Assembly: GCA_017483575.1 (NCBI GenBank) | Contig: JAFUWF010000001.1 | Span: forward strand, 1-64,000 | DNA length: 64,000 nt | DNA from: Bacteroidales bacterium | Lineage (GTDB): Bacteria > Bacteroidota > Bacteroidia > Bacteroidales > P3 | Direction of reading: 5' to 3' | In this document: piece by piece, positions 1-64,000 of the stretch | Position numbering within the stretch: the stretch's first letter is position 1 | How the letters are laid out: every line of letters starts with the position of its first letter | Program-made: the position numbers and the translations under genes | Notes under the pieces: generated by a model | The model's input: the letters and a program-made list of their open reading frames with translations, nothing else | What the model was told of the DNA's origin: nothing | The model's database searches: none

Positions 1-143
1 TTCAACAAATTGACATAGAAATCATCGGCATATCAGAAACATTTTGTATCTTTGCACCGTCAAAATGACTGCGCGGACACTCGGAATTTAAGGGTTCTGT
101 TTCGGGTGAACGTGGAAATAAGGAATAAATAGAACCCGCCTTG

Positions 144-151
144 TATCTTTG
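144..151 (+). promoter_or_regulatory. Bacteroidota -7 promoter box for the DUF4419 gene
   Basis: TATCTTTG followed by CACCG matches the Bacteroidota -7 consensus TAnnTTTG and lies 26 bp before the ATG at 177. A second identical box at 47-54 precedes a 93-nt segment whose only ORF (ATG at 65) encodes 8 residues, so the upstream box probably belongs to the same leader or to a decayed gene. Confidence 0.65.
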
Positions 152-176
152 CACCGAAATAGCAACCCTCATCGAC

Positions 177-1334
177 ATGAAGAAACATACACATATTCTG
201 TCCCTTCTCGCATCCCTGGGCTTCCTCGTGGCTTGTAGCCACGCCCAAAACGCCGCCAATCCCAAAGAAACCTTGCCCATCAAGACCACCGTCATCGACA
301 TCGAGCAGCTGACGCCTCCCAAGGCCGCCCTGCCCACCGTCGTATACGGCAAAATTCTCGACACCATCATTGACAACTTCGACAGCAAAGGGCAGAAAGT
401 CGTGGCCAGCAACCGCTTCGACCGGCCGCTGGTGAACCTCCCCCACCCCTTCTTCGACGGCATGCACCGCGCCTACGCCGACCACCGCCCCTTCATTCTC
501 AGCCCCGACGCCGTGTGGCTGCTCATCTGCCAAGGCTTCACGCACCATGTAAACCTCTACACCGAAGAGCTGCGGCCGATGCTGGTCGACTTCGACGGCA
601 AGCGCACGTTGACGGTCCGCGACGACGGCCGCACCCCGTGGGAACGCCACTTCGAGACCTTCGCCGACAGCATTGCCAAGTACGTGGGCGACAGCTTGGT
701 GCAGATACTGACGTGCGACTTCACCACCTCCACGCCCGTCACCCGCACCGCCTCGCAGGTCACCATCATGGCCACCGCCAAGGCCTATTTCAAATACGAG
801 ATAATCGAAATGTGCGGCATTCCGCAGGTCATCCTCGAGGGTACGCCAGAGGACTGGCAGAAGATCATCGACCGTGTGCAACTGCTGCGCCGCTACGAGC
901 TGGCCTGGTGGGTGGATGAGATGATACCCGTGCTGCAGAAGATAGAGCGTGCCGCCGAGGGCGAGGTGGACGTGGACTTCTGGCGCGGCATGTACAAGCA
1001 GCACGACGCCAAGCACGAGATGTGCGGCGACCCCTACGTCATCGCCGACGGCTGGGTGGTGAAGTTCTACCCCTACAACAAATGGGACCCCAATGATGGA
1101 ATTTACAACGATTGGCCTCAACCAAAGGAGCATTTCCGCAACAGCCTGCAATCGCTCAGAGACGGCAGCAATGCCCTCCCGCCCGAGGTGGTCTCCGCCC
1201 CGCTGGAATACCGCCACCTCGACGGCCGCACCAGCCACTACACCCTCTGGGCAGGCTTCACAGGCCTCAGCCAGGACACGACGACCCTCGCCCTGCGCCC
1301 CGAGATAGGATGGTTTATCACAGAACAGGACTAA
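177..1334 (+). CDS. DUF4419 domain lipoprotein
   Basis: A protein of 385 residues. I start it at 177 rather than at the upstream in-frame ATG at 141, because the -7 box at 144-151 lies between them and the 177 start gives a clean lipoprotein signal (KK, hydrophobic core, lipobox LVAC). The segment HPFFDGMHRAYADHRPF followed by LSPDAVWLLICQGF is the conserved core of DUF4419, a family of unknown biochemical function found in bacteria and fungi. The lipobox Cys predicts an acylated envelope protein. The stop codon overlaps the stop of the convergent lipA gene by 4 nt (1331-1334), so the two genes share their 3' ends with no room for a terminator. The family call is confident; the function is unknown. 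Confidence 0.8.
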   Translation: MKKHTHILSLLASLGFLVACSHAQNAANPKETLPIKTTVIDIEQLTPPKAALPTVVYGKILDTIIDNFDSKGQKVVASNRFDRPLVNLPHPFFDGMHRAYADHRPFILSPDAVWLLICQGFTHHVNLYTEELRPMLVDFDGKRTLTVRDDGRTPWERHFETFADSIAKYVGDSLVQILTCDFTTSTPVTRTASQVTIMATAKAYFKYEIIEMCGIPQVILEGTPEDWQKIIDRVQLLRRYELAWWVDEMIPVLQKIERAAEGEVDVDFWRGMYKQHDAKHEMCGDPYVIADGWVVKFYPYNKWDPNDGIYNDWPQPKEHFRNSLQSLRDGSNALPPEVVSAPLEYRHLDGRTSHYTLWAGFTGLSQDTTTLALRPEIGWFITEQD

Positions 1335-3166
1335 TTAACGCCTTCGCTTTCCGCCTTTTCAGCATGGTATGACGAGCGCACCAGCGGACCGCATTCGGCA
1401 TGGGAGAATCCCATCTCTATCGCCTTGACGCGTAGGCGTGCGAACTCGTCGGGCGTGTAGTATTTGAGCACCGGCAGGTGGTCGTGGGTGGGCTGTAGGT
1501 ATTGGCCAACGGTCAACCGACGGCAGCCGGTGGAGCGGATGTCGCGCAGCAGTTCGTCAACCTCGCCGTCGCTCTCGCCCAAGCCCAGCATGAAGCCTGT
1601 CTTGCTCGCAAAGCCTTGTTCTTCCACATAGCGCAATACCGACAGGCTCTGCTCGTATTGCGCCACACTGCGCACCGAAGGCGTGAGCCGACGTGTGGTT
1701 TCCATGTTGTGTCCCACCACATCGGGTTTCTCTTTGAGCACAAGGTCTATCAATTCGGTACGCCCTTGAAAGTCTGGAATCAGCACCTCCACTTTGGTTT
1801 GCGGACACACGCGATGCACCTCCCTCACTGTGGCGGCCCAATGGGAGGCGCCGAGGTCGGGCAGGTCGTCGCGGTCCACGCTGGTGATGACGGCATAGCG
1901 CAGTCCCATCAGGCGGATGCTCTCAGCCACACGCGCCGGTTCGTCGGGGTCGAGCGGACGCGGACGCCCCGTCATGGTGTTGCAGAAGCGGCAGCGGCGC
2001 GTACAGACGTCGCCGCCAATCATGAAGGTGGCCGTACTGTTGCGCCAGCACTCGGCACGGTTGGGACAGCGTCCACTCTGGCATATCGTGTGCAGATGGT
2101 GGTCGCGGATGATGCGTTCGGTTGCTTGGTAGGCCTCGCCCGTCGGTGGCTGCATCTTGAGCCAACCGGGCTTACGCTGCGGAACGGGAGGGAAAAGAAG
2201 GTCGAGAAAGCCGTCTACAGTGAGGCCGCGGACGATGTCGCCGAAGGCAATGCCTTCCACGGCGCGAGCCACCGCCTCACGACTGAACTCCACGCCCTTG
2301 AGAGGGGCAAAAAGAGCGGCGTCGATGTCGCACAAAAGGAAGTAGTCGCCGGTGAAGTTCATGGCTTGGATGATGCCGTTCCTGAACTCGATGCCGGCAT
2401 CGATGGTGCCCACTCCCTCCAGCCGCGCCCTGCGGGAAACGCTGTATTTGGGGTTGCATCCATAGATGAATTCGTCGGAACCGATGAAGCGCTCCAGCTC
2501 GGCCACCTCGCGAAGTTCGGCATCGGTCATGCAGCGCACCTCGGTGCCGCACAGCACACTGCGCGCCTCGGCAGCATAGTCGCTTATCGACATAGATGTA
2601 TGGTCGCCCACATTGCCCACACGCTGACTCACCGAGGCCACCCCTTTGCTCTGCAGCTTGGCGTGCGACGGAGTGATGGCCTTCTGCATACGAGCCATGT
2701 CGGTACTGAACAGCAGCGAGTTGTGCATGACGACGCGCTCGCCGCAACGGTACATGGCTGCGCCGCCCACCTTCTTGCCATCCACCATGAGGTCGTTCCT
2801 TCCGGAAAGTTCTGCCTTGACGCCTATCGCTTCCAGCGTGCTGGCCGTGTCGCGCATGCGACGCTCGAAGGTGCCGGCAGCGTCGGCCGAGCGGTTGATA
2901 TAGCTGAACAGCAGGCATCCACCGTCGCTGTAGATACATCCGCCGCCGCTCTTTCGCCGGGTGATGGCGATGCCGTCGCGACGGCAGTAATCCACATTCA
3001 CTTCGTTGTCCACAAGCTGGTTGCGGCCAACCATCACGCATGGATCCACCTGCCAAATGACGAAGTAGTCGTCGTCCGTCCAGTGGCGGGCGACAAACTC
3101 CTCCACGGCAAACCAGAACGGAACCGTTCGCCGCTGCGCGCTGTCGCTTATCTCTATGTATTTCAT
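1331..3166 (-). CDS. lipA: Fused lipoate-protein ligase A / lipoyl synthase
   Basis: A protein of 611 residues joining two enzymes of lipoyl-cofactor metabolism. Residues 1-330 are a lipoate-protein ligase (LplA type). They carry RRKSGGGCIYSD at 70-81 and NDLMVDGKKVGG at 124-135, where the Lys contacts the lipoyl-adenylate. Residues 332-611 are a radical-SAM lipoyl synthase. The auxiliary-cluster cysteines are C362, C367 and C373, the radical-SAM CxxxCxxC is C388/C392/C395, and the C-terminal RSSYHA is present. The synthase part (about 280 residues) is near the usual LipA length, so the fusion appears complete. The gene follows sufB with a 5-bp gap and is probably cotranscribed, linking Fe-S assembly to an enzyme that consumes its auxiliary cluster. 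A ligase fused to the synthase would let one polypeptide attach and thiolate octanoyl groups; this coupling is inferred. Confidence 0.92.
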   Translation of the reverse strand: MKYIEISDSAQRRTVPFWFAVEEFVARHWTDDDYFVIWQVDPCVMVGRNQLVDNEVNVDYCRRDGIAITRRKSGGGCIYSDGGCLLFSYINRSADAAGTFERRMRDTASTLEAIGVKAELSGRNDLMVDGKKVGGAAMYRCGERVVMHNSLLFSTDMARMQKAITPSHAKLQSKGVASVSQRVGNVGDHTSMSISDYAAEARSVLCGTEVRCMTDAELREVAELERFIGSDEFIYGCNPKYSVSRRARLEGVGTIDAGIEFRNGIIQAMNFTGDYFLLCDIDAALFAPLKGVEFSREAVARAVEGIAFGDIVRGLTVDGFLDLLFPPVPQRKPGWLKMQPPTGEAYQATERIIRDHHLHTICQSGRCPNRAECWRNSTATFMIGGDVCTRRCRFCNTMTGRPRPLDPDEPARVAESIRLMGLRYAVITSVDRDDLPDLGASHWAATVREVHRVCPQTKVEVLIPDFQGRTELIDLVLKEKPDVVGHNMETTRRLTPSVRSVAQYEQSLSVLRYVEEQGFASKTGFMLGLGESDGEVDELLRDIRSTGCRRLTVGQYLQPTHDHLPVLKYYTPDEFARLRVKAIEMGFSHAECGPLVRSSYHAEKAESEGVN

Positions 3167-3171
3167 AACCT

Positions 3172-4617
<1,446 letters not shown>

Positions 4618-4645
4618 TATCGAATTTGCACTATTATTTGCATTG

Positions 4646-4653
4646 CAAAGATA
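4646..4653 (-). promoter_or_regulatory. -7 promoter box of the sufB-lipA operon
   Basis: On the minus strand this reads TATCTTTG, followed by CAATGC. It places the transcription start near 4638, about 20 nt before the chosen sufB start, and argues against the upstream start codon at 4656. Confidence 0.7.
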
Positions 4654-4671
4654 CAAAAATTATTTCAATGT

Positions 4672-6003
4672 TCAACTCTCATTTTTCAGCTTGCGGTTGA
4701 TCCACACCGCATAGGGGATGCAGAGGAGGAAGGTCAGCACATCGGCCACAGCCTGCGCCATCTCCACCCCCTTCAGGCCCAGCCACAACGGCAACAACAG
4801 CAGCGCCGGGAGGAAGAACAAACCGTTGCGGCAGATACTCAGCAACGTGGCGGGGAAGGTGTAGCGTATGTTCTGGAAGAGCATGCCCGTGGTGGTGAAC
4901 AGCGCCACCAGCGGGAACGCCACACACTGCCAGCGCAATGTCTCCGCACCGATGCGGATCAGCACGGGGTCCTCGGCACGGAACAGCGCAACCACCTGTG
5001 GGGCAAGTACAAAGCCCACAGCGGAAACCACCAGCAGGAACGCCGTGCCGAACCAGCTGGCGAAGAGCCACGCCTCCCGCACACGGCCGTAGAGCTTGGC
5101 GCCATAGTTGAACCCACACACGGGCTGGAAGCCCTGCGAGAAGCCCAGCACCACGCTGAAAGCGAACATCATAATCCTCGTCACCACGGCAAAGGCCGCC
5201 ACGGCCGACGCCTCCTCGCCGGGAGCGGCATAGAGCGCGGCGCAGTAGTTGAGCGACACCGCTGCGGCGCAGTTGAACACCTGGCGGAACAGCGACGGCA
5301 ACCCGCCGCGGAATATCTCGTAGTACACCCTCAACGAAGGCCTGAAGTCGCGCCATCGGATGTGCACACTTTCAGGCCTGAACGTGCCGCACAGCAGCAG
5401 TACCCATGAGCACAGCTGGCTGATGGCTGTGGCCAGCGAGGCCCCGCTGACGCCCATGTCGAAAGTGAAGATGAACAGCGGGTCCAGGGCGATATTGAGC
5501 ACGGCGCCGCTCACAATGCCCACCATGCCGAAGTTGGCGTTGCCCTGCAGGCGCAGCTGGTTGTTCAGCGTCAGGGCGGACATCATGAAGGGAGTGGCCA
5601 GGACGATGTAGCGCAGGTAGTCGTTGGCAAAGGGCACCACCTCCTCCGGGGCTCCGAGGAGCCTCGAGAGCCAACTGAGGTTGGGCAGGCAGCAGAGGGC
5701 CGTCAGGGTCCCCAGCAACATGGGGGTGACGAAGCCCACCGTGGCCACCACACCGGCACTCTCCACATCCTTGGCGCCCAGGGCCCTGCTGATGTGGTTG
5801 CCGCTGCCGTGGCCGAAGAAGAAGCCCAGGGCCTGGATGAAGGTCATGTAGGCAAACGAGATGCCGATGCCGGCGGTGGCCTCCGTGCTCAGGCGGCCGA
5901 CGAAGGCGGCGTCGACAACGTTGTAGAGCGCCGTGGTGACCATGGCGATAATGGTCGGCACAGCCATCTTGCACACCAGCCCCTTCACGGGGCGCTGCGT
6001 CAT
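4672..6003 (-). CDS. MATE family multidrug/Na+ exporter
   Basis: A protein of 443 residues starting MTQRPVKGL at 6003. The open frame runs further upstream, but that extension is a shadow of the HtrA gene. The N-terminal segment MAVPTIIAMVTTALYNVVDAAFVGRL is typical of the NorM/DinF-type MATE fold, and about twelve hydrophobic segments follow in two similar halves. Members export cationic drugs or other organic cations across the inner membrane using Na+ or H+ gradients; the substrate cannot be read from sequence. The gene lies 23 bp after htrA and may be cotranscribed with it. It ends before the sufB promoter on the same strand. Confidence 0.9.
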   Translation of the reverse strand: MTQRPVKGLVCKMAVPTIIAMVTTALYNVVDAAFVGRLSTEATAGIGISFAYMTFIQALGFFFGHGSGNHISRALGAKDVESAGVVATVGFVTPMLLGTLTALCCLPNLSWLSRLLGAPEEVVPFANDYLRYIVLATPFMMSALTLNNQLRLQGNANFGMVGIVSGAVLNIALDPLFIFTFDMGVSGASLATAISQLCSWVLLLCGTFRPESVHIRWRDFRPSLRVYYEIFRGGLPSLFRQVFNCAAAVSLNYCAALYAAPGEEASAVAAFAVVTRIMMFAFSVVLGFSQGFQPVCGFNYGAKLYGRVREAWLFASWFGTAFLLVVSAVGFVLAPQVVALFRAEDPVLIRIGAETLRWQCVAFPLVALFTTTGMLFQNIRYTFPATLLSICRNGLFFLPALLLLPLWLGLKGVEMAQAVADVLTFLLCIPYAVWINRKLKNES

Positions 6004-6026
6004 CTCCGTGTATTTGTCGTCCAGCG

Positions 6027-7169
6027 TCACCTGCGGATAATCTGCGTGTTGCCGTTGGAATTGAGCAGCGTAGCCTTGACGGTATGGGAGCGGTCGCCGC
6101 GCACATAGTCCACATCCACCTCGTCGCCTGGCGAGAAGAGCGCCAGCTCCTCCATCATCTCGGCGAAGGTGTTGACCTCCTTTCCGGCCACACGGACAAT
6201 GATGTCGCCCTGGCGGATGCCCGCACGCTCGGCGGCGCAGTCGGCATTCACCTTGCCCACGTAGAGGCCCTTGAGGTCGCGGGCGCCGGTCTGGCGGGCC
6301 ACGTTGGCGTCGACCTCGGTGACCTGCACGCCCAGGTAGCCACGCTGCACATAGCCGTAGCGCTGCAGGTCGCCGCCCACCTTGATGGCAATATTGGAGG
6401 GAATGGCGAAGGAATAGCCGATATAGTTGCCGTTGCCGGAGGCTATGGCCGTCACGATGCCCACCAACTCTCCGCGGCCGTTCACCAACGCGCCGCCGGA
6501 GTTGCCGCTGTTGACGGCGGCATCGGTCTGGAGGAAGCTCTCCAACGGGGTCTCGTTGCTGCGGGGATTGTCGATGATGTGCATGTTGCGAGCTTTGGCG
6601 CTGATGATACCGGAGGTGACCGTCGACGTGAGGTTGAAGGGGTTGCCGATGGCCAGCACGGGCTCCCCTACCCTCACGGCGTCGCTGTTGCCGAAGGGGA
6701 TGTAGGTGAGGTTCGATGCCTCGATCTTGATGACGGCGAGGTCGGTGGCGGGGTCGTTGCCAACGAGGCGCGCCGGCAGCTCGCGGCGGTCGTTGAGCGT
6801 CACGGTGATGCGCTCGGCATCCTGCACCACGTGGTTGTTGGTGAGGATGTAGCCGTCGGAGGTGACGATGACGCCGCTTCCATACGCGTCGTAGACCTGG
6901 CGCTGCACGCCCTGCTGGATGATGAAACCGAAGAAGGACTGGTACAGCGGCGTCAGCTGGGAGATCTCGCACTTGATGTGCACCACGCCGTCTATCGTGG
7001 CGGCGGCCACGTCGGTGAAGTCGGTGAGGGTGAGCGACGGCGCGGCGGTCGGGCTCTGCACGGGGGCCGCGAGGGGCGAAGCCGACGGGCCGGATTCGGA
7101 GGGTTGTGCCGTGCAGCTCTGCAGGGCCAGCGAAAGAAGAACAAGGGTTGTGAGGGTTATTCTTTTCAT
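6027..7169 (-). CDS. HtrA/DegP-type S1C serine protease, lipoprotein form
   Basis: A protein of 380 residues when started at 7169; an ATG seven codons upstream would dilute the signal peptide. The lipobox ends LALQSC with Cys19, so an envelope-anchored protease is predicted. The trypsin-like triad is visible: His113 in ILTNNHVV, Asp143 in PATDLAVIK and Ser224 in SGNSGGALV. One PDZ domain (about 265-370, with RGYLGVQV and AGIRQGDIIVRV) follows. Having a single PDZ makes it DegS-like in architecture, whereas many Bacteroidota DegP proteins have two. The likely role is degradation of misfolded envelope proteins. A possible two-gene unit with the MATE exporter is inferred from the 23-bp gap. Confidence 0.92.
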   Translation of the reverse strand: MKRITLTTLVLLSLALQSCTAQPSESGPSASPLAAPVQSPTAAPSLTLTDFTDVAAATIDGVVHIKCEISQLTPLYQSFFGFIIQQGVQRQVYDAYGSGVIVTSDGYILTNNHVVQDAERITVTLNDRRELPARLVGNDPATDLAVIKIEASNLTYIPFGNSDAVRVGEPVLAIGNPFNLTSTVTSGIISAKARNMHIIDNPRSNETPLESFLQTDAAVNSGNSGGALVNGRGELVGIVTAIASGNGNYIGYSFAIPSNIAIKVGGDLQRYGYVQRGYLGVQVTEVDANVARQTGARDLKGLYVGKVNADCAAERAGIRQGDIIVRVAGKEVNTFAEMMEELALFSPGDEVDVDYVRGDRSHTVKATLLNSNGNTQIIRR

Positions 7170-7203
7170 ATCATTCAAAACTTTTATCATAAAAGAGAAC
7201 TAT

Positions 7204-7238
7204 AAAAATCGGTTTTTATTGTACACAAACCGATTTTT
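7204..7238 (-). terminator. Rho-independent terminator after the arc/porin run
   Basis: A perfect 12-bp stem, AAAAATCGGTTT with AAACCGATTTTT, around an 11-nt loop. It is A/T-flanked on both sides, so it can work in either direction. On the minus strand it ends the transcript coming from the porin-like gene before htrA. Confidence 0.65.
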
Positions 7239-7284
7239 AAGTTTTTTTGCACTTCCGTTCCACCCCCACCAGACCCCTACTAGA

Positions 7285-7411
7285 TTCGACCGTTCTCATA
7301 TAGTATACATATAGTATACATATACTTCTCATATAGTATTCATATACTGTATATAAGAACTATATGAGAAGTATATGTATACTATATGTATACTATATAA
7401 GAACAGTCGAA
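7285..7411. repeat. 127-bp modular palindrome, copy A
   Basis: TTCGACC, five 11-bp units, centre CTG, five inverted 11-bp units, then AGTCGAA. Every left unit has a variable hexamer followed by ATATA. In order the left hexamers are GTTCTC, GTATAC, GTATAC, CTTCTC and GTATTC. The right arm read in reverse complement gives GTTCTT, GTATAC, GTATAC, CTTCTC and GTTCTT. Total length is 127 bp, identical to the copies at 36025 and 49421. It sits 56 bp after the stop of the porin-like gene and 115 bp before htrA. Confidence 0.95.
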
Positions 7412-7467
7412 TAAGGTACCTATTTGACACCTATTTACACATATCGGAAAACGGTAATTGTACCGTT

Positions 7468-8787
7468 TCAGAAGTTGTATTTCACGAGGGCGCAGAGGCG
7501 GTGGCCGAGGACCTGGTGGAGGTTGTCGTTGTCGGGGACGGTGCCGTCCTGGAGGTCGAGGTCGCCGTAGGTGACGCCGGTCAGTTCATACTCCAGGCCG
7601 ATGTTGAAGGCCTTGGTGTTGAAGCTGATGGATGGGGCAAGGCGGTAGATGCTGTTGATGTTGTTGATGCCTTTTTTCATGTAGAGCTCAGGGCCGTAGC
7701 CGATGGAGTAGTCCTTGTTGGCGAGGCCGAGGTTTTTCTGGTAGCCGAGGAAGAGGTTGACGCGCCAGCGCGAGCCGTAGGAGAGGTTGAGGTAGGAGAC
7801 CGAGGCCTGCATGGGGATGTAGGCCATGTCGCCGTCGGCATTGACGGCCCAGGCGTATCCGCTGAGCATGTTGAGGTGGCCGAGGTTCTGTGCCAGGGTG
7901 CTGCGGAATTTCAGCGCAAAGGGGACATGGAGGGGTGTGTACTGGAGGTAGACGGTCGGCGAGAAGGAGTGGCAACGGCCTTCGTCGAGGTGGTTGTAGA
8001 GGGTGGCACCGGTCGTATAATCCACCACGGGAATCTCCCTGCGAACGAGCAGGTTGGTGTAGTCCATGCCCAGTTGGGCGTAGAGTTCCGGAGTGCGGTA
8101 GTGCAGGCCGACAAAGAGTTCGGGCACGAGGGAGCGGTTGGCGTAGGCGGTGCTTTCGCCGTCGGGGCCGGGGGAGGTGAACTGGTACTGCCACAGGGCG
8201 GCGGCGCTGAAGCCGAAGCCGTTGGGGTTCAGCGTGTAGCGTATCTGCGGTGTGCGGCTGTGGGGCCGGAAAGGGGCGCCGGCGGCCATGCCGAGGGCAT
8301 CGGGCATGATGCTGCCGCTGAGGGGATGCCAGTCCTGGCCGAGGAGGAGTTCGTGCTGGCCAAAGTTGTTCTTACGGCGGAGGGTGACGTAGGCCAGGCG
8401 CAGGCGCAGCACGGTGTTGCTGTTGCCGAAGCCGGCGAAGTCGCCTTCCACTTTGCCGCTGAGGTCGAAGCCCATGAATCGGGCCCCCTCGAGGGCAAGG
8501 CCGAAGCGGGTGCTGAGGGCCAGGAAGTGGGCTTCGGGGACGGCATTGCGGTCGAAGCGTTCGTCGTCGGCATTGTAGGTCCGGGCCTCGGATTCGGTCA
8601 TGTTCCAGTCCTCGTCGTAGGGTATCATCAGGTATTCGCCGCCGCAGACGGTCATCATGCGACGGGAGTCGACGTTGAGGTAGTTGCGGACAAAGCCGTA
8701 GGGTTTGATGCGCACTTTGTTGGTGTCCTGCGCCGTAGCGGCGAGGGCGGTTAGCAGAAGGGTTGCTAGCAGAAGGGTTTTCTTCAT
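7468..8787 (-). CDS. Outer-membrane beta-barrel (porin-like) protein
   Basis: A protein of 439 residues with a cleavable signal (MKKTLLLATLL...AATAQ) and a C-terminal Phe (LVKYNF), as expected for a barrel assembled by BAM. The body alternates hydrophobic and polar residues with many Tyr/Trp/Gly turns, for example LLLGQDWHPLSGSIMPDALG, which resembles DcaP-like porins of Bacteroidota. No catalytic motif is seen. The start at 8787 follows the DUF4838 stop by 22 bp, so the two are probably one transcript. The substrate is unknown. The next gene downstream is beyond a terminator hairpin and palindrome A. Confidence 0.8.
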   Translation of the reverse strand: MKKTLLLATLLLTALAATAQDTNKVRIKPYGFVRNYLNVDSRRMMTVCGGEYLMIPYDEDWNMTESEARTYNADDERFDRNAVPEAHFLALSTRFGLALEGARFMGFDLSGKVEGDFAGFGNSNTVLRLRLAYVTLRRKNNFGQHELLLGQDWHPLSGSIMPDALGMAAGAPFRPHSRTPQIRYTLNPNGFGFSAAALWQYQFTSPGPDGESTAYANRSLVPELFVGLHYRTPELYAQLGMDYTNLLVRREIPVVDYTTGATLYNHLDEGRCHSFSPTVYLQYTPLHVPFALKFRSTLAQNLGHLNMLSGYAWAVNADGDMAYIPMQASVSYLNLSYGSRWRVNLFLGYQKNLGLANKDYSIGYGPELYMKKGINNINSIYRLAPSISFNTKAFNIGLEYELTGVTYGDLDLQDGTVPDNDNLHQVLGHRLCALVKYNF

Positions 8788-8809
8788 AGTGGTTTGTCTG
8801 TGTTGTGTA

Positions 8810-11134
8810 TTATTTGATGATGATTTCGTCGGTGAATATCCATGGTTTCTGCCCTGAGGCGCGGTGCCAAGAGGGTATCTCGGGCAAGGGAACAGCCACG
8901 ACTCGGACGTAGCGGTACTTGTTGGGCTCACCGCCAATGGTGCACGCTGTTTCCGATGCGTAGGTGTATATATCCGGCGTGGCCAACACCTCGGGGTTCT
9001 CAATCACATCCTTTGGGCGCCACTCCCAACGTTCGCCATCGTCAGACAAGGCGAATTGCACCCACTGTGGGAGGAATATCCACGAGAGTGGGTAGAAGTA
9101 GAAGTCGATGCCGATATAGGTGATAGGCTGTGGCTCACCGAGGTCTATGACAGCGTCGAGGGTGTCGCCCCAGAAGCCGAGCCAGCGGTGGCGGTAGTCC
9201 ATGATGCCCACTTCGCCGTCGGCAAGGCCTGCCGTGTTGTAGGGGGCGGTGGCCGGACGGCGCAGGGTGACGGGCTTGCCGGGTGCAAGGTGTTCGTTGT
9301 AGGCTTTTTCCGCCCAGGAGCGCATATTGGAGGCATACTCGGCTGGCGAGCAGCCCATTTCCATCATCTGCGGCACACGGAAGTGCTGCAGCCGGGCCTC
9401 GAGCGAGTCGATTGCACCAAGCATAGCGTCCTTGTCGGGCTCGCCATGTTGCAGCTCCAGCCAGGCGAAATCGAGGGCCAGCTGGAAGAAGCGCAGGCGT
9501 TCCAGCACTGCGCTGTCACCTTTAGCGGCATCCCGGGCGTTGCCCATCCAGTCGTAGTATTTCAACATCAGGTCTTCCGACAGGTAGCCTTCCACGGCAT
9601 CGACAGGGTAGCCGTAGATGTTGAGTGCCTGGCCGCTCCGGATGAGGGCGGCGGTCATGGTGTCGATGATTTCCTTCACATAGCGGCCGGCCTCGCCGTA
9701 GTAGCCTTGGTAGAAGTCGTCCATGATGGAGTCGATATTGCAATAGGGGTTCCATAGGAGCTTGGAAATCATGTAGCAGCGGATGTCCATCCAGGAGGTG
9801 ACGTTCTGCGCGCCGGTGGCCTGTTCGAACATCATGCTGGCGCCGTTCTCCTTGAAGAACTGCAGGTTGGGCTGAAGAACATGGAGGTTCGGGAAGGGGT
9901 CCCAGAAGTTGCGGAACTGGACGACGTAGTCCCAGAGGTAGATTCCGGATGGGTTACACACTCCTCCGTCCGCCCTTCGAGCGTCCACCTCCCCTAACTT
10001 AGGGGAGGAGTTGATTAGCAAGGCCTCACTATTTTGCTGCTCCCCTAAGTTAGGGGAACTGGCAGCCGCTTGCGGCTGACTGAGGAGTGTGTTGCCCGAA
10101 CACAAGCGGCTCCAGTCCTCCATGTCCTTGCGGAAGGCGGGGTCGGTCTGGGGGATGGGGGCCTGGCGGCCGGACTCGATGGGGCAGAGCATGACGAGGA
10201 CGTTTTCATCGAGTTTGATATCGCTGGTCGGTGCCTTGCGGGTGTATTGGTAGGCGAGCGTGGAGATGGTCTTGTAGCGGAAGCGGCGGGCCACCTGGTT
10301 GACGAACCACAGCAGTGTGCCGCTCTGGCCGCCGTAGAGGCTGTCGAGGCGGCGACAGTCGGCGCACTCACAGGCGTTGTAGTTGTCGTTGGGCGAGACC
10401 GACCATATCCGCGCCTCGGGGCGGCGCGACATGGTGTCGGCCAGCCGCTTGCAGAGTTCTTTCAGCACAGCGGGGTTGCTCAGACAGAGCTGACCGTCGC
10501 GGCTGCGGCGACCATTGTTCAGCGAGTACCACTCGGGGTGCTCGTCGAAGTAGAGCGCTGGCGGAAGCTGCTTGCCGAACGTGTGCACATACATACCGAA
10601 CATCCGTTCGCGGTCGGCCTGCGTGTGCACATGGTGCCAGTCGGCATAGAGCTGGCTCTGGTTGGGGTAGTAGTAGGCCACCTCGCGGTACTCGAACGCC
10701 GGGTTCTCTACTAATTGAAAATTGAAAGTTGAAAATTGAAAATTATTGGAGAGGTCGGGGACAACCACGGCGTCGGGGGTATACATGCGGTAGCCGAGCT
10801 TTTCGAGGAAGGCGTAGACGGCGTAGATGGTGCCCTTCTCCCCTTTCCCGTAGAGCACCACGTCGCGACCGTTGCCGACGATGAAGTAGCCGTCGTCGCG
10901 CAGGCTGTCTATCTGCGGCCGGTACTTGGCCTTCATCTCCGGCGTCAGACCCACATAGATGGTGTGGCCCGTGTTCCGTCCGCCGAAGGTCGTCCTGCAG
11001 CCGCCCTTCTCCAGCCACTGCTGCAGCTGGCTGGCGGCGCGGCTCTCGGCGTAGGTGCTATAGATGCGTATCGGCTTCTGTGCCGAAGCCGATACGCAAA
11101 CCATAGTCATTAGAATAAGTGCCAGCCGCTTCAT
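8810..11134 (-). CDS. DUF4838 secreted protein with F5/8-type C-terminal domain
   Basis: A protein of 774 residues with a signal peptide (MKRLALILMTM...SASAQ). The N-terminal part (KGTIYAVYAFLEKLGYRMYTP) resembles the accessory domain that precedes GH20/GH67-like barrels. The middle is DUF4838. The C-terminal 150 residues (YIGIDFYFYPLSWIFLPQWV and following) look like a discoidin-type carbohydrate-binding module. A glycan-related role is likely but no reaction is established. The gene overlaps the transporter upstream by 4 nt (ATGA), implying translational coupling. It carries two in-frame repeat insertions: a 135-bp palindromic element at 9957-10091 (45 residues) and a heptamer array at 10713-10744. 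Confidence 0.8.
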   Translation of the reverse strand: MKRLALILMTMVCVSASAQKPIRIYSTYAESRAASQLQQWLEKGGCRTTFGGRNTGHTIYVGLTPEMKAKYRPQIDSLRDDGYFIVGNGRDVVLYGKGEKGTIYAVYAFLEKLGYRMYTPDAVVVPDLSNNFQFSTFNFQLVENPAFEYREVAYYYPNQSQLYADWHHVHTQADRERMFGMYVHTFGKQLPPALYFDEHPEWYSLNNGRRSRDGQLCLSNPAVLKELCKRLADTMSRRPEARIWSVSPNDNYNACECADCRRLDSLYGGQSGTLLWFVNQVARRFRYKTISTLAYQYTRKAPTSDIKLDENVLVMLCPIESGRQAPIPQTDPAFRKDMEDWSRLCSGNTLLSQPQAAASSPNLGEQQNSEALLINSSPKLGEVDARRADGGVCNPSGIYLWDYVVQFRNFWDPFPNLHVLQPNLQFFKENGASMMFEQATGAQNVTSWMDIRCYMISKLLWNPYCNIDSIMDDFYQGYYGEAGRYVKEIIDTMTAALIRSGQALNIYGYPVDAVEGYLSEDLMLKYYDWMGNARDAAKGDSAVLERLRFFQLALDFAWLELQHGEPDKDAMLGAIDSLEARLQHFRVPQMMEMGCSPAEYASNMRSWAEKAYNEHLAPGKPVTLRRPATAPYNTAGLADGEVGIMDYRHRWLGFWGDTLDAVIDLGEPQPITYIGIDFYFYPLSWIFLPQWVQFALSDDGERWEWRPKDVIENPEVLATPDIYTYASETACTIGGEPNKYRYVRVVAVPLPEIPSWHRASGQKPWIFTDEIIIK
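9957..10091. repeat. 135-bp palindromic element inserted in frame in the DUF4838 gene
   Basis: It has 10-bp terminal inverted repeats CACACTCCTC and GAGGAGTGTG. Internal palindromes are CTCCCCTAACTTAGGGGAG at 9989-10007, a second at 10041-10057, and AGCCGCT/TGCGGCT at 10064-10077. Its length is exactly 45 codons, so the reading frame is kept; the encoded peptide includes SSPNLGE and SSPKLGEVDARR. Shorter relatives lie in truA (35262) and the MtaD-like gene (58286). Confidence 0.85.
10713..10744. repeat. Heptamer array (AATTGAA type) inside the DUF4838 gene
   Basis: Four 7-bp units (AATTGAA, AATTGAA, AGTTGAA, AATTGAA) plus AATT. It is read in frame on the minus strand as FQFSTFNFQL, between the N-terminal domain and the DUF4838 body. 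The same unit type recurs at 36998-37076 and 61613-61647. Confidence 0.8.
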
Positions 11135-12324
11135 GCCATGAGGACAAGTAACTGTGCAGTGAAGATGCGCAGGAACATCGTCAGGGGGTAGACGGTGGCG
11201 TAGCCCACGTTGGGCAGCTTGCAGCCGTCGGGGGCCATGTTGTTGGCGAAGGCCAGGGTCGGCGGGTCGGTGTGGCTGCCGCCGATGAAGCCCATGAGGG
11301 TGTAGTAGTTCATCTTCAACACTAAACGTCCGAACAATCCCACCAGCAGCGGGGGGACCATGGTGATGATGACGCCGTAGAGCACCCACATGTAGCCGCC
11401 GGCCTGGATAGTGGCCAGGAAGCTGCCGCCGGCGCTGAGACCGACACCTGCGAGGAAGAGGGCGATGCCCACCTCGCGCAGCATCCATACACCGTGGCTC
11501 TCAGTGAATTCAGTCGTAAACCAGCCTTTCTTCACACCGAGCCAGGCGCCGATGAGGCTCACCACGAGGGGACCGCCGGCGAGACCCAGCCTGACGGGGG
11601 CCGACATGCCGACAGGGATGGGAATGGAGCCCACGACGATGCCGATGGCAATGATGACGAAGATGGGAATGAGGTTGACCTTGTGGCGCTGCGAGGTCGG
11701 AGTGGCTTTCTTCTCGGACGGTTCGGCGGTGGAGTCGTCGGTGACGGGTTCCTTCTTGAGGTCGATACGGCAGAGCGGACGCAGCAGCAGGCAGCAGGCA
11801 ATCATGCCCACCACGGCCAGCGGGTAGGCCACAGCGTAGCCCGCGGCCAGCTGGTCGGCGGCGTCGGCAAAGCCGAGGTCGCGCACGGTCTGTTGGGCAG
11901 CCGAGAGGCCGGGAGTGTTGGTGACGGCACCGGTGTAGACGCCGGCCATGTCGGTGAGGCTCTGGTCGGCCATCTTGGCAATAATGAAGGTGATGAGCAC
12001 GCCAAGGGCCACATTGACGAGGGCCATGCCGTTCATGGCCAGGCCGCCTTTCTTGAAGCTCTTGAAGAATCCGGGACCCACCTGCAGGCCAACGGCCGTG
12101 ACGAAGAGGATGAGGCCGAACTCCTTGATGATGTGCAGCATCTCGCCGTTGCATTGCACGCCGAGGGCGCTGATGAGGATGCCCACGAAGAGTACCCACG
12201 TGATGCCAAGGGTAACGCCCTTGATTTTGAACTTGCCCAGCAGCAAGCCAGCAAAGATAGCGACGGAGAGCATCAGCACCGTGGTGCCGACGCCCCCATT
12301 GGTAAGTAAGTTAGTAAACCACAT
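11131..12324 (-). CDS. AspT/YidE-type membrane exchanger lacking RCK_C domains
   Basis: A protein of 397 residues with ten or more hydrophobic segments and two copies of the AspT duplication domain. The GLQVGPGFF element is in the first half, and VGLSAGGSFL plus GFIGGSHTDPP are in the second. Relatives of this family (AspT, YidE, YbjL) usually carry two TrkA-C/RCK_C domains between the membrane halves and run to about 550 residues. Here they are replaced by a charged linker of about 25 residues (DLKKEPVTDDSTAEPSEKKA). The gene follows the carbamate kinase and ornithine carbamoyltransferase genes, so an amino-acid exchange role, for example ornithine or citrulline antiport, is plausible but inferred. 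Confidence 0.82.
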   Translation of the reverse strand: MWFTNLLTNGGVGTTVLMLSVAIFAGLLLGKFKIKGVTLGITWVLFVGILISALGVQCNGEMLHIIKEFGLILFVTAVGLQVGPGFFKSFKKGGLAMNGMALVNVALGVLITFIIAKMADQSLTDMAGVYTGAVTNTPGLSAAQQTVRDLGFADAADQLAAGYAVAYPLAVVGMIACCLLLRPLCRIDLKKEPVTDDSTAEPSEKKATPTSQRHKVNLIPIFVIIAIGIVVGSIPIPVGMSAPVRLGLAGGPLVVSLIGAWLGVKKGWFTTEFTESHGVWMLREVGIALFLAGVGLSAGGSFLATIQAGGYMWVLYGVIITMVPPLLVGLFGRLVLKMNYYTLMGFIGGSHTDPPTLAFANNMAPDGCKLPNVGYATVYPLTMFLRIFTAQLLVLMA

Positions 12325-12328
12325 AGCA

Positions 12329-12418
12329 GTTATGAGTTATGAGTTATAAGTTATGAATTAAGAGTTAAGAGGTGCCGTTGAGCATCACTCCTAACTCTTA
12401 ACCCTTAACTCTTAAATG
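12329..12418. repeat. Inverted heptamer arrays between argF and the transporter gene
   Basis: Six units of the GTTATGA/GTTAAGA type (12329-12370), a 20-nt loop, then four inverted units of the CTAACTC/TTAACTC type (12391-12418). The array ends 3 nt before the argF stop codon at 12422 and occupies almost the whole 97-bp gap. It could form a long hairpin in the transcript. Confidence 0.9.
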
Positions 12419-12421
12419 AGT

Positions 12422-13423
12422 TTAGTCGCCCAGCGTGGCCACCATGACGGCCTTGATGGTGTGCATGCGGTTCTCGGCCTCGTCGAAGACGATGCTGTTC
12501 TCGCTCTCGAACACGTCCTCGGTGACCTCGATGCCGTCCAGACCGAACTTCTCGTTCACGTCGCGGCCGGCCTTGGTCTCCAGGTTGTGGTAGGCGGGCA
12601 GGCAGTGCATGAATTTGCACTTCGGGTTGCCGGTTTTCTTCATCAGCTCGGCGTTGACCTGGTAGGGCATCAGCATCTTGATGCGCTCTTTCCACACGCT
12701 GTCGGGCTCGCCCATGCTGACCCAGATGTCGGTGTAGATGAAGTCAAGGCCTTTCACGCCCTTCTCAACGTCGTCGGTGACGGTGAGCTTGGCGCCGGTC
12801 TCCTTGGCGATTTCCTGGCACTGCTTCACGAGCTCCTTGGCGGGCTGCAGTTTCTTGGGGGCGATGATGCGGATGTCCATACCCATCTTCACGCCGCCAA
12901 CCATCAGGCTGTTACCCATATTGTAGCGGGCATCGCCGATGTAGGCGAACTTCACCTGATTGAGGGGCTTGTCGGTGTGCTCCTGGATGGTGAGGAAGTC
13001 GGCAAGGATTTGGGTAGGGTGAGCCTCAGCGGTCAGACCGTTCCACACGGGGACGCCGGCGTATTTGGCCAGCTCCTCGACGGTGGCCTGGTCGAAGCCA
13101 CGGTACTCGATGCCGTCGAACATGCGACCCAGCACGCGGGCGGTGTCTTTCATGCTCTCTTTGATGCCGATCTGGCTGCCGGTGGGACCGAGGTAGGTCA
13201 CGTGGGCACCCTGGTCGTGGGCACCGACCTCGAAGGCGCAGCGGGTACGGGTCGAGGTCTTCTCGAAGATGAGGGCAATGTTCTTGCCTTTCAGGCGGGG
13301 CTGCTCGGTGCCGGCATATTTGGCGCGCTTCAGGTCGCGGGCCAGGTCAAGCAGATAGTTGAGCTCCTTCGGCGAAAAGTCGAGGATCTTCAGGAAATTG
13401 CGGTTTCTAAGATTGTAAGCCAT
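12422..13423 (-). CDS. argF: Ornithine carbamoyltransferase
   Basis: A protein of 333 residues, the family length. It has the carbamoyl-phosphate loop [12 protein letters not shown] at about 54-65, HPTQILAD, and the ornithine-binding [10 protein letters not shown]. It interconverts ornithine plus carbamoyl phosphate and citrulline plus phosphate in the cytoplasm. The neighbouring carbamate kinase gene suggests it runs in the catabolic direction (arcB role), making carbamoyl phosphate from citrulline for ATP synthesis, but sequence alone does not separate anabolic from catabolic forms. arcA (arginine deiminase) is not in this window. The gene lies 185 bp after arcC, the gap being filled by an inverted repeat. 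Confidence 0.95.
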
Positions 13424-13493
13424 TTCTTTGAATTTTTAATATGTTGTTTCTGTTAATTAATCTCTTTATTTTCTCCTGCTCGCTTCGCTTCGC

Positions 13494-13581
13494 GAAATCC
13501 TGTAAATCTTGTAAATTATTCCGCTTCGCGGTCTGTATCGGTTGTTGCGTCAGAAATAATTTACCAGATTTACCAGATTTC
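13494..13581. repeat. 27-bp-arm inverted repeat between arcC and argF
   Basis: Arms 13494-13520 and 13555-13581 match at 24 of 27 positions around a 34-nt loop that contains GC-rich CGCTTCGCGG. Each arm holds two copies of a TGTAAATC/GGTAAATC-like 9-bp motif. It may act as a transcript-stabilising or attenuating hairpin in the arcC-argF transcript. A related GC motif, CGCTTCGCTTCGCG, lies just before the left arm. Confidence 0.75.
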
Positions 13582-13608
13582 TGCCGCGTAGCGGCTAGGA
13601 GTATTGAT

Positions 13609-14544
13609 TTATCGAACTATGCGGGTGCCGCAGTTGGGGTTGTCCAGCTGGCCGGCTTCGGTGATGATGCACTCCTTGCCGCCGTGCTCGACGAACATGA
13701 TGGCAGCACGGACCTTCGGGGCCATGGAGCCCTCGGCAAACTGGCCCTCGTCGAGGTACTTCTTGGCCTCGGCCACGGTGATGGTGTCCAGGGCCTGCTC
13801 GTTCTCCTTGCGGAAGTTGATGTACACCTTCGGCACGTCGGTGAGGATATAGAACTCGTCGGCACCAATCTCCACGGCGCAGAGGGCGCTGGCGAGGTCC
13901 TTGTCGATGACGGCCTCGACGCCGCGCACGGTGTCGTTCTCCTCCACCACGGGGATGCCGCCGCCACCCACGGTGACAACAATGTTACCGGCAGTGGCCA
14001 GTTGCTTCACAATCTTGATGTTGTTGATGCGCGTGGGCTTGGGGCTTGCCACCACCTTGCGCCAACCGTTGCCCTTGGGGTCCTCCTTGTACTTGGCACC
14101 CGTCTCGGCGGCCAGCTGGTCGGCCTGCTCTTTGGTGTAGTACGGTCCTACGGGCTTGGTGGGGTTCTGGAACATGGGGTCCAGCTTGTTGACGGCCACC
14201 TGGGTGACGAGCGTCACCACGTCACGCTGTATGTCGTTGCGGGCCATCACGTTGCGCAGGCCCATCTCGATCAAATAGGCAATAGAGCCCTGCGTTTCTG
14301 CCACGCAGAAATCCATCGGCATGGCTTGCACGCCGGCCTGTTTGCCGGCCTCGTGCTGCAGCATCACATTGCCCACCTGGGGGCCGTTGCCGTGTCCGAT
14401 AACCACATTGTAACCACGTTTGAGCAGCGCGCAGAGGGATTCGCAGGTGTTCTCCACATTCTCAATCTGCTCCTTGTAAGTACCTTTCTGACCGCTTCTA
14501 AGCAAGGCGTTTCCGCCGAAAGCGACGACAGCAAGTTTTCTCAT
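13609..14544 (-). CDS. arcC: Carbamate kinase
   Basis: A protein of 311 residues. The nucleotide-site motif VAFGGNALL is at 6-14, with VIGHGNGPQVG, VTVGGGGIPVVEE and a C-terminal GTRIVR. It transfers phosphate from carbamoyl phosphate to ADP, the ATP-forming last step of arginine/citrulline fermentation. It is the first gene of a minus-strand run with argF, the AspT-like transporter, DUF4838 and the porin-like gene. A -7 box lies about 62 bp upstream. Confidence 0.95.
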   Translation of the reverse strand: MRKLAVVAFGGNALLRSGQKGTYKEQIENVENTCESLCALLKRGYNVVIGHGNGPQVGNVMLQHEAGKQAGVQAMPMDFCVAETQGSIAYLIEMGLRNVMARNDIQRDVVTLVTQVAVNKLDPMFQNPTKPVGPYYTKEQADQLAAETGAKYKEDPKGNGWRKVVASPKPTRINNIKIVKQLATAGNIVVTVGGGGIPVVEENDTVRGVEAVIDKDLASALCAVEIGADEFYILTDVPKVYINFRKENEQALDTITVAEAKKYLDEGQFAEGSMAPKVRAAIMFVEHGGKECIITEAGQLDNPNCGTRIVR

Positions 14545-14605
14545 TTCTATTTTATTTATTTTATTTCCAATTAATTAAACATCCTTTCCGTATGAAAGGA
14601 AAGTG

Positions 14606-14613
14606 CAAAGATA
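14606..14613 (-). promoter_or_regulatory. -7 promoter box of arcC
   Basis: The minus strand reads TATCTTTG followed by CACTTTCC. The predicted start near 14599 leaves a leader of about 55 nt that includes the short CCTTTC/GAAAGG stem. Confidence 0.6.
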
Positions 14614-14725
14614 AGAAAAAAAAACGACATATCGCAAACAAACCCACAATTTTATCTCCATACTTATAAACATCCACCTGTTTTTCCCCCACCACCTCCT
14701 GTCAGGTTACCATAACCAGAGCCAC

Positions 14726-14821
14726 ATGACAAATCAGGTGACGGTGGACGTGCCGGCATCGGGGGGCTACCTTGTGAAGATTCGGGACCTGCCGGCGAGG
14801 AAAATTGTTGTTATCCGATAG
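14726..14821 (+). pseudogene. Remnant of a T9SS type A sorting tail
   Basis: A 31-residue open stretch ends in VDVPASGGYLVKIRDLPARKIVVIR and a stop. The pattern of Gly-x-Tyr-x-Val, a short spacer and ArgLysValValVal is the end of Bacteroidota C-terminal sorting domains. Nothing upstream on the plus strand continues into a longer secreted protein, so this looks like the last piece of a deleted exported protein. Open codons extend upstream to about 14690 without obvious homology. Confidence 0.5.
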
Positions 14822-14842
14822 GGCTCGTCTATCTGCCAAAAG

Positions 14843-14931
14843 CCTACCAAAAGCCTACCAACTACCTACCAACTCCCACAAAAATATAAGAACTGTGGGA
14901 GATGGTAGGGTGTTGGTAGGGTGTTGGTAGG
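14843..14931. repeat. Palindrome of 11-bp units, second sequence family
   Basis: The left arm has units CCTACCAAAAG, CCTACCAACTA and CCTACCAACTC, then CCACA (14843-14880). The right arm (14895-14931), read in reverse complement, has CCTACCAACAC twice, CCTACCATCTC and CCAC. The 14-nt centre contains ATATAAGAAC, a sequence also found as a unit core in the 127-bp palindromes. It lies 21 bp after the stop codon of the M16 gene, which is transcribed away from it on the minus strand. Confidence 0.85.
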
Positions 14932-14952
14932 TCGATTGTCGATAAGAAAGGG

Positions 14953-16206
14953 CTAGAGGGCGCCGGCGCGGCAGACGGTCATCAGGCCGGGGGCAAGGTG
15001 GGTGGCGGCGAGGCGCTGCAGGTCGGCGGTGGTGGCGGTCAGGAGGGCCTGGCGGAGGTTGTCGGTGAAGCGTTCGGTGACGTCGGTGCCGAGCATGTCG
15101 ATGAAGCGCGTAGAGCGCTCGAAGATGCCGTCGACCGAGCGGAGGAAGTCTCCTACCAGTACGGTACGTACCAGGTTCAGCTCATCGTCGGCAACAGGTT
15201 CGTCGACAAGGCGTTGCAGTTCGTGCATAATCTCCCGTTCGGCATCGGCGGCGGCGTCTCCTGCCACGTCGGCGGTGATGTAGAAGACGATGGCTCCGCG
15301 GTAGATCTGGGTGCGTGCGTAGATGCCGTAGGTGTAGCCCTTGTCCTCGCGGAGGTTGCTCATCAGGCGCGAGCCGAAGTAGCCGCCGAGTAGTGTAACG
15401 AGGAGCATAAGCCGCGCATAGTCAGGGTCGTCCCAGGCCAGTGTGAGCAGTCGGCCGACGCGCACAGTGGTCTGCACGGCGCCGGCGATGGGATAGTCGC
15501 GACGCGAGGGGTCGACGATTGGCGTGCCGGCAAAGGTGATGCGTGGCAGGGCGTCGCCGGGTGTGCTGTGGCCGAAGCGGTCGTCGATGGCTTGCAGCAG
15601 GCAGTCGTCCACATGGCCGCTGAGGACAATGGTGAGGTCCTCGGCACGGTGGCGTTCGGCATAGAAGCGCTTCACTTCGTCGAGGCTCAGCCGGTCGGCG
15701 TCCTCGGGCACAGCGTAGCGTCCCAGGGGGTGCCGTGGGCCGAAGAGGGCGTCGTAGAAGACGCGCCGCGCCATGTCGGAGGACTTCATCTGCGCGGAGG
15801 CAATCTTCTGCCGCCGTTCGCGCCAATAGACATCGAAATCCACCTCCGGGAAGAGAGGCCGTCGCACCAGGTCGTCGACGACAGGCAGCAGGGCATCGAG
15901 ATGGCGGGCAAGGGTGTAGAAGCTTGTGCTGCAATGCGTAATGGTGTTGTTACTATCGATTATAATGCCGCGGTAGTCGAGAAATTCGGCCAGTTGCGAA
16001 GCCGAAAGGTCGCCTCCGGCGACGGTGTAGAGCCGGTTGGCGGCAGCGGCCACAAGGGGTTGCGACTGGTAGGCAGAGCCCGACTCTGATACGAGGTCGA
16101 TCTTCACAAGGTCGGTGCTGTCGGACGGGAAATAATAGAGCGTGCGGCCATTGGCCAGACGGTGGCTGCGGGGCACGAGGCTGTCGGTCGAGGGTATTGA
16201 AATCAT
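14953..16206 (-). CDS. M16-family peptidase homologue without the zinc site
   Basis: A protein of 417 residues started at MISIPSTDS (16206); the longer open frame upstream overlaps the receptor gene. The fold markers of M16B proteins are present, including the second-domain REDKGYTYGIYA segment that holds the conserved Arg/Tyr pair. The HxxEH zinc motif expected about 45-80 residues in is missing; that position reads VAAAANRLY. It therefore resembles the non-catalytic subunit of M16B heterodimers, whose active partner would be elsewhere. The start codon overlaps the receptor stop by 1 nt (TGATG), pointing to translational coupling. There is no signal peptide, so a cytoplasmic or leaderless location is likely. 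Confidence 0.85.
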   Translation of the reverse strand: MISIPSTDSLVPRSHRLANGRTLYYFPSDSTDLVKIDLVSESGSAYQSQPLVAAAANRLYTVAGGDLSASQLAEFLDYRGIIIDSNNTITHCSTSFYTLARHLDALLPVVDDLVRRPLFPEVDFDVYWRERRQKIASAQMKSSDMARRVFYDALFGPRHPLGRYAVPEDADRLSLDEVKRFYAERHRAEDLTIVLSGHVDDCLLQAIDDRFGHSTPGDALPRITFAGTPIVDPSRRDYPIAGAVQTTVRVGRLLTLAWDDPDYARLMLLVTLLGGYFGSRLMSNLREDKGYTYGIYARTQIYRGAIVFYITADVAGDAAADAEREIMHELQRLVDEPVADDELNLVRTVLVGDFLRSVDGIFERSTRFIDMLGTDVTERFTDNLRQALLTATTADLQRLAATHLAPGLMTVCRAGAL

Positions 16207-18695
16207 CAGAAGAGTACGGTTATTTTCAGGTTGAGCTGACGGGCCGTCAGATAGTTGGGTACGCGGCGAGGGAGGTTGTCGATGTCGGCCACCCAAAGAT
16301 AGGAGACAACATTATGGAAATTGAAGAGGTTAAATACCTCTAGACCCACCTGGACATCGGCAATACGATGCTTGAACAGCCAATTGCCAATGCGGTCGAA
16401 CTTCGATAGGCGAACGGTGTTGCCCCAGTCGATGCGATAGTAGGACGGCAGGCGCAGCTGGTCGCCACCGTAGTTGCCGAAAGGGATGGCGATGGGGGTG
16501 CCGGTGGCATAGACGAGGTTGAGGCTCATGCGCCACCACGGCATGTCGGGCACATTGTCCTGCAGGAAGAGCTTGAAGGAGAAGCGCTGGTCGGTGGGGC
16601 GCGCCAGCCATCCGAGGCCGTCGCCCTCGATGTCCTCCTGGGTCTGCATGAGCGAGAGGCTGGCCCACGACTCGAGGCCTTCGATGAGCTCGGCGTTGAG
16701 CCTGAGGCTCAGGCCGACGACGTAGCCGACGGCCGTCTGGTCGGGCATGTAGCGCAGGCGCAGGTTGTCGATGGTGTAGGGAATGAGGTTGGTAAGGTAT
16801 TTTCCATAGAGGTCGGCGGTGAAGGTGAATGACTTGTCCCACAGGCGAAAACGCCAGTCGGCGGTGCCGGTGAGCTGGTAGGCGGTCTGGGGGGCGACGT
16901 CGGGGCAGAGGCTTCCGTCATCGCGACGGTATTCGCGATAGAAGGGTGCCTGACGGTAGATGCCAGTAGCCAGCCGGAAGAGTATATCCTGCTCCATGCG
17001 GGGCTTGTAGCTGACGCTGGCACGGGGGCTGACAAACCAGGTAGGAGGTAAGAGGTTGGAAGTTGGAGTTATGTCGCTGCCAGTCACCTCCGACTTCCGA
17101 CCTCCTACCTCTGACCTATAAAACTGTCCGCGGAGGCCCAGGAGGACCATGATGTCGGAGCCGCGGCGTGTGTGGAAGTTCAACTCGCGCTGCAGGTAGG
17201 CCGAGGCGCGAAGGGTCTGCATGTTGCTGACGCTGTTGGCATAGAGCTGCAGAATGGGGTTCAGGGGCACGTTGCAGCTGTCGCCAAAAGGCAGAACGAT
17301 GCTCGGCAGGGTGTAGCCCGATGAGTCAACCCACTTCCATTCGCGCAGGTGGTCGTCGATCTGCTCCAGCTGGAGCTTGACACCCATGTCCCAACTGCCC
17401 AGGCGGGCGTAGCGGTGGGCATCGACGGCGAAGGTGGCGATGTCGGTAACGAGGCGGTTGCGGGCATGCTCGAGGAAGGTGCCCACGCCGCGGTTGAAAC
17501 GTGTGGTGTCGTCGGTGCTCTCGCCGGTTTCAATCTGGTAGAGCCAGTACTGGCTCTGCACGTCGTAGCGTTCGCTCTCGTTGATGTGCTGAATGGAGAG
17601 CGTGGGCTCGATGGTCCACTCCTCCGAGGGGCGCCAATGGGCCTTCAGGGCGCCAAGGAGGGTCTGGTAGCGGTCCTGCTCCTGGCCGTCGAAGTAGATG
17701 TCTATCTCCATGCCCGGCTGCAGGGCGCTGCCGAAGGCGGTGGTGCGGCTTTCAGGCACGAGGCCGTAGACATTGCCCGTGGCCACGACCAGGAGACCGA
17801 GGTCGAGGTGGTTGTTGACATAGTAGGTCAGCCAGGCCTGCAGGTCGGTGTAGCTGGTGGTGTAGCTGCCGCGGGTGTCCATGCTGCCCAGGACATACTG
17901 GTTGTTGTGGTGGCGAAGGCCGATGTTGTAGTCCAGACGACGGCCGACATGTCCATACACCGTGGCCGAGGCTCCGAGCAGGCTCACGCTGGCCTTGCCA
18001 CCGAAAGTGCGATCCCCTCCGGGACTGTAGGCGATGCCCAGCACCGAAGAGAGCTTGTCGCCGAAGGTGGCGTCGAAACCGCCCGGCGAGAAGCGTATAC
18101 TGCTCACCATGTCGGGATTGATGATGCTCATGCCTTCCTGCTGACCACTACGTATCAGCATGGGACGAAATACCTCCACGTTGTTGATATACACCAGGTT
18201 CTCGTCGAACGAGCCTCCGCGGACGGAGTATTGGCTACTGAGCTCGTTGTTGGACTGCACATCGGGCAGCATCTTGATGACGCTCTCCACGCCGCCCTGG
18301 GGGCCCACGGCCTTGTCGAGGTGCTGCACGTCGATGCCGGTGAAGGTGGTCTGGCGCGTGGCATCCTCGCTGACAGTCACCTCATCCAGCTGCGTGGCGA
18401 CAGGCTTGAGCGCCACGTCCAGCTCGGTGCGCTGGTTGCGACGCACACGGGCGCGGAAGGTTTCGTAGCCGGTATAGGAGAAGTGCACAGTGATGCTGTC
18501 GTCGCCCTGCAGCGAGAGGCGGTAGAATCCTTTGACATTGGTGGTGGTGCCGGTGGTGAGACCGGGGATGCCCACATTGACATACTCCAGCGGCTGCCCG
18601 GTTTTGGCGTCCGTCACCACGCCTTCCAGCACCCCCTGCCCTGCCGCCAGCAGCGGCATAATCGTCAGCAGTATATAAAAAGCAAACCGTTTCAT
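16206..18695 (-). CDS. TonB-dependent receptor with carboxypeptidase-regulatory N-terminus
   Basis: A protein of 829 residues from MKRFAFYILL (18695); MAMKRF at 18701 is an alternative start. A signal peptide is followed by a CarboxypepD_reg-like domain (VLEGVVTDAKTGQPLEYVNVG, about 20-100). The plug then starts with LDEVTVSED and includes QYSVRGGSFDENLVYINNVEV, and a 22-stranded barrel ends in Phe (LKITVLF). No susD-like gene is adjacent, so this is more likely a metal, cofactor or peptide receptor than a glycan one; the substrate is unknown. The gene lies between the TPR gene and the coupled M16 homologue in the gyrA run. A heptamer inverted array is inserted in frame at 17041-17120, and the start codon lies inside a terminator stem. 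Confidence 0.9.
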   Translation of the reverse strand: MKRFAFYILLTIMPLLAAGQGVLEGVVTDAKTGQPLEYVNVGIPGLTTGTTTNVKGFYRLSLQGDDSITVHFSYTGYETFRARVRRNQRTELDVALKPVATQLDEVTVSEDATRQTTFTGIDVQHLDKAVGPQGGVESVIKMLPDVQSNNELSSQYSVRGGSFDENLVYINNVEVFRPMLIRSGQQEGMSIINPDMVSSIRFSPGGFDATFGDKLSSVLGIAYSPGGDRTFGGKASVSLLGASATVYGHVGRRLDYNIGLRHHNNQYVLGSMDTRGSYTTSYTDLQAWLTYYVNNHLDLGLLVVATGNVYGLVPESRTTAFGSALQPGMEIDIYFDGQEQDRYQTLLGALKAHWRPSEEWTIEPTLSIQHINESERYDVQSQYWLYQIETGESTDDTTRFNRGVGTFLEHARNRLVTDIATFAVDAHRYARLGSWDMGVKLQLEQIDDHLREWKWVDSSGYTLPSIVLPFGDSCNVPLNPILQLYANSVSNMQTLRASAYLQRELNFHTRRGSDIMVLLGLRGQFYRSEVGGRKSEVTGSDITPTSNLLPPTWFVSPRASVSYKPRMEQDILFRLATGIYRQAPFYREYRRDDGSLCPDVAPQTAYQLTGTADWRFRLWDKSFTFTADLYGKYLTNLIPYTIDNLRLRYMPDQTAVGYVVGLSLRLNAELIEGLESWASLSLMQTQEDIEGDGLGWLARPTDQRFSFKLFLQDNVPDMPWWRMSLNLVYATGTPIAIPFGNYGGDQLRLPSYYRIDWGNTVRLSKFDRIGNWLFKHRIADVQVGLEVFNLFNFHNVVSYLWVADIDNLPRRVPNYLTARQLNLKITVLF
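17041..17120. repeat. Inverted heptamer arrays (ACCTCCG type) in frame in the receptor
   Basis: Left: units of the GTAGGAG/GTTGGAG type (17041-17073). Loop of 12 nt. Right: ACCTCCG, ACTTCCG, ACCTCCT, ACCTCTG, ACCTATA (17086-17120). The insert is read through as a polar peptide containing RSEVGGRKSEVTG in a barrel loop. The same unit family occurs at 37574-37630. Confidence 0.9.
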
Positions 18696-18721
18696 TGCCA
18701 TAAATAACAATGAAACGGTTT
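18684..18721 (-). terminator. Hairpin terminator of the TPR gene overlapping the receptor start
   Basis: A perfect 14-bp stem (18684-18697 with 18708-18721) and 10-nt loop, flanked by T-rich sequence on the minus strand and seven T on the plus strand. The ATG of the receptor (18693-18695) is inside the stem, so the same element can end the upstream transcript and hide the initiation codon of the next gene. Confidence 0.7.
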
Positions 18722-18750
18722 TTTTATTGTGCGCCGGGCACTATTTTCTT

Positions 18751-19998
18751 TTACTTCATCAGCTGGTCGACACGAGCTTTGGCGGCGTCGGCGTCGGTGG
18801 CGCGGTCCACATGGGCGTAGGCAGTGCCGAGAGCGACAAGCACATTGATCAGGTTGGGACGCTGGGCGTTCTTGAATTCACCCTCGGGAAGACCGTCGAT
18901 ATAGGACACAGCCTTCTCCAGGTAGACGATGGACTGGCCGTAGTAGGCTTTGGCTTCCTCGATAAGTTTCTCATAGAGAGCAGCCTTCTCATCGTCGTAG
19001 TCAGCGGCGAAGGGGTCGATGGCGTTGGCGGCATTGGTCTTGTCGGCGGCGCGGTTGTAGACCATCTTGCCCATGCCGAAGTTGGCACCAAACTGGTTGG
19101 GCTTCAGCATCAACGACTGGTTGTATTTGGCTTCGGCGCCTTCGTAGTCGGCCACGCCTTCACCACTCAGCAGGTCTCCGGCCAGCACCAGCACATCGGG
19201 ATAGATGTTGACGGAGTCTTTGGTCATCTCGAGGGCGGTGTTGATATCTTCTTTGCCCTTCTCGACATTGTTGTCAAGCAGGTAGCCATTGGCGCGGAGC
19301 AAGAAGGCCTTGTAGTCGTCTTTGCAGTTCTTGACGTAGTTGGTGGCAACCTTCATGGCGGAAGCATTGTCCTTCTCGGCAACGCTGATACCGAAGAGGG
19401 TCACATACACATAGTTGATGTTGGTCTTCTTGCGGGTCATCGCATTGAAGAACTTCTTGATGTTGGCGGTATCGTGGGTGGCCACAGAACTCAGACCGGC
19501 GATGTAGGTGGCATCGAGGGCGAACTGGCTCTTGCCAGAGTTGTTGAAGCTGGTGACAGACTTCTCGGCCAGTTCGATGGCTTTGGCGTAGTCCTTGCTC
19601 TCGTAGGCGGCGGTGGCCTGCTTGTAGTATTCGTTACCAACGAAGCTGAACACCTCATTCACCTGCTGGGCAAATTCCTGTTTGGTGTCCAAACGTTTGC
19701 ACTCGAGGGCGGCGGTGTAGGCCTGCTCGGCCCAGTCAGGGGCCAGGTTCTTGTATTTGGGCTTCTTGGCTTGGGCGTCGCCACCAATCTGCGAGTAGAT
19801 GAGGGCCTTGTAGCACCAGGTCTTGGGCTCGTCCTTGGTACTCTCATGGAGACAGGCGGCGTCGATTTCGGCTTTGGCCTTGTTGAGGTATCCCTTGCGC
19901 ATATCCTGGAAGGCGCTCGAGACATTCAGGGACTGGGCGCTCGCGGCCAGCGTGAAGGCAGCGAGGGCAGCGGTCATGACGATTTTCTTCATTTTCAT
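18751..19998 (-). CDS. Secreted tetratricopeptide repeat protein
   Basis: A protein of 415 residues with a cleavable signal (MKMKKIVMTAALAAFTLAASAQ). Several TPR-like helical pairs follow, for example YYKQATAAYESKDYAKAIELAEKSV and YKAFLLRANGYLLDNNVEKGKEDINTALEM. A periplasmic scaffolding or binding role is likely; the exact function is unknown. It lies 21 bp after gyrA and is followed by a hairpin terminator, so it is probably cotranscribed with gyrA. Similar gyrA-TPR pairs are familiar in Bacteroidales genomes. Confidence 0.85.
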   Translation of the reverse strand: MKMKKIVMTAALAAFTLAASAQSLNVSSAFQDMRKGYLNKAKAEIDAACLHESTKDEPKTWCYKALIYSQIGGDAQAKKPKYKNLAPDWAEQAYTAALECKRLDTKQEFAQQVNEVFSFVGNEYYKQATAAYESKDYAKAIELAEKSVTSFNNSGKSQFALDATYIAGLSSVATHDTANIKKFFNAMTRKKTNINYVYVTLFGISVAEKDNASAMKVATNYVKNCKDDYKAFLLRANGYLLDNNVEKGKEDINTALEMTKDSVNIYPDVLVLAGDLLSGEGVADYEGAEAKYNQSLMLKPNQFGANFGMGKMVYNRAADKTNAANAIDPFAADYDDEKAALYEKLIEEAKAYYGQSIVYLEKAVSYIDGLPEGEFKNAQRPNLINVLVALGTAYAHVDRATDADAAKARVDQLMK

Positions 19999-20019
19999 AT
20001 TGATGTTGTTTTTGGTGTT

Positions 20020-22569
20020 TTATTCTTCGTTTTGACTATTAGTATCCGTGGTTTCGGAATTATTGCTTTCCGAAACAATATTTTCTTCGTTCATACCCTC
20101 GGTCTGCTCCTGCTCCTCCTCGTTGTCGGTAGGAACCTTGGTGATGGAGGCAATGTAGTCTTTGCCGCGCAGGTCGATGAGTTTCACACCCTGTGTGGCA
20201 CGGCCGAGCACACGCAGGTCGGCCACCTTCATGCGGATAGTGATGCCACTGCGGTTGATGATCATCAGGTCGTGGTCGTCGGTAACGTTGGTCACAGCCA
20301 CCAGCGCGCCGGTCTTATCGGTGATCTGCATGGCCTTAACGCCCTTACCGCCGCGGTGGACGGTGGCACGGTAGTCCTTCAGGGCCGAACGTTTGCCATA
20401 GCCGTGCTCGGTGACCACCAGCAGGTTCTCGTCCTCGCTGGGCAGGCAGAGCATCTCGATGGCGGCATCGTCCTCTCCGTCGAGGTCCATACCCTTCACT
20501 CCCGATGCGCCGCGGCCCATCGAACGGAACTCCTTCTCGGGGCATATCATCACCTTGCCCTTCTTCGAGGCAATGAGCATATAGCTCTCGCCGTCGGTCA
20601 GGCAGGCAGTGAGCAGTTCGTCGCCCTCGCGGATGCCGATGGCAATAATACCATTGGTACGCGGACGCGAGTAGGCCTCCAGCGGGGTCTTCTTCACGAT
20701 ACCGTTCTTTGTGCACATCACGATGTAGTGGTTGCCAACATACTCCGTGTCGCTGAGGGTCTCCACGTTGACGTAGGCCTTCACCTTGTCGTCAGGCTCG
20801 ATGTTGATGCAGTTCAATATCGGACGTCCCTTGGTGTTCTTCTCGCCTTCGGGCACCTCGAAAGCGCGCATCCAGTAGCAGCGACCCTTCTCGGTGAAGA
20901 ACAGCAGGTAGTTGTGGTTCGTACAGGTGAAGATGTGCTCCACGAAGTCCTCGCTGCGCACCGAGCTGCCTTTCGAACCCACACCGCCGCGGGTCTGCGT
21001 GCGGTATTCCGTGAGGGGCGTACGCTTGATGTAGCCCTTGTGGCTGATGGTGATAACCACCTGCTCGTCGGGAATGGTGTCTTCCACGCGGAAACCGGCG
21101 GCATCGTATTTGATGATGGTGCGACGCTCGTCGCCGTATTTCTCGCGCAGCTCCTCGCACTCCTGCTTGATGACCTGCATCAGCACATTGTGGTCGCCGA
21201 GGATTTCTTTGCAACGTTCGATAAAGCGCAATTTCTCATCGTATTCGTCCTGCAGTTTCTGATGCTGCAGTCCGGTGAGTTGGGCCAGTCGCATATCGAC
21301 AATGGCGCGGGCCTGTATCTCGCTGAACTGGAAGCGATCCATCAGGCCCTGACGGGCCTCGTCGGGGGTCTTGCTGGCACGTATCAGGGCCACAATCTCG
21401 TCGATGATGTCGATGGCTCTCAACAAACCTTCCAGGATATGGGCACGCTTCAGGGCCTCGTCCATCTCGAACTGCGTGCGGCGCGTCACCACCTCTTCGC
21501 GGTGCTCCACGAAGTACTGTATCAACTGTTTCAGGTTCAGCAGCTGCGGACGGCCGTGCACCAGGGCGATGTTGTTCACCGCGAAGCTGCTCTGCAGTTC
21601 CGTCAGCTGGAAGAGCTTGTTCAAAATAACATTGGGCACCACATCGTTGCGGAGCACGTAAACGACACGGATACCATCCTTGTCGCTCTCGTCGCGGATG
21701 TCCAGAATACCCTCAATCTTACCTTCCTTCACCAGGTTGGCGGTCTTCTTGATCATCTCGCTCTTGTTCACACCATAGGGCACCGTCGAGGCCACAATCA
21801 GGTTGTGCCCCTTGGCGTCCTCTTCTATCTCGGTGATGGCACGGATGATGATGCTGCCGCGGCCCGTCATGTAGGCCTCGCGCACACCGTTGTAGCCGTA
21901 GATGATACCGCCCAGCGGGAAGTCCGGGGCTTTCACATACTCCATCAGTCCTTCAATCGTGATGTCGCGGTTGTCAATGAAGGCAATGCAGCCGTCCAGC
22001 ACCTCGCGCAGGTTGTGTGTAGGCATGTTCGTAGCCATACCCACGGCAATGCCGTTCGAACCGTTCACCAGCAGGTTAGGTATCTTGGCAGGCAACACCG
22101 AAGGCTCCTCGCCCTCGTTGTCGTAGGTGGGCACCATGTCAACGGTGTTCTTGTCGATATCCGCCACCAGCTCGTTGCTGATCTGCTTCAGGCGTGCCTC
22201 CGTGTATCGCATGGCTGCGGGCGAATCGCCGTCAATGGAACCAAAGTTTCCCTGGCCGTCCACCAGCGTGTAGCGCATCGACCAGTCCTGGGCCAGACGC
22301 ACCAACGCACCGTAGATACTCGAGTCGCCGTGGGGGTGGTACTTACCCATCACGTCGCCGACAATACGGGCCGACTTCTTGGTAGGAGTGTTGTAGAGAA
22401 TGCCGTTCTCGTTCATCGAAAAAAGGATGCGGCGATGCACAGGCTTGAAGCCGTCACGCACATCCGGCAGGGCTCTCGCCACGATGACCGACATGGCATA
22501 GTCGATATAGGCCGTTTTCATTGTGGTCTCGATATCGACCCTAGTGATTTTTTCGTTTTCAGAAACCAT
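20020..22569 (-). CDS. gyrA: DNA gyrase subunit A
   Basis: A protein of 849 residues, full length for GyrA. The winged-helix breakage-reunion domain contains the catalytic Tyr122 ([10 protein letters not shown]). The N-terminal numbering coincides with E. coli: the quinolone region is [13 protein letters not shown] with Ser83 and Gly87. The C-terminal beta-pinwheel has the GyrA box [10 protein letters not shown] at about residue 528, and the acidic tail is rich in Glu/Asn/Ser. With GyrB it introduces negative supercoils. It is the first gene of a run with the TPR protein, receptor and M16 homologue, with its own promoter at 22643-22650. Confidence 0.98.
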
Positions 22570-22642
22570 CAGTCGTTCTTTGTTATATTATATTATTGTA
22601 TACTAATTAATTATCGGCACAGCCCAACTGTACCTTAAAAAA

Positions 22643-22650
22643 CAAAGATA
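22643..22650 (-). promoter_or_regulatory. -7 promoter box of gyrA
   Basis: The minus strand reads TATCTTTG followed by a run of T. It lies 74 bp before the gyrA ATG. Confidence 0.65.
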
Positions 22651-22709
22651 CGATTTTTTTTTCAAACAGCACAAAAAAACGCAATTTTTTTATCAACACC
22701 ACACACATC

Positions 22710-22744
22710 CCATAACCAATACCTATACCCAATAACCCATAACC
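22710..22744. repeat. One-sided heptamer array (CCATAAC type) upstream of clpC
   Basis: Five units related to CCATAAC (CCATAAC, CAATACC, TATACCC, AATAACC, CATAACC) lie between the divergent gyrA and clpC promoters. No inverted partner is visible. The same unit family appears at 57861-57955. Confidence 0.65.
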
Positions 22745-22786
22745 CCCATTAACACCTTCTTGTTAATAATATTCTTTGGCACCAAA

Positions 22787-22816
22787 CTTGCAATAGAAAT
22801 ATTTGTAGTAATTTTG
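22787..22816 (+). promoter_or_regulatory. clpC promoter
   Basis: A -7 box TAATTTTG at 22809-22816 with a TTG core at 22787-22789, 19 bp upstream. The start codon at 22838 is 21 nt downstream, so the leader is about 15 nt. Confidence 0.55.
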
Positions 22817-22837
22817 CAACCCGAAATCATTCCCATC

Positions 22838-25405
22838 ATGGAAGCAAACCTTAGTGAAAATACAAAGAAAGCCGTCGCCTTCTCCCGCGACGAGGCCATC
22901 CGCCTGAAAAACGGCGGCATCGGCGTCGAGCACCTCTTCCTCGGCATGGCACGCCTGCCGGAGTGCTCCGCAATGACCATGCTCTCCACCCTCGGTGTCA
23001 ACACCGCCGCTCTCCGCGAACGGCTGGAGAACCAGGTCTCTCAGGCACATGCCGACATCCGCTACGCCGAAGACAGCGAAATACCCATGCTCCGCCAAAC
23101 CGAGAAGGTCCTCCGCCTCAGCTACCTCGAAAGCATCAAACTCAAATCCTCCGAGATCCGCACCGAGCACCTCATCCTCGCCATGCTGCAGGAAAACGAC
23201 AACCTCGTGGCCAACCAGCTCGTCAAAGCCGGTGTCGACTACGACCGTTTCGCCAAACTCGTTCGCTCCGACAGCGGTCTCGAACCCGGCCGCATGCCCG
23301 ACTTCTCCAGCCAGACCTCCGACGACGACAACGACGATGCCTTTGCCGACCCCGTCATCGAAAGCAGCAAACAGCCCTCAGCCTCCGGCAAGAGCAAGAC
23401 CCCTGCCCTCGAAACCTTTGGACGCGACCTCACCAAACTGGCCCTCGACGGCAAGCTCGACCCCATCGTCGGCCGCCAGAAGGAGATGGACCGCATAGCC
23501 CAAATCCTCTCCCGCCGCAAGAAGAACAACCCCATCCTCATCGGCGAGAGCGGCGTGGGCAAGAGCGCCATCGCCGAAGGCCTGGCCATCCGCATCGCCG
23601 AGGGACGCGTTCCCCGCACCCTCTACGGCAAAAGGCTCCTCAGCCTCGACCTCGCCTCCCTCGTGGCAGGCACCAAGTACCGCGGCCAGTTCGAGGAGCG
23701 CATGAAGGCCATCATCAACGAGCTCGAGCAGAACCCCGACATCATCATCTTCATCGACGAAATCCACACCATCGTAGGCGCTGGCTCTGCCAGTGGCTCC
23801 CTCGACGCCAGCAACATGTTCAAACCCGCCCTCGCCCGCGGCGTCATCCAGTGCATCGGCACCACCACCCTCGACGAATACCGCCAGTACATCGAGAAGG
23901 ACACCGCCCTCGAACGCCGTTTCCAGAAGGTGCTCGTCGAACCCGCCACCTCCGAGGAGACCATGGAAATCCTCCAGAACATCAAGGACAAGTACGAGGA
24001 ACACCACCTCGTTGTCTACTCCGATGCCGCCCTCAAGGCCTGTGTCGACCTCACCGAGCGCTATGTCTCCGACCGTCTCCAGCCCGACAAGGCCATCGAC
24101 GCCCTCGACGAGGCTGGCGCCCGCGTCCACATAGCCAACATGCAGGTACCCGAAGAAATCGTCAACCTCGAACAGGAAATCTCCCGCATCGAAACCCAGA
24201 AGAAGGAAGTCCTCGCCTCCAAGCGCTACTCCGAGGCCGCCGAACTCCGCGACCACGAACGCGACCTGCAGAACAAACTCTCCGACCTCAAACGCCAATG
24301 GGACGCCGACGAGCGCGAACGCCACGTCCAAGTCACCGACCAGGATGTCGCTGCCGTCGTAGCCATGATGACCGGCGTGCCCATGGAACGCATCGCCGAG
24401 AGCGAACAGGGACGACTCCTCCAGATGGAAAGCCAGCTCAAAGGCAGCGTCGTCGGCCAGGACGAAGCCATCGCACAGATTTCCAAGGCCATCCGACGCA
24501 ACCGCGCCGGCCTCAAGGACCCCAACCGCCCCATCGGCTCCTTCCTCTTCCTCGGCCCTACGGGCGTCGGCAAGACCTACCTCACTAAAATCCTCGCCAA
24601 ATACCTCTTCGACAGCGAGGCCTCCATGATCCGCATTGACATGAGCGAATACATGGAGAAATTCGCCGTCAGCCGTCTCATCGGCGCGCCTCCGGGATAC
24701 GTGGGCTACGAGGAGGGCGGCCAGCTCACCGAGCGCGTGCGCCGCAAGCCCTACTCCATCGTCCTCCTCGACGAGATAGAGAAGGCCCATCCCGATGTCT
24801 TCAACGTCCTGCTCCAGGTCCTCGACGACGGCGTTCTCACCGACGGCATCGGCCGCAAGGTCGACTTCAAGAACACCATCATCATCATGACCTCCAACAT
24901 CGGCTCCCGCCAGCTCAAGGACTTCGGCACCGGCGTCGGCTTCAACACCGCCGCACGCGAAGCCGAGAAAGCACAGATGCAACGCGACGTCATCGAGAAA
25001 AGCCTCAAGAAAGCCTTCGCTCCGGAGTTCATCAACCGTATCGACGACATCATCTACTTCAACTCCCTCCAACGCGAAGACATCCACAAGATTATCGACA
25101 TCGAACTCCGTGGCCTCTTCTCCCGCATCCGCAAGATGGGCTTCGAAGTTAAGATGGACGAGAAAGCCAAGGACTTCATCGTCGCCAAAGGCTGGGACGA
25201 GAACTACGGCGCCCGCCCCCTCCGCCGCGCCATCCAGCGCTACATCGAGGACGACCTCGCCGACGAAATCATCAAGGCCGACATCCTCCCCGGCGACACC
25301 ATCCACATCACCGCCGACGACGACCACATCTTCTTCAACATCGAGAAAGGAGAAACCTCCCAAGCCCTCGACGCCGAACTCCACACCCAAGCCCTCGAAG
25401 CATAG
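22838..25405 (+). CDS. clpC: ClpC-type AAA+ unfoldase
   Basis: A protein of 855 residues from [11 protein letters not shown] (22838); the upstream in-frame ATG at 22760 precedes the promoter. It has an N-terminal double Clp repeat domain. Domain D1 has GESGVGKSA, and D2 has [10 protein letters not shown] with [16 protein letters not shown]-like coiled middle segment ([20 protein letters not shown], about 455-500) marks ClpC rather than ClpB. The D2 loop TGVGFN supplies a (I/V)GF tripeptide for docking to ClpP. It unfolds substrates for ClpCP proteolysis and protein quality control. clpP is not adjacent. A hairpin terminator follows 30 bp after the stop. Confidence 0.95.
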
Positions 25406-25435
25406 CCCCCTCCCCTTCTCAACAAAACATAAAAA

Positions 25436-25465
25436 AATCCCCGCACCCTCATCGGTGCGGGGATT
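25436..25465. terminator. Bidirectional terminator between clpC and the FN3 gene
   Basis: A 12-bp GC-rich stem (AATCCCCGCACC with GGTGCGGGGATT) and a 6-nt loop. It is followed on the minus strand by a run of T, which suits the convergent FN3 gene. On the plus strand the tail TTCTTCATG is weaker. Confidence 0.8.
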
Positions 25466-25486
25466 CTTCATGCAGTGACCATTCGA

Positions 25487-28400
25487 TCACTTCACAATCA
25501 GCTTGCGGATGGCATTGAGCTGTTCGCCGGTGATGCGGACGAAGTAGGCGCCCTGGGCGTAGCCCGCGAGGTCGATGGTGAGGTTTCCGCTCTCCACTTT
25601 CCACTCTCCGTTCACGCGGCCGTTCATGTCAACGATGGTGACAGTGGCCTGGCCGTCGATGCCCGTGAGGGTGACGGTGGTGGTGGCGGGGTTCGGGAAG
25701 AGGGCGATGCTGGCGTTGTTCACGTCGTCGATGCCCTGCTGGTCGTCTTCGGTGGTGAAGGGTGTGGCGTTGCTCCAGGGGGAGTAGGCGCCGTTGCCAC
25801 AGACGCTGCGGACGTAGACATCGTAGGCCATGCCGGCGGTGAGGCCGGTGAGGGTGGCGCTGTTGGTGCTGGTCTCCACGCGGGTGCCGGTGCCGGAGGC
25901 AAAGCCGGAGGCGCCGTACTCAAGCTCGAAGTTGGAAACGCCGGCGGGAGCCGTCCAGGAGACCTGGACGCTGTTGGTGGTGCGGTTGCTCACCATGACA
26001 CCGGTGACGGGCTGGCATGTGGCGGTGGTGAAGGTAGCAGGGGCACTCCAGTCGCTGTAGTTATTGACGCCGCAGACGGAGCGGACAGCGACGGTGTACG
26101 CAACGGCGGGGGCCAGGCTAGCGACGGTGTAGGGGTTGGTGGTAGCCTGGACGACGAGGGTGTCGCCAGCGCCGATGATACGGATCTCCCAGAGATCCTG
26201 ACCTTCGGGGGCGGTCCAGCCGATGACGGCGGAGGTGAGGCCGATGTTGCTGGCAGTGACGTTGGTGGGCACATCGCAGGGTTCTTCGGGGATGGCCTCG
26301 AAGTTGGCCACGAGGGCTATGTCATCGGTAACCGTAAAGGTGTAGGGATTGTCACTGCTCACAACGTCGCCCGCCATAGTCCAATTGGTGAAGAGGTAGC
26401 CGTCGTTGGGGGTAGCCGTAGCGGTGACCGACGTCCCCTCCTCAACACTGCCGCTGGGCGTCACCGAAGCGGAGCCCATGGTGGCGTTGGCGGAGGTGGC
26501 TGAGACGGTGTAGTAAGAAACCGGCGTCACGGTGCTGTCGGAGAAGAAGACCTCGATATCGTCAATCCACCAATACCAGTTGCTGGAGGTGCCTACCTGG
26601 GCAACGGCCATGCGTGCCCCGGCAGGCGCCGATGCAAAGTCGACTGTGACCTGCTGGAAGTTGTCCTGATAGGAGGCATTGGGATAGGTCTGGAGAGCGG
26701 TGAAGGTGGTGCTGTCGGTGACATCGGTGATGTATCCAACGGCAAGGGAACCGGAAGAGCTGCCCTCGGCTTCAATCCACATCGAGAGGCTCAGCGAGCT
26801 GATATTCTGGCTGAAGGTGGGCAGAACAGCGATGGTGGGAGGCACAGCATAGCCTGCGAATCGGAGAGAGCGGGAACTGGCGTGGGCCGTAGAGGCAACG
26901 TTGGTGTAGCCCGAGTTGCCGCGGAGCACGACCCAGCAAGGAAGCTCGGTGGCCGAGGAGGTGGTGGAGAAGGATTCGAAGTCCTCGCTCCAAGGAGCGT
27001 TCGTCATGCCGCAGTCGGTGCGGACAGAGATGGTGCGGGCAGAGGAGGTATCCTCGGCGCCACAGTAGGTGCGAACTTCGAAGGGATAGACGGTGTTGGC
27101 ACCCAGACCAGTGGCTGTATAGGTATTCGTGTTGACAAGCTGCCAAGGACCATTGTTGAAGGAGATGAGGAATCCGGCGACAGTGTCGTTGTTGCTCCAG
27201 GAGAAGGTGATGCTATTGTCGGTAATGGCAGTGGCCTGCAGACTGTCGGCCATGGGGCAACCGGAGCAGGGAGCACTGGCGGTGACGAGGGTGTCGCCGT
27301 TGTTGGAGGAGTTCATGGTGCCCGTGGCGAAGGAATAGATTTCAGCGCCGGAACCGCTGTAAATCGTAGCGCCCATCTCTTCAGGGTAGCCGCCGGCCAC
27401 GAAGACCACACTGACGGGCATGGAGGAACAGGCGGGTACCAGGATGGTGGCGCTGTTGCTGCCAGAAGGAATGGTGCCGCTACCCACCTCGACGCCGTTC
27501 TGGATGACGCGGAGGGCACCGTTGTTCCAACCGTCGCCGTAGGAGTCGACGAGGTCGAGGGTAAGGTTGCAGGTGCCGTCGTCGCAGAGGGTGTGGAAGG
27601 TGCCGCTAGTGGCCACGGAGACGCCGTCTTCACTGCCGCAGTCGGCAAGGACAGTGACGGTGTAGGAGGTCATGGGAGTGAGGCCCGTGAGGCTATAGGT
27701 GGGGTCGGTGGCAACGTCAGCAGTGTCACCGTTGAAGACGACCTTCCAGGCGGTATCGGTGCCGGCAGGGGTCCAGGAGACGGTGGCGGAGCTGCCGGTG
27801 ATATCGGAGAAAACAATATCGGTTACAGGCACGCACGCGACGGTGGTGGTGAAGCTGACGGTGGAGGCGAAGGAGGTGTCGCCGGGAGCGCAGACGGCGC
27901 GGACGGAGACGGTGTGGGAGGTCTCGCCATCATAGCCACTGAGGTGGATGGAGTCGGTACTGACCACATAGCCGGGCTCGTTGTCAACGACGACCCACCA
28001 TTCGGTCTCGCCGCTGCGGGGCGTCCAGACGATGTCGGCCTCATGGGCGTGGACATTGCGAGCCTGGAGGTTGGCAACGCTGGAGCAGGTGAGTTTGGAG
28101 ATAGAGATGTTGTCAACAGCGGCGCCGGGGTTTTCGTTAGTAGCCAAGTATCCGTTGTGCCAGTAGAAATCGAGGGTGTAGAGGCCGGTGTCGGCAATTT
28201 CCATCACAGTGGAGAAGGTATTCCAGGAGAGGCTGTCGTAGAGGCTGCCGGTAAGGTTGGTACCCGAGGGGCTGCTGCCAGCGGTAGGCTGGTAGGCGCC
28301 GGGGACAAGGTAAGCGCGCATGTAGGCGTCGCTGCCGCCATCGCCACGCCATGAGAAGCTCAGCTCATATTCGCCGGTCTCGGAGAAACGGAACTGACGG

Positions 28401-30763
28401 TAGGCATGCGAGTTGGCATCGGCCTGGTTGGAGTAGTCGTTGGTGGCGCCGTGGGTGGAGCTGACGTAGAGGGAACGGTCGCCGGTGGCGGTGACGGCCT
28501 GGCCGATGTACCATCCGGAGGCGTTGTTGGCGGTGTTCCAGGAGATGTCCTCGCCGTCCTCGAATCCGTTAAAGTAGGGGAATTCGCTGATGGGGTTGGG
28601 GTCGACAACGTAGATAATCACGCTCTCGGTGTCGGCGCCGTAGTCGGTGCTGACGATGACCGAGAGGGTATCGATACCAACGTTGGTGTAGGAGACGTTG
28701 ACGGTGTCCGTGTTGTCGCCCACGAGGGTGACACCACCGACGGAAGAGAGTGTCGAGGTCCACTGATAAGTGACATCGGAGCCGGTCATGAGGTTAGCCC
28801 TGAAGCCGAAGGTGGTATCGACACCGATGGTGTAGGTGCGAGACGAGGGGTTGAACGGGCCAAGCACGGGAACGCCGACATAGATGACGCTGAAATCGTC
28901 GATCATGAGGGTGTAGGTGCTGCTGCTGTTGGGCGTGGTACGGATAGCGATGCGCTCGCCGTCGCCTTCGTAGGTGTTGAAGAGGACATTGTAAACACGA
29001 TAGGCTGAAGAGAAACTGCTACCGGGAATGAGGTTCACGGTGTCGACAGGGACAAAGATATCGACGCCATCCTCATCAGTTTCGATGACACCAGCCTCGA
29101 ACATAAAGTTGGCGCTGGTGATGGAAGCATAGAAGGAGAGCTGTAGGTCCTGAATGTTCTGCATGCGGGGGAGAGCGAGGATTTCGGTCTCGCCCTGATT
29201 GCTCTCGAACTCGAAGTAAACGTCACTGTTGTGGGCGTTGGGAGTGTGGCGGTAGGCCGAGGGGAAGACGGGATGGGGGTTGAGGCCGGTGTTGGTGCCG
29301 GTCTGCACCTGGAGCCAGCAGTCGGGCATGTCGCCGGTCTGCAGGTCCTCAAAGCCGGAGCTGAAGGGCAGTTCGGCATAGCCTTCGCACTCGGTGCGGA
29401 AGGAGAGGGTGCGGGCAGCGGCGGTGTCGTCGTAGCCACAGACGGAACGGACAGCGACGGTATAGCTGGTGTTGGCATCAAGGCCAGTGACGATGAAGGA
29501 GTTGGTGCTAGCGGGACTGCCGGAAGCCTCCTCGCCGTTGACGTAGACGGCCCATTCGGCCTCGTCGTTGCCGGCCGTCCAGCTTATGGTGGCGCTGTTG
29601 GCATCGAAGGTGTTCAGCGTAAGGTTGTTGACAGGGATGCAGGAGGGGCAGCCGTTGGCAACGGCAAGGATAGTGTCGCCATTGCTGAGGGTGTTTTTGG
29701 CAACGTTGGCGAGTACGGTACCGGCAACGTCGATGACGGTGATGCTGCCACTGGTAGAGGAACCCGCATGATAGAGGATGACAAGGCTGTCGCCATTGCA
29801 GATGTCGACGGTGTTGTCTTGGTTGGAGTAGGTGCTGGAGCTGAGCAGAGTGGTGACCAAACTACCGTTCTGCCATACTTCGGCACCACCGTAATAGGTG
29901 GAGGTACCGTTGACCTGCAGTTGGCAGTTGCCGTTCTGGCAGAGGGTGCGGAAGGAGGTGGAGACAGCACCGGAAGTGTCGCCCCACGAGCAGAGGGCGC
30001 GGACAGCGACGGTGTACCCCGTGTTGGCATCAAGAGTGGTGAAAGTATAGGAAGAGTCGCTGAGGGGGCTGGAGGCGATTTCCTCGCCGTTGAGGAGGAG
30101 CACCCACTGGGTCTCGGAGCCACCGGCGTTCCACGAAACGGTGGCGCCGCTATTGGTGATGCCGGAGACAGCAACGTTAGTTGGACGGCTACAGATAGGG
30201 TTGTCACTGTAGGTGAAGGTGGTCTTCGGGACGAAGCCCTGGGCCGAGGTGCTTGAACCGTATTGTACGTATCCTGCACCAGAAAGATTGACACCATAGA
30301 AGTAGGCGCGACTATAGTTGCCGGCGGTGGTCTGTACATCGAGGAGGAGGTTGTCGCCAGTATAGCTGAAACCCTCATCGAAGTCGATGTGGATAATGGC
30401 GGTCTGACCCGTCACGGGACCCTGCCATACCTGGGTGAGGTCGCTAGCGGTGGTGAGGCCGCTAAGGGTGGTAGCCGTGGTGGTACCAAGACTAATCGTA
30501 ACCGTGGTTCCCCAGTTGCTACCGGCGGTCTGGGACATGTAGAACGTCATGCCCGTAAGCCCCTGGCCAAGGAGGGCCGTCAGCGAATCGGCCGGATAGA
30601 TGACCTGGTTGTGCTGGGCTCGCTCTTGGTAGTAGCCGTAGATGGGCAACCACTCATTGGTGGTGGTGCCGTTGGCCACGGTCACGCTGTCCACGGTGGC
30701 CCATCCTGCCGTCGGGGCAAGGAGCAAAGCCACCAAAAAAATTTTGTGTAAGTGTTTTCGCAT
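25487..30763 (-). CDS. Giant secreted fibronectin-III protein with T9SS sorting domain
   Basis: A protein of 1758 residues with a signal peptide (HKIFLVALLLAPTAGWA) and at least seven FN3-like modules. The modules are recognised by repeated ATVSW or AVIGW strands and YTVAVRSVCG motifs with conserved Cys. Between modules are jelly-roll-like segments (SGFEDLQTGDMPDCW, NGFEDGEDISWNTA) that resemble the choice-of-anchor/MAM-like inserts of Bacteroidota surface proteins. The C-terminus (IALFPNPATTTVTLTG to IRKLIVK) is a type A T9SS sorting domain, predicting export through the T9SS and surface anchoring. Adhesion or polymer binding is likely; no enzyme domain is seen. The low-complexity Thr/Ser/Gly content and regular internal repeats fit a surface adhesin. 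Confidence 0.88.
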   Translation of the reverse strand: MRKHLHKIFLVALLLAPTAGWATVDSVTVANGTTTNEWLPIYGYYQERAQHNQVIYPADSLTALLGQGLTGMTFYMSQTAGSNWGTTVTISLGTTTATTLSGLTTASDLTQVWQGPVTGQTAIIHIDFDEGFSYTGDNLLLDVQTTAGNYSRAYFYGVNLSGAGYVQYGSSTSAQGFVPKTTFTYSDNPICSRPTNVAVSGITNSGATVSWNAGGSETQWVLLLNGEEIASSPLSDSSYTFTTLDANTGYTVAVRALCSWGDTSGAVSTSFRTLCQNGNCQLQVNGTSTYYGGAEVWQNGSLVTTLLSSSTYSNQDNTVDICNGDSLVILYHAGSSTSGSITVIDVAGTVLANVAKNTLSNGDTILAVANGCPSCIPVNNLTLNTFDANSATISWTAGNDEAEWAVYVNGEEASGSPASTNSFIVTGLDANTSYTVAVRSVCGYDDTAAARTLSFRTECEGYAELPFSSGFEDLQTGDMPDCWLQVQTGTNTGLNPHPVFPSAYRHTPNAHNSDVYFEFESNQGETEILALPRMQNIQDLQLSFYASITSANFMFEAGVIETDEDGVDIFVPVDTVNLIPGSSFSSAYRVYNVLFNTYEGDGERIAIRTTPNSSSTYTLMIDDFSVIYVGVPVLGPFNPSSRTYTIGVDTTFGFRANLMTGSDVTYQWTSTLSSVGGVTLVGDNTDTVNVSYTNVGIDTLSVIVSTDYGADTESVIIYVVDPNPISEFPYFNGFEDGEDISWNTANNASGWYIGQAVTATGDRSLYVSSTHGATNDYSNQADANSHAYRQFRFSETGEYELSFSWRGDGGSDAYMRAYLVPGAYQPTAGSSPSGTNLTGSLYDSLSWNTFSTVMEIADTGLYTLDFYWHNGYLATNENPGAAVDNISISKLTCSSVANLQARNVHAHEADIVWTPRSGETEWWVVVDNEPGYVVSTDSIHLSGYDGETSHTVSVRAVCAPGDTSFASTVSFTTTVACVPVTDIVFSDITGSSATVSWTPAGTDTAWKVVFNGDTADVATDPTYSLTGLTPMTSYTVTVLADCGSEDGVSVATSGTFHTLCDDGTCNLTLDLVDSYGDGWNNGALRVIQNGVEVGSGTIPSGSNSATILVPACSSMPVSVVFVAGGYPEEMGATIYSGSGAEIYSFATGTMNSSNNGDTLVTASAPCSGCPMADSLQATAITDNSITFSWSNNDTVAGFLISFNNGPWQLVNTNTYTATGLGANTVYPFEVRTYCGAEDTSSARTISVRTDCGMTNAPWSEDFESFSTTSSATELPCWVVLRGNSGYTNVASTAHASSRSLRFAGYAVPPTIAVLPTFSQNISSLSLSMWIEAEGSSSGSLAVGYITDVTDSTTFTALQTYPNASYQDNFQQVTVDFASAPAGARMAVAQVGTSSNWYWWIDDIEVFFSDSTVTPVSYYTVSATSANATMGSASVTPSGSVEEGTSVTATATPNDGYLFTNWTMAGDVVSSDNPYTFTVTDDIALVANFEAIPEEPCDVPTNVTASNIGLTSAVIGWTAPEGQDLWEIRIIGAGDTLVVQATTNPYTVASLAPAVAYTVAVRSVCGVNNYSDWSAPATFTTATCQPVTGVMVSNRTTNSVQVSWTAPAGVSNFELEYGASGFASGTGTRVETSTNSATLTGLTAGMAYDVYVRSVCGNGAYSPWSNATPFTTEDDQQGIDDVNNASIALFPNPATTTVTLTGIDGQATVTIVDMNGRVNGEWKVESGNLTIDLAGYAQGAYFVRITGEQLNAIRKLIVK
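25582..25609. repeat. Heptamer array in frame in the T9SS sorting domain
   Basis: Four 7-bp units (GGTTTCC, GCTCTCC, ACTTTCC, ACTCTCC) are read on the minus strand as GEWKVESGN in the last 70 residues of the FN3 protein, between two strands of the sorting domain. Confidence 0.65.
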
Positions 30764-30815
30764 AATGTAATGTGTTTTAAATTATTATTGAATTATACTA
30801 ATTATTTTCAACCTG

Positions 30816-30823
30816 CAAATATA
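30816..30823 (-). promoter_or_regulatory. -7 promoter box of the FN3 gene
   Basis: The minus strand reads TATATTTG followed by CAGG. The leader to the ATG at 30763 is about 46 nt. No convincing -7 box was found for the divergent gene at 30891. Confidence 0.6.
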
Positions 30824-30890
30824 CAAATTTATCATTTCCTCCACAATTTTTTTTTATTTTTTGAGTTTTTTTTAACAATAATAAATCTTT

Positions 30891-31604
30891 ATGCAGAAAG
30901 GTAAATTGTTTTTGTTCCCTGTCCCCATCGGCGACGACGTCGTGTCGCACTCCCTCCCGGAGTTGAATCAGCAGCTCCTCGCCTCCTGCCGCACCTTCAT
31001 CGTCGAGGAAACCCGCACCGCCCGCCGCTTCCTCAAAAAAACCGGCTACCCCCACCCCATCGACGACACGGTGTTCCTGGAACTCAACGAACACACCTCC
31101 CCCGACCAAATCGGCTCCTACCTCGACCCCATCCTCCGCGGCGAAAACATCGGCCTCCTCTCCGAAGCCGGTCTCCCCTGCGTCGCCGACCCCGGCGCAC
31201 TCATCACACGCATCGCTCAGCAACGCTCCATCGACATCATCCCCCTCGTCGGCCCCTCCTCCCTCCTCCTCGCCCTCATGGCCTCCGGCTTCAACGGCCA
31301 GAACTTCGCCTTCTCCGGCTACCTCCCCGTCGACAAAACCCGACGCACCGCCGCCATCCGCCGTCTCGAGGAACGCCTCCACCGCGAGCACCAAACCCAA
31401 ATCTTCATCGAAGCCCCTTATCGCAACAACCAGATGCTCGAAGCACTCTCCTCAACCCTCCAGCCTCGCACAATGATCTGCGTCGCCTGCGACCTCACAC
31501 TCCCCTCCCAGACCATCCGCTCCCTCCCCGCTGCCCTCTGGAAAAAAGAACGCGAAAAAATCAACCTCCACAAACGCAACACCGTCTTCCTCATCGGAGA
31601 ATGA
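30891..31604 (+). CDS. RsmI-like SAM-dependent methyltransferase
   Basis: A protein of 237 residues of the tetrapyrrole-methylase fold. The first strand motif FLFPVPIGDD replaces the usual VATPIGNL. FIVEETRTARRFLKK, GLLSEAGLPCVADPG and PLVGPSSLLLALMASGF follow the RsmI pattern. RsmI methylates the 2'-O of C1402 in 16S rRNA, but this protein is short of the C-terminal domain and divergent, so rRNA specificity is uncertain. The ORF is convergent with topB, leaving 28 bp between the stops. It is the only plus-strand gene between 25.4 and 49.7 kb. Confidence 0.8.
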   Translation: MQKGKLFLFPVPIGDDVVSHSLPELNQQLLASCRTFIVEETRTARRFLKKTGYPHPIDDTVFLELNEHTSPDQIGSYLDPILRGENIGLLSEAGLPCVADPGALITRIAQQRSIDIIPLVGPSSLLLALMASGFNGQNFAFSGYLPVDKTRRTAAIRRLEERLHREHQTQIFIEAPYRNNQMLEALSSTLQPRTMICVACDLTLPSQTIRSLPAALWKKEREKINLHKRNTVFLIGE

Positions 31605-31632
31605 GTAAAAACGTAGCTATCCAATAGCTCCC

Positions 31633-33477
31633 CTAAACTTCATATACAAGCCTCCGGGTACCGTCGGAGATGACCTGCTGGACGATTTGGGAGACCATCT
31701 GTTTTAGTTCGTCGATGAACTGGTGCGAGTCGTATTTGCGGGCTTCGATGTCGCGGAGCTTCTTCTCCCACTGGCCCGTAAGCTCGGCGCTTTTGAGGAG
31801 CTCCTCCTGGATGACGCCAATGAGGGCAATGCCTGTGGGGGTGGGTTCAAGGCTCTTACGGACTTTACTGATATACTGCCGTTTGTACAGGGTCTCGATG
31901 ATGGCCGCACGGGTGGATGGACGGCCGATGCCGTTGGCCTTGAGGGCGTCGCGGAGTTCGTCGTTGTCCACGGTCTTGCCTGCGGTCTCCATGGCGCGGA
32001 GGAGGGTGGCCTCGGTGTAGGGCTTGGGAGGCGTGGTCTGTTTCTCGGCGAGCGAGGGCTCGTGGGGGCCATGTTCGCCTTGCTCGAAGGCGGGGAGGAC
32101 CTGTTCCTTGTCGGAGTTCTCTGAATTCTCTTGGCCATCAGAGGATTCCGACCTACCGCCGAAGACGGCACGCCAGCCTTGGTCCAGAATCTGCTTGCCC
32201 GTGGCCTTGAATTGTTCTTTTTTCAATGCCGGCGGGACGCCGGCGCTCCATTCTACCTGGCCAAGAACGGTGGTGGTGCTGAATTTGCAATCGGGATAGA
32301 AGACGGCTATGAACCTCCGGGCCACCAAGTCGTAGACACGCTTCTCGGCAAGGGAGAGGTCGACGGTGGAGGGGTCGGTGCCGGTAGGGATGATGGCGTG
32401 GTGGTCGGTGACCTTGGAGGAGTCGAAGACCTTCTTGCTTTTCTTGAGTTTCTTGCCCATCAGGGGCTGGACGAGAGGGGCGTAGGGGCGGATGCCCTGC
32501 AGGATGTTGGGGCAGCGGGGGTAGATGTCGTCGGAGAGGAAGGTGGTATCGACACGCGGATACGTCGTCAACTTCTTCTCGTAGAGGCTCTGGATATGCT
32601 TCAGCGTATCGTCGGCGGAGAAAGAAAACTTCTTGTTGCACTCCACCTGCAGGCTGGTGAGGTCGAAGAGTCGCGGAGGGCCCTCGGTGCCGGCTTTCTG
32701 CTCGATGGAGGTGACCTCGAAGTCCTTACCACGGATGGCATCCATGGCCGCCTGCCCCTCCTCGGGCTTCTTGATTTTGCCTTTGGTGGAGGTGAATGTT
32801 ACATCCCGATAGAGCGTGGAGAGAATCCAATACTTTTCCGGAACGAAGTTCTTGATCTCGAAGTGGCGCTTCACGATCATGGCCAGCGTGGGCGTCTGCA
32901 CCCTTCCGATGCTGAGCACCTGGCCCTTGGCCTGCGCGAAGCGAATGGTGTAGAGGCGGGTGGCGTTCATGCCGAGAAGCCAGTCGCCGATGGCGCGGCA
33001 GAGGCCGGCCTCGTAGAGGCTCTGGTATTCGTCCTGGGGCTTGAGGTTGGCAAAGGCCTCGCGGATGGCGTCCTCCGTCAACGAACTCACCCACAGCCGC
33101 TGCACGGGGCACTTGGCCTTGGCCTTCTGCATCACCCACCGCTGAATGAGCTCGCCCTCCTGCCCGGCATCACCGCAGTTGATGATGCCGTCGGCGGCCT
33201 GCATCAGGCGCTCTATGATGTGGAACTGCTTCTCATAGCCCTGGTTCTCTATCAGCTTGATGCCGAAACGCGGCGGAATCATCGGCAACGCGCCCAGGCT
33301 CCAACGGCGCCACTGGTCGCAGTAGTCCTGCGGCTCCTTCAGCGTGCACAGGTGGCCGAAGGTCCACGTCACCTGGTAGCCGTTGCCCTCCATATAGCCA
33401 TCGTGGGAACTGTTGGCCCCCAGCACCTTGGCTATCTCGCGCGCCACAGACGGTTTCTCAGCGATGCAGACAATCAT
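31633..33477 (-). CDS. topB: DNA topoisomerase III
   Basis: A protein of 614 residues. The Toprim domain starts MIVCIAEKPSVAREIAKVLGA and has acidic motif CGDAGQEGELI. SIGRVQTPTLAMIV follows, and the active-site Tyr lies in TTYPRVDTTFLSD. The C-terminal zinc region seen in some TopB proteins is absent. It decatenates DNA by single-strand passage. A 23-bp GC palindrome is inserted in frame at 32227-32249 (peptide SAGVPPAL), and a low-complexity segment (SSDGQENSENSDKEQ) follows. The gene is last in the truA-prmA-four-helix run, 26 bp after the four-helix gene, with a heptamer array in that gap. Confidence 0.95.
   Translation of the reverse strand: MIVCIAEKPSVAREIAKVLGANSSHDGYMEGNGYQVTWTFGHLCTLKEPQDYCDQWRRWSLGALPMIPPRFGIKLIENQGYEKQFHIIERLMQAADGIINCGDAGQEGELIQRWVMQKAKAKCPVQRLWVSSLTEDAIREAFANLKPQDEYQSLYEAGLCRAIGDWLLGMNATRLYTIRFAQAKGQVLSIGRVQTPTLAMIVKRHFEIKNFVPEKYWILSTLYRDVTFTSTKGKIKKPEEGQAAMDAIRGKDFEVTSIEQKAGTEGPPRLFDLTSLQVECNKKFSFSADDTLKHIQSLYEKKLTTYPRVDTTFLSDDIYPRCPNILQGIRPYAPLVQPLMGKKLKKSKKVFDSSKVTDHHAIIPTGTDPSTVDLSLAEKRVYDLVARRFIAVFYPDCKFSTTTVLGQVEWSAGVPPALKKEQFKATGKQILDQGWRAVFGGRSESSDGQENSENSDKEQVLPAFEQGEHGPHEPSLAEKQTTPPKPYTEATLLRAMETAGKTVDNDELRDALKANGIGRPSTRAAIIETLYKRQYISKVRKSLEPTPTGIALIGVIQEELLKSAELTGQWEKKLRDIEARKYDSHQFIDELKQMVSQIVQQVISDGTRRLVYEV
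32227..32249. repeat. 23-bp GC palindrome in frame in topB
   Basis: Perfect inverted GCCGGC arms. Identical in reverse complement to 34096-34118 and differing by two bases from 52220-52242. In topB it encodes SAGVPPAL on the minus strand. Confidence 0.85.
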
Positions 33478-33481
33478 GACA

Positions 33482-33891
33482 GTTAAGAGTTAAGAGTTAT
33501 GAGTTATGAGTTTTGGAGCTTTTCACGCATCGTCTTGACAATTGAACTAAGCATCTTCACAATCTCATCGCACTGTAAAACCATCCGTTCACCCTGCTCA
33601 GATGATATATATTCCGATGCAGCCAAAAGTTCATACCAATAACGTGACTCTTCAGCCTCCTTTAGAGAAATCGACATCTTAGCCACAAAATCGGCTGTCG
33701 ACTGTGCCCTTCTCGCCTCCCTTATATTGGCACCGATACTCGTGCTGCTTCGCACCAATTGCTTCGAAAGATTATACTCATGCCGTACCTCCGTAAGATA
33801 TTGGCAAATCCTTATCGACTCAACCGCAAAATCAAAACTCTTATTCTGAACCACACTATCTTTCATAACTCTTAACTCATAACTCTTAACT
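33482..33891. mobile_element. Four-helix-bundle gene bracketed by inverted heptamer arrays
   Basis: The left array has GTTAAGA twice and GTTATGA twice (33482-33509). The right array has CATAACT, CTTAACT, CATAACT, CTTAACT (33864-33891). They are inverted and enclose exactly one gene. The arrays supply the gene's stop (33504-33506) and start (33864-33866), and also the stop of prmA (33872-33874). The layout looks like a 410-bp insertion into the truA-prmA-topB operon. Mobility is inferred, not shown. Confidence 0.6.
33504..33866 (-). CDS. Four-helix bundle protein (23S rRNA IVS / Avd-like family)
   Basis: A protein of 120 residues. The family signature is visible: FDFAVESIRICQYL near the N-terminus, LSKQLVRSSTSIGANIREARRAQSTADFVAKMSISLKEAEESRYWYELL in the middle (a basic helix then an acidic helix) and a final helix. 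These proteins are encoded in intervening sequences of bacterial 23S rRNA genes and are related to Avd of diversity-generating retroelements, which binds nucleic acid and reverse transcriptase. No rRNA gene is near. The gene begins and ends inside heptamer arrays, suggesting a mobile cassette. The function here is unknown. Confidence 0.88.
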   Translation of the reverse strand: MKDSVVQNKSFDFAVESIRICQYLTEVRHEYNLSKQLVRSSTSIGANIREARRAQSTADFVAKMSISLKEAEESRYWYELLAASEYISSEQGERMVLQCDEIVKMLSSIVKTMREKLQNS

Positions 33892-34735
33892 GAATAGCGC
33901 TCCACCCCTCGCGGTTCTTCTTCCCTTTGAGCACCATACCCAGCTCGTTGGCGCGGGCGATGAGGGCACCCTCGTCGGCCTCGTAGAAGCCGCTGAGCAG
34001 CAGCACTCCCCCACCCTTCAGCACGCCCGCGTAGGCCTCCATGTCGCGCAACAGGATATTGCGGTTGATGTTGGCAATGATGATGTCGAAACTCTGGAGC
34101 GCCGGCGTCCCGCCGGCAACAGAACCAAGCAATCCCGCATCGCCCAACCGAAGGTCCAGCGGCACCCCGTTGGACTCGGCGTTCTCCTGCGCATTGCGGA
34201 AAGCCCACTCGTCCACATCGATACCCATCACATAGTCCGCCCCCCGCATCTTGGCCAGGATGCCCAGCACGGCGGTGCCACACCCCATGTCCAGCACCCG
34301 TCGACCCACCATGTCCAGCTCGGCCACGTAGGAGAGCATCATGTAGGTCGTCGGGTGGTGGGCGGTGCCGAAACTCATCTTCGGTTCTATAATCAACTCG
34401 TAATCAACGTCGTTGCGGTGCGGATGGAACGGTGCACGCACCCAGATGGTGGTACCGTTGTCGGCCTTCACCAGCACAGCCTCGTGCCCCTTCTCCCACT
34501 CGGCGTTCCAGTCGCGGTCCTCCATCTCCGCCACCGTGAACTTCAGCGGCAGCGGGAACGTCTCGACGGTGACATCGAGAAAATGGCGGTCGTATTGGTC
34601 CTCAGGCACATAGGCCTTCACGCCGTCGGCCGTTTCAACGAAACTTTCGTAGGGCCCTTCGGCCAGATTGGAGACGAGCATATCGCGGAAGAGTCCGGTG
34701 TCGTCGAGGGTGAATGTAACTTCTATGTATTTCAT
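33872..34735 (-). CDS. prmA: Ribosomal protein L11 methyltransferase
   Basis: A protein of 287 residues from MKYIEVTF (34735). The SAM-binding motif VLDMGCGTAVLGILA and the post-I IGIDVDEWA-like segment are present, together with ANINRNILL (NPPY-equivalent in PrmA). It trimethylates L11. The start overlaps the truA stop by 4 nt (ATGA). A 23-bp GC palindrome inserted in frame at 34096-34118 adds AGGTPAL after the second SAM strand. The C-terminal residues LRVMS and the stop codon come from the heptamer array that borders the four-helix gene, so the natural 3' end may have been replaced. Confidence 0.93.
   Translation of the reverse strand: MKYIEVTFTLDDTGLFRDMLVSNLAEGPYESFVETADGVKAYVPEDQYDRHFLDVTVETFPLPLKFTVAEMEDRDWNAEWEKGHEAVLVKADNGTTIWVRAPFHPHRNDVDYELIIEPKMSFGTAHHPTTYMMLSYVAELDMVGRRVLDMGCGTAVLGILAKMRGADYVMGIDVDEWAFRNAQENAESNGVPLDLRLGDAGLLGSVAGGTPALQSFDIIIANINRNILLRDMEAYAGVLKGGGVLLLSGFYEADEGALIARANELGMVLKGKKNREGWSAIQLRVMS
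34096..34118. repeat. 23-bp GC palindrome in frame in prmA
   Basis: The same element as in topB but in the opposite orientation relative to the coding strand, giving the peptide AGGTPAL. It keeps the frame despite being 23 bp, so the net insertion must include flanking bases. Confidence 0.85.
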
Positions 34736-35502
34736 AAACAAGGATATTCAACTTTGGTCAGGAACAATCCGCAGGCCGGCATACTCGTGCCCGCCGCGCA
34801 GCGGTCCTTCTTTTCAACAATCTCACGCAGGCCATCGATGCTCAGCTTCCCGCGGCCCACGTCCAGCAACGTCCCCGTCACGCTCCGCACCATATTCCTC
34901 AGGAAACGGTTGCTGCGGATGGTGAAGACCCACTCGTCGCCTACCGCGTCCCAATGGGCCTCCGAGAGGTGGCAGATATTGGTCTTCACCTGCGTATGCA
35001 ACTTGGCGAAACTCGTAAAGTCCTCATACTCCATCAGCACGCGGGCCGCCTCGTTCATCTTGTCGACATCGGGACGATAGTAGATGCGGCAGTACTGCCC
35101 CTGGCGGAACGGCAACCGCCGGTCGCTCACATGATACTGGTAGGTGCGCGCAATGGCGTCGAACCTCGCATGCGCATTGTCCGCCACAGGGAAGATCTCG
35201 AAAATGGCAATGTCCGGCGGCAGCAGATTGTTGAGCTTGAACACCAAATTGGAACAATCCAACTCCTCCCCCAAGTCAGGGGAAGTGCCCGCAGGGCGGA
35301 GGAGTGTGTCGAAGTGGGCATAGAAATCGCTCGCATGCACTCCCGTATCCGTCCTCCCGCAACCCACCACGGCAATCCTCTCGCGCAGCAGCGTAGAAAG
35401 GGCGTTCTCCAGCGTCTGCTGCACCGTAGGCAACCCCGGCTGCGTCTGCCAACCGTTGTAACTACCTCCATGATAGGCCAAATGTATAAAATATCGTCCC
35501 AT
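34732..35502 (-). CDS. truA: tRNA pseudouridine synthase A
   Basis: A protein of 256 residues. The catalytic Asp is D52 in GCGRTDTGVHA. NLVFKLNNLLPPDIAI and FLRNMVRSVTGTLLDVGRG are conserved TruA blocks. It converts U38-U40 in tRNA anticodon stems to pseudouridine. A repeat element (35262-35308) inserts about 16 residues (RPAGTSPDLGEELD) between DFYAHFDT and the NLVF block, a surface loop in TruA. It is the first gene of the truA-prmA run, with a -7 box at 35513-35520 that leaves only a few nucleotides of leader. Confidence 0.95.
   Translation of the reverse strand: MGRYFIHLAYHGGSYNGWQTQPGLPTVQQTLENALSTLLRERIAVVGCGRTDTGVHASDFYAHFDTLLRPAGTSPDLGEELDCSNLVFKLNNLLPPDIAIFEIFPVADNAHARFDAIARTYQYHVSDRRLPFRQGQYCRIYYRPDVDKMNEAARVLMEYEDFTSFAKLHTQVKTNICHLSEAHWDAVGDEWVFTIRSNRFLRNMVRSVTGTLLDVGRGKLSIDGLREIVEKKDRCAAGTSMPACGLFLTKVEYPCL
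35262..35308. repeat. Short CTCCTC palindromic element in frame in truA
   Basis: Ends ACTCCTC and GAGGAGTGTG, with an internal CCCC-AAGTCA-GGGG palindrome and a CCCGCAGGGC hairpin. Related to the 135-bp element at 9957 and the copy at 58286. Peptide SPDLGEE parallels SPNLGEQ and SPKLGEV in the DUF4838 gene. Confidence 0.8.
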
Positions 35503-35512
35503 AAATCGGATG

Positions 35513-35520
35513 CAAATTTA
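35513..35520 (-). promoter_or_regulatory. -7 promoter box of truA
   Basis: The minus strand reads TAAATTTG followed by CATCC. The ATG at 35502 is only 11 nt beyond the box, so the transcript is nearly leaderless if this is the promoter. Confidence 0.5.
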
Positions 35521-35567
35521 CACAAAAAATTTGATTTAAACACCGACTCATGAAAAAAACATTAAAA

Positions 35568-35628
35568 CACGAATGACCAGGAATTAACCATTAATTATTA
35601 ATGGGTCATTATTAATGGGCCATTCGTG
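35568..35628. repeat. 61-bp imperfect palindrome upstream of truA
   Basis: Outer arms CACGAATG and CATTCGTG, with inner TTAATTATTAAT symmetry and repeated TATTAATGGG motifs. It lies between the truA promoter and the tRNA terminator. Its function is unknown; it may be another small dispersed element. Confidence 0.6.
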
Positions 35629-35660
35629 GACATTCGCGTTTTTTTATTGGAGAACAAAAA

Positions 35661-35679
35661 ACCTCCGTTTTACGGAGGT
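35661..35679 (-). terminator. Terminator of tRNA-Glu
   Basis: A 7-bp stem ACCTCCG/CGGAGGT with a 5-nt loop, followed on the minus strand by TTTTTT. It is 4 nt beyond the tRNA 3' end. Confidence 0.75.
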
Positions 35680-35683
35680 TTTG

Positions 35684-35757
35684 TACCGCATATCAGAGTC
35701 GAACTGATGATCTTCTGCGTGAGAGGCAGATGTCCTGGACCACTAGACGAATGCGGC
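35684..35757 (-). tRNA. tRNA-Glu (anticodon CUC)
   Basis: A 74-nt cloverleaf on the minus strand. Acceptor GCCGCAT pairs with ATGCGGT, discriminator A. The anticodon stem TCTGC/GCAGA encloses loop CTCTCAC with anticodon CTC, and the T-arm carries TTCGACTC. CCA is not encoded. It reads GAG. A -7 box at 35791-35798 and a terminator at 35661-35679 make it a single-gene transcript. Confidence 0.93.
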
Positions 35758-35790
35758 TTTTTTGGTCACTTTCTCTGTCGAAAGCGAGTG

Positions 35791-35798
35791 CAAAAGTA
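35791..35798 (-). promoter_or_regulatory. -7 promoter box of tRNA-Glu
   Basis: The minus strand reads TACTTTTG, with the mature tRNA 5' end 33 nt downstream. Confidence 0.6.
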
Positions 35799-36024
35799 CG
35801 AACATTTTCCGAACTGACCAAATATTTTTTCAAACTTTTTTACATCGCACTAATTTTCAGCACGATATTTTTTCCACCATACCGCTTTTCCATCCTCCAA
35901 AACCCTCTTTTCGGCACAATTTTTCACCATTTTCACCCATCAACGGAAGCGTTAACCACTCCCCTTTTCATCCCTCATGCCACTAAAAATACTTGTCCCA
36001 AACCCCTACCAAATTGCTACTTTA

Positions 36025-36151
36025 TTCGACTGTTCTTATATAGTATACATATAGTATACATATACTTCTCATATAGTTCTTATATACAGTATATGAATAC
36101 TATATGAGAACTATATGTATACTATATGTATACTATATGAGAAGGGTCGAA
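36025..36151. repeat. 127-bp modular palindrome, copy B
   Basis: Same architecture as copy A with centre CAG. Left hexamers: GTTCTT, GTATAC, GTATAC, CTTCTC, GTTCTT. Right hexamers (reverse complement): CTTCTC, GTATAC, GTATAC, GTTCTC, GTATTC. The left arm is identical unit by unit to the right arm of copy A, so B is inverted relative to A. It lies 23 bp after the APH-RapZ stop. Confidence 0.95.
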
Positions 36152-36174
36152 GTAAGGGACTGTTTGACGGGGTT

Positions 36175-37731
36175 TTAGGGCCGGTTGGCGGGGGGATCCT
36201 GTTCGCGGTGGCGGAGGACGACGGCGATGTCGGGGTAGGTGCTGCGGAGCCAGAGGGCGGTCTGTTCGGCGCAGTAGACGGAGCGGTGCTGGCCGCCGGT
36301 GCAGCCAAAGGAGACCTGCAGGGCGGTGAAACGGCGCTCGATGTACTTGTCGACGCTCTGGGCGACGAGGCGACGGACATTGTCCAGGAACTCGTGGACA
36401 GGAGGTTCTTTCTGAAGGAATTCGATGACGGGGCGGTCCTTGCCGGTGTAGGTCTTGTATTCGGGGTAGCGGCCGGGATTGGGGAGGGCGCGGCAGTCGA
36501 AGATGAATCCGCCGCCGTTGCCGGTGGGGTCGTCGGGGAGGCCCTGCTTGAAGCTGAAGCTTTGGACGGTGACGGTGAGCGGCGAATCGTTTGCCGTCGG
36601 CGAATTTGGCGAATTGTTCTTTTCGCTCAGTTCGCTCAGTTCGCCGACAATCCGGTGCAGGTGCGGAAGGTCGGCGAAGATCTCGGGGTGGTCCTCGGCG
36701 AGGCGACGGAGGTTCTGAAGGGCCAGGGGGATGGACTGGAGGAAGTACTCCTTGCGCTCGAAGATGCCGCGGTAGCCGTAGGCGCCGAGGGTCTGGAGGA
36801 TGCGCAGGAGGAGGTAGGCCCGAAAGAGGTGGAGCCACTGTCGGCGCTCCTCGCCCTTGATGCCGCGGACGCGGAGGTAGTGGTCCAGCAGTTCGTGGCG
36901 GATGGGTTCGGGGAGGTTGGACTTGGCGCTGTAGAGGATGGAGGCCACATCGTACTGCGCGGCCCCGCGGCGGGCGCTTTGGAAGTCGATGTAAAATAAT
37001 TGAGAATTGAGAATTGAGAATTGAGAATTATCGGGGTGCGGCAGCGAATTTTCAATTTTCAATTTTCCATTTTCAATTACCATGATGTTGCGGGTCTGGA
37101 AGTCGCGGTAGAGGAGGTAGCGGGTGTCGGCCTGCAGGAGCGTGTCTGCCAGACGGTTGAAGTCGTCCTCGAGGAGCTGCTCGTCGAAGGGGACGTGGGC
37201 GAGCTTGAGGTAGTGGTACTTGAAGTAGTTGAGGTCCCAGAGGATGGACTGGCGGTCGAAGTCGGCGCGGGGATAGGACCAGGAGAAGTCGAAGTCGGCG
37301 CCGGCCTGCTGAATGTCGGCGAGGTCGGCGAGGGCCTGCTTGTAGAGGGCGAGCATCTCGGCGTCGAATCCCCCACCCTGCCGTTGTTTCTCGTGCAGAA
37401 GCCCGTAGAGCGAGAGGTCGCCGAGGTCCTGCTGGAGGTAGCAGCGCTCGTCGGGGGCGACGGCGTAGAGCTCTGGGACACAGATGCCTTTGGCACGGAG
37501 GTGACGGTCGAGGGCGAAGAAGGCGCGGTTCTCGCGGAGGTCGTCGCCGACGGTGCCGATGGCGGACAGGCACGAGGTATGAGGTATAGGGTCGGAATGC
37601 TGACCTCCGACCTCCGACTGCCGACCTATCAGCCGGTAGTAACGACGCGAAGAGCCCTGGGCACCGATGGAGAGTATCTCGGTGCAGGGTTCGCCCGCCC
37701 ACTGCTGGAAGAGCTTCTTGAGGCGTTCCAT
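36175..37731 (-). CDS. Sugar kinase-like APH domain fused to RapZ C-terminal domain
   Basis: A protein of 518 residues. Residues 1-345 are an aminoglycoside-phosphotransferase fold: the N-lobe GSSRRYYRL and GENRAFF-like region, catalytic loop YLLYRDFQTRNIMV and metal loop YIDFQSARRG. This is closest in layout to AmgK-type cell-wall sugar kinases. Residues 395-510 resemble the C-terminal domain of RapZ (VSFGCTGGQHRSVYCAE, with a phosphate-binding loop). The pairing suggests amino-sugar sensing or salvage for envelope synthesis, which is inferred. Three in-frame repeat insertions are present (37574-37630, 36998-37076, 36599-36648). The last lies between the two domains and the second right beside the catalytic loop. 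The gene is 4 bp after bactofilin. Confidence 0.85.
   Translation of the reverse strand: MERLKKLFQQWAGEPCTEILSIGAQGSSRRYYRLIGRQSEVGGQHSDPIPHTSCLSAIGTVGDDLRENRAFFALDRHLRAKGICVPELYAVAPDERCYLQQDLGDLSLYGLLHEKQRQGGGFDAEMLALYKQALADLADIQQAGADFDFSWSYPRADFDRQSILWDLNYFKYHYLKLAHVPFDEQLLEDDFNRLADTLLQADTRYLLYRDFQTRNIMVIENGKLKIENSLPHPDNSQFSILNSQLFYIDFQSARRGAAQYDVASILYSAKSNLPEPIRHELLDHYLRVRGIKGEERRQWLHLFRAYLLLRILQTLGAYGYRGIFERKEYFLQSIPLALQNLRRLAEDHPEIFADLPHLHRIVGELSELSEKNNSPNSPTANDSPLTVTVQSFSFKQGLPDDPTGNGGGFIFDCRALPNPGRYPEYKTYTGKDRPVIEFLQKEPPVHEFLDNVRRLVAQSVDKYIERRFTALQVSFGCTGGQHRSVYCAEQTALWLRSTYPDIAVVLRHREQDPPANRP
36599..36648. repeat. Inverted nonamer repeat in the APH-RapZ linker
   Basis: Two GGCGAATT(T/G) units face three TTCGCTCAG/TTCGCCGAC units. 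With a 9-bp period the peptide repeats as SEL-SEL and NSP-NSP. It forms a flexible linker between the kinase and RapZ domains. Confidence 0.7.
36998..37076. repeat. Inverted heptamer arrays (AATTGAG/TTTTCAA) in frame beside the kinase catalytic loop
   Basis: Four AATTGAG units (36998-37025), a 23-nt loop, then four TTTTCAA-type units (37049-37076). On the minus strand the insert is read as ENGKLKIENSLPHPDNSQFS and following, between the catalytic loop (RNIMV) and the metal-binding loop (YIDFQ). Confidence 0.9.
37574..37630. repeat. Inverted heptamer arrays (ACCTCCG type) in frame near the kinase N-terminus
   Basis: Left units GAGGTAT, GAGGTAT, AGGGTCG; right units ACCTCCG, ACCTCCG, ACTGCCG, ACCTATC. 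Encodes RQSEVGGQHSDPIPHTS after the glycine-rich strand. Same family as 17041-17120. Confidence 0.85.
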
Positions 37732-37735
37732 TGCC

Positions 37736-38143
37736 TTATTCCTCAGGGGCTTTTTCGTTGGCTGCCTGCTCGGCTTCGAGCTGCTGCTGCTTGCGCACCT
37801 CGTCGAGCATGCAGCACTTGCCGGTGAAGACGGCGCCGGGCTCGATGGAGAGCTTGTTGATGAGGATGTCGCCTTTGACGCGGGCGGTGTTGTGGAGAGA
37901 GAGGAGTTCCTTCACAGAGAGGTTGCCGTTGACGCAGCCGATGATGTTGGCGTTGAGGCAGAGGATGTTGCCGTTGACAACACCGGTGTCGCCGACGACG
38001 ATTTTTCCGTTGCTCTGGATATTGCCTTCGAGGGTTCCGTCGAGGCGGAAGTCGCCGCTAGCAGTGATGTCGCCCTTGATGACGGTGCCTTTGGTGATGA
38101 TGTTGATTGCGTTGGGTGTGTCGGTTTCCATTGTTCTGGCCAT
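37736..38143 (-). CDS. Bactofilin (polymer-forming cytoskeletal protein)
   Basis: A protein of 135 residues. A right-handed beta-helix is indicated by hydrophobic/Gly periodicity: KGTVIKGDITASGDFRLDGTLEGNIQ and GVVNGNILCLNANIIGCVNGNL. Short polar tails flank it (the C-terminus is rich in Glu/Gln/Ala). Bactofilins polymerise without nucleotide and scaffold peptidoglycan enzymes or polar structures. The gene lies 51 bp after sprE/porW and 4 bp before the APH-RapZ gene, consistent with an envelope-building operon. Confidence 0.92.
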   Translation of the reverse strand: MARTMETDTPNAINIITKGTVIKGDITASGDFRLDGTLEGNIQSNGKIVVGDTGVVNGNILCLNANIIGCVNGNLSVKELLSLHNTARVKGDILINKLSIEPGAVFTGKCCMLDEVRKQQQLEAEQAANEKAPEE

Positions 38144-38194
38144 ATTGATTAATATTAAAATGAATTATTGCTTGTTTGTTTTTTTTTCGTTCGT

Positions 38195-40954
38195 TTATTG
38201 TTGTTTCACCAGGTAGCGTTCCATGAAGCGCAGGTAGGCGTTGACGTCCTTGCGGTTGTAGAAGGTGGCGTAGTTCTGGGTGGAGATGGGGAACTGCCGA
38301 TGGTCGGAGTCGGCATACTGGCGCAGGGGGCTTTCTTCCTGCTGCAGGTGGCGCCAATAGCCGATGGCCTCGTCGGCGTCGACGAAGCGGTGGATGGTGA
38401 TGATCTGTGTGGTGTCGGTGAAGAGGGCGGAGTTGACACCGTAGCCCTTGTTGGAATAGTATTTGGTGTTGAACTGGGCGAGCTTCATCTGGAGCTCGGT
38501 GGCCTTGATGGTGCGGTCGTTGACGACGACGACCACGAAGTACTGCTGGCCCTCGCGCTGGCGGTAGACCATGGACTCCGGAGGCAGGGGCTCCTCTTCC
38601 TCGGCAGAGGCCTGGGGTTTGGGGGTTGAGGCCTGCGGCTTCTCCCTGCGGACGCGCTGCTCGTCGGCCGAGGTGATTTCCTCGGAGGAGGCGAAAGTGG
38701 TGTCCAGCAGGATGTTGAGCTGGGCTTCGGCCAGGGGCTGTATGCTGTCGGTCTTGGGGAGGGCGGCGAGCTTGGAGAAGAGGCCGATGGCATCGGAACG
38801 GTTGCCCATGCGTGCCAGGGCGAGGCCCTTCCAGTAGCGGAACTTGTGGAGGGCGGGGTTGTCGGGGTAGACTTCCTCGGCCTCGTCGGCCAGGCTGACG
38901 ACGGTGGAGAAGCGGTGGTTAGCATACTGGGTGTAGAGCTGTTCGTAGTCGGCCTCGATGCGGCGGGAGCGGCGGATGAGTTCCTTGTAGTACTCGTTGT
39001 CGCGGATGAGGTTGGCGAAGTCGCTGTCGGGGAAGCCCATGAGGACCATGTCGCGGTAGTAGTTGGCCTGGGGGGTGTTGCCCTGACGGTCGTAGATGCG
39101 ATAGAGCATGTAGAAGGCCTGCACAATCTCGGGATAGGCGGTGTAGTCCTTTGCCAGGCGGTGGTAGCACTCCAGGGCCCGGGGGATGTTGCCGATGCCG
39201 TCGTAGAAGATGTATCCGGCGTTGAGGAGGGAGATGGAGGTGAGGGAGTCGATGGAGTCGAGGTCCTGCTGCGTGGCGGGGAGGTCCTTGAGGTAGAAGG
39301 CCACGCTGTGGGGGTCGTTGGGGTCGCCGGAGGCGGATGCCTGGGACTTGGGGTCGGAGGCCTGGGAGGCGAGGGTATCGGCATCGGACTCCTCCTCGTC
39401 GGGGAGGTCGTCGAAGGCGAAGGTGGACATCTTGTTGGAGAGGAACCAGAGGTCCTCCAGGGAGCGCATGCCCCAGCGCTGGCGGAAGGTCTCTTTGCCC
39501 TTCTGGACGGTGTTGGGGGTGTAGAAATACCAGTCGCCGGTGAGGGTGTTCTGCTGCTGGCGGGCGTCGTTGCGGAGTTCCTCCAGGAGGGCGCGTTCCT
39601 TGGCTTCCTCTTCCTGGCGTTTGAGGTCCTCAATCTTCTGGTTGATGAGCTGCAGCCGTTCGGCTTCGGGCATGGAGGCCACGGCGAGGAGGGAGTCGCA
39701 ACGAGAGTAGACGCGGGTGTAGGAGGCCAGCTCGGTGAGCATCTCGTGGCGACGGCGGATGAAGTCGTAGCGGGGATAGTCGGCAGCGATGCATTGCATG
39801 GCGGTGTCGTAGTAGCGCTGGGCCAGGTCGTAGTTCTCGAAGACCTCGTACTGCACCTCGCCCATGCGGAGGGCCGACTGGGCACGCTGGGCTTTGTTGA
39901 CGGTGGCCAGGGCCACGGAGAGGCGGTAGTTGTCGCAGGCCTTGTCGGGCTGCTTGACGCCGAGGAACATCTCGCCCTTGGCGAAGTAGATCTGGTCGCG
40001 ATACTCCTCGTTCTTCTTGTCGGAGATCATGTCGTCCAGCTGGCGTTCGAGCTTGGCGATGTCGGTATGCTCGAGGTCGGCGCAGGAAGCCATGCCCAGC
40101 TTGGCGTTGAATTCGAGGACATAGGGCGGACGGTAGGAGAGCACCTGGTCGTAGTACTTGGCGGCGACGGAGCGTTTGTCCAGATGGCGGTAGATCTGGG
40201 CCATGAGGAACGCGAGGCGGGCCTTGGTGTAGCGGTCGGAGGAGGCGTCGATGGCTTCGTGGATGTACTCCACGGCCTTCTTGTACTTCTCCTGCGGCAC
40301 AGTGGCTTCGACCATGGCGATGTAGAGCTTGTCGCGCTGGGAGCGGGAGAAGTTGCCCTTGGCCAGCCGCTGCACGAGCTGGTCGAGGGCGGCCTCGGCC
40401 TCGTCGTAGCGCTTCTCCATGGTCATGCAACGGGCCAGGAGGACGGCGCCCTCGTCGCCAGCATGGGTGCCGGCGAACTGCTGGATGAGGATGTCGCAGG
40501 TGTTGGAGGTGGAGACGTAGTCGTGCTTGTAGAAGGTGGCGTAGGCCGTCATGAGGTAGCACTCCTTGATGTAGGGCACGTGTTCGATGCCCTTGACAAA
40601 GATGCTGTGCTTCTGGATGCCCTTGACGCCTTTCTCGATGGCGCGGTCCATCTCGGGGTTGATGCTGCGTGCCAGCTCGTCGTCGCCGAGGTTTTCGGGG
40701 GCAAGGAAGCGCGTGTAGTCGTCGACGGCCGTCTGGCGGAGCTTGGCCTTGCCGGCCTTGAGGCTCTCGTTGCCGTTCCACCAGACGTTGTAGTGGCACG
40801 TGACGTTGTGGTACTGGATGTTGGTCCACTTGGCTTTCTCGGTGGAACATCCTGCCAAAAAGAGGAATGAAAAAGCAAAAACGAGAGAGAGGCTTGCGCA
40901 GGCGACCTGCGTAAGGCATCTACCATTTCTCATTTTTCCTTTTTTATTTCTCAT
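38195..40954 (-). CDS. SprE/PorW-like T9SS-associated TPR lipoprotein
   Basis: A protein of 919 residues. The start at 40954 gives MRNKKGKMRNG, a hydrophobic core and lipobox LAGC; a start at 40933 is possible. The segment after the Cys, KWTNIQYHNVTCHYNVWWNG, is the hallmark of SprE/PorW proteins, whose role is to connect the T9SS motor and translocon. Many TPR-like helices follow. A Ser/Ala/Pro-rich low-complexity region lies near residue 560 and another near 770. The C-terminal domain (VVVVVNDRTIKATELQMKLAQFN) is conserved. Both arms of an inverted heptamer array fall in the signal-peptide region (40855-40958). The gene lies 4 bp after ychF. Confidence 0.85.
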   Translation of the reverse strand: MRNKKGKMRNGRCLTQVACASLSLVFAFSFLFLAGCSTEKAKWTNIQYHNVTCHYNVWWNGNESLKAGKAKLRQTAVDDYTRFLAPENLGDDELARSINPEMDRAIEKGVKGIQKHSIFVKGIEHVPYIKECYLMTAYATFYKHDYVSTSNTCDILIQQFAGTHAGDEGAVLLARCMTMEKRYDEAEAALDQLVQRLAKGNFSRSQRDKLYIAMVEATVPQEKYKKAVEYIHEAIDASSDRYTKARLAFLMAQIYRHLDKRSVAAKYYDQVLSYRPPYVLEFNAKLGMASCADLEHTDIAKLERQLDDMISDKKNEEYRDQIYFAKGEMFLGVKQPDKACDNYRLSVALATVNKAQRAQSALRMGEVQYEVFENYDLAQRYYDTAMQCIAADYPRYDFIRRRHEMLTELASYTRVYSRCDSLLAVASMPEAERLQLINQKIEDLKRQEEEAKERALLEELRNDARQQQNTLTGDWYFYTPNTVQKGKETFRQRWGMRSLEDLWFLSNKMSTFAFDDLPDEEESDADTLASQASDPKSQASASGDPNDPHSVAFYLKDLPATQQDLDSIDSLTSISLLNAGYIFYDGIGNIPRALECYHRLAKDYTAYPEIVQAFYMLYRIYDRQGNTPQANYYRDMVLMGFPDSDFANLIRDNEYYKELIRRSRRIEADYEQLYTQYANHRFSTVVSLADEAEEVYPDNPALHKFRYWKGLALARMGNRSDAIGLFSKLAALPKTDSIQPLAEAQLNILLDTTFASSEEITSADEQRVRREKPQASTPKPQASAEEEEPLPPESMVYRQREGQQYFVVVVVNDRTIKATELQMKLAQFNTKYYSNKGYGVNSALFTDTTQIITIHRFVDADEAIGYWRHLQQEESPLRQYADSDHRQFPISTQNYATFYNRKDVNAYLRFMERYLVKQQ

Positions 40955-40958
40955 TCTG
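40855..40958. repeat. Inverted heptamer arrays spanning the SprE signal peptide
   Basis: Right array (CATTTCT, CATTTTT, CCTTTTT, TATTTCT, CATTCTG; 40924-40958) contains both candidate start codons. Left array (CCAAAAA, GAGGAAT, GAAAAAG, CAAAAAC, GAGAGAG; 40855-40889) encodes the hydrophobic FAFSFLFL core. Same unit type as 48491-48603. Confidence 0.75.
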
Positions 40959-42059
40959 TCAGACGTTGAAGCGGAAGTGCATGATGTCGCCGTCCTGGAC
41001 AACGTAGTCCTTGCCCTCGACGGAGATCTTGCCGGCCTCGCGGCACTTGGCTTCGGAACCGAGGGATACGTAGTCGTCGTACTTGATGACCTCGGCACGA
41101 ATGAAGCCACGCTCGAAGTCGGAATGGATAATACCCGCTGTCTGAGGGGCTTTCATACCCTTGCGGAAGGTCCAAGCACGGCACTCCTTGGGGCCGGCGG
41201 TGAGGAAGGTCTGGAGGTTGAGCAGGTGGTAGGCGGCCTTGATAAGGCGGTTGACGCCGCTCTCCTTGAGGCCCAGGTCCTCGAGGAACATCTGCTTCTC
41301 CTCGTAGGTCTCCAGCTCGGCGATGTCGGCCTCGATGCCGGCACCGATGACCAGCACCTCGGCCTGCTCGTCCTTGACGGCCTGGCGGACGGCGTCGACG
41401 TAGGCGTTGCCGTTGACCACCGACCCCTCGTCCACGTTGCAGACATAGAGCACGGGCTTGGAGGTGAGGAGCATGAGGTCGCGGGCCACCTCGGCCTGGT
41501 TCTCGTCCAGCTGCACGGTGCGGGCGCTCTTGCCCTCGAGGAGGGCGGCCTTGTAGAGGTCCATCACCTCGACGAGGCGCTTGGCATGGGCATCGCCGCC
41601 GGCCTTGCTTTTCTTGACCTCCTTCTCATAGCGGTTCTCGATGGTTTCGAGGTCTTTGAACTGGAGTTCGAGGTCGATGGTCAGCTTGTCGCGCACAGGG
41701 TCGACGGTGCCGTCGACGTGGGTGATATTGTCGTCGTCGAAACAGCGGAGGACATGGATGATGGCGTCGCAGTTGCGTATGTCGGCCAGGAACTTGTTTC
41801 CGAGGCCTTCGCCCTTGGAGGCGCCTTTCACCAGACCGGCGATGTCGACAATCTCGACGGTGGCGGGAACGACGCTGGCGGGACGCTCAATCTCCACCAG
41901 CTTGGCCAGACGCTCGTCGGGGACGGTGATGACGCCCACGTTGGGCTCGATGGTGCAGAACGGGAAGTTGGCCGCCTGGGCCTTGGCGTTGCTCAGGCAG
42001 TTGAAAAGGGTGGACTTGCCCACATTGGGCAGTCCCACTATACCACATTGGAGGCTCAT
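40959..42059 (-). CDS. ychF: Ribosome-binding GTPase/ATPase YchF
   Basis: A protein of 366 residues, the family length. P-loop GLPNVGKSTLFN is at 9-20, followed by the switch II DIAGLVKGASKGEGLGN, the nucleotide-specificity NVDE and the TGS domain at the C-terminus (AWTFRKGMKAPQTAGIIHSDFERGFIRAEV). YchF/OLA1 proteins hydrolyse ATP in preference to GTP and act on the ribosome and oxidative stress response. The start overlaps the glycosyltransferase stop by 4 nt (ATGA). Confidence 0.97.
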   Translation of the reverse strand: MSLQCGIVGLPNVGKSTLFNCLSNAKAQAANFPFCTIEPNVGVITVPDERLAKLVEIERPASVVPATVEIVDIAGLVKGASKGEGLGNKFLADIRNCDAIIHVLRCFDDDNITHVDGTVDPVRDKLTIDLELQFKDLETIENRYEKEVKKSKAGGDAHAKRLVEVMDLYKAALLEGKSARTVQLDENQAEVARDLMLLTSKPVLYVCNVDEGSVVNGNAYVDAVRQAVKDEQAEVLVIGAGIEADIAELETYEEKQMFLEDLGLKESGVNRLIKAAYHLLNLQTFLTAGPKECRAWTFRKGMKAPQTAGIIHSDFERGFIRAEVIKYDDYVSLGSEAKCREAGKISVEGKDYVVQDGDIMHFRFNV

Positions 42060-42988
42060 AATTCTTTTTCGATTAGGTATTGGTTGCGGGTAGGACTGTT
42101 GCGGCAGACGAGTTCGCTGACAAAACCTGCCAGGAAGAGCATCGTGCCCATCAGGATGAAGAGCATGGAGAGGTAGAACCACACGCTGTTGGTGAGCGAA
42201 ATGCGGCTGGCCAGACGCAGGCAGAGCACCACCACCAGGGCCACGAAGCCCACCAGGAACGACAGGCTGCCCACGGCGCCGAAGAAGTGCATGGGCTGTT
42301 TTCCGAACTTGGACATGAACATGATGCTGATGAGGTCGAGGTAGCCGTTGATGAAGCGGTTCATGCCGAACTTGGTGACACCAAACTCGCGCTTGCGGTG
42401 CTGGACCACCTTCTCCCCTATCTTGCCGAAACCGGCCCACTTGGCGATGACGGGGATGTAGCGATGCATCTCGCCGTAGACCTCGATGCTTTTCACCACA
42501 TCGCGGCGGTAGGCCTTGAGGCCGCAGTTGAAGTCGTGCAGCTTGATGCCACTGAGCATGCGGGTGGTGCCGTTGAAGAACTTCGACGGGATGTTCTTGG
42601 CCAGCTTGGAATCGTAGCGTTTCTTCTTCCATCCGGACACGAGGTCGTAGTGGTCCTCCTTGATCATGCGGAAGAGTTCGGGCACCTCGTCGGGGCTGTC
42701 CTGGAGGTCGGCATCCATGGTGATGACCACATCGCCCTGCACGGCACAGAAGCCGGTGTTGAGGGCTGCGGACTTGCCGTAGTTGCGACGGAACTTGATG
42801 CCACGATAGGCGGGGTTGGAGGCGTGGAGCTTCTCTATCACCTGCCACGACTCATCCTTGCTGCCGTCGTCGACCATGACGACCTCGTAGCTGAAGCCGT
42901 GCTCCTTCATCACACGGTCAATCCATTCGGCCAGATGGGGCAGCGACTCGGCTTCGTTGTATAACGGTACTACAATTGAAATATCCAT
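42056..42988 (-). CDS. Family 2 glycosyltransferase, DPM1/GtrB-like
   Basis: A protein of 310 residues. The GT-A domain begins MDISIVVPLYNEAESLPHL and has DDGSKDESW, the metal motif MDADLQDSP and NYGKSAALNTGF. Two C-terminal transmembrane segments (GAVGSLSFLVGFVALVVVLCL and FYLSMLFILMGTMLFLAGFV) place it with polyprenyl-phosphate glycosyltransferases such as GtrB. It likely loads a sugar onto undecaprenyl phosphate at the inner membrane. It lies 20 bp after DUF4199, a frequent partner in Bacteroidota. Confidence 0.92.
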   Translation of the reverse strand: MDISIVVPLYNEAESLPHLAEWIDRVMKEHGFSYEVVMVDDGSKDESWQVIEKLHASNPAYRGIKFRRNYGKSAALNTGFCAVQGDVVITMDADLQDSPDEVPELFRMIKEDHYDLVSGWKKKRYDSKLAKNIPSKFFNGTTRMLSGIKLHDFNCGLKAYRRDVVKSIEVYGEMHRYIPVIAKWAGFGKIGEKVVQHRKREFGVTKFGMNRFINGYLDLISIMFMSKFGKQPMHFFGAVGSLSFLVGFVALVVVLCLRLASRISLTNSVWFYLSMLFILMGTMLFLAGFVSELVCRNSPTRNQYLIEKEL

Positions 42989-43008
42989 ATCTTATTATAT
43001 TTTATTCA

Positions 43009-43527
43009 TTAATTATCCTTCTTCTGATGCACCGGCGACTTCTCGTTCCTGAACAGGATGGCGGCGAGGAAGGCACCGAAACCACCCAGCACGGTCAGTT
43101 TCACAGCCGACTCGATACCCCACCAGGCAGCCCAATAGTGCGCCGGCGCCGCAGCGTAAGCATCCTCTCCCCTCAGCGTTCGGGTGAAGAGCTCCGTCTG
43201 CTCAGGGACAGCACTACCGAAGGCCCAGATGAAAAGCCCATAGAGCACGCTGGCCACCACGGAGATACCCAGTCCCAACAGCATCAGTTCCTTGAGGGTG
43301 GCCTTGCGGTCGGGGAGCACATTGCGGTAGAGCAGCGTGAAGAGGAACACCGCCACCAGCAGGATACCGTCGGTGATGTAGGCCTCCGGGCTCTCGGCGG
43401 GAATGCCCATCATATAGCGAACAAAGATATACAGCATCAGCACCAGCCCCGTGATAATCCCGAAGCGGAGGTAACCCTTGCGGTAGTTGCCATGTATCTC
43501 TGATTCGTATCTGTGAAAAAACTTCAT
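43009..43527 (-). CDS. DUF4199 membrane protein
   Basis: A protein of 172 residues with four predicted membrane helices (FGIITGLVLMLYIFV, ITDGILLVAVFLFTLLY, LMLLGLGISVVASVLYGLFIWAF, SAVKLTVLGGFGAFLAAILF). Matches the DUF4199 family, commonly adjacent to the GT2 gene in Bacteroidota; a helper in lipid-linked sugar metabolism is possible but unproven. Its start codon lies in a heptamer array. Confidence 0.85.
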   Translation of the reverse strand: MKFFHRYESEIHGNYRKGYLRFGIITGLVLMLYIFVRYMMGIPAESPEAYITDGILLVAVFLFTLLYRNVLPDRKATLKELMLLGLGISVVASVLYGLFIWAFGSAVPEQTELFTRTLRGEDAYAAAPAHYWAAWWGIESAVKLTVLGGFGAFLAAILFRNEKSPVHQKKDN

Positions 43528-43566
43528 AACTCTTAACTCTTATCTCTTTACTCTTATCTCTCACCT
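43525..43566. repeat. Heptamer array (CTTAACT type) between the DUF4199 and AsmA genes
   Basis: Six units (CATAACT, CTTAACT, CTTATCT, CTTTACT, CTTATCT, CTCACCT). It contains the DUF4199 start codon at 43525-43527 and the stop of the AsmA-like gene at 43561-43563, filling the whole intergenic space. Confidence 0.75.
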
Positions 43567-46500
43567 CACGTTGGCCTCCAACGCCTTACGGATATTGGCC
43601 TTGATTTCCAATGCCTTCTTCTCCGCCACTCCTTGCTTCTTCGGACGGAAGAGGTCGGCATAGATCACCTTGCCTAGGCTTATCTTGGGATTCAGTATGG
43701 AGCCCTTCACATCCACACCCACCTTGGCCAACAACGGGTTCTTCAGCAGTTCCAGGTGGTAGACACAGTCCTTGTTCACACTCTGGATGCCGGAGATGCA
43801 CACCTGGTAGCTGCCCACACCGATAAGGAAGGGGAACACCTCCACTTCGCATCCGTGGCCGTCGTCCATGGCCGTCAGTTCCACACTCAGGCTGTCCACC
43901 TTGATTTTGTCGTCCTTGTCCTTCCAGCTCTTGAAGCGCATCAGCTTGGCAATGGTGGCAATGTCCTTGTTGTCCATCACCACAAGGTTCTCGCCCGTGA
44001 TGGCGGCGGCGCCCTTCAGGGTGGTGAGCTTGGGATGGTAGTAGGCATCCAGATAGGTCTGCGCGGCCAGGTGGAAGTTGGCGTTGCCGTCGAAAGCCGA
44101 CAGCATGGGGACCAACGTATCCACCGCGGGAATCATATCCAGCAGTTCGTCAATCTCGATATCCAACAGGTGGAAATCCAGTTCGGTCCAGATGTGGCCC
44201 GGACGGTCAGTCTTGTAGAGCGCCGTCAGCTGCATTGTCGCGGCCTTGCAGACGAAGCCCATCTGGTCGAGAATGGCACGGCCGTTCTTGATGGTGAGGG
44301 TTCCGGCCACATCGTGCAGGTCGTTGCCAAAGGCAATGCTGCGCTTGATGTGCGTGTGCAACGTGACATCGACATTCTTGGGCACTATGAACGGATTGGC
44401 ATCGGCAGGGACGGCATCCACCTCGCGAAGGGCCTCCAGGCTGTCGGGGTCGCTGCCCATACCGCTGAACATGTTCATTATCTGATCCACATCGGCATAG
44501 TCGGAGGTGAAATTGAGGTCGCCTTTCAGCATGGCTTTGTTGTCCATCCACTCCTCGAAGTTGTCCACCGTGCCGTAGAGCTCGAAGTCCGAATGTCCGA
44601 GGGTCACCTTTGCCTCGCGGATCTCTATCAGTTCGGGATTGTAACTCATATCGAAATCCCGCAGGCGCACAGCTTCGGGCAACTGGGGCATGTACACCAA
44701 CGCATTGCGCGTCTCGGCGTTCAGACGGGGGTTGAACTTCTTCAACGCATCCTTCTGCAGGCTGTCCATACGCATACTGCCGTCCAACTTCAACTCCACG
44801 AGCGAGAATATCATCGAGTCCACCTTGGCCTCGGTCTCCCCCATTCCAATCTTGAACGAGGCGGCGAGCTGCTCTTTCATCATGTTGTTCACTCCGATGC
44901 TGATGTCCGGACTCTCCACTTCGGCGCTAATACCATTGCCCATCCGGGCTTTCAAGCTGCTTCCTTTCAGCTTCACATCGGCCATCCTGCCCTTGTGTTC
45001 CGTGGCAGGCAACTGCACCGCAATGTCGAGACTGGGGGCCGTGGCATGGATGGTGTCCAGGTCCACCTGCAGTCCCTTCAGCTTCACCGTGCCGCTGGCC
45101 GCAATCTTGTCGAAGGCCTGCTTCTTCAGCTGACTCATGGCAAACTTGGCGCTGAGGTCGACATCGGCATTGCCCTCCATTTGTATCTTCATATCCTTGG
45201 GAATCATGGGTTTGACATCCTCAAGCGGAAGTGTTCCTTTCACCTTGGCATCCACCTTCATGTCCCCCAGCAGGTCGTCGGCGCGTCCGCTGACGCTCAG
45301 TTTCGTACCCTGCGTCTGTGCCGTCAGGCTCTTTATCTGTGCGTTGCAAACACCTCTGGCACCGAGGTCGAGGTGTGCCGACACGTCGCCGTCAATCTTC
45401 TTTAACTTGTATGGCAACGCCGAGGGGTAGTAGAACTGGCCGTTCTTCAACCCGATGTGCGCATCCACCAGCGGCATCGTGCTGTCCGTCACGCTGCCAA
45501 CGGCCGTGGCCTCGAGGGTCACCTTGCCGTCGACGTACATGCCCTTCTTGAAACCCGCGTAGGCATCCGGCACAATGGCCAGCAGCGGCGCCACCTGCCA
45601 TGCACCGTCGGTGCTCAGCTTCAGGTCCACCGTCAGCGGCAGCGTGTCGTTGGCCAGCTGGGCCGTTCCGGCAAGGTCGAGGGCGTAGTCGTCTATCTTC
45701 AACTCGGATTCTCCGAGCGTTATCTTCATTTGGTTCAAGTCGGCCTTGAACGGCATGTCCAGCGTCAGCAGGTCCCGGCCCGACTTCTGCAGCGTCTCGT
45801 TCACCATCTCGCTTCCGCTCACGGCAACCTTGCCCTTTTCCACCTTCAGTTTCAGCTTGCCATCCAGCAGGTCCATCGTTCCGTCGGCGTCCAGACGGGC
45901 TGTCCAGTCTTCGAGCGTTGCCTTCAAGGGATTTCCCGTGTAGGGGTTCCCGGCGTTCAGCATATCCATTTGGCAGACCTCTATCCACTGGCTGCCCAGC
46001 TTCACCTCGGCCTCCACCTTCTCGCCCTCCTTGCCGCCGTCCACGTCGGCCTTCAGGCCGTCGACATGGATAGCCAAGGTGTTCGTATCGTTCCATTGTA
46101 CAAAAGAAAGCATCCTGGACTCCAGCCCCAGGTCCACGTCGCAGTCCGCGGGCAGCTCGCCGCTCAGCCATTCGGCCACTCGGCCGCTCATGTCCATATC
46201 CAAGCCATCAGCCTCGCAGCTCATTCCGTCACGGCGGTCGATAAAGCTGGCCGCGACGTTTTTCAGCTTGATTTTCTTCAGGTCGATCAGTTCCGGCATG
46301 CTCGACGTGCTGCTCGTGTCCTCGCTCTCGCTCTGCGGGAAGATGTCGAAGTTTGTAGCGCCGTTGCCGGCGATATAGAGATTGGCCTCAGCATCCTCCA
46401 GAATCACCTGGTGCACAACGACCTTGTTCTCCTTGAGGAAGGCCTTCACATCGATGCCCACCGTCAGGCTCCCCACGAACGCCAGCGTGTCGCTGGGCGT

Positions 46501-46776
46501 AAACTCCGGGTCGCCGTCCCAGTCCTTCATGGGGTTGACAATCACCACGCTGTCGATTCTCAGGCCCGCATCGGGGAACGTGGACAGCAACGTCAGGTCC
46601 ACCTTGCCGAACCGCGCGTCGCAGGTGATGAAATTGCCCACCAGGCCATTCACGATTTTGGTCAGCTTGCTCGGTGTGAACACCAGCCACAACGCCACAA
46701 CCACCGTCACCACCACCAGGCCCAGCAGGCTTCCCAGGGTGATCCACGTAATCTTCCAACCTTTCTTGATAGCCAT
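43561..46776 (-). CDS. AsmA-like inner-membrane protein
   Basis: A protein of 1071 residues. One N-terminal membrane anchor (TWITLGSLLGLVVVTVVVALWLVF) is followed by a periplasmic region of long amphipathic strands with an AsmA N-terminal block (GNFITCDARFGKVDLTLLSTFPDAGLRIDSVVI) and C-terminal AsmA_2-like repeats. AsmA/TamB-type proteins form bridge-like grooves that are thought to carry phospholipids to the outer membrane. Located 3 bp after a small lipoprotein gene and followed by DUF4199 across a heptamer array. Confidence 0.88.
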   Translation of the reverse strand: MAIKKGWKITWITLGSLLGLVVVTVVVALWLVFTPSKLTKIVNGLVGNFITCDARFGKVDLTLLSTFPDAGLRIDSVVIVNPMKDWDGDPEFTPSDTLAFVGSLTVGIDVKAFLKENKVVVHQVILEDAEANLYIAGNGATNFDIFPQSESEDTSSTSSMPELIDLKKIKLKNVAASFIDRRDGMSCEADGLDMDMSGRVAEWLSGELPADCDVDLGLESRMLSFVQWNDTNTLAIHVDGLKADVDGGKEGEKVEAEVKLGSQWIEVCQMDMLNAGNPYTGNPLKATLEDWTARLDADGTMDLLDGKLKLKVEKGKVAVSGSEMVNETLQKSGRDLLTLDMPFKADLNQMKITLGESELKIDDYALDLAGTAQLANDTLPLTVDLKLSTDGAWQVAPLLAIVPDAYAGFKKGMYVDGKVTLEATAVGSVTDSTMPLVDAHIGLKNGQFYYPSALPYKLKKIDGDVSAHLDLGARGVCNAQIKSLTAQTQGTKLSVSGRADDLLGDMKVDAKVKGTLPLEDVKPMIPKDMKIQMEGNADVDLSAKFAMSQLKKQAFDKIAASGTVKLKGLQVDLDTIHATAPSLDIAVQLPATEHKGRMADVKLKGSSLKARMGNGISAEVESPDISIGVNNMMKEQLAASFKIGMGETEAKVDSMIFSLVELKLDGSMRMDSLQKDALKKFNPRLNAETRNALVYMPQLPEAVRLRDFDMSYNPELIEIREAKVTLGHSDFELYGTVDNFEEWMDNKAMLKGDLNFTSDYADVDQIMNMFSGMGSDPDSLEALREVDAVPADANPFIVPKNVDVTLHTHIKRSIAFGNDLHDVAGTLTIKNGRAILDQMGFVCKAATMQLTALYKTDRPGHIWTELDFHLLDIEIDELLDMIPAVDTLVPMLSAFDGNANFHLAAQTYLDAYYHPKLTTLKGAAAITGENLVVMDNKDIATIAKLMRFKSWKDKDDKIKVDSLSVELTAMDDGHGCEVEVFPFLIGVGSYQVCISGIQSVNKDCVYHLELLKNPLLAKVGVDVKGSILNPKISLGKVIYADLFRPKKQGVAEKKALEIKANIRKALEANVR

Positions 46777-46779
46777 GGC

Positions 46780-47166
46780 CTAGTCTATTTTTTCGAGTTT
46801 CGTTGAACGGTCGTAGATGTCCACCCAGCGCAGGGTCGTGGAGGATATCTCCTTGATGGTGTAACGCTTGGGGATGTAGATGCCGCCAAGTTCGCCACCG
46901 CCGCGGAACTCCGTCAGCAGCTGGTCGCCCTCGGAGAGGGTCCACGTGAAGTCGCCGTTGTCCTCGTCGCCTTCCTCCACCTCGCCGCGGTTCACCAGGT
47001 TGCCCGTGCCGTCGGCGTTGAAGGTCCAGTAGTATTCGCTACCCGTCTTCACCCAATGGCCATAGAGCATCGTCGGATCCACATTCAGGTGGTCCTCTTC
47101 GCCTATGCAGGCCCAGAGCATGGTGGCCGCCAGGGCCATCATCGTTATCCTGATTTTCTTTTTCAT
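46780..47166 (-). CDS. Small lipocalin-like lipoprotein
   Basis: A protein of 128 residues. The lipobox is LWAC (Cys20), followed by a DPTMLYGHWVKTGSEYYWTFNADGTG segment that resembles Bacteroidota lipocalin-like (copper resistance/DUF-type) small domains. The function is unknown. It is probably translated together with the AsmA-like gene (3-bp gap). Confidence 0.75.
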   Translation of the reverse strand: MKKKIRITMMALAATMLWACIGEEDHLNVDPTMLYGHWVKTGSEYYWTFNADGTGNLVNRGEVEEGDEDNGDFTWTLSEGDQLLTEFRGGGELGGIYIPKRYTIKEISSTTLRWVDIYDRSTKLEKID

Positions 47167-47188
47167 CCTGAGTTTTAAACGTTAACCC

Positions 47189-47713
47189 TTAATCCACCTT
47201 CCACACATCCTTCAGTTCCCTACCCTCTTCGTCGTAGTCCATGCCGTAGCCGACAATGAACTCGTCGCCGATTTCGCGGCCCACGTAGTCCACCTTGTAG
47301 CTGCCCTTGAAGGCTCCGGGTTTGAAGAAAAGGGTGCAAACCCTGACACTGCGGGGACGCAGCGCCTTCAGCTCTTCGAGCATGTAGCCCATCGAGAGGC
47401 CCGAGTCCACCACATCCTCCACTATCAGCACATCCCTGCCCTCCACATTCTGCGGAAACGGCAGCTGGCCGGTCACCTTGCCGGTGCTGCTCATGCCGCT
47501 GTAGGAGGTGTACTTGACGAACCTCACCTCGCACGGCACCGTGAGCTTCCGCACCAGGTCGGCAGCAAAGAGGAAGGCTCCGGTAAGCACCGGACAGACA
47601 ACCAGTTCGCCATCATGATAGTCGCGGCTCACCTCCTCGGCCAGCCGCTCCACCACCTGGGCAATCTCCCCTTCGGGGATGTACATCTTGAAGTCCTTGT
47701 CCTTTACCTTCAT
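47189..47713 (-). CDS. hpt: Hypoxanthine phosphoribosyltransferase
   Basis: A protein of 174 residues, full length. The PRPP loop is VLIVEDVVDSGLS at about 95-107. The N-terminal LTGAFLFAADLVR and C-terminal FIVGYGMDYDEEGRE, where purine specificity is set, are conserved. It salvages hypoxanthine and guanine to nucleotides. It sits in a run headed by pyrE, another phosphoribosyltransferase. Confidence 0.95.
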   Translation of the reverse strand: MKVKDKDFKMYIPEGEIAQVVERLAEEVSRDYHDGELVVCPVLTGAFLFAADLVRKLTVPCEVRFVKYTSYSGMSSTGKVTGQLPFPQNVEGRDVLIVEDVVDSGLSMGYMLEELKALRPRSVRVCTLFFKPGAFKGSYKVDYVGREIGDEFIVGYGMDYDEEGRELKDVWKVD

Positions 47714-47750
47714 TGTTACGATTCTTAACCCATTATTCCTAACCCTTGGC

Positions 47751-48578
47751 TCACTCCTCCGCCTCCATCACCAGCCTCAGGCCGTAGAGCTCGTACTTGC
47801 CCGTAGGCAGGTACCAGCTACGATCGTAGACCGTACAGGCGGCGGAAGTGCTGTTGTAGTGCCCTCCGCGGAGCACACGGTTCTCGCCCTGCTTGGGGCC
47901 GCGGGGGTTCGTCTGGTCGTCGGGCGAATACTCTTCCACCCAGTCCTGGCACCACTCGGCCACATTGCCGCTCATGTCGTAGAGCCCCAACTCGTTGGAA
48001 CCCAGACGGCCAACGGGATGCGTCGTGCCATCGCTGTTGACGCAGTACCAGCCGTGGTTGTCCAGCTGATTGCGGTTGCATCCGGCATAGGGGTTCCGCT
48101 GACTGCGGCCACCGCCACGGGCGGCGTACTCCCACTCGGCCTCCGTGGGCAGACGGAAACGGCGCCCGGTCATCTGGCTGAGCCTCATGGCGAACTGCTG
48201 TGCCTCGTTCCACGAGACGCACTCCACCGGCAGGCTGTCGCCCTTGAACTTCGACGGGTTCTCCCCCATCACAGCCTTCCACGCCGCCTGCGTAACCTCG
48301 TAGCGACCAATGAAATAACCGTCCAGCGACACCCGATGCTCCGGGCGGGCCAGGGCGTAGGTCAGCTTCACACCCTTCGGGGTGGCATTGTTGCCCATCG
48401 TGAAACTGCCGCCTTCCACCCACACCATCGCCATCTCCACACCCTCGGCCACCTGCACTCGGACAACGCTGTCCTGGGCCCTCGAGAAATTAAAAAATGA
48501 AAAAGGAAAAAGGAAAAACAGGCTGACGCAAAACGTTAGCCAACGGCCATCTCTTTTGAACACAAAACTATTTTTCAT
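47751..48578 (-). CDS. SUMF1-family (formylglycine-generating-enzyme-like) secreted protein
   Basis: A protein of 275 residues with a signal peptide (LFFLFPFSFFNF core). The SUMF1 domain has EGGSFTMGNNA, FIGRYEVTQAAWKAVMG, LPTEAEWEYAARGG and RVLRGGHYNSTS. True formylglycine-generating enzymes carry a Cys pair near the last strand (a CxxxxC arrangement). Only one Cys is seen here in SAACTVYDRSW, so sulfatase activation is unlikely. It may be a structural relative of GldJ/GldK-type proteins, but the length is shorter. Its start codon and signal peptide overlap an inverted heptamer array. Confidence 0.82.
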   Translation of the reverse strand: MKNSFVFKRDGRWLTFCVSLFFLFPFSFFNFSRAQDSVVRVQVAEGVEMAMVWVEGGSFTMGNNATPKGVKLTYALARPEHRVSLDGYFIGRYEVTQAAWKAVMGENPSKFKGDSLPVECVSWNEAQQFAMRLSQMTGRRFRLPTEAEWEYAARGGGRSQRNPYAGCNRNQLDNHGWYCVNSDGTTHPVGRLGSNELGLYDMSGNVAEWCQDWVEEYSPDDQTNPRGPKQGENRVLRGGHYNSTSAACTVYDRSWYLPTGKYELYGLRLVMEAEE

Positions 48579-48603
48579 TTTTCATTTCTCATTTTCTTTT
48601 CAT
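48491..48603. repeat. Inverted heptamer arrays spanning the SUMF1 signal peptide
   Basis: Left units TAAAAAA, TGAAAAA, GGAAAAA, GGAAAAA (48491-48518) encode the LFPFSFFNF core on the minus strand. Right units TATTTTT, CATTTTT, CATTTCT, CATTTTC (48569-48596) contain the ATG at 48576-48578. Same family as 40855-40958. Confidence 0.8.
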
Positions 48604-48604
48604 C

Positions 48605-49258
48605 TCACTCGCCGTGGTCCTTGCTCCACTGCTCGGGGTTGAGGCGCCATTTGGCCAGGCTCTCCATGGCCTCGGGGCGGATGTACTCGCGCTCCCTGGC
48701 AACGTCGATCAACGTATCGTAGTCCGTCAGCGTAAACAGCTCCACATCCTCGTTCTTGAAGTTGTCCGCAGCCACCTGCAGGCCATAGCTGAAGATGGCC
48801 ACCATGCCTTTGACCACGCAACCCTTCTCGCGCAGGGCCTTCACGGCGATGAGCGAACTCTTGCCCGTGGACACGAGGTCCTCGATCACGACAACGGACT
48901 GACCCTCATGGATCTCGCCCTCGATCTGGTTCGTCAGGCCGTGGCTCTTCTGCTCCGAACGCACATAGACGAAGGGCTTGCCCAGCTCCTGGGCCACCAG
49001 GGCGCCCTGGGCTATGCCGCCCGTGGCAACACCGGCAATGACATCCACATCGCCCCACGTGTCGCTCACTATCTCCGAGAAACGCTGGCGGATGAAAGTT
49101 CTGATCTCCGGATACGACAACGTGACCCGGTTATCACAATAAATAGGTGATTTTCGGCCCGAGGCCCAGGTGAAAGGATGCTCCTCATTGAGCTTTACCG
49201 CTTTCACAGTCAACAGGAATTCGGCCGTCTGTGCGGCCATGTCTTTGTTAGTAATCAT
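48605..49258 (-). CDS. pyrE: Orotate phosphoribosyltransferase
   Basis: A protein of 217 residues. The PRPP loop is VVVIEDLVSTGKSSL, with GVATGGIAQGALVA and RSEQKSHGL. It makes orotidine 5'-monophosphate in pyrimidine synthesis. The start at 49258 is only 5 nt beyond the -7 box, so translation may begin leaderless, or at MAAQTAEF six codons in (49240). It heads the long minus-strand operon-like run to 36175. Downstream genes are spaced 3-51 bp or overlap. Confidence 0.95.
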   Translation of the reverse strand: MITNKDMAAQTAEFLLTVKAVKLNEEHPFTWASGRKSPIYCDNRVTLSYPEIRTFIRQRFSEIVSDTWGDVDVIAGVATGGIAQGALVAQELGKPFVYVRSEQKSHGLTNQIEGEIHEGQSVVVIEDLVSTGKSSLIAVKALREKGCVVKGMVAIFSYGLQVAADNFKNEDVELFTLTDYDTLIDVAREREYIRPEAMESLAKWRLNPEQWSKDHGE

Positions 49259-49262
49259 GCTG

Positions 49263-49270
49263 CAAAAATA
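49263..49270 (-). promoter_or_regulatory. -7 promoter box of pyrE
   Basis: The minus strand reads TATTTTTG followed by CAGCATG. It is the only good -7 box upstream of the long pyrE-to-36175 run. Confidence 0.55.
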
Positions 49271-49420
49271 CACATTTTTTTTAATATAATAAAAAAAACT
49301 TTTCAACCCCTGTTCCCAACCCCGTTTTTTCGACTCGATTTTTATCGTATTTCAGCAACAACGAAACCCTCTTCAGCCCCGACTTCGGAGCCCGAAAACA
49401 GGGGTCAAACAGGCCCTGAA

Positions 49421-49547
49421 TTCGACCGTTCTTATATAGTATACATATAGTATTCATATACTTCTCATATAGTATTCATATACAGTATATAAGAAGTATA
49501 TGAGAAGTATATGAATACTATATGTATACTATATAAGAACAGTCGAA
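49421..49547. repeat. 127-bp modular palindrome, copy C
   Basis: Centre CAG. Left hexamers GTTCTT, GTATAC, GTATTC, CTTCTC, GTATTC; right hexamers (reverse complement) GTTCTT, GTATAC, GTATTC, CTTCTC, CTTCTT. The third unit differs from copies A and B (GTATTC instead of GTATAC) in both arms. It lies between two divergent promoters, so it cannot be a simple terminator. Confidence 0.95.
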
Positions 49548-49717
49548 TAAAGTACCTATCGGGTGGGGGTTCAGGACCCTTGGGAACGGTTTTCGGGGAC
49601 AGGAGAGCGGTTGGCGTTGCCGTTTCCGTTGTTGGACGGTTGGCCTGGCGTATCCGGAGGGAATCTTGGCGTTGGCGGCGCGGAACAGCGAAAAACAGGC
49701 ATGGTGGAAAACTTTTT

Positions 49718-49748
49718 TTTGGTATTTTAACAAAAATACATATATTTG
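49718..49748 (+). promoter_or_regulatory. hppA promoter
   Basis: -33 TTTG at 49718-49721, 19-bp spacer, -7 TATATTTG at 49741-49748. The leader to the ATG at 49791 is about 36 nt. Confidence 0.7.
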
Positions 49749-49790
49749 TAGGTCGATTTGAAAACGAAATACAAACTAAAATTATTCAAT

Positions 49791-52208
<2,418 letters not shown>

Positions 52209-52219
52209 CCCCCCGATAT

Positions 52220-52242
52220 GGAGCGCCGGCATCCTGCCGGCA
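52220..52242. repeat. 23-bp GC palindrome downstream of hppA
   Basis: The intergenic member of the family found in frame in topB and prmA (two base differences). It lies 11 bp after the hppA stop. Confidence 0.85.
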
Positions 52243-52256
52243 AAACAATGAAAACC

Positions 52257-52287
52257 GGACTGGCAGAAAGAAAAATTTTGCCAGTCC
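52257..52287 (+). terminator. hppA terminator, first copy of a duplicated terminator-promoter module
   Basis: A stem GGACTGGCA/TGCCAGTCC, extended by A/T pairs, followed by GATTTTTATTT. A near-identical hairpin lies at 53379-53408 after the toxin-antitoxin-like cassette. Confidence 0.8.
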
Positions 52288-52307
52288 GATTTTTATTTGT
52301 ATCTTTG
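52277..52307 (+). promoter_or_regulatory. Promoter of the DUF3791/DUF3990 cassette, built on the terminator arm
   Basis: TTTG at 52277-52280 in the descending arm of the hppA terminator, 19-bp spacer, then -7 TATCTTTG at 52300-52307. The leader to the ATG at 52392 is about 80 nt. Confidence 0.7.
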
Positions 52308-52391
52308 CACCGTCGTTCTGACCGAGGCCCGAACGGGATATTGATGTCCAACAAAGGTTGATGGCGGGCGACAGGACATATTGAAAAGGAT

Positions 52392-52607
52392 ATGAGCAAA
52401 TACGAGATACCGTTTCTTACGACTGCAATACAGGCTTTTGGGCAGCGCTTCGCGATGACGCGACAGGCGGCGTTCAACTACCTGCATCAGCATAAGGGAC
52501 TAGCATTCCTGATAGAGTTCTACGATGTGGAACACCTGCAGTCGATGGATGAGACCGTCGACGACCTGCTCGTTATCTGCCAAAAGAACGGAGGCACACT
52601 CGCATGA
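52392..52607 (+). CDS. DUF3791 protein, candidate antitoxin
   Basis: A protein of 71 residues: IPFLTTAIQAFGQRFAMTRQAAFNYLHQHKGLAFLIEFYDVEHLQS matches the DUF3791 pattern, a small helical protein almost always next to DUF3990. The stop overlaps the next start (ATGA, 52604-52607). A role as partner or antitoxin of the DUF3990 ADP-ribosyltransferase-like protein is inferred from this coupling. Confidence 0.78.
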   Translation: MSKYEIPFLTTAIQAFGQRFAMTRQAAFNYLHQHKGLAFLIEFYDVEHLQSMDETVDDLLVICQKNGGTLA

Positions 52608-53092
52608 AACTATACCACGGCACAAACGCTGATATTGAATCGATAGATATTAGCCAAGGTTTGATATACAAGGACTTTGGCAAGGGGTTCTATGCAACTC
52701 CTGACCGAGAGACTGCCGTCCGCATGGCACAAAAAAGAGCAAGACTCTTTGGCGGGACAGCGACACTGATAACCTATGAATTTAACGAAACAGCGCTACA
52801 GTCCGAATTGAATATCAAACAGTTCCCCGAGAAGGCCACGGTGGAATGGTTTCTGTTTGTAGACGCAAACCGAGACAGGAAAAACACTGAGCCTGTGCAC
52901 TCTTACGACATTGTCATCGGACCGATTGCCAACGATGGCGTTGTGTTGCAATTGACCAACTACCGGGAAGGCATCTACTCCCCCGAACAGGCGGCCCGAC
53001 TGCTGCAGGACAAATACCTTGACCAGCAATACTATTTCGGAACAGAAAGAGCCCTACGATACCTAAAAAAAACAAACTCCGAAGCAGTATGA
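52604..53092 (+). CDS. DUF3990 protein, ADP-ribosyltransferase-like candidate toxin
   Basis: A protein of 162 residues. It starts KLYHGTNADIESIDISQG and has KGFYATPDRETAVRMAQ and IGPIANDGVVLQL. The LYHGT and GFYAT pair is reminiscent of the His and Tyr of PARP-type ADP-ribosyltransferase folds, to which DUF3990 is assigned as far as I know. A NAD-dependent toxin is plausible. It overlaps both neighbours by 4 nt, so the three proteins are made in one coupled unit. Activity is not shown by sequence. Confidence 0.78.
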   Translation: MKLYHGTNADIESIDISQGLIYKDFGKGFYATPDRETAVRMAQKRARLFGGTATLITYEFNETALQSELNIKQFPEKATVEWFLFVDANRDRKNTEPVHSYDIVIGPIANDGVVLQLTNYREGIYSPEQAARLLQDKYLDQQYYFGTERALRYLKKTNSEAV

Positions 53093-53340
53093 ACCGACCC
53101 ACACATCACCAGATAGCTACATACCTAACCGACTACGTCCTGAGTGAGTTGGTAAAGTACACCATGGAAGATACGGGTTGCAAGCTTGAAGATGCATTGG
53201 TAAAAGTCTATCAATCTCCAGTATTAGAGGCCTTGCAGGATGAGGAAGGTGAGCTATATGTGCAAAGCCCTGCCTACATATATGATATGATGAACACCAC
53301 TCCAGTATTTGTCTCTCAACGGGCAAAAGGAGCACTTTAA
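53089..53340 (+). CDS. Small acidic protein, third gene of the DUF3990 cassette
   Basis: A protein of 83 residues: IATYLTDYVLSELVKYTMEDTGCKLEDALVKVYQSPVLEALQDEEGELYVQSPAYIYDMM. Helical and acidic in the second half; resembles the longer DUF3791-like partners often found after DUF3990. It could be a second antitoxin. The start codon overlaps the DUF3990 stop. The gene is followed by the second copy of the terminator-promoter module. Confidence 0.65.
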   Translation: MNRPTHHQIATYLTDYVLSELVKYTMEDTGCKLEDALVKVYQSPVLEALQDEEGELYVQSPAYIYDMMNTTPVFVSQRAKGAL

Positions 53341-53378
53341 TAGACCCCGACCGACATTATTTCCCACCATGTTTTTTC

Positions 53379-53428
53379 GGACTGGCAAAAGAAAAATTTT
53401 GCCAGTCCGTTTTTTGTTTGTATCTTTG
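53379..53428 (+). promoter_or_regulatory. Second terminator-promoter module, upstream of the structured RNA
   Basis: Hairpin GGACTGGCAAAA/TTTTGCCAGTCC at 53379-53408 ends the DUF3990 cassette. TTTG at 53398-53401 in its arm, a 19-bp spacer and -7 TATCTTTG at 53421-53428 form the promoter of the RNA element that follows. Layout and sequence repeat the module at 52257-52307. Confidence 0.7.
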
Positions 53429-53433
53429 CAGTC

Positions 53434-53645
53434 GCTTTCGAGAGCGAAAGCATGAGGAATGCCGGTGGCATTCCGAACAAGAAAAGCATTTGCTTATTCG
53501 GAGAACGTCCTTGAAGTTTGGCCACAGATAGACGCCTCTACAGAATACAGCAGATGTCCACTTTATGTGGACTTCTGAATTGTCTGCAGAAGCGGGTTAG
53601 GCCAAACACCCAAGGACGTGGACAAGGATGATGTCCACGTTTTTA
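53434..53645 (+). ncRNA. Candidate structured RNA with terminator, upstream of the methylase
   Basis: Starting about 6 nt after a -7 box. Stems: 53434-53440 with 53445-53451 (GCTTTCG/CGAAAGC); 53456-53463 with 53467-53474 (GGAATGCC/GGCATTCC); a long closing helix 53505-53523 with 53600-53619; inside it GTCCAC/GTGGAC at 53556-53572; and a terminator 53616-53624 with 53632-53640 followed by TTTT. Another segment, GGGTGTTTGG at 53652-53661, can pair with 53602-53611 and compete with the closing helix. It has no open frame, and I do not recognise it as tmRNA, RNase P or SRP RNA. It could be a free RNA or a leader controlling the methylase. Confidence 0.6.
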
Positions 53646-53714
53646 GTTACAGGGTGTTTGGGTTAGCTGTACGTTCACGAGGATTATGCTTTACGTACAA
53701 CTAACAACGACCCA

Positions 53715-54734
53715 ATGGTTACAAGAACATCACGGCTGCAAGGCAGCAAACGAAAACGGGACGACGAATACTACACGTTGTTCCAGGACATAGCGGACGA
53801 AGTGAGCCACTACCTGCCCCAACTGCGAGGCAAGCGTATACTGTGTCCCTGCGACTGGGATGAGAGCTACAACGAGGAGATTGTCTACAAGGAAGAGGGC
53901 TATGTGCTTGGGCGTGGACTGTTTGGTGCCGAAGGCACGATCAAGAATATAGACATTGCGGGCACACGTGAGAAGATAGAGAAGCGGATGGACAGGGTGA
54001 AATGCCAGTTTGTCTACTATCTGCTCAACCAGGCCGAGGAGGCCGGCATCCGCTCCATCAGCGTCAGCGGCTACAATCCGCAGACTGGCGAGGGGGTGCG
54101 GTTCCAGGACATCGACTACAGTTATTATGATGTCATCATCACCAATCCTCCGTTCAGCCAGTTCGACGAATTCATAGACCTGATGGTCAAAAACGGCAAA
54201 GAGTTTTTGGTCATAGGTCCGCAGACAGCACCTACGGAGAAAATCATCATCCGTCATTTCCAAGAGGGGAATATCCGCATCGGCTATCACTACCATCTGA
54301 GCGGTTTCAACCGTCCGGATGGCTCCACACTGCCCAAGCAACACAACACGCCCCGCAGCTGCATGTGGTACACCAACCTTCAGGTGGATGCTGACGACAG
54401 GGAACTGACGCTGATGGCCTCGTATTACGACAATCCGGAGAAATATCCGAAATACGTGAACTACGATGCCATCGAGGTTCCAACGGTGGCAGATATACCC
54501 AACGACTATTATGGCGAGATGGGCATACCAGTTACTTTTATGCAGAAGTACAATCCAAAACAGTTTGAGATTATTGGATCGAGTAGTCAATTAAGCAAAC
54601 CACTGAAACCATTGGTAGAGGTTGATGCCGTTTATACGGGCGGTGGCCGTGGACGTTTTTATCTTGATGAAGGGAATAAGCACTATCGCAGGTTGTGGGA
54701 CAGAATGGTAATCAAGCGCAGAAAGGAGGAATAA
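53715..54734 (+). CDS. EcoRI-type adenine-specific DNA methyltransferase
   Basis: A protein of 339 residues. DDEYYTLFQDIADEVSHYL near the N-terminus, GKRILCPCDWDES (39-51, the SAM-binding site in this family), DIDYSYYDVIITNPPFSQFDEF with the catalytic NPPF at 144-147, and the C-terminal GIPVTFMQKYNPKQFEIIG are typical of the EcoRI methylase family. It would methylate the N6 of adenine. The recognition site cannot be predicted. The gene is 4 bp before the DUF262-HNH gene, with an AGGAGG ribosome-binding site between them, so the two form a likely restriction-modification or defence pair. The local AT content is higher than that of neighbouring genes. Confidence 0.92.
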   Translation: MVTRTSRLQGSKRKRDDEYYTLFQDIADEVSHYLPQLRGKRILCPCDWDESYNEEIVYKEEGYVLGRGLFGAEGTIKNIDIAGTREKIEKRMDRVKCQFVYYLLNQAEEAGIRSISVSGYNPQTGEGVRFQDIDYSYYDVIITNPPFSQFDEFIDLMVKNGKEFLVIGPQTAPTEKIIIRHFQEGNIRIGYHYHLSGFNRPDGSTLPKQHNTPRSCMWYTNLQVDADDRELTLMASYYDNPEKYPKYVNYDAIEVPTVADIPNDYYGEMGIPVTFMQKYNPKQFEIIGSSSQLSKPLKPLVEVDAVYTGGGRGRFYLDEGNKHYRRLWDRMVIKRRKEE

Positions 54735-54738
54735 ACAA

Positions 54739-55839
54739 ATGAAAGTAAAGGAGCTATACGACAAAGTTGTCAACGGTATTATAATTAGCGACATTGAGTT
54801 GCAACGAAACATTGTCTACGATGCCGACAAGCAGGCAATGGTAATCGATAGCCTGTATAAAGGCATACCGCTTCCGGCATTCTATCTATGGCAGCGCGAA
54901 GACGGCAAGCTGGAGGTGCTTGATGGCAAGCAGCGCATCGAGGCCATCAAAAAGTTCAAGCAGGGCAACCTGTTGTACGAAGGCAAGTCGTGGAAGGCCT
55001 ATGCTTACGAAAGCGACTTACAGCAGGTGGTTGATAACACAGAACTCACAATGATTGTCTGTAGTGGCGACGAGAAGAAGAAGCGCGAGATATTCAAGCG
55101 CATCAATACGCTCGGTGTTGCTCTCTCCAAGTTCGAGGTGCTTAACGGTTTGTACCACGGCGAATATATCGAAGGACTGAACTACTACTTCGCCAACGAC
55201 GCGAATGTCCGCAAGGTGTTGCCGAATGCCACCGTCGACCGTGGTGACAATAAGTACCACCTGCTTGAATACATATACTATGTGCGCAACAACAGCGTTT
55301 TTCCAAAACGTGGTGAACTGGACGATTATGTGCAGCAGCACAAAGACGAGTCGTTCAATGACGATGTCAAGAAGATAAAACCCTATATCAGTTTCATTAG
55401 AGATGTGTTTGGCGATGCATCCAAGATTGGCAATGTGCTGAAGTTCAAACTTGCGGTGAAGTACATAAAAGACCGTGCCATTTGGTTGCAGCACAAAGAC
55501 GCGATTTGCAAGGATTGCAACGCATTCATCAAGAGTGAGGGATACAAACTTTCACCCAGCAGAGAGGATGATATCGAGGCTATGATAGTCGGCATTGTGG
55601 GCAACTTACGCGTGGATTCCAAACGGCTATTCACGTCGGATGACAAAGCGCAACTGCTTTCCACCCAAAAAAAGAATGAGCAAGGGCTTTATAAGTGTGC
55701 AAGATGTCACCAGCATTTTGAAGCCGACGAACTGACCATCGACCACATCAAGCCTTGGAGCAAGGGAGGGCGAACGGTACTGTCAAACGCCCAGTTGCTG
55801 TGCAGGGCATGCAATAGTGAGAAAGGGAACAAGGAGTGA
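54739..55839 (+). CDS. DUF262-HNH endonuclease
   Basis: A protein of 366 residues. The N-terminal DUF262 (ParB/Srx-like) domain has LQRNIVYDADKQAMVIDSLYKGIPLPAFYL and DGKQR at 62-66, the NTP-hydrolysis motif of GmrSD/SspE-type proteins. The C-terminal HNH domain (320-366) has CARC, the catalytic TIDHIKPWSKGG, Asn350, and CRACN with a second Cys pair, giving an intact zinc-finger HNH. It is translated from an AGGAGG site inside the methylase tail. A type IV-like or type II-like nuclease guarded by the adenine methylase is inferred. The protein is shorter than GmrSD and lacks the DUF1524 module. Confidence 0.9.
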   Translation: MKVKELYDKVVNGIIISDIELQRNIVYDADKQAMVIDSLYKGIPLPAFYLWQREDGKLEVLDGKQRIEAIKKFKQGNLLYEGKSWKAYAYESDLQQVVDNTELTMIVCSGDEKKKREIFKRINTLGVALSKFEVLNGLYHGEYIEGLNYYFANDANVRKVLPNATVDRGDNKYHLLEYIYYVRNNSVFPKRGELDDYVQQHKDESFNDDVKKIKPYISFIRDVFGDASKIGNVLKFKLAVKYIKDRAIWLQHKDAICKDCNAFIKSEGYKLSPSREDDIEAMIVGIVGNLRVDSKRLFTSDDKAQLLSTQKKNEQGLYKCARCHQHFEADELTIDHIKPWSKGGRTVLSNAQLLCRACNSEKGNKE

Positions 55840-55899
55840 TTGTAAGGACTTCGCCGAAGGATTATCTAATGGTAATAGATCCCAGAAAGATTCCAAGAG

Positions 55900-55929
55900 C
55901 ATCGGAGCGGCCGAATGGCCACTCCGATG
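55900..55929 (+). terminator. Terminator of the methylase-nuclease pair
   Basis: A long hairpin CATCGGAG-GGCC / GGCC-CTCCGATG with a 4-nt loop, followed by TTTTGCCTTTTT. It begins 61 bp after the nuclease stop. A relative lies at 56099-56122. Confidence 0.7.
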
Positions 55930-55962
55930 TTTTGCCTTTTTAGGTACGGAGAAATAAAACAT

Positions 55963-56009
55963 TTTGTCGTATTCGAAAAACTGTGTACTTTTGCAGAAAA
56001 TTTCGAATA
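55963..56009 (+). promoter_or_regulatory. Promoter with 9-bp inverted-repeat operator
   Basis: -33 TTTG at 55963-55966, 19-bp spacer, -7 TACTTTTG at 55986-55993. A perfect inverted repeat TATTCGAAA (55970-55978) and TTTCGAATA (56001-56009) brackets the -7 box. Looks like an autoregulated promoter. Confidence 0.6.
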
Positions 56010-56014
56010 GGAAT

Positions 56015-56068
56015 ATGGCGCAATATATTCAACGTTCTGTCTATCTGAACAAAATGTCCCTCTTTTAG
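56015..56068 (+). CDS. 17-residue ORF after the operator promoter, possibly a broken gene
   Basis: MAQYIQRSVYLNKMSLF then TAG. The preceding GGAATATG gives a modest ribosome-binding site. There is no recognised family. It may be the first codons of a deleted regulator or a genuine small leader peptide. Supported mainly by the strong promoter in front. Confidence 0.3.
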   Translation: MAQYIQRSVYLNKMSLF

Positions 56069-56098
56069 ACATCCGAAAGATTATAAATCCAAACGTAG

Positions 56099-56122
56099 CG
56101 GAGCGGCCTAATGGCCGCTCCG
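56099..56122. repeat. Second copy of the GGAGCGGCC hairpin
   Basis: CGGAGCGGCC / GGCCGCTCCG with loop TAAT. The upstream flank GAAAGATT is shared with the hairpin at 55900, so the region between (about 170 bp) is bracketed by direct repeats of about 50 bp. Confidence 0.75.
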
Positions 56123-56275
56123 ATGTGTATTATTTTATGGTTTATGGGACGAAAAAAAACGAAAGACTGTCTCGACTGGTAACTTGATGACAATCACCGA
56201 CGGCGCCGTAGGACTTTTGCTCGACGAAGATGCGTGAGCTTAAGAAATGTTAAAAAACCACTTCGGTAAACTTTT

Positions 56276-56308
56276 TTTGCGGTGCAAAGAAAATTTTTCG
56301 TATCTTTG
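56276..56308 (+). promoter_or_regulatory. atpD promoter
   Basis: TTTG at 56276-56279 and -7 TATCTTTG at 56301-56308, spacer 21 bp. The leader to the ATG at 56350 is about 36 nt. Confidence 0.65.
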
Positions 56309-56346
56309 CACCGCAATTTTTGTAAATCAATACGCATACATTATAG

Positions 56347-57852
<1,506 letters not shown>

Positions 57853-57860
57853 AGTTTAGG

Positions 57861-57955
57861 GGTTATAGGTTATGGGTTATTGACGCTACGCAGTCGAATT
57901 GACGACAAGATGACGCGCCAGCCCTCCATAACCTATAACCAATAACCAATAACCC
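57861..57955. repeat. Inverted heptamer arrays between atpD and atpC
   Basis: Three GGTTAT(A/G/T) units (57861-57881), a 44-nt spacer, then CCATAAC, CTATAAC, CAATAAC, CAATAAC (57926-57953). The right array ends 2 bp before the ATG of atpC at 57958 with no recognisable Shine-Dalgarno sequence, so atpC translation may depend on the folded leader. Confidence 0.85.
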
Positions 57956-57957
57956 TT

Positions 57958-58194
57958 ATGAAAGTCAAGATAACCAAACCCGACACCTCGCTCTTCGATG
58001 GCGACGCGAAACTGGTGCAACTGCCCGGCGTGGGTGGCAAGTTCGAGATCCTCGAAAACCACGCCCCCATCATCTCGGCCCTCGCTGCCGGCGACATCCG
58101 CCTGGTGCTGCCCGACAGCAGCGAGCAGACCTTCGCCGTCCGCGGTGGCATCGTCAAAGGGCAACAGAACGATTTGCTGATACTGGTGCAATGA
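57958..58194 (+). CDS. atpC: F1 ATP synthase subunit epsilon, short form
   Basis: A protein of 78 residues carrying only the beta-sandwich N-terminal domain (MKVKITKPDTSLFDGDAKLVQLPGVGGKFEILENHAPIISAL). The C-terminal helical hairpin that can inhibit ATP hydrolysis is missing, as in other Bacteroidota. The stop overlaps the start of the next gene (ATGA). Confidence 0.95.
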   Translation: MKVKITKPDTSLFDGDAKLVQLPGVGGKFEILENHAPIISALAAGDIRLVLPDSSEQTFAVRGGIVKGQQNDLLILVQ

Positions 58195-59324
58195 GAACAC
58201 TGCTACACAACGCAATACTGAATGATAAGGCCGTCGACATCACCCTCTGCGACGGCCTTATTGATAGTGTATCGACCGCAAGCTGCTCCCCTCAGTCAGC
58301 AGCGCTGACTGAGGAGTGTGCGTCCATCGACTGCTCCGGCCTCTCCGTCTTCCCCGGGCTGATGAACATGCACTCCCACGCCCCGATGACGCTCTTCCGC
58401 GGTTTGGGCGACGACCAGCCGCTGGACCGCTGGCTGAACGAATACATCTGGCCCGCCGAGCAGAAACTGACCGACGAGACAGTCTACCAAGGCACCCTGC
58501 AGGCCTGCCGCGAGATGCTCGCCTCGGGCACCACGGCCTTCAACGACATGTACTTCCACCTCCCTGCAATGGCGCAAGCCGTCCGCGACAGCGGCATACG
58601 GGCACAGCTGGGGCTGAACGTCTTCGGCGACGGCAACGAGCTGGACAGACTGAACACCATCATGCGCGAATGCGAGGGGGTACGCCTGTCCATCGCTCCG
58701 CATTCCGTCTACACCGTCAGCGCAAAAGGCCTCCGCCGCTGTGCCGATGCCTGCGTGGACCTGCACCTGCCCATGCACATCCACATGAGCGAGACGCAGA
58801 AGGAGGTGGACGACTGCCTGCGCGAACACGGCTGCCGCCCCTGGGAATACCTGGACAGACTAGGAATCCTGGACAAACTGGGCCCGAACATCATCGCCGC
58901 CCACTGCCTGCACCTCTCTGGCAACGAAATCAGGCTCATCGGCGACCGCCGCATCACCTGCGTCCACTGCCCCAACTCCAACCTCAAGCTCGGCAGCGGC
59001 TACCGCTTCCCCATGCTCGAACTCCTCGACGCCGGCGCCAACGTGATGCTCGGCACCGACGGCAGCGCCAGCAGCAACAACCTGGACATGATCGAGGTGA
59101 TGAAGACCGCCGCCCTGCTGCAGAAAGGCTGGCGCGGCGACCCCACCGTCGTCCCCGCACAGCAGATACTCACCCTCGCCACCGGCGGCCACACCGTAGC
59201 TCCCGGCCAGCCCGCCTGCCTCTTCCTGGCACCGGTCAGGTCGGTGAGCGACCTCGTCTACGCCACCCACGGCGAGAGCGTAGCCATGACCCTCGTCGAC
59301 GGCAAAATTGTATACAGAAAATGA
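58191..59324 (+). CDS. Amidohydrolase of the MtaD/TrzA (5'-methylthioadenosine/SAH deaminase) type
   Basis: A protein of 377 residues. Metal ligands are visible: HSH in GLMNMHSHAPMTL, His in HIHMSETQKEVDD, AAHCLHL, and Asp in LGTDGSASSNN. This pattern fits deaminases of 5'-methylthioadenosine, S-adenosylhomocysteine or adenosine derivatives; the exact substrate is not readable. A repeat element (58286-58320) inserts about 12-15 residues (CSPQSAALTEEC) before the PGLMN strand. It overlaps atpC and the next gene by 4 nt at each end. Confidence 0.85.
   Translation: MRTLLHNAILNDKAVDITLCDGLIDSVSTASCSPQSAALTEECASIDCSGLSVFPGLMNMHSHAPMTLFRGLGDDQPLDRWLNEYIWPAEQKLTDETVYQGTLQACREMLASGTTAFNDMYFHLPAMAQAVRDSGIRAQLGLNVFGDGNELDRLNTIMRECEGVRLSIAPHSVYTVSAKGLRRCADACVDLHLPMHIHMSETQKEVDDCLREHGCRPWEYLDRLGILDKLGPNIIAAHCLHLSGNEIRLIGDRRITCVHCPNSNLKLGSGYRFPMLELLDAGANVMLGTDGSASSNNLDMIEVMKTAALLQKGWRGDPTVVPAQQILTLATGGHTVAPGQPACLFLAPVRSVSDLVYATHGESVAMTLVDGKIVYRK
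58286..58320. repeat. CTCCTC-type palindromic element in frame in the MtaD-like gene
   Basis: CTCAGTCAG/CTGACTGAG hairpin followed by the common 3' end GAGGAGTGTG. The last 17 bp match the right end of the 135-bp element at 9957. Confidence 0.8.
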
Positions 59325-60883
59325 AGAAGATTCTATTTGCAATAGCACTTATAACCCTCGCCTCCTGCTCCGGCAACCGCCACGACGACAAGATGATCTT
59401 CCGCTACAACGAGAGCGCCGGCATCGCCACCCTCGACCCCGCCTTCGCCAAGGACCAGAGCATCATCTGGGGCTGCCGCCAGCTCTACAACGGCCTCATC
59501 CAGCTGGACACCAACCTCGAGGTGCAGCCCTGCATCGCCAAGCGGTGGGCCATCAGCGACGACGGCCTCACCTACACCTTCACCCTGCGGGACGACGTCC
59601 GCTTCCACAACGGCCGCACCGTCAACGCCCAGGACTTCGCCTACAGCTTCCACCGCATCGTCGACCCCTCGGTGGCATCGCCGGGAGCCTGGATATTCAG
59701 CGACGTGGAGGACTTCCGTGCCACCGACGACACCACCTTCACCATCCGCCTCCGCGAGCCCTTCGCCCCCTTCCTCTCCATGCTGGGCATGGTCTATTGC
59801 TCCGTGGTGCCACGCGAGGTGGTGGAGCAATACGGCAAGGACTTCCGCAAGCACCCCTGCGGCACGGGACCCTTCCGCTTCCAGTACTGGAAAGAGGGTG
59901 TGAAACTGGTGCTGCGCAAGAACCCCGACTACTTTGAGCGCGACGACAACGGCACTCCCCTGCCCTACCTCGACGCCGTCGCCGTCACCTTCATCGTGGA
60001 CCGCCACACGGTCTTCCTGGAGTTCGTCAAGGGCAACCTGGACTTCATGAACTCCCTCGACGCCAGCTACAAGGACGAAATCCTCACCCTCGACGGACAG
60101 CTGAAGGACAAATACGCCGATCGTATCGACATGACCAGCACCCCCTACCTCAACACCGAGTACCTGGGCTTCGACATGGAGAAGACCTCCAGCCCGCTCC
60201 ACGACCGCCGCCTGCGGCAGGCCATCTGCTACGGTTTCGACCGTCGCAAGATGATGCGCTACCTACGCAACAACATCGGCGCCCCCGGCGTCGGCGGCTT
60301 CATCCCCCACGGCCTGCCGGGCTACAGCGACTGCGGCTACGAGTACAACCCCGAACGCTCCAAGCAACTCCTCGCCGAGGCTGGCTACCCCGACGGCAAA
60401 GGGTTGCCCAAACTGAAGCTCTCCACCACCTCCAACTACCTGGACCTCTGCAAATACATACAGCAACAACTGGGCCTCCTCGGCATCGACATTCAGGTGG
60501 ACGTCAACCCTCCGGCGGCCCTGCGCGAACAGATGGCCCAGGGCAAGTGCGAATGGTTCCGCGGCTCGTGGGTGGCGGACTACCCCGATGCCGAGAACTA
60601 CCTCTCGCTCTTCTACGGTCCCAACCGCACACCCGCAGGCCCCAACTACACACGCTTCAGCAACCCCACGGTTACCAAGCTCTACACCCAGGCCCGCAGC
60701 TGCACCGACCCCGCGGAGCGCACGCGCCTCTACCAGACCATCGACAGTCTGGTGATGCAGGAAGCCCCGGTCATGGTGCTCTACTATGACCAGATTCTAC
60801 ACTTTACACACAAGAATGTCAGCGGATTGCGCAGCAACGCCATGAACAACCTGGACCTGCGCTACGTAACGATTTCGCGATAG
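59321..60883 (+). CDS. Oligopeptide-type substrate-binding lipoprotein (SBP family 5)
   Basis: A protein of 520 residues from MKKILFAIA (59321), with lipobox LASC (Cys16). The SBP_bac_5 fold markers are TLDPAFAKDQSIIWGCRQLYNGLIQ, AKRWAISDDGLTYTFTLRDDVRFHNG, and FRGSWVADYPDAENYLSLFYGPN. Such proteins deliver peptides, nickel or other solutes to ABC permeases; no permease gene is adjacent. The start overlaps the MtaD-like stop (ATGA). The 3' end overlaps lpxH by 22 nt, convergent. Confidence 0.9.
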   Translation: MKKILFAIALITLASCSGNRHDDKMIFRYNESAGIATLDPAFAKDQSIIWGCRQLYNGLIQLDTNLEVQPCIAKRWAISDDGLTYTFTLRDDVRFHNGRTVNAQDFAYSFHRIVDPSVASPGAWIFSDVEDFRATDDTTFTIRLREPFAPFLSMLGMVYCSVVPREVVEQYGKDFRKHPCGTGPFRFQYWKEGVKLVLRKNPDYFERDDNGTPLPYLDAVAVTFIVDRHTVFLEFVKGNLDFMNSLDASYKDEILTLDGQLKDKYADRIDMTSTPYLNTEYLGFDMEKTSSPLHDRRLRQAICYGFDRRKMMRYLRNNIGAPGVGGFIPHGLPGYSDCGYEYNPERSKQLLAEAGYPDGKGLPKLKLSTTSNYLDLCKYIQQQLGLLGIDIQVDVNPPAALREQMAQGKCEWFRGSWVADYPDAENYLSLFYGPNRTPAGPNYTRFSNPTVTKLYTQARSCTDPAERTRLYQTIDSLVMQEAPVMVLYYDQILHFTHKNVSGLRSNAMNNLDLRYVTISR

Positions 60884-61617
60884 TCCTTTAGCTCCACCGC
60901 CCCGTCGGACGTCATCACGGCGAAGTTCCTGTTGTGCAGCCAGTCGCCCACATTGACGTAGGTGCAACCGCCACCGAGGTCGCGCGTCAGCGGTGTGTGG
61001 CGGTGGCCGAAGATGCAGTAGTCCAAATGCTCCTTCTGCAGGCGTTCTTTGCAGTAGATGACGATGCCCTCGCGGTCGTCGCCCAGGTAGTGCAGCATGT
61101 CGTGCTTGGCATGCTTGCGCTTGTTGCTGTCGCTCCAACGGTGGGCGATGCCAAAGGTGAAGGCCGACGGCAGCATCTTGAAAAGCTTCTGGCAGAAACG
61201 GCTACGGAAGAAAACGCGGACAAAATCGAACCAGCGATCCACATGCCCCAGGCCGTCGCCGTGGCCTATCAGCACACGCTTGCCGCAGAGCTCCATCACC
61301 ACGGGGTCGTTGTGGAGGATAACGCCCATCTCCTCCGTCAGGTAGTCGAACATCCACATGTCGTGGTTGCCGATGAAGAAATGGATTTCCACCCCCCTGT
61401 CCGCCAACTCGGCCAGCTTGCCCAGCAAGCGCACATGGCCTCGGGGCACGAGGTAGCGGTAGGTGAACCAGAAATCGAAAATGTCGCCCAGCAGCATCAG
61501 CTGCCTGCAGTCGGGCGCCATCTCGTCCAGCAGACGGCAGAGCAGCAGCTCGCGCTCCCTGGAGTCCGAGCAGCTGCCCAGATGCGAATCTGTAATAAAG
61601 TAGACTTTATCTCTCAA
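60862..61617 (-). CDS. lpxH: UDP-2,3-diacylglucosamine diphosphatase
   Basis: A protein of 251 residues. Calcineurin-type motifs: FITDSHLG (D10, H12), GDIFDFW, FFIGNHD, LIGHGDG and IFGHRHT. It cleaves UDP-2,3-diacylglucosamine in lipid A synthesis at the inner membrane surface. The only start that keeps the conserved N-terminus is TTG at 61615-61617, which lies in a heptamer array; an in-frame stop directly upstream rules out a longer form. Confidence 0.93.
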   Translation of the reverse strand: MRDKVYFITDSHLGSCSDSRERELLLCRLLDEMAPDCRQLMLLGDIFDFWFTYRYLVPRGHVRLLGKLAELADRGVEIHFFIGNHDMWMFDYLTEEMGVILHNDPVVMELCGKRVLIGHGDGLGHVDRWFDFVRVFFRSRFCQKLFKMLPSAFTFGIAHRWSDSNKRKHAKHDMLHYLGDDREGIVIYCKERLQKEHLDYCIFGHRHTPLTRDLGGGCTYVNVGDWLHNRNFAVMTSDGAVELKDYREIVT

Positions 61618-61647
61618 TTTTCAATTCTCAATTTTCAATTTTCCATT
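61613..61647. repeat. One-sided heptamer array (CTCAATT type) at the lpxH start
   Basis: CTCAATT, TTCAATT, CTCAATT, TTCAATT, TTCCATT. It fills the gap between the EnvC-like gene's stop codon and lpxH and contains the lpxH TTG start. Same family as 10713 and 36998. Confidence 0.8.
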
Positions 61648-62882
61648 CACCTTAGCCATAACCTTGGATTCTGCGAGGCGGTGCCTTTCCAGAGCTGGAA
61701 GGAGAACTCAGCCGTGCCGTCGCTGTTGGTATAGACGGTGCCCAGGTTCTGCCCCGTGGTCACCTTGCGGCCCTCGCTGACGCTGACAGAGCCCATGTTG
61801 GCGTAGACCGTCAGGTAGTCGCCATGACGGACAATGATGCCTTTGGTACCGTTGGGGCAGGTGAAGACACGCGTCACCGTACCGCCGAAGACACTCTTCA
61901 CAGCGGCGCCGGAGGCACACACGAGGTCGATGCCGTTGTTCATGTTCTGACCGCCGGAGGAATGGGTGTACTTGCCGTATTCGCGTGCCACCTTGGTGTA
62001 GTTCACCGGCCACGGGAGACGGCCCTTGTTGGAGGCGAAGTCGTTGCTCAGCGCCACCTCAGCGGCACTGGGGGCGGAAGCGTTGCCGCTCACCTTGCTG
62101 CCGTTGCTGCCTGTGGTCTGCTGCTGCTTCTTGGCGTTGCGGGCTTTGGCAATCTCCTCGTTGATGATGCGCTGGATCTGCTGCTGCAACTCACGCTTCT
62201 GCTTCTCCTTTTTGGCAATCTGGTTCTGCAGGCTCTTCTCCTGCTGCTTGCTGTTTTTCAGCTCCTTCTGGCGTGTCTTCTGCTCGCTGGCCAGCTCGGC
62301 CTTCTGCTTGCGGTGCTGCTCCACGAGGTTGGTCTGCTCGCGCTGCTGGCGGCGCAGCTCCTCGCCTACATCGCTCAGCTCCTGCTCCTTCTGGTGGATG
62401 AACATGGCCTGGCGACGGCGGTAGCGGCTGTAGTCGCGGAAATACTTGGTGCGCAGATAGGCGTAGTTGTAGCTCTTGGTGTCGAGAACGAGGACCAATT
62501 TGTCTAGGTTGCCGCGCTCACGGTAGAGGGCGCGGACCACCTTGCCGTACTCCAGCTTCATGCTGTCCACCTGTCCGCGGATGAGGGCGATGCTGTCCTC
62601 GGTCTCCGCCATGCGGATATTCAGCAGGTTCAACTGACCATTGAGGTTGTTGATCAGCTTGGTGCGCTCGGCAATCTTCTTCTCCAACAGGTTCAACTGT
62701 TGCTGCCCGGCCTTGCTGTTCTTCTTGGCCTTGCTCAGCTGGCTGTTGAGGTTCTTGATCTCCTGCTCCACCTTCGCCTTGTCCTTCTCCAGCTGCTTCT
62801 TGCTTTGAGCCGATGCTGCTTGCGGTGCAGCCGCAAGCAGCATCAGCATCAAGCTACCAACTAAGAATCTTCTTGAAGTCAT
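61647..62882 (-). CDS. EnvC-like murein hydrolase activator with degenerate LytM domain
   Basis: A protein of 411 residues from MTSRRFLVG (62882). The signal peptide is followed by a long coiled coil (about 30-260, rich in KQ and LEKK) and a C-terminal LytM/M23 domain. Two M23 zinc motifs are altered: the HxxxD position reads NNGID, and the HxH position reads EFSFQLW. As in EnvC, this implies an activator of an amidase rather than an active hydrolase. The start lies inside the end of the phosphofructokinase gene (29-nt overlap). Confidence 0.9.
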   Translation of the reverse strand: MTSRRFLVGSLMLMLLAAAPQAASAQSKKQLEKDKAKVEQEIKNLNSQLSKAKKNSKAGQQQLNLLEKKIAERTKLINNLNGQLNLLNIRMAETEDSIALIRGQVDSMKLEYGKVVRALYRERGNLDKLVLVLDTKSYNYAYLRTKYFRDYSRYRRRQAMFIHQKEQELSDVGEELRRQQREQTNLVEQHRKQKAELASEQKTRQKELKNSKQQEKSLQNQIAKKEKQKRELQQQIQRIINEEIAKARNAKKQQQTTGSNGSKVSGNASAPSAAEVALSNDFASNKGRLPWPVNYTKVAREYGKYTHSSGGQNMNNGIDLVCASGAAVKSVFGGTVTRVFTCPNGTKGIIVRHGDYLTVYANMGSVSVSEGRKVTTGQNLGTVYTNSDGTAEFSFQLWKGTASQNPRLWLR

Positions 62883-64000
62883 ACTCTTCGGGGTTGGCAA
62901 CGTACTTGCGGGCGGCCTCGTAGTCGGCAGGGGTGATGTAGTCCATGATGTCGTTCACGTAGGACATCACCTTGTTGCTGTTGACGTTGACCAGACGCGG
63001 CGGAATCTTGCCCGTCTCGGGATCCTGCAGGTCCTTCAGGTAGAGGGGACTGACCGTACCCTGATGGTCCACATAGACCATGCAGCCCGTGGCACCCTGG
63101 TTGAAGAGGGTGTGCACGCCCATGCCCATCAACGAGCAATAGGTCAGGTCGAAAGCGATGGGGGTATGGCAACGGATCTCGTAGCCTATCTCCACGGGAC
63201 GCGTCTTCACCTTCAGGCCGATCTCTTTGGCCTTGCGCTCCAACAAGTCGTTGAAAATATGGGCCTTGCTGACCTTGCCGAGCTCCGGATGGCCGTGCTC
63301 GTCGTAGCTGAAGTGGATACCGCTGTTCTTGATCTCCTCGTCGCTCAGCGAGTGGAACACGCCCTCGCTGATCATGGCGGCACCATAGTTGATGCCCATG
63401 ATCTTACGCTTGATGATGCAGGAAATGACCATGTTGATAATCTTCTCGACGGTGATCTCGGTCTTGTTGAAGAACTCGGGGATGATGACCATCGGGTAGT
63501 GACAGGCACCGGCGATACCGAGAGCCAAGTGGCCGGCCGAGCGGCCCATGGCGCTGACAACGAACCAGTTCTCGCTCGTGCGGGCATCCTCCATCACGGC
63601 GGTGGCCAGCACGCAACCCTGGGCTTTGGCGCTATTGTAGCCGAAGGTAGGACTGCTGTTCGGCAACGGAAGGTCGTTGTCGATGGTCTTCGGCACATGG
63701 ATGTTGGCAATGGGATAGTGCTTGTCTGCCAAGAACTTGGCAATGCGGTTGGCCGTCGACGCGGTGTCGTCGCCGCCAACGGTGACCAGAAGCTTCACCT
63801 CGTTGTCGGTGAAAAACTTGAGGTTGAACCTCTGCTCGAAATCCTCAGCCGTAGGTTTGAAACGGCTCATCTTCAGAATCGAGCCACCCTTGTTGAAAAT
63901 CTCGTCGGCAGTCAGGAAATCCAGGTCCTGCATACGGGGGTTGTCCGTGAACAGGGCGCTGTATCCGCCGTGCAGGCCGATGACACGATAACCATCGCGA
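62854..64000 (-). CDS. Pyrophosphate-type 6-phosphofructokinase, N-terminus beyond the window
   Basis: The C-terminal 382 residues are visible; the reading frame stays open to the window edge (GYRVIGLHGGYSALF before the first in-frame Met). GGDDTASTANRIAKFL carries Asp where ATP enzymes have GGDGS, and PKTIDNDLPLP is the PPi-type signature. It interconverts fructose 6-phosphate and fructose 1,6-bisphosphate using pyrophosphate. The 3' end overlaps the EnvC-like gene by 29 nt. Confidence 0.93.
   Translation of the reverse strand, partial: RDGYRVIGLHGGYSALFTDNPRMQDLDFLTADEIFNKGGSILKMSRFKPTAEDFEQRFNLKFFTDNEVKLLVTVGGDDTASTANRIAKFLADKHYPIANIHVPKTIDNDLPLPNSSPTFGYNSAKAQGCVLATAVMEDARTSENWFVVSAMGRSAGHLALGIAGACHYPMVIIPEFFNKTEITVEKIINMVISCIIKRKIMGINYGAAMISEGVFHSLSDEEIKNSGIHFSYDEHGHPELGKVSKAHIFNDLLERKAKEIGLKVKTRPVEIGYEIRCHTPIAFDLTYCSLMGMGVHTLFNQGATGCMVYVDHQGTVSPLYLKDLQDPETGKIPPRLVNVNSNKVMSYVNDIMDYITPADYEAARKYVANPEEYDFKKILSW

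Follow-up and report, generated by a model that had tools for sequence, protein, structure and literature searches.

What is the 127-bp palindrome at positions 7285 to 7411, how far does its build extend beyond this locus, and what could account for its distribution? Throughout, the window means the whole 64-kb stretch of DNA analysed here. An earlier note had described five 11-bp units in each arm, a 3-bp centre between the bounds TTCGAC and GTCGAA, and three copies of exactly 127 bp beginning at 7285, 36025 and 49421; all of this was recovered. In copy 1 the bounds occupy 7285-7290 and 7406-7411 and the centre, CTG, lies at 7347-7349, with ATATA starting at 7298, 7309, 7320, 7331 and 7342 and TATAT at 7350, 7361, 7372, 7383 and 7394. 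The arms are 92% complementary over 64 nt, and the single strand folds at -44.8 kcal/mol against a shuffle mean of -10.7 (n = 200, z = -14.4). A phased-palindrome scan found four 11-bp-phased palindromes in the window, the fourth being the GC-rich one listed below, and none in three block-shuffled windows. The features are as follows:

7285..7411, + strand: 127-bp phased palindrome, copy 1 (five ATATA+6 units, CTG, five TATAT+6 units)
7241..7284, + strand: outer flank with weaker 11-bp phasing and C-rich degenerate units (lag-11 identity 0.41)
7412..7455, + strand: outer flank on the more conserved side, TAA followed by ACCTNTTTGACCCC-like units in 11-bp phasing (lag-11 identity 0.42)
14843..14931, no strand assigned: GC-rich 11-bp-phased palindrome with CCTACCAACTA-type units and ATATAAGAAC at the centre, 7.5 kb from copy 1
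36025..36151, - strand: 127-bp phased palindrome, copy 2 (98% identical to copy 1)
49421..49547, + strand: 127-bp phased palindrome, copy 3 (96% identical to copy 1)

Phasing extends past the bounds on both sides, since the lag-11 identities of the upstream and downstream flanks, computed over the source-genome copies having at least 44 bp of flank, compare with 0.28 at 150-200 bp away, and the next-best lag in the flanks reaches at most 0.35-0.36. Among 40 aligned copies of the source genome, the inner units are almost invariant, the left end (positions 1-13) is variable and the right end, GTCGAATAA, is almost constant. Covariation between the arms of this family was not above shuffles, with the exception of one column pair (24 A-U and 11 U-A), so compensatory changes were dropped as evidence of pairing and we do not claim selection on the hairpin. 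The palindrome at 14843-14931 is possibly a decayed element, an older outer layer whose AT-rich core has been lost. A shorter palindromic sequence, CTCCCCTAAGTTAGGGG, found at 9985-10062 in the window and also just upstream of an element remnant on another contig (locus L069, contig C2, near 7.5 kb), is possibly another dispersed family. Runs of short repeats resembling TTAAGAGTTA and AACTCTTAACTC were observed at 33480-33892 and 12344-12415, and a similar run adjoins an element at locus L046 of a related genome, G007.

The source genome (G000; 1,958,866 bases, or 1.96 Mb, in 30 contigs of a 78%-complete draft) contains about 75 element places, counted by hand from merged searches. Below, G-numbers label genomes, C-numbers the contigs of G000 and L-numbers loci. 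With so many copies varying at the level of units, a defined element is supported and presence in the three window places only did not hold. The constant length of 127 bp supposed in the earlier note is kept at 56 of the approximately 75 places, judged by model span; at the others the length changes by whole 11-bp units, with 12 copies of about 116 bp and one of 105 bp. The remaining places are three remnants (53, 54 and 70 bp), two copies cut by a contig end and one partial arm, counted from one search only. Irregular unit lengths did not occur: the step is 11 bp throughout, and it is the number of units that varies. Individual searches gave at least 40 copies (DNA search), 77 matches to the right-end pattern with up to 3 mismatches, some being both ends of one copy, and 146 matches on both strands, among the best 150 of 435 candidates, to R1, a covariance model built from 23 copies. 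By first gene calls, 3 of 40 copies overlap a called ORF and the others are intergenic; the ORF overlapping copy 1 is an antisense frame that begins within the element. Genes were called by ORF scoring rather than by a trained gene finder, excluding ORFs under 40-60 aa.

Several G000 contigs terminate in or near a copy, and the copies at C9:118562 and C29:46826 may be a single one divided between contigs. In the G007 assembly (UBA3684, DFIZ01), N gaps fall within palindromes (e.g. L162, L167, L172), and a palindrome forms the start or end of many contigs. The elements disturb assemblies in this way, with contig ends and N gaps inside the palindromes, and copy counts from drafts like G007 are probably too low.

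Matches were found in 4 of 61 genomes in the first search of relatives, strong in G000 and G007 and weak in two others. R1 matched 13 of 59 genomes of the genus, five of them with at least 50 matches on both strands, close to the limit of 59 candidates scored; when the best 150 candidates were scored, G025 had at least 54 matches and G078 at least 143. Over the whole order, 2 of 393 genomes matched, namely G000 and one with a single weak place; this search took the best 8 candidates per genome with a model biased to the G000 sequence, so other unit types may be missed. A sequence-blind palindrome scan revealed 11-bp-phased palindromes with other unit sequences in several species of the genus. 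The unit types, for each of which the strongest lag is 11, are:

G000: CATATAGTATA
G066 and G078: CGTTCTTATAT
G077: ATGTACAGTAT
G026: ATATGTGCTAT
G061: TATACTATATT
G079: CATACAGTAGC
G029: GATTGTTCTTC (arbitrary contig-start stretch)
G012: TAGTATTACGG (arbitrary contig-start stretch)

Two palindromes of a different kind have other lags (L202 in G025 and L217 in G002). All 20 further G029 loci fetched by unit were phased, and a two-unit G029 pattern gave 582 matches in G029, 36 in G001, 10 in G012 and at most 6 in five others (8 of 59 genomes), while its reversed control gave none in the 59 genus genomes. Families are nearly uniform in G000, G007, G066 and G077, fairly uniform in G029 and mixed in G078. 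One end is better conserved in G000 and G029, neither is in G066 and G078, and in G077 the effect lies only outside the palindrome; orientation was set blindly by agreement here, a procedure that can itself add asymmetry. Arms that look layered, with outer units differing from inner ones, occur in some species (L188 in G079 and some loci of G078). The palindrome centre, of about 5 nt, differs among many of the G029 loci L335-L354, whose arms are much better conserved.

When eight contig-start stretches from five genomes of the genus were scanned blindly, G029 and G012 were positive and G002, G016 and G021 negative. No phased palindrome was seen in the stretches of 20 further genus genomes (one each, 313 kb in total, several under 7 kb), nor in 20 stretches (284 kb, some shorter than 2 kb) from 17 genomes belonging to other families. 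G001, G004 and G080 were negative in the blind stretch yet carry a few units, so a single stretch can miss low-copy carriers. Some loci fetched with R1 had no phased palindrome at the threshold: this was so for G014 and G070, for one of the two G069 loci and for three of the four from G025. As far as these genomes go, the build has a patchy distribution in the genus, and its sequence varies from species to species. We rejected a plasmid or phage origin, as there was no match in phage or plasmid records and one end pattern had no exact match in viral contigs.

Places were compared between species by pairing, through reciprocal best hits, the genes around 75 loci of G000 with those around 64 of G007 (for G007, 13 of 72 stretches not named UBA3684 were excluded, and a few of the 64 loci are the same place twice). 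Among 78 gene pairs, 20 flank the element in both genomes, 15 in G000 only, none in G007 only and 43 in neither (Fisher P = 1.6e-9, both sets being element-centred). Every one of the 20 testable element-flanking genes of G007 also flanks an element in G000, 19 of them on the same side; given that flanking genes are 136 of the 306 in the G000 set, such sharing has P of about 9e-8 by genes and 2e-6 for an estimated 16 or so loci. The 15 "G000 only" genes comprise 6 with the element in an N gap of G007, 7 without it and 2 that cannot be told. At one gene adjacency shared by the two genomes, L081/L131, G000 carries the element and the G007 genes are 1 bp apart. The resulting count of 26 present, 7 absent and 2 unclear of 35 genes overstates conservation, because all stretches were fetched for an element, and 20 of 20 is the fairer figure.

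In the aligned intergenic regions L073/L162, L028/L167 and L025/L177 the element sits at the same spot in a species-specific version, with N gaps in G007. Identity over 94 aligned nt is 94.6% within G000, 97.8% within G007 and 82.9% between them (100-150 pairs sampled, from 66 usable copies of G000 and 24 of G007). Copies at orthologous places resemble each other somewhat more than other copies do (mean rank fraction 0.21, range 0.00-0.68, in 8 usable of 19 locus pairs). We read the copies of G000 and G007 as apparently inherited in place, with incomplete homogenisation. Sharing with more distant species was not significant, neither between G000 and G078 (6/5/5/11, P = 0.26) nor between G000 and G029 (7/1/2/3, P = 0.22; 7 of 9 testable genes shared, 7 of 7 on the same side), and the same holds for G007-G078 (P = 1.0), G007-G029 (P = 0.22) and G078-G029 (P = 1.0), each of these distant comparisons comprising 9 to 27 gene pairs.

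Copies are also spaced along the chromosome. The 51 within-contig gaps of G000 have a mean of 21.1 kb (SD 9.0, minimum 7.9 kb, maximum 45 kb) and a coefficient of variation (CV) of 0.43, against a CV of 0.98 and a minimum of about 370 bp under uniform placement; neither the CV nor the minimum of G000 was reached in 5000 simulations. The evenness holds with discrete random sites every 2.5 kb or so, with or without the copies at contig ends (0/3000 each), and the CV is below that of a pure 7.8-kb exclusion (0/600 runs over all contigs; P = 0.015 without C26). C26 (213 kb) has a single copy against an expectation of about 8 (P = 0.003); this void may reflect the terminus region, a separate replicon or an error in binning. 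In G078 (at least 73 copies, 40 gaps) the CV is 0.56 and the minimum 7.9 kb (0/2000 versus uniform), and a 7.8-kb exclusion fits (P = 0.17; P = 0.03 for 5 kb). In G029 (at least 99 copies, 83 gaps) the minimum is 3.3 kb, the CV 0.70 (P = 0.0005 versus uniform) and gaps below 5 kb make up 3.6% against the 24% expected (0/2000); a 3-kb exclusion fits the CV (P = 0.07) and predicts too many gaps below 5 kb (P = 0.007). A single contig of G029, with 12 copies listed, is not regular by itself (CV 0.81, P = 0.40). The spacing lists of G029 and G078 come from the best 150 candidates, and some contig sizes in the simulations are approximate. Neighbour exclusion is thus seen in all three species tested and regularity beyond exclusion in G000 only; in G078 and G029 an exclusion distance alone nearly explains the spacing.

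The neighbours of the window copies, which adjoin genes other than parM or parR, are:

6027..7190, - strand: gene with its 5' side towards copy 1, which we take to be a serine-protease-like frame (DegP-like)
7468..9003, - strand: porin-like protein, its 3' side towards copy 1 (name from the earlier sequence-only note)
35684..35757, - strand: tRNA on the opposite side of copy 2 (Rfam match)
36175..37731, - strand: APH-RapZ protein, its 3' side towards copy 2 (name from the earlier sequence-only note)
48605..49306, - strand: gene with its 5' side towards copy 3, presumably orotate phosphoribosyltransferase-like
49758..52208, + strand: gene with its 5' side towards copy 3, presumably membrane pyrophosphatase-like

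The mixed placement noticed in the window recurs over the genome: the first 38 copies having a gene called on both sides lie in 14 divergent, 9 convergent and 15 tandem gaps, and the later set of 65 in 33 tandem, 22 divergent and 10 convergent ones, a split not significantly different from that of the remaining gaps of 150 bp or more (91 tandem, 28 divergent, 18 convergent; P = 0.08). G078 leans to convergent gaps (16 tandem, 7 divergent, 16 convergent, n = 39; convergent excess P = 0.0004 versus other long gaps), and in 12 genomes pooled (76 tandem, 46 divergent, 39 convergent) copies are under-represented in tandem gaps (P = 0.003). A strict role at gene ends or promoters is unsupported in G000 by such mixed gaps. 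A plain terminator or promoter fails to explain the G000 copies, as had been claimed for a simple terminator, and the context is not neutral in every species. As for a shared flanking gene as partner, the adjacent genes of 12 genomes were clustered and the biggest group had 5 members from 3 genomes, which gave no candidate; no partner protein was found by this clustering or from the distribution of PF01797 over the genus.

The family, then, comprises about 75 palindromes with an 11-bp step, most of them between genes, several kb apart, partly fixed between two sister species and largely homogenised in sequence within G000. Our preferred reading, at a probability of roughly 0.4, is that they are genome-wide docking arrays on which a DNA-binding protein would assemble cooperatively, 11 bp at a time. 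To judge by the sequence, such a protein would occupy the array at 11-bp steps. It is plausible that the units face one side of the helix, as had been proposed, inexactly so, since 11.0 bp per unit drifts against a helical turn of about 10.5 bp. The nucleoprotein blocks, one per 20 kb or so, would organise or tether the chromosome, through loop anchoring, membrane tethering or segregation, a role that we infer from the spacing. Protein and unit would co-evolve, and gene conversion would carry new versions of the unit through fixed sites, whereby step and places would be kept while the letters change. A different explanation, possible though rather doubtful, is a non-autonomous mobile palindrome (REPIN- or MITE-like) with its transposase encoded elsewhere, whose spacing would reflect target immunity, the bound transposase blocking insertion nearby. 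High copy number, near identity within a genome and patchy presence in the genus suit it, as do the better conserved end in G000 and G029 and the L081/L131 adjacency; the several-kb exclusion in three species, nearly sufficient by itself in two, is what target immunity predicts. The C26 void, the lack of significant place sharing between G000 and G078 or G029, the regularity beyond exclusion limited to G000 and the non-neutral context of G078 and the pooled genomes count against docking arrays, and the lack of significant sharing also favours mobility. Absence from the examined stretches of many genus members, too, means that the palindrome is not essential to the genus and speaks against docking, as does arm covariation in the G000 family no higher than in shuffles save at one column pair. 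Mobility, for its part, is opposed by the sequence change at kept places, which needs homogenisation too, by the missing matches in phage and plasmid records and, for the exact end pattern, viral contigs, and by the Y1/RAYT family (PF01797), which does not track the element: it has 3 matches in G000 and is present in 40 of 59 genus genomes, many without the element by R1 or the G029 pattern, and is absent from the carriers G029 (97% complete, at least 99 copies), G066 (89%), G026 (81%), G061 (85%) and G079 (82%). RAYT/Y1 was rejected as partner on this lack of co-occurrence, and with PF01797 as the one family of mobility machinery compared, a RAYT-type REPIN appears not supported. Target-site duplications, moreover, are not recognisable, because the flanks are themselves element-like. 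We favour docking arrays over mobility because the 11-bp step is kept despite the change of letters, places are inherited between sister species and G000 is more even than exclusion predicts.

Conversion may also suffice by itself, the hairpins being cut by an SbcCD-type nuclease and the break mended from another copy, as a neutral or selfish drive free of host function. The very stable hairpin, the homogenised sequence at kept places and the changes of unit number by 11 bp are consistent with this, and the unequal ends could mark a conversion tract; it is nevertheless improbable, for it explains by itself neither the exclusion distance nor the survival of the 11-bp step through sequence change. 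Least probable, and by a long way from being expected, is a device acting at the RNA level, with transcribed long hairpins serving as terminators, RNase III substrates or mRNA stabilisers. A near-perfect stem of about 60 bp would suit it; A-form RNA has a pitch close to 11 bp, near the length of the unit, and 16 of 39 G078 copies lie in convergent gaps. The spread of the 65 G000 copies over all kinds of gap argues against it, as do the lack of a terminator-like site at 7150-7520 (the sole copy scanned) and the family covariation, not above shuffles but for one column pair; in the window only the tRNA at 35684-35757 reaches the Rfam gathering score, the palindrome matching no known structured RNA, and even spacing is not expected of such a device. 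Two readings are left, each aided by gene conversion: docking of a protein that co-evolves with the array, and mobility of the palindrome under target immunity.

Dispersed palindromic repeats are usually taken as selfish DNA or terminators; here there are even spacing, shared places and an 11-bp step that outlives the sequence. We tentatively, and with more doubt than belief, propose a new class: chromosome-organising, evenly spaced palindromic docking arrays with a fixed 11-bp step, a recognition sequence turning over with a putative partner, and many places kept between sisters. If so, they would parallel the evolution of centromere satellites, in a bacterium, at many sites and at a fast pace, and one generation of units after another would be preserved in the layered arms and the GC-rich palindrome at 14843. 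As docking sites, they would make up a fast-evolving chromosome-organising system in a Bacteroidales genus, with co-evolution of protein and site testable across species; if mobile, they would be repeats whose copies stay clear of one another over several kb.

No described element of such a build was found in the open-licence literature, as far as its descriptions go, and several known systems are close in one respect. REPINs, two inverted REPs around a spacer and tied to a RAYT, are dispersed, extragenic and hairpin-capable with many copies per genome (PMC3116915), and their populations are said to last millions of years (PMC8049555). The element is likewise dispersed, extragenic, inverted, hairpin-forming and present in many copies per genome. 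Unlike REPINs as so described, its arms consist of 4-5 phased 11-bp units, its copies are several kb apart, and PF01797 is absent in G029 and G066. Compared with a MITE, its TTCGAC/GTCGAA bounds are inverted, and its flanks are conserved and phased, so a duplication is not recognisable. ERIC is an imperfect palindrome. Under the names ERIC and RU-1, a 127-bp repeat unit is described in many intergenic regions of enterobacteria (PMC2759123). The element shares this length and the many intergenic places; it differs, with ERIC compared by description only, in having 11-bp units and a length varying by 11 bp and by species, and the equal length looks accidental. The parC centromere of plasmid R1, bound by ParR, is described as having 11-bp direct repeats, ten flanking the promoter (PMC9426499). 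Each arm of the element is similarly a run of direct 11-bp repeats; unlike in that account of parC, two runs face each other, about 75 times in a draft chromosome, with no known par gene beside them. Noc-binding sites of Bacillus subtilis (16 bp) are reported as scattered round the chromosome (PMC4331003, PMC8429893). Specific sequences scattered over a chromosome are found here too, with protein binding as a candidate property, in a phased array instead of the non-phased 16 bp of those reports. PINSR of Prevotella intermedia (188 bp) is intergenic and group-specific; two strains have 177 and 184 copies and share about three quarters of the places, and the repeat is said to have no terminal inverted repeats (PMC4755523). 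The element is also intergenic and group-specific, with many copies in partly shared places; identity with PINSR was rejected, given a description that has no inverted repeats; PINSR also differs in its length of 188 bp and in having no 11-bp units as described. Set apart by these descriptions, none of REPIN, ERIC, ParR-parC, Noc and PINSR matches the build, and each shares a trait with it.
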